From contig JAJXYT010000112.1 in the NCBI GenBank assembly GCA_021780375.1, positions 1 to 33,737 on the forward strand: a DNA stretch of 33,737 bases. The letters run 5' to 3'. The DNA comes from a bacterium (lineage in GTDB: Bacteria; Verrucomicrobiota; Verrucomicrobiia; Limisphaerales; UBA11358). A program made the position numbers and the translations under genes. Position 1 is the first letter of the stretch. The number at the start of each line of letters is the position of its first letter. Below the pieces are notes generated by a model. The model saw only the letters and a program-made list of their open reading frames with translations, did no database searches and was not told the origin of the DNA. This document shows positions 1-33,737 of the stretch, in pieces.

Positions 1-86
1 AAACCCGCCCCACCAAAACCCAGGAAAGGCGGGCTGAGGCCCCCTTTTAAACACCCCTCCGAGCTACGCTCGGCAAGCCAGTAGAA

Positions 87-333
87 ATGAAATTCTACTA
101 CGTTTATATTCTTCAGAGCGAACTTGACGAAAGGCATTTTTATTCCGGGTTCACCGAGGACTTATATGCGCGCTTGAAAAAGCACAATGCCGGTGATGTT
201 CCGCACACGGCCAAATTCCGTCCGGGCGCGGATAAAAAGCGCAATTGCTTTTACAGAGCAGGAGCGAGCCGTTAAGTTTGAGCGTTACTTGAAATCGTCG
301 TCAGGTCGTGCATTTGCAAAGAAACGACTTTAA
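87..333 (+). pseudogene. GIY-YIG nuclease-like protein, frameshifted
   Basis: The frame opens MKFYYVYILQS, a standard start of the small UvrC-like GIY-YIG endonuclease family (about 80-95 residues), followed by YSGFTEDLYARLKKHN. The opening frame stops after 62 residues at 275. The next frame continues with family-typical sequence (AIAFTEQERAVKFERYLK, then SSGRAFAKKRL) to a stop at 331-333. One extra base near 225-237, where the family usually reads PWRIKT, explains the break. It is either a genuine pseudogene or a sequencing error. A 6-bp hairpin (ccgagc/gctcgg, 59-73) lies just upstream. These small nucleases are common single genes of uncertain role. Confidence 0.8.
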
Positions 334-387
334 TCAGTCTTCGCTCGGAGCGGCAGTGCAGAACGAAGACTGCCGCGCCGAAACGCA

Positions 388-765
388 GTGAAACGGCTTA
401 TGGGCCGCACGTGTCTCTTCGAATGTTCCAAATGCGGTTATCGCGCCCGCGTGTCGGGTGGCGCGGATCGCGGCCGGCACGTCGTCGTGCAAACCATTCT
501 GTGTGCCGAGTGCAAGGAACTTTACGACGCGGTGATTGCCTTCAAACCGTCGGTGCACTGGGAATTTCATTCCAAAACGGCGCCGAGGTGTATCAGCTTA
601 TTGAACCGCTTGCCACCGCGCGGCGTCCGCCCCTGGATTCAATGGAAGCTGGTCTGTCCCATTTCCCCCCGCCACCGGATTCGTTTGTGGAAACAACCCG
701 ACAAATGCCCGAAGTGTGGGACATTTCTGGATCCGGGCGTGATTCCTTTTCGCCGTTGGGATTAA
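388..765 (+). CDS. small Cys-rich (zinc-ribbon-like) hypothetical protein
   Basis: The 125-residue product has three CxxC pairs: CSKC near residue 13, CAEC near 39 and CPKC near 108. This is compatible with one or two zinc ribbons. No family was recognised beyond that. The start is uncertain: 388 is GTG, and an in-frame ATG lies four codons later at 400; neither has a clear ribosome-binding site. The frame is open back to the stop of the preceding nuclease remnant. The gene converges on the lipid kinase gene with only 5 bp between stops. A 9-bp inverted repeat (cagtcttcg/cgaagactg, 335-373) sits directly upstream. Confidence 0.55.
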   Translation: MKRLMGRTCLFECSKCGYRARVSGGADRGRHVVVQTILCAECKELYDAVIAFKPSVHWEFHSKTAPRCISLLNRLPPRGVRPWIQWKLVCPISPRHRIRLWKQPDKCPKCGTFLDPGVIPFRRWD

Positions 766-770
766 CCGGT

Positions 771-1661
771 TCAGGGAACGGCCACGCGCAATTGTCCGCG
801 CGCAATTGAAAAAGTGGCAGGCAAATTTCCCGCCCATTCGCCGTCCAGTTCAAAGGACGCGGAAGCGTCGGCGTCCAGTTCAAAAGTGGAGGCCCGAAAA
901 CGTTGCCCAACCCTGGTCGGCAGTCTTCGCCGCGCGAGCAAACCGGGGGCACAACGAAGCATGGCCAGCCAATTCGCCCGCGGCAAAATACAGACCTCCA
1001 GAAGACCATCGCGCAAATCCGCCCCGGGAAAAATTTCGAACGGCCCGCCGTAAAAACGTCCATTGCCAATCAAAATCAATTCGCCGGTGCTGCTGTGTCC
1101 GTCAACGCGCGCAGTAATTTTTGGCAGTCGGCCGCGCAACGCCTTCACGCCCGCAATCACATAAGCCAGCGGACCGAATTTCTTTTTCAAGGGCCAGGTC
1201 ACCAGCTCGATGGCGCGTGCGTCCCACCCCGCCCCGGCGAGCTGAATAAAATACCGCCGCCGGTGGACACCGCCGGCCGAAAATTCCACGCCGGGCAAAT
1301 CCAGACGCGTCTCGTGTCCGCGCTGCAGCGTTTCCCACGCCCGGTCAATGCGCAAGGGCAACCCGATTTCCCGCGCAAAAACGTTCACCGTGCCGAGCGG
1401 CAACACGCCGAGCCGCGCCCGCGCAAAACCGTCGGCTGCGTCGCCGATGCCGTTGAGCACTTCGTTCACCGTGCCGTCGCCGCCGGCGGCCACGATCAAA
1501 TCGAAGCCGGCGGCCACCGCTTCCGTCGCCAGCCGCCGTGCGTCGCCGGGAACAACCGTCGCCTTCAACGCGCCCCGCGAGGCGATTTCATCCAGATGGC
1601 GGCGAAAATGCCGGGCCTGGCCGCCGCGTGCCGCCGGGTTGAAGATGACGCAAGTGCGCAC
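771..1661 (-). CDS. diacylglycerol kinase family lipid kinase (YegS/BmrU-like)
   Basis: The 296-residue protein matches the DAGK catalytic-domain family. The N-terminus has VIFNPAARGG (residues 5-14), the glycine-rich nucleotide-binding loop is GGDGTVNEVLNGI (about 59-71), and LPLGTVNVFAREIG follows near 87-100. The C-terminal half is the usual beta-sandwich, with ELILIGNGRFYGGP. The length is typical (about 290-310). Such enzymes phosphorylate diacylglycerol or related lipids with ATP in the cytoplasm at the inner membrane. The start is a GTG at 1659-1661; the codon run into VIFNP fixes it. The exact lipid substrate cannot be read from the sequence. Confidence 0.88.
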   Translation of the reverse strand: MRTCVIFNPAARGGQARHFRRHLDEIASRGALKATVVPGDARRLATEAVAAGFDLIVAAGGDGTVNEVLNGIGDAADGFARARLGVLPLGTVNVFAREIGLPLRIDRAWETLQRGHETRLDLPGVEFSAGGVHRRRYFIQLAGAGWDARAIELVTWPLKKKFGPLAYVIAGVKALRGRLPKITARVDGHSSTGELILIGNGRFYGGPFEIFPGADLRDGLLEVCILPRANWLAMLRCAPGLLARRRLPTRVGQRFRASTFELDADASASFELDGEWAGNLPATFSIARGQLRVAVP

Positions 1662-1708
1662 GCCTTAAATGATTCGGGTCGTGCCCGCCATTAGTCGAGG
1701 AGAAAGGT

Positions 1709-1780
1709 GGAGCGCCGGTCTCCGACCCGGCGTGCTCCCGGCGCACCCGCCCGTCAAGCCGGATCGGAGGCCGGCGTTCC
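1709..1780. repeat. palindromic repeat, family A, copy 1 (intergenic)
   Basis: Two 23-bp arms (1709-1731 and 1758-1780) are near-perfect inverted complements, beginning ggagcgccgg and ending ccggcgttcc, around a 26-bp centre. They could form a long hairpin. The same element occurs at 5934-5995 inside addA and at 21584-21654 downstream of mlaD. Here it lies in the divergent intergenic region between the lipid kinase and the GrpE-like gene. Confidence 0.85.
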
Positions 1781-1849
1781 AAAGGTAATACCGGCGCCCG
1801 GCGAGGCGTTTGCTTGCGCTGCCGGCGTGATTTTACGAGACTCGTGAAC

Positions 1850-2722
1850 ATGAACGACGTAAGAGAGTGGAAAATTCCCAAATGGCCGTTCCTGCTGGGC
1901 AACGCCTTGCTGCTCACGTTCGCCTATCTGATCGTCTGGAAATCATCGCATCCAATTTCCAAATGGGAAATTCTCGCGTGCTTCGCTTCCGCCGCCCTCG
2001 GTGCGGGACTGGGGATTCTGCCGTTTCTGCTGGATTACCGCGCCATGGGCACGGCCATCCAGGTCAACGCCCTCGGGGCGGTGGCTGACAAAATTCAGGA
2101 TCTGGAAAAGCTCGCCGCGCAAATCAGCTCCGCCACGGATCAATGGAACGCCATCCAGGGCCAGGCCGAGAAAACCGCCGCCGGGGCCAAACAGATCGCC
2201 GAGAAAATGGGCGCCGAAGTCCGCGAATTTTCCCAGTTCATGCAGAAGATAAACGACAGCGAGAAGGCCACGCTTCGGTTGGAGGTTGAAAAAATGCACC
2301 GGGGCGAAGCCGAATGGCTGCAAATGCTCGTGCGGATTTTTGACCATATTTTTGCTTTGCACGCCGCCGCCGCGCGTTCCGGCCAGCCGCAATTGGCCGG
2401 GCAAATCGCCCATTTCCAGAACGCCTGCCGCGGCACGGTCCACCGCATCGGCCTGACGCCGTTTGCCGCCGAACCGGGCGAAACCTTCGACGCCGCCCGG
2501 CATCAGGTCGCCGACGCCAAAGGAAATCCGCCCGCCGGCGCGGTGGTCGCTGAAACCATCGCCGCGGGCTACACCTTTCAAGGGAAACTTTTGCGCCCGG
2601 CGGTTGTGCGCCTGCGCGAGGCCGCCGCGCCTGCCGCGCTCCCGTCTTTATCTTCTGCTTCGGTGCCGCCGCCGGCCCGGGAAAACCAGGAAGAGGAACT
2701 TCCGCTCGGCGAGCCGGATTAA
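1850..2722 (+). CDS. membrane-anchored protein with GrpE-like C-terminal domain
   Basis: The 290-residue product starts MNDVREWKIPKWPF. Two hydrophobic segments follow (about 14-30 and 41-59), giving a membrane hairpin. Residues about 65-150 are rich in Ala, Glu, Lys and Gln and look coiled-coil. The C-terminal part reads GETFDAARHQVAD, then GAVVAETIAAGYTFQGKLLRPA, which closely parallels the beta domain of GrpE (G.PFDP..HEA ... G.V......GY...GR.LRPA.V). GrpE releases ADP from DnaK, so a membrane-tethered relative may bring DnaK/Hsp70 to the inner membrane; that role is inferred. The start at 1850 is the first ATG before the first membrane segment. It is not the housekeeping grpE, which is soluble and shorter. 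Confidence 0.7.
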   Translation: MNDVREWKIPKWPFLLGNALLLTFAYLIVWKSSHPISKWEILACFASAALGAGLGILPFLLDYRAMGTAIQVNALGAVADKIQDLEKLAAQISSATDQWNAIQGQAEKTAAGAKQIAEKMGAEVREFSQFMQKINDSEKATLRLEVEKMHRGEAEWLQMLVRIFDHIFALHAAAARSGQPQLAGQIAHFQNACRGTVHRIGLTPFAAEPGETFDAARHQVADAKGNPPAGAVVAETIAAGYTFQGKLLRPAVVRLREAAAPAALPSLSSASVPPPARENQEEELPLGEPD

Positions 2723-2739
2723 ATTTTGGCGGGGGCGTC

Positions 2740-2772
2740 GCGCTGCGCTGCGGCGTCCGGACAGCGCAGCGC
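2740..2772. repeat. hairpin between convergent genes
   Basis: A perfect 11-bp inverted repeat (gcgctgcgctg / cagcgcagcgc) with an 11-bp loop lies between the stops of the GrpE-like gene and addA. It has no T run, so it is not a classical intrinsic terminator, but it is placed where a bidirectional transcription barrier would be expected. Confidence 0.6.
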
Positions 2773-2785
2773 GCTGTCCCTGCCA

Positions 2786-5700
2786 TTAAACGTTAATGGT
2801 TTTCTGAATGGCGAGAAAATGCAGCCAGCAGTTTGTCACCGGCCGGGAATAAATTCGCGACAATGCCTGCGCGTAAAGTTTCAACTGCGGTTCATAGAGA
2901 CGCCTTCGCTCCGCCAATTCCCCGGGCTTTATTTCGTCCGTCTTGAAATCCACGAGCCAGATTTCCTTGGGCAGCAACGCGACCAAATCCGCCACACCTT
3001 GTACGACGATAAATTCGGCTCCCAGTCCCGGCGGCGTCCTGGCGCCAATGATGGCGTCCACCTCCGCCGGACTGAATTTTGCCGTGAACGGCAACTCACG
3101 TTTCAGGCAACCCGGCGATTGAGCGCGAATTTTCCGGCCCGGTTCCGATTTCCAGAACGCCGTCACGGCTTCCAAATTCAATGCCGCGTGCTCATCCGCC
3201 GTTAAAATACCGGCGGATTCCAAACGGCTGGCTTCCTCTTTGAGGGCAGCGAGGTCATCCGCCTTTTCCAGTGGAACGTGCTGGAGAAATTTGTGATGCG
3301 CCGTCCCGGTTGCCGCCGCAGTCAATTGCAGATTACCGATTGCGGATTGCGGGTTTGAGCGCGAACGCCTGGGTGGTTTCCTGGGAAACTGTTTTCCAGA
3401 ACGGGATGAAGCTTGAAACAGCAGTTCCGCTTCGTCGTCCAACTCCTCCGCCTGCCGCCGCAATGCGGTCACCGATGACTTGGCGGCGCGCCGTGTCGCC
3501 GCCGCGAACGGATATTTCCACGACAACATCGCGCGCAACCGTTCCGCTGTTGTCGTGTCAAGCCCGCCCCCGCCCTTGCAGGAGACGGCGTGAGGAGTCT
3601 CTGACTGATTTGTAATTTGAGCCTCGTCACCTCGGCTTCTGGTGATCGGGTTATCACCCATCTCCGCATTTTCCACAATCCGCCAACGCAAATGCGGCAA
3701 TTCACCTTCCGTCACGCTTTGAACTTTGAACTCCGAACTCCTAACTCCGAACCATATCCCCAACCAATCCGCATAACTTTTCGCCGAGACAATGGTCTGA
3801 GTGGTGATGGCCTCCGGTTTCGACCAAAGGGTTTCCCATTTATTCTCCGAAACGGTGGCGGTCAGAATCAGCGTGTCGCGGGCGCGGGTCATGGCCACAT
3901 ACAGCAGCCGTAATTCCTCGCCGCGTTGTTCGCGCCGCTGATGCCGTTGCGCCAGCCAGTGCGGCAGGCTCGGATAACGCCGGCCCGTGTGCGGCGGCTT
4001 GACACGCGGACACAGCCCGAATTCCTCATCGAAAATGATTTCCCCGCGCAGGTCCTGCTCATTAAACGCCTTTGCCAGATCGGCCACGACCACGACCGGA
4101 AACTCCAGGCCTTTGCTCTGGTGAATGCTCATCAGCCGGACGGCGTTCTCGTCCGCCACCGCGACAACCTCCGGCTCGGCGTCGGCGGCCTGTTGCGCCT
4201 CAACGAACTTCAAAAAACGAAACAGGCCCTGCCGCTGAAATTGATCAAACTGCTGCGCGAGCCCGAGGAACCGTTCCAGGTTCGCCTGCCGTTGTGCGCC
4301 GCGCGGACGCGAACGCAACCACTCGGCGTAATGCGTTTCCGCCAGGATGCCTTCCAGGCATTGGGATAACGACGCCTGCCTTGCCCGTTGCCGCCAGCGG
4401 GAAAATTGTTCGAGAAACTTTTCAATTTTCTGCGTCGTCTTGTCCTGGTTTCTGACCTCTGGCCTCTGACCTCTGGACAGCGCCGTCCAAAAGTGAACGT
4501 CCTTGGCGGCCAGCCGGACCGTTGCCAGTTCATCCAGTGACAAACCAACCAGCGGCGAGCGCAACACGGCAATGGCCGGCACGTCCTGCAGCGGATTATC
4601 GAGCAGCTTGAACAGACTCAGCAAATCGGCGATTTCGGTGCTGTCGTAAAAACCGCCGCGTTCGACGATCAGCGGCACGCCGGCGCGTTCGAATTCCTTC
4701 GCATACGCTTCGGCCTTCTTCGCCGGCGCGCGCAGCAGCACGGCCAGGTCACGCCATTCGGCGGTGCGTTCGGTATGGTTCTCTTCATCCCAAATTGGAT
4801 GGCCTTCCGCGACCAGCGCGCGCAGCCGGCACGCCACAAGCCGCGCTTCCTTTTCGGTTTCTTCAAGCCCGGCCAAATCATTGTCGCCGGATTCATCGTT
4901 CGTCTGGCTGTCGTCGCGGCCGCTTTTAAAGCGCAACAACAATTCCGCGCGGGGCGATGGGTCCCTGGCCAGAGCAAGCGCCAGGCGTTGTTCCGGCGCG
5001 CCGAATTGCAAGCGCGCTTCCGTGCCGCAGGTCACGCCGCCGACCTCTGCGCGCATGAGCAGTTCAAAAACCGAATTGACAAAACCGAGCAGGCTTTCGC
5101 GGCTGCGAAAGTTTTCCATGAGCGGGATTACCTGGCCGCTTTCTCCGGACCACTCGTCGGCATAACGGCGGAAAATTGTTGGGGCAGCCAGCCGGAATCG
5201 GTAAATACTCTGCTTCACGTCGCCGACGAGGAAACGATTTGCCCGGTGGGGCGAGCGTCCTCGCGAGCCGTCAGCCGATTCAACCTCAGTCGTTTTCGAT
5301 GGCTCGCCGGTAGTCTCGCCCCACCTTCCATCGCGGCTCAACGCCTGGATGATTTTGTCCTGCGCGGCGTTGATGTCCTGATATTCATCCACGAAGACGA
5401 ACCGGATTTTCTGCCGCCAACGCTCGGCAATGGCGGTCGGTTTGTGGCTGGCGGAATCCCAGAGCAGTTTCAAGGCGAATTGTTCGAGATCGTGGAAGTC
5501 CAGCACGCCATCGGCGCGCTTGCGTTCGGCGAATTTTTGTCCGAATTCCTGCGCCAGTTGCAGCAACGCGGTCATGTGGCCGCGAGTCCAATCCCAATCT
5601 TCGGCCAGCGGCTCGCGGTGGCCTGCCGCCGGCATGAGTGACTGCAGGAAAGCGGCATTGGCAAAGAATTTTTCAAGCGGTTTGCGGAGCGCTCCCTTTT

Positions 5701-6736
5701 TGCGCGGCGGATAATTTTCGTCCGCCGCCAGGACTTTTTCCAAAACCGCTGCGGCGGATTCGCGGGAAGAGCCGGGGGCGCCGGCATCTCGCCGGCGATT
5801 TGCGAATTGGCCACTCGCCGGCGAGATGCCAGCGCTCCCGGGTGTCTGGTTTTCGTCCGCGGTTTGAGAATCATCGAACTTCTCCAGACGCGACAGGAGA
5901 GCAGCCAGTTCGACGGCTTTCTCATTTGCTGCCGGAGCGTCGGTCTCCGATCCGGCGTGTTCCAAACTTTGTGCCGGGCCAGAGGCCGGCGCTCCGAGAT
6001 GCTGCAAAACCGGCAGCCATTCGTTCTGCCAGTCGCGGATGGCCTGGTTCAGCCATTTACGCCATTCAACCGGTGCTGGCGACGCGAACCGCGCGAGCTG
6101 TTCCGCAAGCCAGCAGTCGGCTTCGGGCCGCGTCCGGTCGTAATGATGCAATCGGAGCAACAGGGCGCGAATGGGCCGGTCATCGCCGTTGCCGTAAATC
6201 TGAATGAGGTTTTGCGCGGCGATGGAAAAATCCGTCTGCCCGGCGTAATGCGATTGGAACTGTTCGTCCAACATTTCCTCGGCGAGCAGGCGGGCTTCGC
6301 CGGTGTCGAGCACGGCCAGTTGCGGGTCGAGGCCGAGTTCGTAGAAATGCTCGCGCACGAGCCGCAGGCAAAAACTGTGCAGCGTGCCGATGGGCGCGGT
6401 ATCAAACAGCGCGAGTTGTTCAGCGAGATGTTGGTCGAGGGTCGAGCCGCCTTCGCTTCGCTTCGGCGCGCCGGGGGGTTGAGTGTTGAGTGTTTCTTCC
6501 AGCGCGGTGCGGAGCCGCTGCTTCATTTCCGTGGCGGCGGCTTCGGTGAAGGTGACAACCAGGATTTCGTCGAGCGATACACGCTCGCGACAAAGGCAGT
6601 CCAGGCAGCGCTGAACGAGCGTATGGGTTTTGCCCGTGCCGGCGCCGGCCATAACCAGCACGTTGCCGCGCGCGGCGACGGCCTGCCGTTGCGAAGGGGT
6701 CAGGGCGTCGGCCTTTCTGGTTGCGGGTGATTCCAT
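2786..6736 (-). CDS. addA: AddA-type UvrD/Rep helicase-nuclease with in-frame repeat insertions
   Basis: This is a superfamily 1A helicase fused to a RecB-like nuclease, the AddA subunit of AddAB/RexAB, which resects DNA double-strand ends for RecA. Visible motifs: Q motif LTPSQRQAV, Walker A AGAGTGKTHTL (about 30-40), motif II FVFVDEYQDIN (about 445), motif III VGDVKQSIYRFR (about 500), motif V VRLMSIHQSKGLEFP (about 864), motif VI LLYVAMTRARD (about 943), and nuclease residues in WLVDFKTDEI (about 1257) followed by EPQLKLYAQAL. The length of 1316 residues exceeds the usual roughly 1150-1250. The excess is largely repeat-derived insertions: palindromes at 5245, 5773, 5934 and 3587, and simple repeats at 3323, 3721, 4451 and 6434, all in frame. 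The ATG at 6736 is preferred; a GTG seven codons upstream is possible. No addB partner is present in the window. Confidence 0.88.
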   Translation of the reverse strand: MESPATRKADALTPSQRQAVAARGNVLVMAGAGTGKTHTLVQRCLDCLCRERVSLDEILVVTFTEAAATEMKQRLRTALEETLNTQPPGAPKRSEGGSTLDQHLAEQLALFDTAPIGTLHSFCLRLVREHFYELGLDPQLAVLDTGEARLLAEEMLDEQFQSHYAGQTDFSIAAQNLIQIYGNGDDRPIRALLLRLHHYDRTRPEADCWLAEQLARFASPAPVEWRKWLNQAIRDWQNEWLPVLQHLGAPASGPAQSLEHAGSETDAPAANEKAVELAALLSRLEKFDDSQTADENQTPGSAGISPASGQFANRRRDAGAPGSSRESAAAVLEKVLAADENYPPRKKGALRKPLEKFFANAAFLQSLMPAAGHREPLAEDWDWTRGHMTALLQLAQEFGQKFAERKRADGVLDFHDLEQFALKLLWDSASHKPTAIAERWRQKIRFVFVDEYQDINAAQDKIIQALSRDGRWGETTGEPSKTTEVESADGSRGRSPHRANRFLVGDVKQSIYRFRLAAPTIFRRYADEWSGESGQVIPLMENFRSRESLLGFVNSVFELLMRAEVGGVTCGTEARLQFGAPEQRLALALARDPSPRAELLLRFKSGRDDSQTNDESGDNDLAGLEETEKEARLVACRLRALVAEGHPIWDEENHTERTAEWRDLAVLLRAPAKKAEAYAKEFERAGVPLIVERGGFYDSTEIADLLSLFKLLDNPLQDVPAIAVLRSPLVGLSLDELATVRLAAKDVHFWTALSRGQRPEVRNQDKTTQKIEKFLEQFSRWRQRARQASLSQCLEGILAETHYAEWLRSRPRGAQRQANLERFLGLAQQFDQFQRQGLFRFLKFVEAQQAADAEPEVVAVADENAVRLMSIHQSKGLEFPVVVVADLAKAFNEQDLRGEIIFDEEFGLCPRVKPPHTGRRYPSLPHWLAQRHQRREQRGEELRLLYVAMTRARDTLILTATVSENKWETLWSKPEAITTQTIVSAKSYADWLGIWFGVRSSEFKVQSVTEGELPHLRWRIVENAEMGDNPITRSRGDEAQITNQSETPHAVSCKGGGGLDTTTAERLRAMLSWKYPFAAATRRAAKSSVTALRRQAEELDDEAELLFQASSRSGKQFPRKPPRRSRSNPQSAIGNLQLTAAATGTAHHKFLQHVPLEKADDLAALKEEASRLESAGILTADEHAALNLEAVTAFWKSEPGRKIRAQSPGCLKRELPFTAKFSPAEVDAIIGARTPPGLGAEFIVVQGVADLVALLPKEIWLVDFKTDEIKPGELAERRRLYEPQLKLYAQALSRIYSRPVTNCWLHFLAIQKTINV
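3323..3352. repeat. gattgc-type direct repeat inside addA
   Basis: Short repeated units (attgcagattaccgattgc, then ggattgcgg) are read in frame on the minus strand as a QSAIGNLQ-like peptide near residue 1130. A related pattern occurs at the start of the U32 gene (11471-11520). It sits in a linker before the nuclease domain. Confidence 0.6.
3587..3636. repeat. repeat family C, copy in addA
   Basis: Imperfect 12-bp arms (gtgaggagtctc at 3590-3601 and gagcctcgtcac at 3619-3630) flank a 17-bp centre. The same arrangement, with the same flanking ggcgtgagga and acctcggc, occurs at 9737-9791 in the unrelated U32 gene. In both genes it is translated on the minus strand without a frameshift. Confidence 0.75.
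3721..3753. repeat. gaactccgaactc-type repeat inside addA
   Basis: Tandem degenerate units of gaactttgaa, ctccgaactc and ctaactccga are read on the minus strand as a VRSSEFKVQS peptide. This is a linker-like insertion between the helicase and nuclease parts. Confidence 0.6.
4451..4476. repeat. two-unit 13-bp tandem repeat inside addA
   Basis: The unit tctgacctctggc occurs twice in tandem (the last base is missing in the second). It is translated on the minus strand as GQRPEVRNQ, a low-complexity insertion in the helicase 2B-like region. Confidence 0.65.
5245..5325. repeat. palindromic repeat, family D, inside addA
   Basis: Left arm 5245-5269 and right arm 5301-5325 are inverted complements with a few mismatches. 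The outer 11 bases (ggtggggcgag) match exactly, and so does the inner gcgagcc. It encodes in frame a polar peptide (about residues 471-497, including SRGRSPHRA) immediately before helicase motif III. Confidence 0.8.
5773..5840. repeat. palindromic repeat, family B, inside addA
   Basis: Arms 5773-5798 and 5815-5840 are 26 bp each with only two mismatches as inverted complements, around a 16-bp centre. Translated in frame on the minus strand, the element gives a Gly/Ala/Arg-rich peptide (about residues 299-322, including ANRRRDAGAPG). Confidence 0.85.
5934..5995. repeat. palindromic repeat, family A, copy 2 (inside addA)
   Basis: Arms 5934-5956 and 5973-5995 match the arms of the intergenic copies at 1709 and 21584. 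Inside addA the element is in frame on the minus strand and encodes about residues 248-268, ending in HAGSETDAPA. The size, 62 bp plus one flanking base, fits an insertion of 21 codons. Confidence 0.85.
6434..6496. repeat. low-complexity repeat inside addA
   Basis: The stretch combines gtcgagggtcgag, cttcgcttcgcttcgg and gttgagtgttgagtgtt units. It is read in frame on the minus strand as the peptide PPGAPKRSEGGS near residues 84-97, an unconserved loop between motif Ia and the following segment. Confidence 0.6.
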
Positions 6737-7060
6737 GCTGCGGCCGCAGGCTAACACGGAGGCGAATTTTGGAAAAGGGTCGCCCGCGAAAACTTTGTTC
6801 CCTTTCCCCGCCAGGCGGGGCGGGTCAAGGCAAGGGGATTTGAGTTAAACGCGCGCCCAACCAGGCCCTCTCCCCTGCTCTGCGGCGGAGAGGGAGACAA
6901 AAGAGCGACTCGTTCTGGGCGCGCGCGGATTCGGCCCGACGGAAATTTTAGCCGCAGATATACACGGCGTAAAGCCGCGTGGCGGCCACGCCGCTATAGC
7001 GGATGAAACACGGATTTGTCGCGACGAAGTGAAACAAAGACGGGCGCGAAGGCCGCTGAC
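6737..7060. other. intergenic region with hairpins
   Basis: There is no convincing gene between addA and the lipoprotein. The stretch holds a nested inverted repeat at 6850-6926 (outer arms cgcgcgccca/tgggcgcgcg, inner arms ccctctcc/ggagaggg) and a hairpin at 6977-6991 (gcgtggc/gccacgc, one-base loop) followed by a degenerate atgaaacacggatt stretch. These look like further dispersed palindromes. No promoter was recognised. Confidence 0.6.
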
Positions 7061-7429
7061 TCATTTCTTAATCTCCAACTCATACCGCCTAACTCTCTCT
7101 GTGAAAAAGTCACGTCCCCAACCCTCCAATTTGTCATTTTGGTCGAATACAACAGGGGTAAAATCTGAATCAGCCGTGCCGTAAATCCCGCTGGTCATGG
7201 CTGTCCGATAAAGCCAAACTGAACCCCACTCGTAACCTTCTGACTGCTCTGGGTTGCCCATCAGCTTGCGAACATCATCCTTCGTCATCCCAATCTTCAG
7301 TGACAATAAATCCGCGTTGTTGTGCTTTATCGTGCTCTGGACGCTCTCGTATTTCAGCGTCGAGTGTACCGGACTGCCAACGCAGCCCGCCAATATCATT
7401 GGTAGAAGGATAAAAGCGAAAATTTTCAT
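7061..7429 (-). CDS. small lipoprotein, SmpA/BamE-like fold candidate
   Basis: The 122-residue product begins with a lipoprotein signal peptide, MKIFAFILLPMILAGC, with the lipobox Cys at residue 16. The segment LLSLKIGMTKDDVRKLMGNPEQ (about 42-63) resembles the SmpA/OmlA/BamE pattern (L..GMT...V....G.P), and WLYRT and FDQNDKLEGWG follow as expected for that fold. The mature protein is probably attached to a membrane facing the periplasm. It is followed on the same strand, upstream in gene order, by the gene at 7457-7894 with 27 bp between them, so they may be co-transcribed. It is less GC-rich than its neighbours. Its role is unknown; BamE itself is not claimed. Confidence 0.7.
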   Translation of the reverse strand: MKIFAFILLPMILAGCVGSPVHSTLKYESVQSTIKHNNADLLSLKIGMTKDDVRKLMGNPEQSEGYEWGSVWLYRTAMTSGIYGTADSDFTPVVFDQNDKLEGWGRDFFTERVRRYELEIKK

Positions 7430-7456
7430 GGTTGTGTTTGCGTATAGCAGCCCAGC

Positions 7457-7894
7457 TTATAATTTAACCGCACGTTGGTAAACGCACTCATACAATTTCT
7501 CAAGCAATCCGTCGAGAAACTTCCAGGGTGCGGGGGCACCATCTGGCGTCCGGGCATTAGGGCCGGCTAAATGGTGCATCAACATCAGAACTGACCCCGG
7601 CGACTGAAACCACTGCTGCTGGCTCTCATACTCGCTCCAATGTTTTTGGAGACACGCCCACTGGTCGGCAGTAACGAACGGATGAACACGATAAATAGCC
7701 TGACGCAGAATCGGCAGGCTATCACGGAAAAACTTCTCTGGGGTCTTACGTAACTCATCCAGTTTAGCTCGCATGTCGGCAACAACACCAATGAACGCAT
7801 CGCATCCCGCTCGGTTTCTATCGGACTTGGACTGGCAACGGGACAGGAAAAAGCCAAGGAACGCACTGACGAGGGCTATGATTGCACCTTGCAT
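7457..7894 (-). CDS. hypothetical protein with N-terminal membrane anchor
   Basis: The 145-residue product has one N-terminal hydrophobic helix (IIALVSAFLGFFL, about residues 4-16) followed by a charged helical region (about 24-75) and a soluble Trp/Gln-rich tail. No family was recognised. It lies 27 bp before the small lipoprotein gene on the same strand, and both have AT-richer codons than the surrounding genes, which suggests a shared acquired segment. The 222 bp between its start and radC hold nothing recognisable. Confidence 0.5.
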   Translation of the reverse strand: MQGAIIALVSAFLGFFLSRCQSKSDRNRAGCDAFIGVVADMRAKLDELRKTPEKFFRDSLPILRQAIYRVHPFVTADQWACLQKHWSEYESQQQWFQSPGSVLMLMHHLAGPNARTPDGAPAPWKFLDGLLEKLYECVYQRAVKL

Positions 7895-8116
7895 CTGTTG
7901 CTCGTATTCTTCGCTTCTATGTTTGGTTCGTGTCTTGTGACTGGCGCTTTGCCGTTGCCACGCGCTTCCATGCGTCTTAACAGATAATAGATAGCATGTT
8001 TTGCTGCCTATCCCGTTTCATAATTTTGACTGTGCGGATGGCAAAGTGGTTTGTCCAGAAAAGTTGTGGTCAATTTTATTATGTGATTTTCCGAAGGCGC
8101 AAGATAAATTCAATTC

Positions 8117-8830
8117 ATGTCCCAAAGCCTCAGACTCAAGGACCAACCGGTCAGCGAACGGCCGCGTGAACGACTCGTGGAACATGGCGCGGATGCCTTG
8201 AGCCACGCGGAGTTGATTGCTATATTGCTGCGCACCGGTTTGAAAGGCGCCAACGCAGTCGAAATCGGCCGGCAACTTTTGCAGAAGTTCGGCACCTTGC
8301 AGTCACTGGCGCGGGCGTCGGTGGAGGATTTGCGGAGTGTCAAGGGCATCGGACGCGACAAGGCGGTGACGTTGATGGCGGCGTTCGCCCTGGCGCGCAA
8401 GATGGCGGAGGAATTGCAGCGCGAATCGCCCGTGCTCGACAATCCGGAAAACGTGGTGCGACTGTTGCGCGAGAAAAACCTGGTGAAGAACGTGGAGACG
8501 TTGCAGGTGCTGTTGCTGAACACGCGGCGGCGGCTGATTCGCGTGGTGGAAGAAATCACCGACGGCACGCTCGACACGCTGCTGGTCCATCCGCGCGAGG
8601 TGTTCAAAGCCGCCATCGCTGCCAATGCCGCCGCCGTGGTATTGGCGCACAATCACCCCAGCGGGGATCCCACGCCGAGCGAGGCGGATATCAAGGTGAC
8701 GCGCGATTTGATCCGCGCGGGGCAATTGTTGAAGATCGACGTGCTGGATCACGTCATCATTGGCCGCGCAACACCGGAACGGCCCAAGGATTACGCGTCG
8801 CTGCGCGAGCTGGGGTACTTTTATTCGTGA
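8117..8830 (+). CDS. radC: RadC family protein (JAMM/MPN+ domain)
   Basis: The 237-residue protein has the full RadC layout: an N-terminal helix-hairpin-helix region (LVEHGADALSHAELIAILL, then LRSVKGIGRDKAV near residue 80) and a C-terminal JAMM metalloprotease-like domain with HNHPSGDPTPSEAD starting near residue 178. The length is typical. The biochemical role of RadC is unsettled; the old link to recombinational repair in E. coli was withdrawn, while the JAMM metal site is conserved. The stop is 11 bp from the convergent U32 gene. No strong ribosome-binding site precedes the ATG. Confidence 0.93.
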   Translation: MSQSLRLKDQPVSERPRERLVEHGADALSHAELIAILLRTGLKGANAVEIGRQLLQKFGTLQSLARASVEDLRSVKGIGRDKAVTLMAAFALARKMAEELQRESPVLDNPENVVRLLREKNLVKNVETLQVLLLNTRRRLIRVVEEITDGTLDTLLVHPREVFKAAIAANAAAVVLAHNHPSGDPTPSEADIKVTRDLIRAGQLLKIDVLDHVIIGRATPERPKDYASLRELGYFYS

Positions 8831-8841
8831 GCTGGAAACCG

Positions 8842-11544
8842 CTACCCTCCAATCTGCCCGCGCGTGACGCCGAGTTGATTGAACAATTTCAATTCGCGCC
8901 AGAGTTGGGTGCCGGTGATTTCGCCGCGCAGAAGCCGGCGGTATTGGGCAATCGTCCGCGTCACCTGTTCCGGCGTTTCGTTGAGCAATTCCACGCGGAA
9001 ATGCCGCACCCCCAGTTCAATCATCCGCGCCATGTATTCCGCGCCGGTCTGGGCCAGCGCGTTGAAGACGGTGTTACGGCAGCCGACGTCCGCCTTCACC
9101 GGATGTTCCGCGCCGACACGGTCGCGCAGCCTCACGTCGTGGTGGTCGCATGGGCGGCCACAGTTCCGGAAATCCGTGCCGTTGGACAGGAACGCACAGA
9201 ACACGCAGTGCTCCATGTGAAACATCGGCATATGCTGGTGGATGGTGACCTCGAACCATTCGGGCGGCGCGGCTGACAGCAACGCTTCCAGTTGCTGGAA
9301 ATTCAAGTCGTAACTGGCCGTCACCCGTTCCAGCCCGAACCGGTTTTTGAAATAATCCGCGGCCAGCCGGTTGGCCACGTTCAATGCGAAATCGCCGATG
9401 CACCGGTCTTGGGCAAAAAAATTCAAATGATCGTAATTGCGGACGAGGTAGCCGTCGGCGTTGCAGGAGCGCACCTGTTCCAGGGTCCATTCCTCGCCGG
9501 TTTTGAAGATGCGCGGAGGAGCCACCCAAATGGAGGGTGACGGGTGACGGGTGACGGGTGACGAGGAATTCGCGTCACCCGTCACTCGCCACGCGTCACG
9601 CGCACGCGTGACGGCTTCGCGATATTTCTTCGGATTTTCAAACTCGCAATAGACCGTCGTCACGCCGGATTGGAGCACGGCTTCGAGCTGGGGCAGATTC
9701 CGGACGAGCGCAATCAATTCTGGATTTGCGGCAGCCGGCGTGAGGAGGCTCTGACCGAATGAAGTTGAAGCATGAGCCTCGTTACCTCGGCGGCTGCCCT
9801 CATTGAGTTTCCACCGCCTTGGCTGTGCGCGTAGTTTTCCCAGTTCGGCCACAGCTTCGCGGCGCAGGCGGTTCAATTCTTTGACCGGCAAAATGACTCC
9901 ACTGCCCAGACTGTTTTTCAGCCCGCCAAGCCTGAATGGCGTGCCGCCGAGCCGGCCGAGTTGTTCGCGCAATTTGTCTTCCTGGAGCGGCTGCCTTTCG
10001 GCCTTGGCCAGCGGCAGGACGGATTCCACCTTGACGACGTTCCCAAATTCATCCCGGGCGATCAGCGTGAGCGGCGTGCCAACCGCACCATGAATTTCCA
10101 TTTCGACGGGTCGTTGGAATTTTGGCGCATCGCCTTCAAAACTTTGACGCAACCGTCGGTTCAATTCGGGGTCGTCGGTCTTCCACAATTTGTCGCCGCC
10201 GTGGACACGCGAGAAATCAATGTCGCCGCGTCCGAAGCGCAGCTCAACCTGGCAGGGCTCGTTCTCCGCCGCGAGCCGTGCGTTCGGCGCGGTGGGGACA
10301 CCGCGCCCCACCTTTTTAATTTCGTAAACCCGTCCGCCTTCTTCCTTTTCCTCCGGCTTGCCGGCGTCGAAGACCACGCCGTCGCCGGGTTTTAACGGGC
10401 CTGCCAGTTTCACCACGACGGCATCACGCAAGATCTTTGTGACTCCGCCGAGGAGCACGCCGCGCTTTTTGCCGAAGCGCGCGTGGACGAGTTGCTGGTT
10501 GTTGGTGCCGCCAAACCAGCCGGGGTAGAGGCCGCGCGAAAAGGCCATTTCCATTTCGTAATGCGGAAGGCGGAGTGCGGAAGGCGGAGCAGGCGGCGCG
10601 CATTCAGGGTTTTTCATTCCGCACTCCGCATTCCGAATCCCGCATTCATCCAGGGCTTGCCGGTAAATCCGGGTGATGTTCGCCACATATTCCGGTGATT
10701 TGAGCCGGCCCTCGATTTTCAGCGACGCGACACCGGCGCGAATCAAGTCCGGCAAAACCTCCAGTCCGGCCAGGTCCTGCGGGCTCAGCAGATATTTCCG
10801 GTCACCCAGCGGAACGGGCCGGTTGTCGGAAATCAATTCGTACGGCATCCGGCAGGCCTGGGCGCATTCACCCCGGTTGGCGGAACGGCCGCCGAGCGAT
10901 TCACTGGTCAGGCATTGTCCGGAATAAGCGACGCAAAGCGCACCGTGGACAAAAACCTCCAAGGGGAGTGACGAGTGACGGGTGACGGGTGACGGGATTG
11001 TTTCGCCGACAGCGCGAATTTTCTTAATTTCGGCAATGGAACATTCGCGTGCCAGCACGACGAGGTTACAGCCGAGTTCGCGGGCGAATTCCATCCCGGC
11101 GGCGCTGGTGATGGTCATCTGCGTCGAGGCGTGAATCGGGAAATCGGGCGAAAGCCGGCGGATGAGCCGGCAAATGCCCACATCCTGCACGATGACCGCG
11201 TCCACGCCGGCGGCAATCATGGTGCGCAGATATTTTTCGGCGTCGGCGAGTTCGTCTTCAAAAACGAGCGTGTTGAGGGTCACGTAGCCGCGCACGCCGC
11301 GGCGGTGGAGGAATTCCATCAGCCTCGGCAGATCCGCCTCGGTGAAGTTTTGCGCGCGCATCCGGGCGTTGAACTTTTCGAGGCCGAAGTAAATCGCGTC
11401 CGCGCCGTTCTCGACGGCGGCGCGGGCGCAATCCCAATCACCGGCCGGCGCGAGTAACTCGGGCAAATTACTGATTGCCGACCCCGGCTCCGCCGGGGCG
11501 GGTTGCCGATTGCCGATGGGTTCGCTTGTGGTTGTACTGGCCAT
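8842..11544 (-). CDS. U32 peptidase-family protein (RlhA/TrhP-like), repeat-expanded
   Basis: The 900-residue protein opens with the U32 core: LPELLAPAGDWDCARAAVENGADAIYFG, a TIM-barrel-like region, HASTQMTITSAAG, then FVHGALCVAYSGQC and the cysteine cluster RGECAQAC. The C-terminal part repeats a related half with the cysteines HMEHCVFC and NCGRPC. E. coli relatives (RlhA for 23S rRNA, TrhP for tRNA) hydroxylate RNA bases using prephenate and an Fe-S cluster rather than cleave peptides; a similar job is likely here. The extra length over the roughly 650-residue RlhA comes partly from the second half and partly from in-frame repeats at 9535, 9737, 10286, 10561, 10966 and 11471. It is divergent from lpxA. 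Confidence 0.85.
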   Translation of the reverse strand: MASTTTSEPIGNRQPAPAEPGSAISNLPELLAPAGDWDCARAAVENGADAIYFGLEKFNARMRAQNFTEADLPRLMEFLHRRGVRGYVTLNTLVFEDELADAEKYLRTMIAAGVDAVIVQDVGICRLIRRLSPDFPIHASTQMTITSAAGMEFARELGCNLVVLARECSIAEIKKIRAVGETIPSPVTRHSSLPLEVFVHGALCVAYSGQCLTSESLGGRSANRGECAQACRMPYELISDNRPVPLGDRKYLLSPQDLAGLEVLPDLIRAGVASLKIEGRLKSPEYVANITRIYRQALDECGIRNAECGMKNPECAPPAPPSALRLPHYEMEMAFSRGLYPGWFGGTNNQQLVHARFGKKRGVLLGGVTKILRDAVVVKLAGPLKPGDGVVFDAGKPEEKEEGGRVYEIKKVGRGVPTAPNARLAAENEPCQVELRFGRGDIDFSRVHGGDKLWKTDDPELNRRLRQSFEGDAPKFQRPVEMEIHGAVGTPLTLIARDEFGNVVKVESVLPLAKAERQPLQEDKLREQLGRLGGTPFRLGGLKNSLGSGVILPVKELNRLRREAVAELGKLRAQPRRWKLNEGSRRGNEAHASTSFGQSLLTPAAANPELIALVRNLPQLEAVLQSGVTTVYCEFENPKKYREAVTRARDAWRVTGDANSSSPVTRHPSPSIWVAPPRIFKTGEEWTLEQVRSCNADGYLVRNYDHLNFFAQDRCIGDFALNVANRLAADYFKNRFGLERVTASYDLNFQQLEALLSAAPPEWFEVTIHQHMPMFHMEHCVFCAFLSNGTDFRNCGRPCDHHDVRLRDRVGAEHPVKADVGCRNTVFNALAQTGAEYMARMIELGVRHFRVELLNETPEQVTRTIAQYRRLLRGEITGTQLWRELKLFNQLGVTRGQIGG
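9535..9612. repeat. gtgacgg tandem and inverted repeat inside the U32 gene
   Basis: Four gggtgac units are followed by inverted cgtcacc units, so the stretch is both tandem and palindromic (ggtgacg against cgtcacc). It is read in frame on the minus strand as VTGDANSSSPVTRHPS at about residues 645-670. A shorter copy occurs at 10966-10996. Confidence 0.8.
9737..9791. repeat. repeat family C, copy in the U32 gene
   Basis: Arms gtgaggaggctc (9740-9751) and gagcctcgttac (9774-9785) match those at 3590-3601 and 3619-3630 in addA, with the same outer flanks. The element encodes a Ser/Thr-rich peptide (about residues 584-602) in frame on the minus strand. Confidence 0.75.
10286..10313. repeat. short palindrome inside the U32 gene
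   Basis: gtgggg and ccccac arms (10291-10311) sit within the stretch starting ggcgcggtgggg and ending ccgcgccccacc. It reads in frame on the minus strand as GRGVPTAP, near residue 412. The motif resembles the outer arm of family D (ggtgggg) in addA. Confidence 0.55.
10561..10647. repeat. gcggaaggcggagt / cattccgcactcc repeat inside the U32 gene
   Basis: Direct gcggaaggcgga units at 10564-10590 face cattccgcactccgcattcc units at 10614-10634, giving an interrupted inverted repeat. It is translated in frame on the minus strand as a Cys/Asn-rich peptide (RNAECGMKNPECA) followed by PPAPPSALRLP, at about residues 299-327. Confidence 0.75.
10966..10996. repeat. gtgacgg tandem repeat inside the U32 gene, short copy
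   Basis: Four units of the form gagtgac or gggtgac in tandem are read on the minus strand as PSPVTRHSS near residues 183-192. The unit is the same as in the longer stretch at 9535-9612. Confidence 0.7.
11471..11520. repeat. gattgccga direct repeat with hairpin at the U32 N-terminus
   Basis: gattgccga units flank a hairpin (ccccgg ctccg ccgggg, 11482-11498). It is read on the minus strand as IGNRQPAPAEPGSAISN (residues 9-25), just before the conserved LPELLAPAG. The first 25 residues are therefore repeat-derived or non-conserved; the true start could be downstream if a non-ATG codon is used. Confidence 0.65.
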
Positions 11545-11646
11545 TAGGCTTCCAATCTAACAGCGAAAGGCTGTGGCTCAAAGCCACTTCGCACAACGAT
11601 GGTATTTTGAACTTGGCAATCAAACCGAATCCGCCACCTTGAATTT

Positions 11647-12444
11647 GTGATTCATCCAACCGCTATCGTTCATTCCAAGGCTAAACTGGACCCCACCGTC
11701 CGGGTGGGGCCTTATGCGGTGATTGAGGAGGGGGTGGAGCTGGGCGCGGATTGCGTGGTGGGTCCGCATGTTTATCTTACCGGCCTGACGACCATCGGCG
11801 CGCACAACCTGTTTCACGCCGGTTGCGTCATCGGCGACGCGCCGCAGGATTTGAAATACAAGGATGAGCCGACGCGGTTGCGCATCGGCGACCACAACGT
11901 ATTCCGTGAACATTTCACGGTGCATCGCTCGACGAAGCCCGACGCGGAGACCATCATCGGCTCGCACAATTTTCTCATGGCCAACGGGCACGTGGCGCAC
12001 AATTGCCTCATTGGCGATCACGTGATCATGGCCAACGGGGCTTTGCTGGGCGGGCACGTCGAGGTACAGGACCGCGCCTTCATTTCCGGGAACTGCTGCG
12101 TCCATCAGTTCACACGCGTAGGCACGCTGGCCTTGATGCAGGGCAACTCGGCCATCAGCAAGGACTTGCCGCCATTCACGGTGGCCTCGCGCATCAATGA
12201 AATTTGCGGCTTGAACAGTGTCGGGTTGCGCCGCGCGGGATTCACCACGGAGCAGCGCCTGGAATTAAAACGGCTTTATCTTTGGCTGTTTCGTGGCGGG
12301 AAAAATTTGCGTGAGGCGCTGGGCCAGGCGCAAAAAAAATTTTCCGGCGACGCGGCGAAAATTCTGCTAAACTTTGTGGCGGGTGCGAGACGCGGTGTTT
12401 GCGCGGATTTGGGGCGTGCGACTGTCAAAAGCGGAGAGGAATAA
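11647..12444 (+). CDS. lpxA: acyl-ACP--UDP-N-acetylglucosamine O-acyltransferase
   Basis: This is LpxA, the first enzyme of lipid A synthesis, transferring a hydroxyacyl chain from ACP to UDP-GlcNAc in the cytoplasm. The 265-residue protein starts IHPTAIVHSKAKLDPTVRVG and has left-handed hexapeptide repeats through about residue 185. The LpxA signature GDAPQDLKYK lies near 62-71, and GHVAHNC carries His115 and His118, matching His122 and catalytic His125 of the E. coli enzyme. The C-terminal helical domain is present. The start is GTG, fixed by the conserved IHPTA. lpxD and fabZ, often nearby in other bacteria, are absent; the next gene begins directly after the stop. Confidence 0.95.
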   Translation: MIHPTAIVHSKAKLDPTVRVGPYAVIEEGVELGADCVVGPHVYLTGLTTIGAHNLFHAGCVIGDAPQDLKYKDEPTRLRIGDHNVFREHFTVHRSTKPDAETIIGSHNFLMANGHVAHNCLIGDHVIMANGALLGGHVEVQDRAFISGNCCVHQFTRVGTLALMQGNSAISKDLPPFTVASRINEICGLNSVGLRRAGFTTEQRLELKRLYLWLFRGGKNLREALGQAQKKFSGDAAKILLNFVAGARRGVCADLGRATVKSGEE

Positions 12445-12939
12445 ATGAGCCTGTATCGAATCATCGGTGCGGATGGCCGGCCATACGGTCCGGTTTCCGC
12501 GGAACAATTGCAGCAGTGGATTGCCGAGGGCCGGGCGAATGCCCGGACGCACACGCTCGCGGAAGGCGAGAGGGAATGGAAACCGCTCGGCGCGGTGCCG
12601 GAGTTCGCCGCCCGTTTTACGCCGCCGACTCCGCCGACCATCAGTCCGCCGATTCCCGGACCCGTCCGGAAGACAAACTCCAATGCCATGGCCGGGTTGA
12701 TTTTCGGAATTTTGGCGTTTTTTTGCTGCTGCAAATTTCTGTTTGGCCCGCTGGGCATTATTTTCTCGCTCGTCGGCCTTTCGGAAATCAACCGGCATCC
12801 GGAACTTTACGAAGGCCGCGGCCTCGCCATCGCTGGACTCGTCCTTTCCATTTTGAGCCTGTTGCTGGCGGTCCTGCTCTTTCTGATTGCCCTGGCCACC
12901 GGCAATTTTCATCTGAACTGGGGCTTTCATCGTTTTTGA
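12445..12939 (+). CDS. GYF_2 and DUF4190 domain membrane protein
   Basis: The 164-residue protein has an N-terminal GYF_2-type domain (YRIIGADGRPYGPVSAEQL, then WIAEGRANARTHTLA, with W at about 48) and a Pro-rich linker (about 60-72). The DUF4190-like membrane part follows, with two hydrophobic helices (about 80-110 and 128-155) linked by SLVGLSEI. It starts at the base after the lpxA stop, with a good ribosome-binding site (ggagagg) inside the end of lpxA, so it is translated in the same operon. GYF_2 domains are thought to bind partner proteins; the function of this combination is unknown. Confidence 0.8.
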   Translation: MSLYRIIGADGRPYGPVSAEQLQQWIAEGRANARTHTLAEGEREWKPLGAVPEFAARFTPPTPPTISPPIPGPVRKTNSNAMAGLIFGILAFFCCCKFLFGPLGIIFSLVGLSEINRHPELYEGRGLAIAGLVLSILSLLLAVLLFLIALATGNFHLNWGFHRF

Positions 12940-12944
12940 CTCAA

Positions 12945-13385
12945 ATGTCGCCCGCCCCATCACAAGCCATTCCGCCAAAACTTTCAACGTTCTCCGGGCT
13001 GAGAGTTTTTGTGGGCGCAGTGTCGGGCATGGCCATGCTCGGCGCGGGCGCGGTGTTGTATTTCTTCAATCCCGGCACGCACGGATTTTATCCGGTCTGC
13101 GAGTTTCACCAGTTGACGGGGCTGAACTGTCCGGGTTGCGGCGGCACGCGCGCCGCCTATCAGTTGTTGCACGGCCATGCGTTGCGCGCGTTGCAGGACA
13201 ACGCCCTGGCGGTGCTGTCGCTCGCCGGGCTGGCGGCGCGGGGGGCGTGGTTCAAAACCAAAAAATTTCTGCGCCGCCCGACCGGGCCGTTTCTGCCACC
13301 GGAATGTTTCTGGCCCCTGCTCGTCGTGGCCGTGGTTTTTACGGTGCTGCGAAATTTGCCGGCTTTTTCGTTTCTTTCGCCGTAA
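12945..13385 (+). CDS. DUF2752 family membrane protein
   Basis: The 146-residue product carries the DUF2752 hallmark CEFHQLTGLNCPGCGGTRA (about residues 49-67), with three Cys residues and GGTRA, between hydrophobic helices at about 20-40, 83-97 and 121-138. The start ATG at 12945 comes 5 bp after the preceding stop, so the gene belongs to the lpxA transcript. Family members are small membrane proteins of unknown function, often next to DUF4190/TM2 genes as here. The 131 bp that follow hold no recognisable gene. Confidence 0.85.
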   Translation: MSPAPSQAIPPKLSTFSGLRVFVGAVSGMAMLGAGAVLYFFNPGTHGFYPVCEFHQLTGLNCPGCGGTRAAYQLLHGHALRALQDNALAVLSLAGLAARGAWFKTKKFLRRPTGPFLPPECFWPLLVVAVVFTVLRNLPAFSFLSP

Positions 13386-13516
13386 ATTTCGCCGCGGCGC
13401 CTGGCGCGGGCCGGCCGTTGACAGGAAAATCCAGCTCGTTGGCCGACGGCCGTTCACGGTTCAGGGAAACTTTTTCGCTTTTGCGGGCACGCATTCTCGT
13501 GTTCAATCGTTGACCT

Positions 13517-13855
13517 ATGAGTCTGACACATCCCTTGACAACCACGACCTTTGAGTTGCCCGGTTACCGGGTGGCCAAGTCGTTTGGTGTCGTGCGCGGC
13601 ATCATTGTGCGGTCGCGCTCGGTCATCGGCAACATCGGCGCGAGCATCCAGAGCATTTTCGGCGGGAACATTTCCCTTTACACGAATCTCTGCGAACGGG
13701 CGCGCGAGGACGCCTTTAATCTGATGCTGACGCACGCCGGTGAGCTGGGCGCCAACGCGGTCGTCGGCGTACGTTATGACGCGACGGAGATTGCGCCGGG
13801 CATTACCGAGGTGCTGTGCTACGGCACGGCGGTTTACGTGGAAGCGTCGCATTAA
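13517..13855 (+). CDS. YbjQ/UPF0145 family protein
   Basis: The 112-residue protein fits the UPF0145 (YbjQ) family: [20 protein letters not shown] at about 16-35, the [12 protein letters not shown] segment, [21 protein letters not shown] (about 62-88) and a final strand near GTAVYVE. Family members form pentameric rings and are sometimes called heavy-metal-binding, but the function is unproven. The gene is followed 5 bp later by the YebC-family gene, suggesting co-transcription. Confidence 0.9.
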
Positions 13856-13860
13856 ATCGT

Positions 13861-14604
13861 ATGGCCGGTCACAGCAAATGGGCGAAGGTCAAGCATTTCA
13901 AGGGCGCCATTGACGCCAAGCGCGCGAAGATTTTTTCCAAATTGGGCCGCGAAATCACCATCGCCGCCAGAATCGGCGGCGGTGATCCGGGCATGAACCC
14001 GCGTCTGCGCATGGTGCTGCTCAAATGCCGCACCGCCAACATGCCGCGCGACAACATCGAGCGCGCCATCAAAAAGGGCACGGGGGGGGGCGAAGCCGTG
14101 AACTTCGAGGAATTGACTTATGAAATTTACGGGCCGCACGGAGTGGCGCTGTTGGTGGAGGTGAGCACGGACAATCGCAACCGCACGGCGTCGGAGATTC
14201 GCAGTATCGTGACCAAGCATGGCGGCAGCATCGCCACGCCCGGCTCGGTCAGCCGTTTGTTTCATCGCCAGGGACAGATCATCGTCTCGCGGGAAGCGGC
14301 GGGGGAAGACCAACTGATGGAACTGGCGCTCGAAGCCGGCGCGGAAGATTTCAAGGCCGAGCCACAAGGTTATGAGATTCTGACCGAGCCGGGAAATTTT
14401 GAAGGCGTCCACAAACAAGTGGAGGCCAGAGGCATCAAATGCGAAGTGGCGGAAATCACCTCATTGCCCACCCTGCTGGTGCCGCTCAGCACGGAAACCG
14501 GGATTGCCGCCGTCAACCGGTTGATCGAGGCGCTGGAGGAGCACGACGACGTGAAGGAAGTCTTTTCCAACGCCGACTTCCCCGATGAGGCGGTGAAGGC
14601 ATGA
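13861..14604 (+). CDS. yebC: YebC/PmpR/TACO1 family translation or transcription regulator
   Basis: The 247-residue protein begins MAGHSKWAKVKHFKGAIDAK, the family signature, followed by DPGMNPRLRMVL, NMPRDNIERAIKKGTG and ALLVEVSTDNRNRTASEIR. The length is typical. Members were described as DNA-binding regulators (PmpR) and more recently as ribosome-associated factors that relieve stalling at proline-rich runs; which applies here is not visible. A run of eight G bases at about 14083-14090 encodes part of GTGGG and is a likely place for sequencing or replication slippage. The earlier in-frame extension is rejected because MAGHSKW is the conserved start. Confidence 0.94.
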   Translation: MAGHSKWAKVKHFKGAIDAKRAKIFSKLGREITIAARIGGGDPGMNPRLRMVLLKCRTANMPRDNIERAIKKGTGGGEAVNFEELTYEIYGPHGVALLVEVSTDNRNRTASEIRSIVTKHGGSIATPGSVSRLFHRQGQIIVSREAAGEDQLMELALEAGAEDFKAEPQGYEILTEPGNFEGVHKQVEARGIKCEVAEITSLPTLLVPLSTETGIAAVNRLIEALEEHDDVKEVFSNADFPDEAVKA

Positions 14605-14624
14605 ACCCGCACGCGGCCTGACGT

Positions 14625-17414
14625 ATGAAGGCGTTGAGCGCCGATTCCATTCTTGCGCGACTGCTGGGCAAAGTGACGGCGATGGTTTTTCGTCATCCCC
14701 GGTGGTTTGTCTATCCCCAGGTGATCCTGTTTGTGGTGTGCGTGCTTTACACCATCGGCTACCTGAAGACGGACATGAACCAGGACCACCTCGTTGGCCC
14801 CAACCACAGGTATCACCGGAATTATCTTCAGTTGCAAAAGGAGTTTCCCCAACAAGGCAACGATCTGGTGGTGGCGGTGGAAAGCGACAACCCGGAGAAA
14901 AACCGGCAATTCATCGAACGCCTCGCCATGAAGATGGCGCCGGAGACCAATTTGTTCCGCGATGTCTTTTATCAGCACGACCTGGCGATGATGGGGACCA
15001 AGGCGCTGTTCTTTGTGCCGAAAGAGGATTTGGCGGCCATTCAAAAAACGCTGCACGACGATCAGCCGTTCATCCGCCAGTTCACGCGGACCACAAACCT
15101 CGTTTTGTTTTTCGATCAAATCAACACGGCTTTCCGTACCGCGCCCCGCGAGGCGAATGCCCAGACCGAATCACTGGTCCAGACGCTGCCGGTGCTGACC
15201 CGCATCCTGACCCAGGCCGACGCCTGCCTGCAAATGGCCGGCCAACCACCGTCACCCGGCGTGGCGGCGCTGTTCGGCGCCAACGACATTTCGGACATCT
15301 ACATCACCTTCAATCATGGCCGGATTTTTCTGCTCACCACGCACCCGCCGAGCGACAAACTCAATGGCGAAGCGATTGAACGATTGCGCCAGTTGATGAA
15401 GCAAATCCAGGAAGAGGTGCCCGGAGTGAACGTCGGTCTGACCGGCGAGCCGGTTTTGGATTACGACCAAATGAGGCAATCGCAAAAGGACGTCACGCTG
15501 GCGAGCATCGTGTCGCTGGCGCTCTGCGCGTTAATCTTCATTTATGGCTACAACGAGACCGGCCGGCCGATCAAAGCGACGTTTTGCCTGGTGATCGGGC
15601 TGGCCTATACGCTGGGATTCACCACCCTGACCGTCGGGCATTTGAACATTCTGACCATCACGTTTGTGCCGATGCTCATCGGGCTGGCGATTGATTTTGG
15701 CGTGCATCTCATCACGCGCTACGAGGAGGAATTGCGCCATGGAAAGACGGAAGAGGCGGCGCTAACCCGGGCCATGGTCTTCACCGGCCAGGGTATTTTC
15801 ACCGGGGCGCTGACCACGGCGGGCGCGTTTCTGGCGATGGCCTTTACCCGTTTCCGCGGCATCCAGGAAATGGGCGTCATCTGCGGGGGCGGCCTGTTGC
15901 TGTGTTTTGTGCCGATGATGACGATGTTGCCGGCGCTGTTGCTGCGGGGCCGGCAAAATGCCATGGACCACTCGACCACCGAGGATGAAACCCGCGCGCG
16001 CATCGAAAATTTCTGGCTGCAACGCCCGGTGTGGGTGATTGCGATCACCGCTGCTTTGTGCCTGGCGGGATTGTTCGAGGCCCGGAAAGTACAGTTCGAT
16101 TACAACCTCATCAAAATGCAAAGTCCGAATCTGGCGTCGGTGGTGTTTGAACACAAATTAATCAATTCGGCGGACAAATCCCTGTTGTACGGTGCGATCG
16201 TGGCCTCCAATCTGGACCAGGCCATTGCCCTGGAAGGAACCATCCGGAAACTGCCGACCGTGGCCGACATTGAGCCGCCGGTGGAAATGCTCAACGATTT
16301 TCTTGAGCCGAACCAAAGGGAAAAATTAGGACTCATCCGGGGCATCAAGCAGGAGGTGGCGCCGTTGAAATTCAGCGCCCCCGACTCGAAACCAGTGAAC
16401 GTGAATGAACTCAGCCAGACGCTGTATTCGCTTTCCGGATATGCTGGCAATGCGCTGGAGGATCCCGAAGTTCGCACCAACGAACCCGAACTGGCAAAAC
16501 AGTTTGTTGCCTTGCGGCAGGCGATTGATAATTTGCGCAAGACCATGCTGGCCGGTGACAGCAACGCGCTCCAGGAGCACGCGGTCAAACTGGCGGAGTT
16601 TCAGCAGGCGTTGTTCAACGATGTCCGTGAAACGTTTGAATCGTTGCAGGCGCAGAATGACACCGCGCCCTTGCGGGTGGACGATTTGCCGGCGGCCTTG
16701 CGCGATCAGTTCGTCGGCGTGACCGGCAAATTTCTCTTGCAGGTCTATCCCAAACACGATGTCTGGCAACGAAAAAATCAGAAAGCATTTGTCGCTGATT
16801 TGCGGACGGTGGATGAGAACGCGACCGGCACGCCGGTACAGCTTTACGAATATGAGACCCTGCTGAAGAACAGTTACGTGCAGGCAGCGTGGTATTCGTT
16901 GGCCGCGATTGTCGTTTTGGTGTTTTTCCATTTTCGCAGCCTGGTCGCGGTGGTTCTGGCCCTGTTGCCGGTTGGGATCGGCTCGCTTTGGCTGACGGGA
17001 TTGATGGGGTGGTTCGGGGTTCCCTTCAATCTGGCGAACATCATGACGTTGCCGTTGCTCATCGGCATCGGAGTGACCAACGGTATTCACGTCCTGAACC
17101 GTTTTGCCGAGGAGCGCACGCCGAGCATTCTGGCGCGGAGCACCGGCAAGGCCGTACTGGTGTCCGGGTTGACAGCGATTGCCGGATTCGGCAGCTTGAT
17201 TCTCGCCAAACACTACGGCATATACAGCCTGGGTTGTGTGATGGCGACGGGGATCACCACTTGCATGATTGCGGGACTGACATTTTTGCCGGCTTTAATA
17301 AATTTGCTTGGCCGAATAAGTCCGTTGATACAACCGAATCAACCCAGTGCCGACAATTCATCGTTGCCGACACTGGGTCAGGAGGAACCGAGGTCAAAAA
17401 CCTCAAGTGGATAA
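14625..17414 (+). CDS. MMPL/RND family exporter (HpnN-like)
   Basis: The 929-residue protein has the duplicated RND layout: a first membrane helix at about 26-46, a large periplasmic domain, a cluster of five helices at about 290-440, a further helix at about 468-485, a second periplasmic domain (about 490-745) and a second cluster at about 750-905. The segment LIGLAIDFGVHLITRYEEEL (about 347-366) contains the conserved membrane Asp region. Relatives export hydrophobic molecules, including hopanoids (HpnN) and mycobacterial lipids, using the proton gradient. The substrate here is unknown. Its neighbours, an exported protein and an Mla transporter, suggest a role in outer-membrane lipids. The start is 20 bp after the yebC stop. 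Confidence 0.85.
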   Translation: MKALSADSILARLLGKVTAMVFRHPRWFVYPQVILFVVCVLYTIGYLKTDMNQDHLVGPNHRYHRNYLQLQKEFPQQGNDLVVAVESDNPEKNRQFIERLAMKMAPETNLFRDVFYQHDLAMMGTKALFFVPKEDLAAIQKTLHDDQPFIRQFTRTTNLVLFFDQINTAFRTAPREANAQTESLVQTLPVLTRILTQADACLQMAGQPPSPGVAALFGANDISDIYITFNHGRIFLLTTHPPSDKLNGEAIERLRQLMKQIQEEVPGVNVGLTGEPVLDYDQMRQSQKDVTLASIVSLALCALIFIYGYNETGRPIKATFCLVIGLAYTLGFTTLTVGHLNILTITFVPMLIGLAIDFGVHLITRYEEELRHGKTEEAALTRAMVFTGQGIFTGALTTAGAFLAMAFTRFRGIQEMGVICGGGLLLCFVPMMTMLPALLLRGRQNAMDHSTTEDETRARIENFWLQRPVWVIAITAALCLAGLFEARKVQFDYNLIKMQSPNLASVVFEHKLINSADKSLLYGAIVASNLDQAIALEGTIRKLPTVADIEPPVEMLNDFLEPNQREKLGLIRGIKQEVAPLKFSAPDSKPVNVNELSQTLYSLSGYAGNALEDPEVRTNEPELAKQFVALRQAIDNLRKTMLAGDSNALQEHAVKLAEFQQALFNDVRETFESLQAQNDTAPLRVDDLPAALRDQFVGVTGKFLLQVYPKHDVWQRKNQKAFVADLRTVDENATGTPVQLYEYETLLKNSYVQAAWYSLAAIVVLVFFHFRSLVAVVLALLPVGIGSLWLTGLMGWFGVPFNLANIMTLPLLIGIGVTNGIHVLNRFAEERTPSILARSTGKAVLVSGLTAIAGFGSLILAKHYGIYSLGCVMATGITTCMIAGLTFLPALINLLGRISPLIQPNQPSADNSSLPTLGQEEPRSKTSSG

Positions 17415-17524
17415 GAAACGTAAAGCAATTCGGTGAAATGTCAACATCAATGTTAAAAATACGTCTGCAAAGGTTAAAATCACATAAAACAGCTTTACGA
17501 TAACGTTACCGTTAAATCAATTTC

Positions 17525-18994
17525 ATGTTAACCGGCTTAATGAACTATAGTAAATCTGGAGTTTGCCTGCGAATCTGTTCATGGTTGGTGGCGCTAAATT
17601 TCCCTTTGGTTGTTTTCGGTGCAGACAACTTTGTTGCCGGGCCGCTCTTTAGCCGGTTTACGCTGACACTGGATTCAGGGTCTCGAACCGAAGCCATTGG
17701 CCCGTTTTTCTACAGCCAGGAAAAAGATTCGGAACAGATATGGGGTGTCCCACCCTTGTTTTCGTGCGACACCGATTCCGCCGTTGAATCGGTCGAAGAC
17801 GACCTGCTTTATCCGGTGCTCACCTACCGGCGTTTTGGAACGGAATATCGGTGGCAGCTTGGCCAACTGCTGGCGTTTGCCGGCGGCCAGGACCCGCAGG
17901 ATTTCCCGGTCAGGCGTTTCACGCTGTTCCCGATTTACTTCCAGCAACGTTCACCGGACCCGAAGGAAAATTACACCGCACTGGCGCCTTTCTATGGCCA
18001 CCTCCAGAACCGGTTGTTCCGCGACGAAATTTTCTTCGTCATGTTTCCGATTTACAGTGAAACCCGCAAGCGAGATGTGGTTACGGACAACTACCTTTAT
18101 CCGTTTTTTGACCTGCGCCGCGGCGACGGCCTGCACGGGTGGCAACTCTGGCCCCTGGTGGGCACTGAACACAAGGACGTCACCGCGCAAACCAACGGAT
18201 TTGGAGAAGTTGAAACCATTGCCGGCTACGACAAATTTTTTGCGCTGTGGCCGGTTCATTTCTACCAAAACACCGGCATTGGCACCGACGATCCGGCGAA
18301 ATTTCGCGCCGACCTCCCCTTCTACAGCGTGCTGCGCTCGCCCAAACGCGATTCCACCTCCGTGTTGTGGCCGTTCTTCACGTGGATTGACGATCGCGGG
18401 GAGAAATATCATGAATGGGAAGGGCCGTATCCCTTTGTCGTGGTAGCGCGCGGCGCGGGCAAAACGGTCACGCGTTTTTGGCCGTTGTTCAGCCAGGCAC
18501 ATAACGCCACGCTGGAAAGCGATTACTATCTCTGGCCGCTTTACCGGTATGATCGTCTCCACGCCGACACCCTGGATGACCGGCAGACGCGCGTCCTGTT
18601 TTATTTGTTTGTGAACGTGGCGGAAAAAAATCTGGAAACCGGAACCCTGCGCCACCGGGTGGATATGTGGCCGTTATTCACCTATCACCGGGATTTCAAC
18701 GGGAATCGACGTTTGCAAATCCCGGCGCTCATTGAACCGGTGTTGCCCAACAACCGGGGCGTGGAATGCAACTGGTCGCCGTTATGGTCGTTGTGGCGGT
18801 CGGAAGGCAGCGCCAAACTCGGCAGGACCAGCCAGTCGCTGTTGTGGAATTTTTATCGCTACGACACCGCGCCCGCATCCAAAAAATGCTCGCTCATGTT
18901 CGGCCTTTTCCAGTATCAATCCGATCCCGGGGGGAAATGCTTGCGTTTGTTTTACATTCCCGTGGTTAAAACCAAACCCGCGTCCAGCCCATGA
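17525..18994 (+). CDS. exported protein with about 20 'WPLF'-like repeats
   Basis: The 489-residue product has a probable signal peptide (hydrophobic about 14-32, ending near FGA). The mature part repeats a short aromatic motif of the form (L/M)(W/F/Y)P(L/I/F)(F/Y), usually followed by a charged turn. Examples are LFPIYF (134), MFPIYS (173), LYPFFD (191), LWPLVG (208), LWPFFTW (281), FWPLFS (318), LWPLYRYD (336), MWPLFTYH (381) and LLWNFYRYD (439). The spacing is about 15-45 residues over almost the whole chain, fitting an all-beta repeat or an outer-membrane barrel. No named family was recognised. The start ATG at 17525 is used; a second ATG at 17540 is also possible. It sits between the MMPL exporter and mlaE on the same strand. 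Confidence 0.7.
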   Translation: MLTGLMNYSKSGVCLRICSWLVALNFPLVVFGADNFVAGPLFSRFTLTLDSGSRTEAIGPFFYSQEKDSEQIWGVPPLFSCDTDSAVESVEDDLLYPVLTYRRFGTEYRWQLGQLLAFAGGQDPQDFPVRRFTLFPIYFQQRSPDPKENYTALAPFYGHLQNRLFRDEIFFVMFPIYSETRKRDVVTDNYLYPFFDLRRGDGLHGWQLWPLVGTEHKDVTAQTNGFGEVETIAGYDKFFALWPVHFYQNTGIGTDDPAKFRADLPFYSVLRSPKRDSTSVLWPFFTWIDDRGEKYHEWEGPYPFVVVARGAGKTVTRFWPLFSQAHNATLESDYYLWPLYRYDRLHADTLDDRQTRVLFYLFVNVAEKNLETGTLRHRVDMWPLFTYHRDFNGNRRLQIPALIEPVLPNNRGVECNWSPLWSLWRSEGSAKLGRTSQSLLWNFYRYDTAPASKKCSLMFGLFQYQSDPGGKCLRLFYIPVVKTKPASSP

Positions 18995-19009
18995 AGCCGG
19001 AAGCATACA

Positions 19010-19083
19010 GAAGGCAGAATAATCGGGAGCCGCAGTCATCCGTGGCTGGTAATTCCCCCTTCCGCATTCTACATTCTGCCTTC
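19010..19083. repeat. inverted repeat before mlaE
   Basis: Perfect 11-bp arms (gaaggcagaat at 19010-19020 and attctgccttc at 19073-19083) enclose 52 bp and end 10 bp before the mlaE start. The outer units resemble the gcggaaggcgga/cattccgc repeat in the U32 gene. It may be another dispersed element and could affect mlaE expression. Confidence 0.7.
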
Positions 19084-19093
19084 GAGAATCATT

Positions 19094-19831
19094 ATGTTTG
19101 AAAACATCGGTGAAATCATCCTCTTGTTCTGGCGCACGCTGCTGGCCCTGCCGCTGGCCTGGCGGCAGCGACAGAAGGTGTTCGAGCAGTTTTTTGAAAT
19201 CGGCAACGCGAGCCTGCTGATGGTTTGCGTGTTGTCGTTCTTCATCGGCGCCGTCATCGCGCTGCAAACCGGTCCAGTGCTGGTGGAACGCAGCCTTTCC
19301 AGCGCCGTCGGCGGGGTGGTGGGCATCTCCATCGCCAAGGAACTCGCGCCGGTGATGATGGCGATTCTCATCGCCGGCCGCATCGGCTCGGCCATGGCGG
19401 CGGAAATCGGTTCCATGCGCGTCTATCAGGAAATTGACGCGTTGCGGACCATGAACATTGACCCGATCCACTACCTGGTATTGCCGCGCATGGTGGCCAT
19501 CGCGGCGGCGTTGCCGATGCTGGTGGTCTTCGCGATTCTCGTCGGTTGGTTTGGCGGGGCGGTCGTCGCCGATTTGAACAGCCACATCAGCATTCCCTTT
19601 CAGGCGTTTTTCTCCGACCTGCGGACCATTGTCCAGCTCAAGGACGTGGCCAACGGGGTGTTCAAGAGTTTTTGCTTTGCGCTGATCATCGGCGCGGTTT
19701 CGTGCCACCAGGGGCTGGCGACCATCGGCGGGCCGCGCGGCATCGGCCGCTCGGTGACGAAGGCGGTGGTCAACTCCATCGTCCTGATTGTGATTTTTGA
19801 CTACGTGCTGACGCGCCTCCTTTTGAAATAA
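19094..19831 (+). CDS. mlaE: MlaE-type ABC transporter permease
   Basis: The 245-residue protein has an N-terminal amphipathic segment and five hydrophobic helices (about 37-56, 70-95, 140-165, 193-210 and 222-240). The family-typical stretch AKELAPVMMAILIAGRIGSAMAAEIG lies at about 79-104, with MRV..EIDAL.TM.I.P next. MlaE is the inner-membrane channel part of the Mla complex, which moves phospholipids between the inner and outer membranes. The stop overlaps the mlaF start by one base, so the two are translationally coupled. The start ATG follows an 11-bp inverted repeat. Confidence 0.93.
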   Translation: MFENIGEIILLFWRTLLALPLAWRQRQKVFEQFFEIGNASLLMVCVLSFFIGAVIALQTGPVLVERSLSSAVGGVVGISIAKELAPVMMAILIAGRIGSAMAAEIGSMRVYQEIDALRTMNIDPIHYLVLPRMVAIAAALPMLVVFAILVGWFGGAVVADLNSHISIPFQAFFSDLRTIVQLKDVANGVFKSFCFALIIGAVSCHQGLATIGGPRGIGRSVTKAVVNSIVLIVIFDYVLTRLLLK

Positions 19832-20592
19832 TGAACGACGTGACGAACAACCATTCCGGCGTGAGCCTCCGGGTGAGCGACCTGCGAAAAAGCTTCAACG
19901 ACGAGGAAGTGCTCCGGGGCATTGATTTCGAGGTCCAACCCGGCGAAATTTTCGTCATCATGGGCCCCAGTGGCAGCGGCAAGAGTGTCCTGCTCAAGCA
20001 TCTCATTGGTTTGGAAACGCCTGATGAAGGGGAAATTCTCATCAACGGCGAATCCATTCAATCGCCTGAAATCGCGGCCAAATACCGAATGGCGCTGGTT
20101 TTCCAATCCGGCGCGCTGCTGAATTCGCTGACCGTGGGCGAAAATGTCGGCCTTTATCTGACCGAACACCGGCTCAAGCCGCCTGAGGAAATTGCGCGTG
20201 TGGTGGCGGAAAAGCTCGAGGCAGTCGGCCTGAAAGACACCTCAGACAAAATGCCCAACGAACTCTCCGGCGGCATGAAAAAGCGCGTGGCCATCGCCCG
20301 CGCGCTGGTCATCGAGCCGCAGTTGATTCTTTACGACGAACCGACGAGCGAACTCGACCCGCTCTCAGCCGCGGTGATCGGGCGGGAAATTGTGAAGCTT
20401 AAACAGCGCATCCACGTCACCTCGCTGGTGGTGTCGCATGACCGCGACCTGGCTTTCGGCATCGCCGACCGCATCGCGGTCATCAATGAGGGTCGTATCC
20501 TTACCATCGGCACGCCGGAGGAAGTGAAACAGTTCAACGACCCGGCCCTGCAGAAATTTTTGCACGCAGATTTTCAACACGAATCCCCATAA
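19831..20592 (+). CDS. mlaF: MlaF-type ABC transporter ATP-binding protein
   Basis: The 253-residue ATPase has Walker A GPSGSGKSVLLKHL (about 46-59), a Q-loop in ALVFQSGALLNSLTV, the signature LSGGMKKRVAIARAL (about 147-161), Walker B LILYDEPTSELDP (about 167-179) and the switch His in VVSHDRD. The sequence ALLNSLTVGENV and the GGM form of the signature are typical of the Mla/MCE-associated ATPases. It powers phospholipid transport through MlaE. It overlaps mlaE by one base and is followed by mlaD after 5 bp. Confidence 0.94.
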   Translation: MNDVTNNHSGVSLRVSDLRKSFNDEEVLRGIDFEVQPGEIFVIMGPSGSGKSVLLKHLIGLETPDEGEILINGESIQSPEIAAKYRMALVFQSGALLNSLTVGENVGLYLTEHRLKPPEEIARVVAEKLEAVGLKDTSDKMPNELSGGMKKRVAIARALVIEPQLILYDEPTSELDPLSAAVIGREIVKLKQRIHVTSLVVSHDRDLAFGIADRIAVINEGRILTIGTPEEVKQFNDPALQKFLHADFQHESP

Positions 20593-20597
20593 AGCCT

Positions 20598-21551
20598 ATG
20601 AAAAATTCACTCGAAACGCGACTTGGCATTTTTGCCGTGCTGGTGGTCATTGCCGCCTTGCTCATTATGGAAACACTCGGCGGGATCAGCTTCTTCCAGC
20701 GTGGCTACCACCTCAGCGCCCTGTTCGACACGGTGCAGGAACTCAAGGTGGGCGACAGCGTCAAAATGGCCGGGGTGGAAGTCGGGCGCGTCGAAAAAAT
20801 TGCCCTCGAAAACAACAAGGTCCGCGTCACCATGAAATTGAACGACGGTACGATTGTGAAAACGGACAGCCGGGCCGCCATCCGGTTCACCGGATTGATG
20901 GGGCAGAATTTTGTTGCGATTGGCTTTGGCACACCGGACGCGCCGCAGGCAGTAAACGGCGCCGTCCTGGCCACCGTGGAACAGCCGGACCTCAACGCCA
21001 TCATGGCCAAGCTCAACGACGCCGCCACCGGCATTCAAAACCTGACCAGGAGTTTCACCGGCGACACCATTAACAATTTGCTCGGTCCCTTGACTGATTT
21101 AATCCGGCAAAACAGCGGTCATCTCAGCGCCACCATCTCGAATGTGGAAGCGATTTCCGGCCGGATTGCCAGCGGACAGGGGACCGTGGGCAAGCTGATT
21201 TACACGGACACGCTTTACGATTCCGCGCTGGACACCGTGAGCAATTTGCAGAGCACGGTGGCGGCTGCGCGGCAGGTTGTCAATGAGGTCAATGAGGGCC
21301 GGGGCACCATCGGCAAGCTGGTGACCGACGACACGCTTTATCGCGCCACCACCTCCTCGATGACGAACCTGAACCAGATTTTGCAGAAGATCAATCAGGG
21401 ACAAGGTTCGGTTGGCAAGCTCGTCAACGACCAGGATCTTTACAGGAACGCGAAGCTGACTTTGCAGAAAGTGGACAAGGCCGCCGACAGTCTGGAGGAT
21501 CAGGGGCCCTTGAGCGTCCTCGGCATCGTGGCAAGCAATTTGGGGTTGTGA
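20598..21551 (+). CDS. mlaD: MlaD-type MCE domain protein with three C-terminal repeats
   Basis: The 317-residue protein has an N-terminal membrane anchor (about 8-30) and an MCE domain (about 37-115, starting YHLSALFDTVQELKVGDSVKMAG, with VGRV.KI and AAIRFTGLMGQNFVAI). In the periplasm the MCE ring guides phospholipids to the MlaE channel. The C-terminal half is helical and carries three copies of a G.GT(I/V)GKL motif near residues 193, 235 and 272, each followed by D..LY and a helix of about 25 residues. It is longer than E. coli MlaD (183 residues). No MlaC, MlaB or MlaA gene lies in the window. Confidence 0.9.
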   Translation: MKNSLETRLGIFAVLVVIAALLIMETLGGISFFQRGYHLSALFDTVQELKVGDSVKMAGVEVGRVEKIALENNKVRVTMKLNDGTIVKTDSRAAIRFTGLMGQNFVAIGFGTPDAPQAVNGAVLATVEQPDLNAIMAKLNDAATGIQNLTRSFTGDTINNLLGPLTDLIRQNSGHLSATISNVEAISGRIASGQGTVGKLIYTDTLYDSALDTVSNLQSTVAAARQVVNEVNEGRGTIGKLVTDDTLYRATTSSMTNLNQILQKINQGQGSVGKLVNDQDLYRNAKLTLQKVDKAADSLEDQGPLSVLGIVASNLGL

Positions 21552-21583
21552 CTGAGTTTGCGATCTGAGACCTCTGCAAAACT

Positions 21584-21654
21584 GGAGCGCCGGTCTCCGA
21601 CCCGGCGCGAAGGTGTTGATTTCCCGAACTCGCCGGGTCGGAAACCGGGGCTCC
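21584..21654. repeat. palindromic repeat, family A, copy 3 (intergenic)
   Basis: Arms 21584-21606 and 21632-21654 match the family A arms at 1709 and 5934. The copy is itself enclosed by a weaker outer inverted repeat (cctctgcaaa at 21571-21580, with tttggcagagg at 21671-21681). It forms the main content of the 330-bp gap after mlaD; no terminator with a T run was seen there. Confidence 0.8.
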
Positions 21655-21745
21655 GTCCTGCAACGGAACGGTTTGGCAGAGGTTTCGATATGCGGATAAG
21701 CTGCCTCCTTTCCCTGCCGTCGCGTAAATCGTAAATCGAAAATGG

Positions 21746-21790
21746 TCAGGCCAGACCGAGGTTTTTCAAGACTTGGAGGGTCGAATGCGA
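21746..21790 (-). pseudogene. short copy of the metF 3' end
   Basis: On the minus strand this reads SHSTLQVLKNLGLA followed by a stop at 21746-21748. The intact metF at 24604-25617 has SHSTLQVLKHLGLA at the matching place, but then continues eight residues. At the DNA level 21750-21790 matches 24635-24675 at 38 of 41 positions, in the same orientation. It is either a remnant of an original metF end or a captured fragment. Confidence 0.75.
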
Positions 21791-21881
21791 GTACGATAAG
21801 GCTGATTTTTCACTTGTCCGGTCTCAGGCAAATTGCTAGAAATCTCTTCGCTTCGGCTGTTTTCAGAGGGTGGTTCATCTT

Positions 21882-22478
21882 GTGAAAATCCAAATCAGGT
21901 TTCCCGCCCTGCTCAGGCTTGTTTTTTTCACGGCAGCAGTCTGCGCCTTATCGGTGTCTGAGGCTGACGCCGGACTGGCAGGCTCGGCAGCGACGGAGGT
22001 GACAGTTTCCGAATATAGTTCGAAGAATTTGTCCCTGATCGCGCAAGTTCACGCCGCGTGTGTTTTCGTTGATTATGAACATTGGGGGTTTTTTCGCATC
22101 GGACTTCTGCCCGTGCTGGTTGCCGAAAATGTTCAGGTTAAAATTCAATCAGCGGAATGCCTGACCAACGCTCTGGCTGACTTAAGATCATGGCATCAGC
22201 CGGCGTCCGGTTGCCGGCAACTGGAATTGCGAAATCTTGAAATCACAATGAATGGGGAAAATCAGCCGCGATTGCGCGCCGCGATTGCGCGGGTTGGACC
22301 AGACGGCGCGGTCAAATTGTCCACCGTGGCCGTGCGTAACGCCGCCGGCCAGGAAGTCTCTCTTCTCAAAGCCGCCTTGCAGATTTCCGGCCCGTCCGCC
22401 GGCCGGCTTTGTTGGAATGACGGCGGACAACAAAAAACACTTCGCATACTTCAAACCCCACTCCCAAAAACACCATGA
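21882..22478 (+). CDS. exported hypothetical protein
   Basis: The product (198 residues from this start) has a signal peptide, MKIQIRFPALLRLVFFTAAVCALSV, with a likely cleavage after the ADA motif near residue 30. The mature part has two Cys residues (near C60 and C92, with a third near C111) and looks mainly beta-structured. No family was recognised. The GTG at 21882 is preferred because agaggg lies about 11 bases upstream and the signal peptide then starts correctly; a GTG at 21870 is possible. It overlaps the next gene by 4 bases (ATGA), so the two exported proteins are co-translated. Confidence 0.6.
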   Translation: MKIQIRFPALLRLVFFTAAVCALSVSEADAGLAGSAATEVTVSEYSSKNLSLIAQVHAACVFVDYEHWGFFRIGLLPVLVAENVQVKIQSAECLTNALADLRSWHQPASGCRQLELRNLEITMNGENQPRLRAAIARVGPDGAVKLSTVAVRNAAGQEVSLLKAALQISGPSAGRLCWNDGGQQKTLRILQTPLPKTP

Positions 22479-24010
22479 AAACACGACTGCTAATCCCTGC
22501 GCTTATCGGGTTGCTTTGCTGGAACGCGGCCGCGCAGACGGCGGATGAATGGGTTGCCCAAGGCCGCACCGATCTAACTACTCAAGATCTCACCGATGCC
22601 AACGCCGCCTTTACGCAGGCCCTGGCGCTGAGCCCGACCAACGAGACCGCCAATGTCTTCTACGCCATCACGCGCCTGCTGGTGCTGCCCAGCCAGCCGG
22701 CGGGAAGCAATTTTCTGACGCGCGTCGGTTTCCCAGTCGCCGGCAGAAATATTTACGATTGGACATCCAAGCTGCCCAAGGACACAAACGGAGTGGTGTT
22801 GGCGCCGGCGGGTGTGAATGCCGATGAGTTCACCGCCCAGTTACGCACCAACGTCTTGCTGGCCGTCTCCGGCGCCATCAGCAATCTGGCCGCCATCACG
22901 GACACCAATTTCACGCTCGACCTCGCCAGCAACGAGACCTCCATGACCGCCGTGACGGTGGATTACGGCGACCTCAAGCTGATTCAGGCGGGTTTGTGCG
23001 GCGCGGAGTATTTGATCTACACGTTGAACGCCCAGAATCTCAGCGCTCAGTTGAGCGATCTCCGGGCGCTATACACCAGCGGGATTCTTTCCGCAAGCCG
23101 GGTGCTGGCGGATTATCCCCAACTGCTCACTTTCGCGACGACGAGCGATCTGCAATCCGCCCGCGCCGCCTTTATCAACGGCGTGAACGCCTACATGATT
23201 GCCTCTGCGTTCATCCGGTCCCGGCCGACTAACGAGGTCCGCTTGTTCAACTACGATCAGGTGCAAGCGTCGAGTGAAGGGGATTTTCGTTTGACGCTGC
23301 AAGATTTAGAAAATTCGCTGGCACTCGGGCCGCAATGGCTGGCGGTTGACCCAAATCTGGCGGTGGACGCAAGCCCGCAATTTGTCGGCGACACGACTGG
23401 GCGGAGCCTGTTGCCTAAGTTTGACGATAATGCGATCGAACTCGGCAGCTTCCCGGATTTGACGTTCGGCGGCGTAATTTACGGGCTGACTGAGGACCAG
23501 GTGGAAGGCGCCCTGAGCCATCGTTTCGCCATGCTGCCCGTCGGCGCCATGCCAATGTTGTCGGCCAGCAACACGGTGAACCTGGCCTTCACCACGCTTA
23601 CCGGACATTATTACACGCTGGAGGCATCCACCGATCTGGTGCACTGGCAGAATATCACAAACTTCGTCGCCACGGGTAACGTGACTCTGTTGGTTGATTC
23701 ACCGGCCACCTCGGAACGTTTTTATCGGCTGCAGGATGACGCGGGCTTTCTCGCGTTTTTCGGCGTGGTGCTGGATTTAAACACGGGTCTGCCCATTGCC
23801 GGCGCCCGGGTGCTGAGCGTTGGGGACGGAACCACCACCTTTTCCGACATCACCGGACAGTTTTTTTTGCTCACCACATTGCCAGCATCATCGTCGTACT
23901 GGAATTTTGACGAACTGGACATCAGCGCGGCAGGTTATCTTACGCTTGATAATTACTATTATGGCGGCAACGGCCTTGTCTCAGGATTGCAAATCTATTT
24001 GTCGCCATGA
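22475..24010 (+). CDS. exported protein with TPR-like start and carboxypeptidase-regulatory-like end
   Basis: The 511-residue protein has a signal peptide (MKTRLLIPALIGLLCWNAAAQ). Next comes a TPR-like unit (DLTDANAAFTQALALSPTNETA, about 37-58) and a long helical middle. From about 370 to 415 there is a beta module with FTTLTGHYYTLEASTDLVHWQ and SERFYRLQD, a type seen in many exported Verrucomicrobia proteins. The last 90 residues, with GVVLDLNTGLPIAGARVLSVG and TTFSDITGQFFL, look like a carboxypeptidase-regulatory-like (CnaB/transthyretin-like) fold. It may be a cell-surface or periplasmic binding protein; the ligand is unknown. It overlaps the preceding exported gene by 4 bases. Confidence 0.75.
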   Translation: MKTRLLIPALIGLLCWNAAAQTADEWVAQGRTDLTTQDLTDANAAFTQALALSPTNETANVFYAITRLLVLPSQPAGSNFLTRVGFPVAGRNIYDWTSKLPKDTNGVVLAPAGVNADEFTAQLRTNVLLAVSGAISNLAAITDTNFTLDLASNETSMTAVTVDYGDLKLIQAGLCGAEYLIYTLNAQNLSAQLSDLRALYTSGILSASRVLADYPQLLTFATTSDLQSARAAFINGVNAYMIASAFIRSRPTNEVRLFNYDQVQASSEGDFRLTLQDLENSLALGPQWLAVDPNLAVDASPQFVGDTTGRSLLPKFDDNAIELGSFPDLTFGGVIYGLTEDQVEGALSHRFAMLPVGAMPMLSASNTVNLAFTTLTGHYYTLEASTDLVHWQNITNFVATGNVTLLVDSPATSERFYRLQDDAGFLAFFGVVLDLNTGLPIAGARVLSVGDGTTTFSDITGQFFLLTTLPASSSYWNFDELDISAAGYLTLDNYYYGGNGLVSGLQIYLSP

Positions 24011-24032
24011 TGGATACGGCGAACGGTTTATT

Positions 24033-24341
24033 TTAATCCCGCAACTGCTCCAGCAGACCCGACGCCAGCAGTTGTTCCAAAATCGCAGAGACCGTGCCGC
24101 GATAGTCGGCGAAGAAGCAGAGCAGGACCCGTTCGCCAGCCACGGGTTTTTGGTCGAAGATGACGCGGATCATCTGAACGCGCAGCTTCCAGAACGGCGC
24201 CAGCTTGCCTTCAAGTTGTCTTAAATCGCCTTTTCCATCACCGAGTTCCTTGAGGGCGCGCCGCAATTTGCGGCGCGGTTCCGGCGCGAGCGAGTTCATG
24301 AACGCTTTCACCGGCGCGCCGATGACGACGCGGGTTCTCAT
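24033..24341 (-). CDS. RelE/ParE-type toxin of a toxin-antitoxin pair
   Basis: The 102-residue product has the RelE/ParE layout: N-terminal helices (VKAFMNSLAPEPRRKLRRALKEL), then PFWKLRVQMIRVIFD, matching the family's (Y/W)(R/K)LR....R(V/I)I(Y/F), then strands and a short C-terminal helix. Such toxins usually cut mRNA on the ribosome (RelE) or poison gyrase (ParE); which applies is not clear. Its start overlaps the antitoxin stop by 4 bases (ATGA), the usual coupling in this class. It lies at the 3' end of metF. Confidence 0.8.
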   Translation of the reverse strand: MRTRVVIGAPVKAFMNSLAPEPRRKLRRALKELGDGKGDLRQLEGKLAPFWKLRVQMIRVIFDQKPVAGERVLLCFFADYRGTVSAILEQLLASGLLEQLRD

Positions 24342-24592
24342 GCGGACATTTCGGCGTCCAATTCATCCACGTCGTAAAATTTCATTTTGCCGGATTTGTA
24401 TTCCTCCAACGCCCGCAGGAAATCCGGGTTGCCCATCAGTTCCAGCGTTTCAATCAGCGCCTCAATCCGGTCTTTGGACAAATAAAAGCCCACCACCTTG
24501 CCGTGCCGCGAAATGGCGAAACTGTCTCGCTTAATGAGCCGCGGCAGCTTTTGCTGCGCCTGCGTCACATTCACTATAGATTCCACTTTCAT
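24338..24592 (-). CDS. Phd/YefM-type antitoxin
   Basis: The 84-residue product from MKVESIVNVTQAQQKLPRLIKR has the Phd/YefM N-terminal DNA-binding fold (SFAISRHGKVVGFYLSKDRIEALIETLE) and an acidic C-terminal tail (FYDVDELDAEMSA) of the kind that binds the toxin. The ATG at 24592 gives the typical start. A TTG at 24607 would overlap the metF stop and has AGGA about 5 bases upstream, so coupling to metF translation is possible. These antitoxins normally repress their own operon. Confidence 0.8.
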   Translation of the reverse strand: MKVESIVNVTQAQQKLPRLIKRDSFAISRHGKVVGFYLSKDRIEALIETLELMGNPDFLRALEEYKSGKMKFYDVDELDAEMSA

Positions 24593-24603
24593 TCTCTGTA
24601 GAA

Positions 24604-25617
24604 TCAACCCGTCCTGGCTCCGTGTCGAGCGCCAGCCAGACCGAGATGCTTCAAGACTTGGAGGGTCGAATGCGACTTGTTCAGCGTGTAGAAGTGCAGC
24701 CCTGGCACGCCGGCGCGCAGCAATTCCTCACACTGGCGGGTCGCGTATTCGATGCCCAATTCGACGGCGGCCGCGTCGTCGTTGTCTAAGGCATCCAATT
24801 GCGTTCGCAGCGGTGGCGGGATTTTTGCGCCGCAAAGCCGGGTGAATTTGGTGATTTGTGACGCACTCAAGATGGGAATGATTCCGGGCACCAGCGGGAC
24901 GCGCACCCCGAGCTTGCCCGCCAAATAATCGCGGAATTCAAAATAATCGGCGTTATCGAAAAACAACTGGGTCAGGACAAAATCCGCCCCGGCATCCACC
25001 TTTTCCTTCAAATGCCGCCAGTCGGCGTGCTTGCCCTCCTGGCACGCCAGGTGGCCTTCGGGAAATCCGGCGACGCCAATGGAAAAATCGCCGGTTTCCC
25101 GGGTGAATTTTACCAGTTGTGAGGCGAATTCAAAGCCCTCGGGTGTGGGTTCGAATTCACCGCCATTGGGCGGATCGCCGCGCAGCGCGAGGATATTCCT
25201 GCAACCGAGATCGTGGATGCGGGCGAGCAGCTCGCGCACCTGTTCGCGCGTGTGGTTGACGCAGGTGAGATGTGCCAGCGCCGTCAGGCCATGTTGACGT
25301 TGAATGCGGTCCACAATCATTAACGTCTTGTCGCGGGTACTGCCGCCCGCGCCATAGGTGACGGAGCAAAAATCCGGTTTGGCCTGCAGCAGCGCCGGGA
25401 TATGCTTTTCGAGGAGATTCAGCCCGCCGTCGTCGGTTTTGGGCGGGTAAAATTCAAAGGAGATGACGGGCCTTCGCCGCGCCGGAGTGCTCGTCGTTTC
25501 GATTTCGGGTTTGCGGTCAGCAGCCCTGCCGGCCTCGGTCCGGGTTGGGGCTTCGACCACGCCAGCGGGTTGCCGGGCCGCCGGTTTCGACGCGTAAATG
25601 TCGCGGATGAATTGCAT
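24604..25617 (-). CDS. metF: methylenetetrahydrofolate reductase
   Basis: MetF reduces 5,10-methylene-THF to 5-methyl-THF for methionine synthesis in the cytoplasm, with FAD. Family motifs: RPVISFEFYPPKTDDGG (catalytic Glu in FEF), FCSVTYGAGGS, LAHLTCVNHTREQ, NILALRGDPPNGG, GVAGFPEGH, FVLTQLFFDNADYF, PLVPGIIPI and LHFYTLNKSHSTLQVL. The start MQFIRDIYASK at 25617 fits the family's first helix; a longer frame to 25725 is unsupported. About 30 residues between that helix and the first strand (EAPTRTEAGRAADRKPEIE) are extra and may be a repeat-derived insertion. The last eight residues after LGLA are also unusual, being encoded where the toxin-antitoxin segment joins the gene. Confidence 0.92.
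   Translation of the reverse strand: MQFIRDIYASKPAARQPAGVVEAPTRTEAGRAADRKPEIETTSTPARRRPVISFEFYPPKTDDGGLNLLEKHIPALLQAKPDFCSVTYGAGGSTRDKTLMIVDRIQRQHGLTALAHLTCVNHTREQVRELLARIHDLGCRNILALRGDPPNGGEFEPTPEGFEFASQLVKFTRETGDFSIGVAGFPEGHLACQEGKHADWRHLKEKVDAGADFVLTQLFFDNADYFEFRDYLAGKLGVRVPLVPGIIPILSASQITKFTRLCGAKIPPPLRTQLDALDNDDAAAVELGIEYATRQCEELLRAGVPGLHFYTLNKSHSTLQVLKHLGLAGARHGARTG
24635..24675. repeat. 41-bp direct repeat in the metF 3' end
   Basis: The segment starts gccagaccgag and ends gggtcgaatgcga, and matches 21750-21790 with three mismatches in the same orientation. The two copies bracket the exported gene pair and the toxin-antitoxin genes, like attachment-site duplicates. No integrase lies between them. 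Confidence 0.75.
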
Positions 25618-25739
25618 TTTGGACGGCGGATTGTAGGGGGGCCTGGAATGAATGTCAGGGATGAATTCCGTTCGAAGTGGCAGGGGCCGGCCGCAGTCCA
25701 AAACGAGAAGCGTGTTTGGTGGCATTAAATTCGCGCCAG

Positions 25740-25877
25740 CGTCGTGGAGTGCGGCGGCAAACGGAGCGCGACGCCGCTTTGGGCGGGTGGACGATTTTTG
25801 AAGAAAACAGGAACATTTCGAGCGGTGACTGGCGTTTCAAAAGCGGCGTCTCAGCCGCCGCACTCCAAGACGCAAGC
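25740..25877. repeat. REP-like palindromic element, left of the RAYT gene
   Basis: Left arm 25740-25780 (cgtcgtggagtgcggcgg, then gacgccgcttt) faces right arm 25839-25872 (aaagcggcgtc, then gccgccgcactccaagacg). Related copies are at 26513-26553 (half), 26581-26703, 28066-28206 and 29907-30048. This copy lies between metF and the transposase and fills most of the 309-bp gap there. Confidence 0.8.
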
Positions 25878-25926
25878 GATTCTTATGCCCTTGCTAAAAT
25901 ATGCGGCGGTTTCTAATCTTCGCCTC

Positions 25927-26496
25927 ATGCCAGCAGCTTCCGTTTCCTGGCCCCATGCTCCCACCCATCAACTGGCACACCAAGGAACCTACTTCGTCAC
26001 CGCGCGAACCTACGAAGCGGCTCATCATTTCCGCGGCGCGGACCGGCTGGCGGTGTTGCATCGCGGCTTGTTGCGACTGGCACTTGATTTCGGCTGGCAA
26101 CTTGAGGCTTGGGCGGTGTTCTCGAATCATTACCACTTTGTCGCCCATTCACCCGTCAACGAGTCCGACGCCTCCAGCCTCCGCGCGATGGTTTCGTTGC
26201 TGCACGAAAAGACGGCGAAATGGGTCAACCGCCTCGACCACAAGCAAAGTCGAAAGGTCTGGTTCAATTACCGGGAGACGCGACTGACTTACCAGAAATC
26301 CTATCTGGCGCGGCTGAATTACACGCATCAGAACGCGGTCAAACACCGACTGGTGGCGGCGGCGCATTTATACCCGTGGTGCTCGGCGTCGTGGTTTGAG
26401 CGGACGGCGAGTCTGGCGCACGTCAGGGCCATTTACCGGTTCCGCACCGACCGTATGAAGTTGGACGACGAAATTGAGGTTGCGCCGGAGTGGTGA
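25927..26496 (+). CDS. REP-associated tyrosine transposase (RAYT, Y1/HUH family)
   Basis: The 189-residue protein matches the IS200-like TnpA_REP/RAYT family. GTYFVTARTYEAAHHF opens the fold, the HUH pair is in NHYHFVAHSP (about 67-76), and the last part, YTHQNAVKHRLVAAAHLYPWCSASWFE, parallels the family's Y.H.NP..A.....PW.S. RAYTs are single-copy, domesticated Y1 transposases that nick and move REP palindromes. Here REP-like elements lie on both sides, at 25740 and 26513-26703. The start ATG at 25927 follows the left element; an upstream extension would run through the repeat and is rejected. A candidate catalytic Tyr is in RLNYTHQN or the nearby QKSY; it needs an alignment. Confidence 0.85.
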   Translation: MPAASVSWPHAPTHQLAHQGTYFVTARTYEAAHHFRGADRLAVLHRGLLRLALDFGWQLEAWAVFSNHYHFVAHSPVNESDASSLRAMVSLLHEKTAKWVNRLDHKQSRKVWFNYRETRLTYQKSYLARLNYTHQNAVKHRLVAAAHLYPWCSASWFERTASLAHVRAIYRFRTDRMKLDDEIEVAPEW

Positions 26497-26512
26497 ACGG
26501 GAGTTGGGGTGC

Positions 26513-26553
26513 GAAAGCGGTGTCGCGGCCACCGCAGTCCAAGACGACAAGCG
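26513..26553. repeat. half REP-like element, right of the RAYT gene
   Basis: Only the right arm of the element is present (cgaaagcggtgtcgcggcc, then accgcagtccaagacgacaa), starting 17 bp after the transposase stop. It matches the right arms at 26662, 28164 and 30006. Confidence 0.7.
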
Positions 26554-26580
26554 TTCTCCGGGCGTGCTGTAATTCGCGAG

Positions 26581-26703
26581 AGCGTCCTGGAGTGCGACGC
26601 CGCTTTCGTCGGGTCCCTAGGCGAGCGAGGACAACGGGTAATCATGGCGGTGTCTGGCATTCAAAAGCGGTGTCACGGCCACCGCAGTCCAGGACGGCAA
26701 GCG
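26581..26703. repeat. REP-like palindromic element, downstream of porin 1
   Basis: A shortened left arm (agcgtcctggagtgcg, then acgccgctttcg) lacks the inner ggcaagcggagc part seen in the other copies. The right arm is complete (26661-26702). The element lies between the transposase and the terminator of the first porin. Confidence 0.75.
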
Positions 26704-26726
26704 ATTTGCGGGCGCCGGCTGAGAAA

Positions 26727-26758
26727 CAAAAAGCCCCTCCCGGTTTGACGGAAGCGGC
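26727..26758 (-). terminator. degenerate intrinsic terminator of porin 1
   Basis: On the minus strand the stem pairs 26732-26741 with 26748-26757 with two mismatches, followed by a T-rich run (tttttgtttc). The sequence is clearly related to the terminators at 28223 and 30062, but the stem is weakened. Confidence 0.6.
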
Positions 26759-26777
26759 AGGCCGGTTCCAACCTGGA

Positions 26778-27983
26778 TTAGAACAGATAGATCAGGTTCA
26801 ACGCCAGCAGGAAGTCGTTGGATCTGGATGTCCCGTTGATATTAGTGGCGGACACATTCGTTGAACTGAAGCCGAAAGCGGTTCCGTGTTCAACATGGTC
26901 CCAACGGAATTCCAACCGGCTGATCACGTTCGCCCACAGGTGGTACTGCGCGGTCGCCGTGATTTCTTCAACCTGGTTTCCCGCATAAGCGGGATTCAGA
27001 ACCAGCGTATTTGAAATCGGACTGGTACTGCCATTGTCCAAATATTCGGCGCGCAGGTTGAAGAGCAGTTTGTCCGTTGCCTGATAGGAGCTGTAGAGCG
27101 CAATCGTCCAGACACTATCATCGCTTGGATTGCCACCGAAACCGCCGTTGTGCAAGTCAAGGTAATCAAATGCGGCGCCTATTTTGAGGGCTTTAACCGG
27201 TGTCGGGAGCGTTGCGCCAGCATAGAAACTGGTCGAACCAGGTGTGAGCGTGGTGTGGTTGCCGGCAAAATCAACCGCGCCCACCGTCAGCGTGGCGCCC
27301 TTCATCCAACCCGCGCTGTCCGGCGCCGTAAATTGAACGTCGCCCAGGTAGGCTTTCTGGGATTCAAAGGAAGCCGGGTTCACCCCCACCGTCCCAAATT
27401 TCACATTTGAACTATCGGCGATGCCGGCCTGAGCGGTGACCATGTCACCGATCCTGTAAGTGGCTAAAATGCCCGTGTGGGTTGTCGGCTCGATGGTATA
27501 GCCGTAAGAACGCGTGTAGTTGGGATTGAGCGGGTCGCTGGAAGACTCATAACCGATGATCTTGTCCCACACGCCGATTTTCCAGTCAATGCCATTGCCC
27601 ACCGGTGTGCGCAAGGTTACGTAGGCTTGACGAATGCCAGTCCCTGGTATCGCATTCGGACCAAGCATCAATTCGGCGTGATAACCGGCCGCCCATGGGC
27701 TTTCGTCTTCCGGCTTGTCCAGCACGAGATCAACGGCGTTCAAGCTGAAGCCGTCATTTTGCGGAAAACTGTAGCCAGGCGTGTTGGCGACCGATTGGCC
27801 AAAAAACCCCGTGCCGCTGTCCGTGCCGGGTCTCCAGGTTGCCGCCGTATCAACGTACCCACTGAGGGTGGTGTTGGAGAGCGCCGTTTGTAGGGCGTTC
27901 ACTTTTTCGTCTGCGCGGGCGGCCGATACCAGACTGACCACTCCAACTGCCGCCAGACCCACTGTCCATTTATTGAATTTCAT
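26778..27983 (-). CDS. outer-membrane porin, BBP2/OmpL-like, copy 1
   Basis: The 401-residue product has a signal peptide (MKFNKWTVGLAAVGVVSLVSAARA, cleavage after ARA) and a mature beta-barrel with alternating aromatic strands, ending in LIYLF, the C-terminal Phe that targets the BAM machinery. Shared blocks with the two paralogs downstream in coordinates are GYVDTAATWRPGTD, DESPWAAGYH, GNGIDWKIGVWD, NPNYTRSYGYTIEP and FRWDHVEHG. This fits the putative porin-2 (BBP2) family. It should form a diffusion channel; substrate unknown. The start at 27983 is fixed by GGAGGG at 27989-27994, 5 bases upstream. The frame extends further but without a ribosome-binding site. Confidence 0.88.
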   Translation of the reverse strand: MKFNKWTVGLAAVGVVSLVSAARADEKVNALQTALSNTTLSGYVDTAATWRPGTDSGTGFFGQSVANTPGYSFPQNDGFSLNAVDLVLDKPEDESPWAAGYHAELMLGPNAIPGTGIRQAYVTLRTPVGNGIDWKIGVWDKIIGYESSSDPLNPNYTRSYGYTIEPTTHTGILATYRIGDMVTAQAGIADSSNVKFGTVGVNPASFESQKAYLGDVQFTAPDSAGWMKGATLTVGAVDFAGNHTTLTPGSTSFYAGATLPTPVKALKIGAAFDYLDLHNGGFGGNPSDDSVWTIALYSSYQATDKLLFNLRAEYLDNGSTSPISNTLVLNPAYAGNQVEEITATAQYHLWANVISRLEFRWDHVEHGTAFGFSSTNVSATNINGTSRSNDFLLALNLIYLF

Positions 27984-28065
27984 CTGGTCCCTCCGCTTTC
28001 GTTGGTCAGGTACTACAGGGCAACAAACCCTGACCGCAAGCATTTTTGGTTAAAATTCGCGCCGG

Positions 28066-28206
28066 CGTCCGGGAGTGCGGCGGCAAACGGAGCGCGACGC
28101 CGCTTTCGTCGGGCAACGGGGACGGGTGGAGGGCAAAGGGCGTTCATAACGGTGTCTGGCGTTCAAAAGCGGTGTCACGGCCACCGCACTCCAGGACGGC
28201 AAGCGA
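28066..28206. repeat. REP-like palindromic element, between porins 1 and 2
   Basis: Left arm 28066-28106 (gtccgggagtgcggcggcaa, then gacgccgctttcg) faces right arm 28162-28205 (caaaagcggtgtcacggcc, then cgcactccaggacgg). With the terminator at 28223, it fills the gap between the start of porin 1 and the end of porin 2. Confidence 0.8.
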
Positions 28207-28222
28207 TTTTCGGGCGACGGCT

Positions 28223-28260
28223 GAAATAAAAAGCCCCTTCCGGTTTGACGGAGGGGGCTT
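28223..28260 (-). terminator. intrinsic terminator of porin 2
   Basis: On the minus strand a GC-rich stem (aagccccctccg with ccggaagggg, loop tcaaa) is followed by ctttttattt. It lies 18 bp after the porin 2 stop. Confidence 0.85.
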
Positions 28261-28277
28261 GAAAGTTCCAACTTAAA

Positions 28278-29504
28278 TTAGAACTGATAAATGACGTTCA
28301 AAGCCAGCAGGAAGTCATTTGCCCGGTTGGGGGTGCTAACCGGAGCACCTTCCGCTTGGCCAAACGCATTTCCATGTTCAACATGATCCCAGCGGAATTC
28401 CACGCGACTCAGCACATTCGCCCAGAGTTGATACTGGACGGTAGCCGTGAGTTCTTCCACTTGATTCAATGCGTAAGCAGTGTTAACTGGCGCTAAAGGG
28501 TTTGAAATGTTTGAAGCCGCAGAAATTTCTCCGTTGTTCATGTATTCACCGCGGAGGTTGAAACTCAACTTATCCGTGGCTTGATAGGTTGTGTAGAGCC
28601 CAACAACCCACATGCTGTCATTGCCCGGGTTAGTGGGGCCGCTGTCGTGAATATCGAGATAGTCAAATGCCGCGCCAACTTTCAAGGCGGCGATGGGGGT
28701 CGGAAGGGTGGTCCCGGCGTAAAAACTGGTGGTGCCGGGCGCGTGGCCAGTGGCAGTGGCCGAATCCACGCAATTGATGGCCCCCAGGGTAAGCGTCGCG
28801 CCTTTCATAAAGCCCGCGCTATCCGGCGCGGTTAACTGGAGGTCCCCCATATAGGTTTTTTGAGATTCGGTCGCAGATGTCCCGTTGATGGCGGCGACGG
28901 GCGTGCCGACATTGGAGCCGTCAGCCACGCCGGCCTGGACAGTCACCATGTCGTTAACCTTATATGTGCCCAAAATGCCCGTGTGGGTCGTCGGCTCGAT
29001 GGAATAGCCATAGGAACGGGTATAGTTGGGGTTTAAGGGATCGCTTGAGGATTCATAACCAATGATGGTGTCCCAAACGCCGATTTTCCAATCAATGCCG
29101 TTGCCGACCGGCGTCCGCAATGTCAGGTAGGCTGTACGAATGCCGGCACCGGGAACTGCATCCTGGCCGAGCATAAATTCAACATGATAGCCCGCCGCCC
29201 ACGGGCTTTCGTCTTCCGGATGGTCCAGCGCGATGTCAATGGCATTCAGGCTGAAACCATCATTCTTGCTAAAGCTGTAGGCCGGAATATTGGGACCGCC
29301 GGCAGCATTTTGATCTGTCCCCGGCCGCCACGTCGCCGCCGTATCCACGTAACCACCGATGGTGGTGTTTGAGAGCGCGGTTTGCACCATGCTCATTTTT
29401 TCGTCTGCGCGGGCGGCCGAAGCGAGGCTGACCACCCCGACCGCCGCCAGTGCCACCGTCCATTGATTAAACTTCCTCTGGTTTTTCACATTGAGTTTTT
29501 TCAT
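28278..29504 (-). CDS. outer-membrane porin, BBP2/OmpL-like, copy 2
   Basis: The 408-residue product is a paralog of the flanking porins: signal peptide with FNQWTVALAAVGVVSLASAARA, then GYVDTAATWRPGTD, DESPWAAGYHVEFMLG, GIDWKIGVWDTIIGYESSSDPLNP and a final NVIYQF. The N-terminus differs. Where the other copies have ATG AAA TTC, this copy has AGG AAG TTT (29475-29477 is the former start), and the GGAGG site is missing. The nearest in-frame ATG is at 29504, giving the extra MKKLNVKNQ. The added lysines keep a plausible signal peptide, but no clear ribosome-binding site is visible, so expression may be low. Confidence 0.85.
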   Translation of the reverse strand: MKKLNVKNQRKFNQWTVALAAVGVVSLASAARADEKMSMVQTALSNTTIGGYVDTAATWRPGTDQNAAGGPNIPAYSFSKNDGFSLNAIDIALDHPEDESPWAAGYHVEFMLGQDAVPGAGIRTAYLTLRTPVGNGIDWKIGVWDTIIGYESSSDPLNPNYTRSYGYSIEPTTHTGILGTYKVNDMVTVQAGVADGSNVGTPVAAINGTSATESQKTYMGDLQLTAPDSAGFMKGATLTLGAINCVDSATATGHAPGTTSFYAGTTLPTPIAALKVGAAFDYLDIHDSGPTNPGNDSMWVVGLYTTYQATDKLSFNLRGEYMNNGEISAASNISNPLAPVNTAYALNQVEELTATVQYQLWANVLSRVEFRWDHVEHGNAFGQAEGAPVSTPNRANDFLLALNVIYQF

Positions 29505-29906
29505 TTTGAATTTGATTATTTGTTTACCCGCATTCGATTCGCGCGCTCCGCGCTTTAAGGCTCAAGCTGCCGCCATCCTGGCTGGGATGGACAGCAGCTA
29601 AAGCCAGCCTGGCACATCGGAGGAACCAATAGAGCCATTGAGCGGCTGGCTAATCATTAAATGTGCCAAGTGCACCGAAAGCGGACACTTCCCGAATGGG
29701 AAGCTTTGATGCGACCTTGGAAAAACTGCAAAAGCCTATGTCCTTCAAGCGATTCAAAGCGGGCCGGATTTTAAAAGTTGGCGGTCGGCACAACTTCCGT
29801 TCATCCCCGACGATTGGTGGATTGGTGAAAATGCGTGACCACTGTTGGCCGGGGTGGACGATTTACGACAGCGCCGGGTTCAAACTTTGCGTTGAATTTC
29901 ACGCCC
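29505..29906. other. intergenic region upstream of porin 2
   Basis: There is no convincing gene. A hairpin at about 29569-29596 (gctgccgccatcc against gggatggacagc) lies about 65-90 bases before the porin 2 start, where a leader structure would act. The rest is non-coding in appearance. A frame from 29663 to 30067 runs into the REP-like element and is not credible. Confidence 0.5.
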
Positions 29907-30048
29907 GTGTCGTGGAGTGCGGCGGCAAGCGGAGCGCGACGCCGCTTTTCGGACGGCGACTGATGATTGAAGGGAACGGGAACATTGCGTGCCGCCGCTG
30001 GCGCGCAAAAGCGGTGTCGCGGCCACCGCAGTCCAGGACGGCGAGCGT
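29907..30048. repeat. REP-like palindromic element, between porins 2 and 3
   Basis: Left arm 29909-29947 (gtcgtggagtgcggcggcaa, then gacgccgctttt) faces right arm 30005-30046 (caaaagcggtgtcgcggcc, then cgcagtccaggacggc). The copy is again placed just beyond the terminator of a porin gene. Confidence 0.8.
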
Positions 30049-30061
30049 TCTTGTCACCGTG

Positions 30062-30096
30062 AAATAAAAAGCCCCTTCCGGTTTGACGGAAGGGGC
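30062..30096 (-). terminator. intrinsic terminator of porin 3
   Basis: A perfect 10-bp stem (gccccttccg at 30071-30080 with cggaaggggc at 30087-30096) and a 6-base loop are followed on the minus strand by tttttattt. It lies 21 bp after the porin 3 stop. Confidence 0.9.
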
Positions 30097-30116
30097 CTGA
30101 AAGTTCCAACTTTAAA

Positions 30117-31319
30117 TTAGAACTGATAGATCAGGTTCAAAGCCAGCAGGAAGTCGTCTTCCTTGCCAGGGGCAGTGCCGGTAGCATTTACCGACGGGCC
30201 CCAAGCATTGCCATGTTCAACATGGTCCCAACGGAATTCCAACCGGCTGATGACATTTTCCCACAGATTGTATTGAACGGTAGCCGTGAGTTCTTCCGCT
30301 GCGCCGTACCCAAGGTCAGCAGAGGGAGTGCTCAACGTGGTCAAGCCGCCTTCGTTGGAGAGATACTCACCGCGAAGGTTGAGGCTTAACTTGTCGGTAG
30401 CTTGAAAGTTGCCATAAAGTCCGACAACCCACACGCTATCATTGGCTGGGTTTGCTGCCACGCCACCATTGTGGATGTCATCGTAGTCAAACGCCGCACC
30501 GACTTTTACAGCCTTAACAGGCGTCGGAAGCGTGGCGTCGGCGTGCAGGATGGTGTAGCCTTGGCTTGTGCCTACGCCAGAGCCGCCGGCAGCGTCAATC
30601 GCGCCAAAATTGAGCGTTGCGCCCTGCATAAAGCCCGCACTGTCCGGTGCCGTGAAGGTGACCCCGCCCATGTAGGATTTCTGGGATTCGGCAAAGCCGG
30701 CGGTAGACGGGTTCTCACCGCTCAGACTGTCAGCCATGCCCGCTTGAAGGGACACCATGTCATTGATTTTGTAGGTGGCCAAAACACCAGTATAGGTTCT
30801 GGGCAGGATGGTATAGCCGTAGGAACGCGTATAATTGGGATCAAGCGGAGAACTCGTGGATTCGTAACCGAGAATGCTGTCCCAGACACCAACTTTCCAG
30901 TCAATGCCGTTGCCCACAGGGGTGCGCAACGTTACATAAGCATTGCGGATGAATGTGCCGCTAGCGTCAGTCCCGGCGGTGCCGGCGAAGCCATAGCCGA
31001 CTGCATCCGGCCCCAACATCAATTCGATACGATAGCCAGCCGCCCATGGGCTCTCATCTTCCGGGTGATCCAGTGCGATATCCACCGCGTTCAGACTGAA
31101 CCCGTCGTTTTTCGAGAACGCGTAACCGGGGAAACTGCCAACGCCCGATTTCTGATCGGTACCCGGTCTCCACGTTGCCGCCGTATCCACGTAACCACTG
31201 AGGGTGGTGTTCGAGAGCGCCGTTTGCACGGCGTTCATTTTCTCGTCTGCGCGGGCGGCCGATGCGAGGCTGACCACCCCGACCGCCGCCAGACCTACTG
31301 TCCATTTATTAAACTTCAT
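30117..31319 (-). CDS. outer-membrane porin, BBP2/OmpL-like, copy 3
   Basis: The 400-residue product has a signal peptide (MKFNKWTVGLAAVGVVSLASAARA) and the same barrel blocks as copies 1 and 2: LSGYVDTAATWRPGTDQ, NDGFSLNAVDIALDHPEDE, GNGIDWKVGVWDSILGYES, NYTRSYGYTI, RLEFRWDHVEHGNAWG and a final LIYQF. It differs mainly in loops (for example the GYGFAGTAGTDASG insertion near residue 100). The start at 31319 has GGAGG at 31326-31330. The frame is open for a further 130 codons upstream, but without family similarity. It has its own terminator and a large upstream region, so it is probably the best-expressed copy. Confidence 0.88.
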   Translation of the reverse strand: MKFNKWTVGLAAVGVVSLASAARADEKMNAVQTALSNTTLSGYVDTAATWRPGTDQKSGVGSFPGYAFSKNDGFSLNAVDIALDHPEDESPWAAGYRIELMLGPDAVGYGFAGTAGTDASGTFIRNAYVTLRTPVGNGIDWKVGVWDSILGYESTSSPLDPNYTRSYGYTILPRTYTGVLATYKINDMVSLQAGMADSLSGENPSTAGFAESQKSYMGGVTFTAPDSAGFMQGATLNFGAIDAAGGSGVGTSQGYTILHADATLPTPVKAVKVGAAFDYDDIHNGGVAANPANDSVWVVGLYGNFQATDKLSLNLRGEYLSNEGGLTTLSTPSADLGYGAAEELTATVQYNLWENVISRLEFRWDHVEHGNAWGPSVNATGTAPGKEDDFLLALNLIYQF

Positions 31320-31702
31320 CTGGTTCCTCCGATGTTGTTTGTTAATATTTTTCTGCCTTGTGCCTGTGCACTTCAGGGTAAAAAACCGTTTACCCCGGCA
31401 CCGCATGGTGCAATTGAGGCTAAAAATAGGGAAAATCCGGACACTTGACAATATTTTTTTTGGGGGATTTGTATCCTCACAAGATGTTGAAATAGAGGGT
31501 GTTGTAATTTTGGATGGTTTTTTTATCTCATTCTTGGACAGGGTATGGACATAGCCGGAGGTGGGTAAGGGGGATGTTTGCGGGACCAAATTGGAATCGA
31601 GTTTGGAATAGAGGATGCTTTGCAATGGCACGAGAAAAGTTGGGAAGCAAACAAATGACGACAATGCGATTCGGCAGGTAAAACGTTTTATCGACAAACT
31701 AT
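31320..31702. other. divergent intergenic region, porin 3 and gspF-like gene
   Basis: The 383 bp are AT-richer than the genes. A possible plus-strand promoter is ttgaca at 31445-31450 with a weak ttgtat 18 bases later (31469-31474), but it is far from the next start and unproven. A long T run (31453-31461) follows the first box. Minus-strand signals for porin 3 beyond its GGAGG site were not recognised. No small gene was supported. Confidence 0.4.
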
Positions 31703-32914
31703 ATGGCATCTTATTCCTACACGGCCCGTGAGACGGCCAGCGGACGCGAAATTCGCAGTTCGGTAGAGGCCGCGACCGAACAAGCCGCCGTGGTGGCGTT
31801 GCTGAACCGAAACCTCCTGGTGGTATCCATCCAGGAACGAATCTCTAAAAAGGGCAAAACCAAGGGCGGCAAAGTCTCGCTGAACGAACTGGTGGTGTTT
31901 ACCCGCCAGTTGGCGACCATGGTTGACGCCGGCATTGCCATCGTGCAATCCCTGCAAGCACTGGCCGACCAGGCGAACAGCAAGGTCATGCGCGACGTCA
32001 TTCGGGACGTTTGCACCCGGGTGGAAAGTGGCGAGAGTTTTTCAGAAGCCCTGCAAAAACATCCCAAAACCTTCAGTAAACTCTACTATTCGATGGTTTC
32101 CGCAGGTGAAAAAGGCGGTCTTTTGGCGGAAATTCTGGCCCGGCTGGCGACCTATCTGGAAAGCAGCGCCCGCCTCCGCCGCAAGGTCAAATCCGCCATG
32201 ATGTATCCTTTGGTCGTGAGTACGGTGGCCATCGGGATCACCATCTTTTTGTTGGTCAAGGTGGTTCCCGTTTTTGCAGACGTTTATACAAGCTTTGGCG
32301 CGAAATTGCCGGCCCCCACCCAATTCCTCATCAACCTGAGCGACTTCATGGGACATTACCTGATCTTCGTTCTGATCGCCCTGGGCGCTTCGGTTTATGG
32401 CTGGATGTACTTCATCAAAACCAAGACCGGACGCGACTTTTGGGACCGGCATCGCATCAAAATGCCGGTTTTCGGCCCCATCGCCCACAAAATCTGTCTC
32501 GTCCGCTTTACCCGTACCCTGGCGTCGCTCATCCGCAGCGGCGTGCCGATCCTCGAAGTGTTGCAGATTGTTTCGCAAACCGTCGGCAACACCGTCATGG
32601 AAAAAGCCATCAAGGCCTCCGCCGGTGATATCGAACGCGGCGAAGGGATTGCCACGGCGCTGAGCAAACATCCGGTTTTCCCGGCCATGATCATCCGCAT
32701 GGTCAGCGCCGGTGAACAGACCGGCAATATTGATAACATGCTTGAGCGCGTCGCCAATTTTCTCGATGAAGAAGTCGAAGCCATGCTCTCCGGCCTGATG
32801 TCTCTGCTCGAGCCGATCCTGATTGTCTTTCTGGGGTTGCTCATCGGCTCCATGGTGGTCTGCATGTACCTGCCGATTTTCAACCTCGGCAATATTGTCA
32901 GCGGCCACGGCTAA
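31703..32914 (+). CDS. type II secretion/type IV pilus inner-membrane protein (GspF/PilC family)
   Basis: The 403-residue protein has two GspF domains: the first at about 66-190 (ELVVFTRQLATMVDAGIAIVQSL, then SGESFSEALQKHPKTFSKLYYSMVSAGEKGG) and the second at about 268-390 (CLVRFTRTLASLIRSGVPILEVLQ, then HPVFPAMIIRMVSAGEQTGNID). Three membrane helices lie near 172-192, 215-235 and 370-395. The N-terminal YSYTARETASGREIRSSVEA is usual for PilC/GspF. It forms the inner-membrane platform under the pilus or pseudopilus and works with an ATPase (GspE/PilB), which is not in this window. Whether it serves secretion or pili cannot be told here. Confidence 0.92.
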   Translation: MASYSYTARETASGREIRSSVEAATEQAAVVALLNRNLLVVSIQERISKKGKTKGGKVSLNELVVFTRQLATMVDAGIAIVQSLQALADQANSKVMRDVIRDVCTRVESGESFSEALQKHPKTFSKLYYSMVSAGEKGGLLAEILARLATYLESSARLRRKVKSAMMYPLVVSTVAIGITIFLLVKVVPVFADVYTSFGAKLPAPTQFLINLSDFMGHYLIFVLIALGASVYGWMYFIKTKTGRDFWDRHRIKMPVFGPIAHKICLVRFTRTLASLIRSGVPILEVLQIVSQTVGNTVMEKAIKASAGDIERGEGIATALSKHPVFPAMIIRMVSAGEQTGNIDNMLERVANFLDEEVEAMLSGLMSLLEPILIVFLGLLIGSMVVCMYLPIFNLGNIVSGHG

Positions 32915-32971
32915 CTCCCGCGACTCGTCGCCCAGGACGACTGAGAAATTCAATTTGGGACCGGGTTGTGG

Positions 32972-33737
32972 CTAGACCGCCGTCGGGTGGCCGGGCTCCG
33001 GTTGGAGGATTTTGATTTTGGGATGGCGTGATCGAATCTGTTCCTCAAACCAGGCGCGTGAACCGTCGCTGCCGTGGCCGAGCAAAACCACGCGCGGTGA
33101 AACCTGCCCGACAAAATCCAGCAAATCCTCCCGGTTGGCGTGCGCCGTCAAATCAAAATTCTGCACATCGCATTTGTGGGTGACACGACCGGCGCTCGGG
33201 CTGAATACAAACGTCTCGCCCGGTTTGGCGGCCTTTAACCGTCCGCCCGGCGTGTCCGGGTCGGCGTAGCCGACAAAGAAAATCGATTGTCGCTCGTCCC
33301 CGATCATGCGCAGGGCGAGATCGTGCGCGGCCGTATTTTCGCTCATCATGCCGGCGGTAATGACAAAAAGCCGCCCGCCGCTCAGTCTCATTTTTTCCGC
33401 CTGGCCTTTTTCCAGGACGATGAGTTCCAGCGCCTCGTGCAACTGTAGATTTGTGTGCCGGCGGTGCGTGCGATGCGCCTCCAAATCATAGATTTCCGTG
33501 AACACGCGCCCCAGACCGCCGATGTAAACCGGCTGCGTCTTCAATTTACCCGCGCGCATCAGCAGCGCCAGCAACGCCAGCATTTCCTGCGTGCGGCCCA
33601 GGGCAAACGACGGGATCAGCACGCACCCCTTGCGTTTGAGCGCACGCTGAATTTCACCCACCAACCGCTCGATTTCACTTTCACGCGAAAATCCTGGCGG
33701 GGTGACACGGTTGCCGCGGGTGGTTTCCATAATGAGC
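32972..33737 (-). CDS. beta-CASP metallo-beta-lactamase-fold hydrolase, partial
   Basis: The gene is cut by the right edge of the window; the visible 255 residues are the C-terminal part. It reads LIMETTRGNR, matching the family's (L)(I/M)ESTYG(N/D)R, then the beta-CASP domain (RALKRKGCVLIPSFALGRTQEMLALL, VYIGGLGRVFTEIYD), the ITAGMMSENTAAHDLALRM segment, and a final FDLTAHANREDLLDFV and VVLLGHGSDGSRAWFEEQI. Relatives are RNA-processing nucleases or hydrolases (YSH1/CPSF-like group). The usual (S/T)AHAD reads TAHAN here. The N-terminal HxHxDH metal site lies outside the window. Confidence 0.85.
   Translation of the reverse strand, partial: LIMETTRGNRVTPPGFSRESEIERLVGEIQRALKRKGCVLIPSFALGRTQEMLALLALLMRAGKLKTQPVYIGGLGRVFTEIYDLEAHRTHRRHTNLQLHEALELIVLEKGQAEKMRLSGGRLFVITAGMMSENTAAHDLALRMIGDERQSIFFVGYADPDTPGGRLKAAKPGETFVFSPSAGRVTHKCDVQNFDLTAHANREDLLDFVGQVSPRVVLLGHGSDGSRAWFEEQIRSRHPKIKILQPEPGHPTAV

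Follow-up and report, generated by a model that had tools for sequence, protein, structure and literature searches.

Palindromic elements of Rickettsia (RPEs) were reportedly described by Ogata et al. in 2000 and 2002, and the Wolbachia palindromic element (WPE) is said to have been described by Ogata et al. in 2005. RPEs are selfish palindromes kept in frame as peptide, with one such protein, Gmk, being translated and active (PMC2229807). In Wolbachia, three palindromic regions lie in frame within addA (nt 289-459, 907-1146 and 3076-3387) and usually introduce no stop codon, and in-frame WPE-like palindromic regions are also present in addB and priA (PMC4224334). Di Nocera et al. (2013) found that intragenic GTAG/CGTC REPs encode 20-30 amino acids, are often head-to-head dimers, and reside in genes for DNA repair (recBCD, UvrABC, polymerases) and translation (PMC3733652). 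Of the species in that survey, Opitutus terrae (Verrucomicrobia) had the largest number of GTAG cases, with uvrA and ligase among the hosts; recB of two Xanthomonas species had different REPs at about the same site, and one gene with two REP insertions is on record (PMC3733652). REPINs, described by Bertels and Rainey (2011), are inverted pairs of conserved REPs with a variable spacer, about 70 bp long and dispersed (PMC3116915). Given the Wolbachia, Rickettsia and 2013 precedents, the kind of event reported below is already known; the present data add how densely a single gene can be occupied and how, across a genus, the same loop is used in replicate.

The window, i.e., the whole stretch of DNA analyzed (33,737 nucleotides), belongs to a draft genome (4.0 Mb, 210 contigs, ∼85% complete) of an uncultured member of the Verrucomicrobiota. 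It contains an addA gene whose product (P0001) matches NCBIfam TIGR02785 (AddA) over its full length (790 bits, cut-off 707.65). UvrD helicase domains were detected in this protein, the closest solved structure is B. subtilis AddA (3U44/4CEJ), and the closest AddA proteins among named relatives are mostly those of uncultured Verrucomicrobia subdivision 3. The features of the gene are:

2786-6757, minus strand: addA, helicase-nuclease subunit, 1323 aa in one open frame, host of all four elements below
5934-5995, minus strand: element 3, family R3, repeat 5934-5957/5972-5995, one REP copy per strand
5772-5841, minus strand: element 2, family R2, inverted repeat 5772-5806/5807-5841, 86% complementary
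5375-5389, minus strand: helicase motif II (Walker B) of addA, DEYQD
5245-5325, minus strand: element 1, family R1, inverted repeat 5245-5272/5298-5325, 79% complementary
5210-5239, minus strand: helicase motif III of addA, NRFLVGDVKQ, the next feature after element 1 in the coding direction
3578-3642, minus strand: fourth element, degenerate, of the GTAG-type family G4, encoding about PITRSRGDEAQITNQSETPHAVSC (aa 1037-1060)

The original prediction placed three palindromes of different sequence in addA, in frame on the minus strand, at 5245-5325, 5773-5840 and 5934-5995. These positions are right within a base or two, all three lie within the single open frame, and the first, expected just before motif III, ends two codons ahead of NRFLVGDVKQ. 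Element 1 is an inverted pair with the layout GGTGGGGCGAG[ACT../CGT..]..GCGAGCC, one arm of which is the genome-wide R1 arm with zero mismatches; its peptide RWGETTGEPSKTTEVESADGSRGRSPH (aa 478-504) is located in the loop between motifs II and III. Element 2 is a near-perfect 70-bp palindrome composed of two REPs (GGAGCGCCGGCATCTCGCCGGCG) and encoding about PGSAGISPASGQFANRRRDAGAPG (aa 306-329), and element 3 is an inverted pair of GGAGCGCCGGTCTCCGACCCGGCG that encodes GAPASGPAQSLEHAGSETDAP (aa 255-275). The inserted segments include the peptide stretches RWGETTGEPSK and GSAGISPASGQFANR. Element 1 is indeed a separate family, but elements 2 and 3 are related: they share an outer GGAGCGCCGG half-arm, and the first ten bases of R2 and R3 are identical, so that the three elements represent two related families and one unrelated family (R1). 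Compared with dinucleotide shuffles, hairpin energies gave z values of -5.5, -10.0 and -4.2 for elements 1, 2 and 3, and for each element at most 1 of 300 shuffles reached the observed energy. No hairpin matched Rfam above the cut-offs; the matches obtained scored far under them and were discarded as chance. The fourth element, a degenerate inverted pair missed by the original prediction, has two half-sites in inverted order, each differing from the consensus at 7 of 24 positions. As less decayed G4 copies occupy the same AddA place in two relatives (L090 and L097), it may be an old insertion common to the genus.

The proposal that these segments are mobile repeats was borne out by many other copies in the same genome. 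At E ≤ 10, 94, 40 and 43 matches were obtained for elements 1, 2 and 3, respectively, which include half-elements and palindromic double counts and are therefore not copy numbers. A census of 770,808 bp (∼771 kb) of this genome for R1 (GGTGGGGCGAG...GCGAGCC), R2 (GGAGCGCCGGCATCTCGCCGGCG), R3 (GGAGCGCCGGTCTCCGACCCGGCG) and G4 (GTAGCAGCCGACGTGAGTCGGCTC) yielded 127 REP units in 76 clusters. All 46 two-unit clusters in this sample were head-to-head inverted pairs of 50-89 bp with a short spacer. By a conservative filter, 58 of the 76 clusters lay outside coding-like ORFs and 18 were in frame within them, an undercount of intragenic clusters since elements 2 and 3 of AddA themselves failed the flank-score filter. 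Two further R3 pairs are present in the window:

1709-1780, strand not given: further R3 inverted pair, between ORFs
21584-21654, strand not given: further R3 inverted pair, between ORFs

Both the inverted-pair layout and the dispersed, chiefly extragenic copies are those of REPINs (PMC3116915). In Pseudomonas, however, REPINs are extragenic with families beside RAYT genes, whereas here approximately one quarter of the clusters lie within genes and the search for a cognate RAYT gave none. G4 begins with GTAG, R2 and R3 begin with GGAG, and R1 has no clear tag; tag variants are allowed in some families of the GTAG REP survey (PMC3733652). Many species of the genus share R1 arms of 26-28 bp without a single difference, although identity between their AddA proteins is only about 57-79%. 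Relative to the consensus sequences, R1 and R2 are nearly intact, R3 is partly decayed and G4 is mostly decayed, suggesting successive insertions. We also considered a scarcity of stop codons as the main cause of gene entry, which is at best a weak explanation (4.0 open frames of six per element versus 3.4-3.7 in flanks and random DNA).

Alignment with sister AddA proteins agreed with the expectation that the segments are inserted and not conserved. The peptides of elements 1-3 were missing, with sharp edges, from nearly all sister proteins, and clean empty sites for all three were also observed in DNA alignments. The closest relative (L091, 79% AddA identity) lacks all three elements, and the element 1 site is empty in this organism as well as in L094, L164 and L097. 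Target-site duplications were not seen in the DNA alignments, which were inspected by eye. Thus, the elements occur in frame in a conserved gene and are absent from most of its orthologs, as do protein-coding palindromic elements of the RPE/WPE type. Rickettsia elements had been named as the precedent, and the mode is the same, in-frame selfish palindromes retained as peptide (PMC2229807); however, the present elements are shorter (about 60-80 bp, against 105-146 bp for the Rickettsia RPE units), GC-rich and equipped with REP arms, and no sequence kinship is expected. Closer precedents are the repair genes of O. terrae (PMC3733652) and Wolbachia addA, which is the same gene with three in-frame palindromic regions, but in another phylum, presumably with other repeats, with longer regions (about 170-310 bp) and, as far as seen, with no analysis of site reuse (PMC4224334).

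An AlphaFold model of AddA residues 1-650 was confident (mean pLDDT 81.9), and its best matches among solved structures were AddA and RecB. Stretches with pLDDT below 50 were found at residues 262-273, 303-329, 482-487 and 489-491, coinciding with the three inserted peptides, and elsewhere only at the N-terminus and residues 616-625. The model suggests that the inserted peptides are disordered loops between folded parts of the helicase.

It is very likely that the addA segments are REPIN-type mobile palindromes which entered in frame, are kept as near-neutral disordered loops and reuse the same loops. Each segment would be a short non-autonomous palindrome of two inverted REPs (50-89 bp), most likely moved by an enzyme that recognizes the REP arms, either an HUH (RAYT-like) or another transposase. 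Insertions into addA whose net length is divisible by three, with no stop in the frame used, would add 20-30 residues as a disordered surface loop between folded helicase elements. With such a loop, the AddA product, if translated, would probably still work, and the insertion would be kept as nearly neutral. Families of differing age would then accumulate (R1 and R2 recent, R3 partly decayed, G4 old), and because few loops tolerate insertion, different families would repeatedly enter the same loop in related species.

We identified five Y1_Tnp (RAYT-type) genes in the source genome and 30 such loci in the genus, where this gene type is common. None of R1, R2 and R3 occurred near the five genes in the ∼85% complete genome or the 30 genus loci, and the RAYTs carried other terminal repeats. 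Since no RAYT gene was flanked by R1-R3, we use the term REPIN-like for layout alone. One Y1_Tnp frame of 324 aa (L123, G000:C35, about 928-1981) lies between large inverted repeats, one of which begins with GTAGCGGCGGGCATCCTGCC; it probably represents a RAYT that has a separate REPIN family, distinct from R1-R3.

Repeated use of the loop before motif III is unusually clear. From motif II to RFLVGDVK, this loop has exactly 11 residues in 70 of 101 AddA proteins of the order (14 of the 101 were unparsable), and in a wider set of 79 AddA loci, mostly from Bacillota, it has 6-13 residues in nearly all parsable members. The expanded loop of one locus in this set (L270) contains an R1 remnant, and the record is close to L111. 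R1 itself was found in three lineages with independent genomes: at the same codon position in the source genome and L092, and as a shortened remnant in L111. Relatives contained at least three further repeat families in this loop. The L090 element reads SPSPRPSGERAGVRG and is matched 35 times in the genome that carries it (G001); the L093 element reads SHGQDARAT and recurs both in the genome it comes from and elsewhere, with matches in G021 and G026; and the L109 element reads GVPPLGG..PPEGGTPN, matching 41 times in G010 and 16 times in G000, the L109 genome being outside that set. Further hairpins or loops before motif III were observed in L095, L167 and L230. On a tree of 37 AddA proteins, parsimony gave eight state changes at this loop, a count that is no proof of eight insertions since the inner parts of R1 are alike in the source genome and L092, where R1 could go back to a single old insertion that was lost later in other lineages. 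At the R3 site (aa 255), L092, L109 and L164 have R3 too, as one common insertion, with two changes on the AddA tree. Together with the several palindrome families, the eight changes support the lasting tolerance of AddA loops that had been proposed. Short REPs, products of 20-30 aa and repair and translation genes as hosts are shared with the 2013 survey (PMC3733652); what goes beyond it is a single addA with three palindromes plus one decayed, drawn from two to four families, and a close-relative tree with empty sites on which one loop changes state eight times.

Sharing of one host gene by several families, another part of the original prediction, held in the form of two related families and one unrelated, but other genes carry such elements too, and we dropped the idea that AddA is a uniquely favored host. 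In-frame clusters of the same-genome sample (L124-L163) were also located in genes for ProRS, HflX, GatB, UvrB, Mfd, HrpB, a Xer-type recombinase, PheT, KsgA and DnaX, and the window contains an additional carrier:

8842-11544, minus strand: U32-family gene (peptidase U32 + DUF3656), 900 aa

Inverted repeats occur at three positions in this gene, a G4 pair at 9728-9797 and two others at 9537-9599 and 10561-10638, all within linkers that vary among sisters and that hold other repeats in those sisters. With AddA left out, 10 of 16 carriers were information-processing genes, compared to 4 of 27 random length-weighted genes with carriers removed (Fisher p = 0.002; a small sample with classes set by hand from Pfam names). 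Such a bias might indicate adaptive insertions: the activity or expression of AddA would be tuned by the added loops or by mRNA hairpins, which would account for the enrichment of repair genes among the carriers. The position of element 1 next to motif III fits this idea, as does the same gene bias in the 2013 survey, where mutator effects were proposed (PMC3733652). However, the site conserves neither sequence, length nor family, most sisters have no insertion, and the loops are predicted to be disordered. Survivorship may also explain the bias, as an insertion into a conserved gene would persist and remain recognizable only if it is in frame. We consider an adaptive role improbable. A distinctly improbable extension is that the motif II-III loop of AddA/RecB-type helicases is a cross-phylum landing site at which insertions may affect palindrome handling, the elements domesticating the enzyme that limits them; such feedback is conceivable because AddAB itself processes broken DNA.

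Decay of addA in this lineage, with insertions tolerated because the gene no longer matters, is very unlikely. Four insertions within one gene would be compatible with it, and some Wolbachia strains combine palindromic regions in addA with truncation (PMC4224334). In contrast, the 1323-aa frame is fully open, the invariant helicase and nuclease residues are all retained, the TIGR02785 match is full-length and over the cut-off, and sister proteins with insertions keep full frames as well. Misjoining of repeats into addA is extremely unlikely: repeats are typical error sites in draft assemblies of this kind (210 contigs, ∼85% complete), but the frame is preserved at three insertion places, the R1 position recurs in independent genomes (L092, and the L111 remnant), and the R3 insertion is common to the related L092, L109 and L164. 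Finally, that these are ordinary variable loops forming hairpins by chance, without mobile DNA, is hardly credible and is refuted by the dispersed copies: all three segments do lie in regions variable among other AddA proteins, but near-identical arms are scattered over dozens of unrelated sites of the genome and also occur across the genus, the empty sites are sharply bounded, and hairpin z values reach -10.

Empty sites, dispersed copies and the tree show that different mobile palindromes have repeatedly filled a single loop in a core repair enzyme. The AddA proteins of this genus thereby offer natural replicate insertion experiments on the origin of protein segments from selfish DNA and on the tolerant loops of AddA/RecB-type helicases. 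In addition, the excess of palindromes in repair and translation genes recurs in another bacterial group, where it can be tested against survivorship.

Other types of sequence were also observed in AddA loops. In addA of the window, loops variable among sisters hold short repeat-like peptides at 6434-6472, 4433-4474, 3716-3748 and 3326-3358 (minus strand), namely GAPKRSEGGSTLD, RGQRPEVRNQDKTT, GVRSSEFKVQS and SNPQSAIGNLQ, which resemble remnants of non-palindromic repeats of other kinds. In the loop before motif III of L230 (AddA of G197), the DNA of a serine run pairs with that of an acidic run (SSSS... / EDEDENEDEE), forming a hairpin of -70 kcal/mol that looks like a folded-back simple repeat, not a REP. 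Another AddA loop, near reference aa 91, contains an 85-residue insertion in L222 (AddA of G087) with a hairpin of -174 kcal/mol, which looks like a PHPGPLPLGGGEG/GEGRGEGE repeat type.
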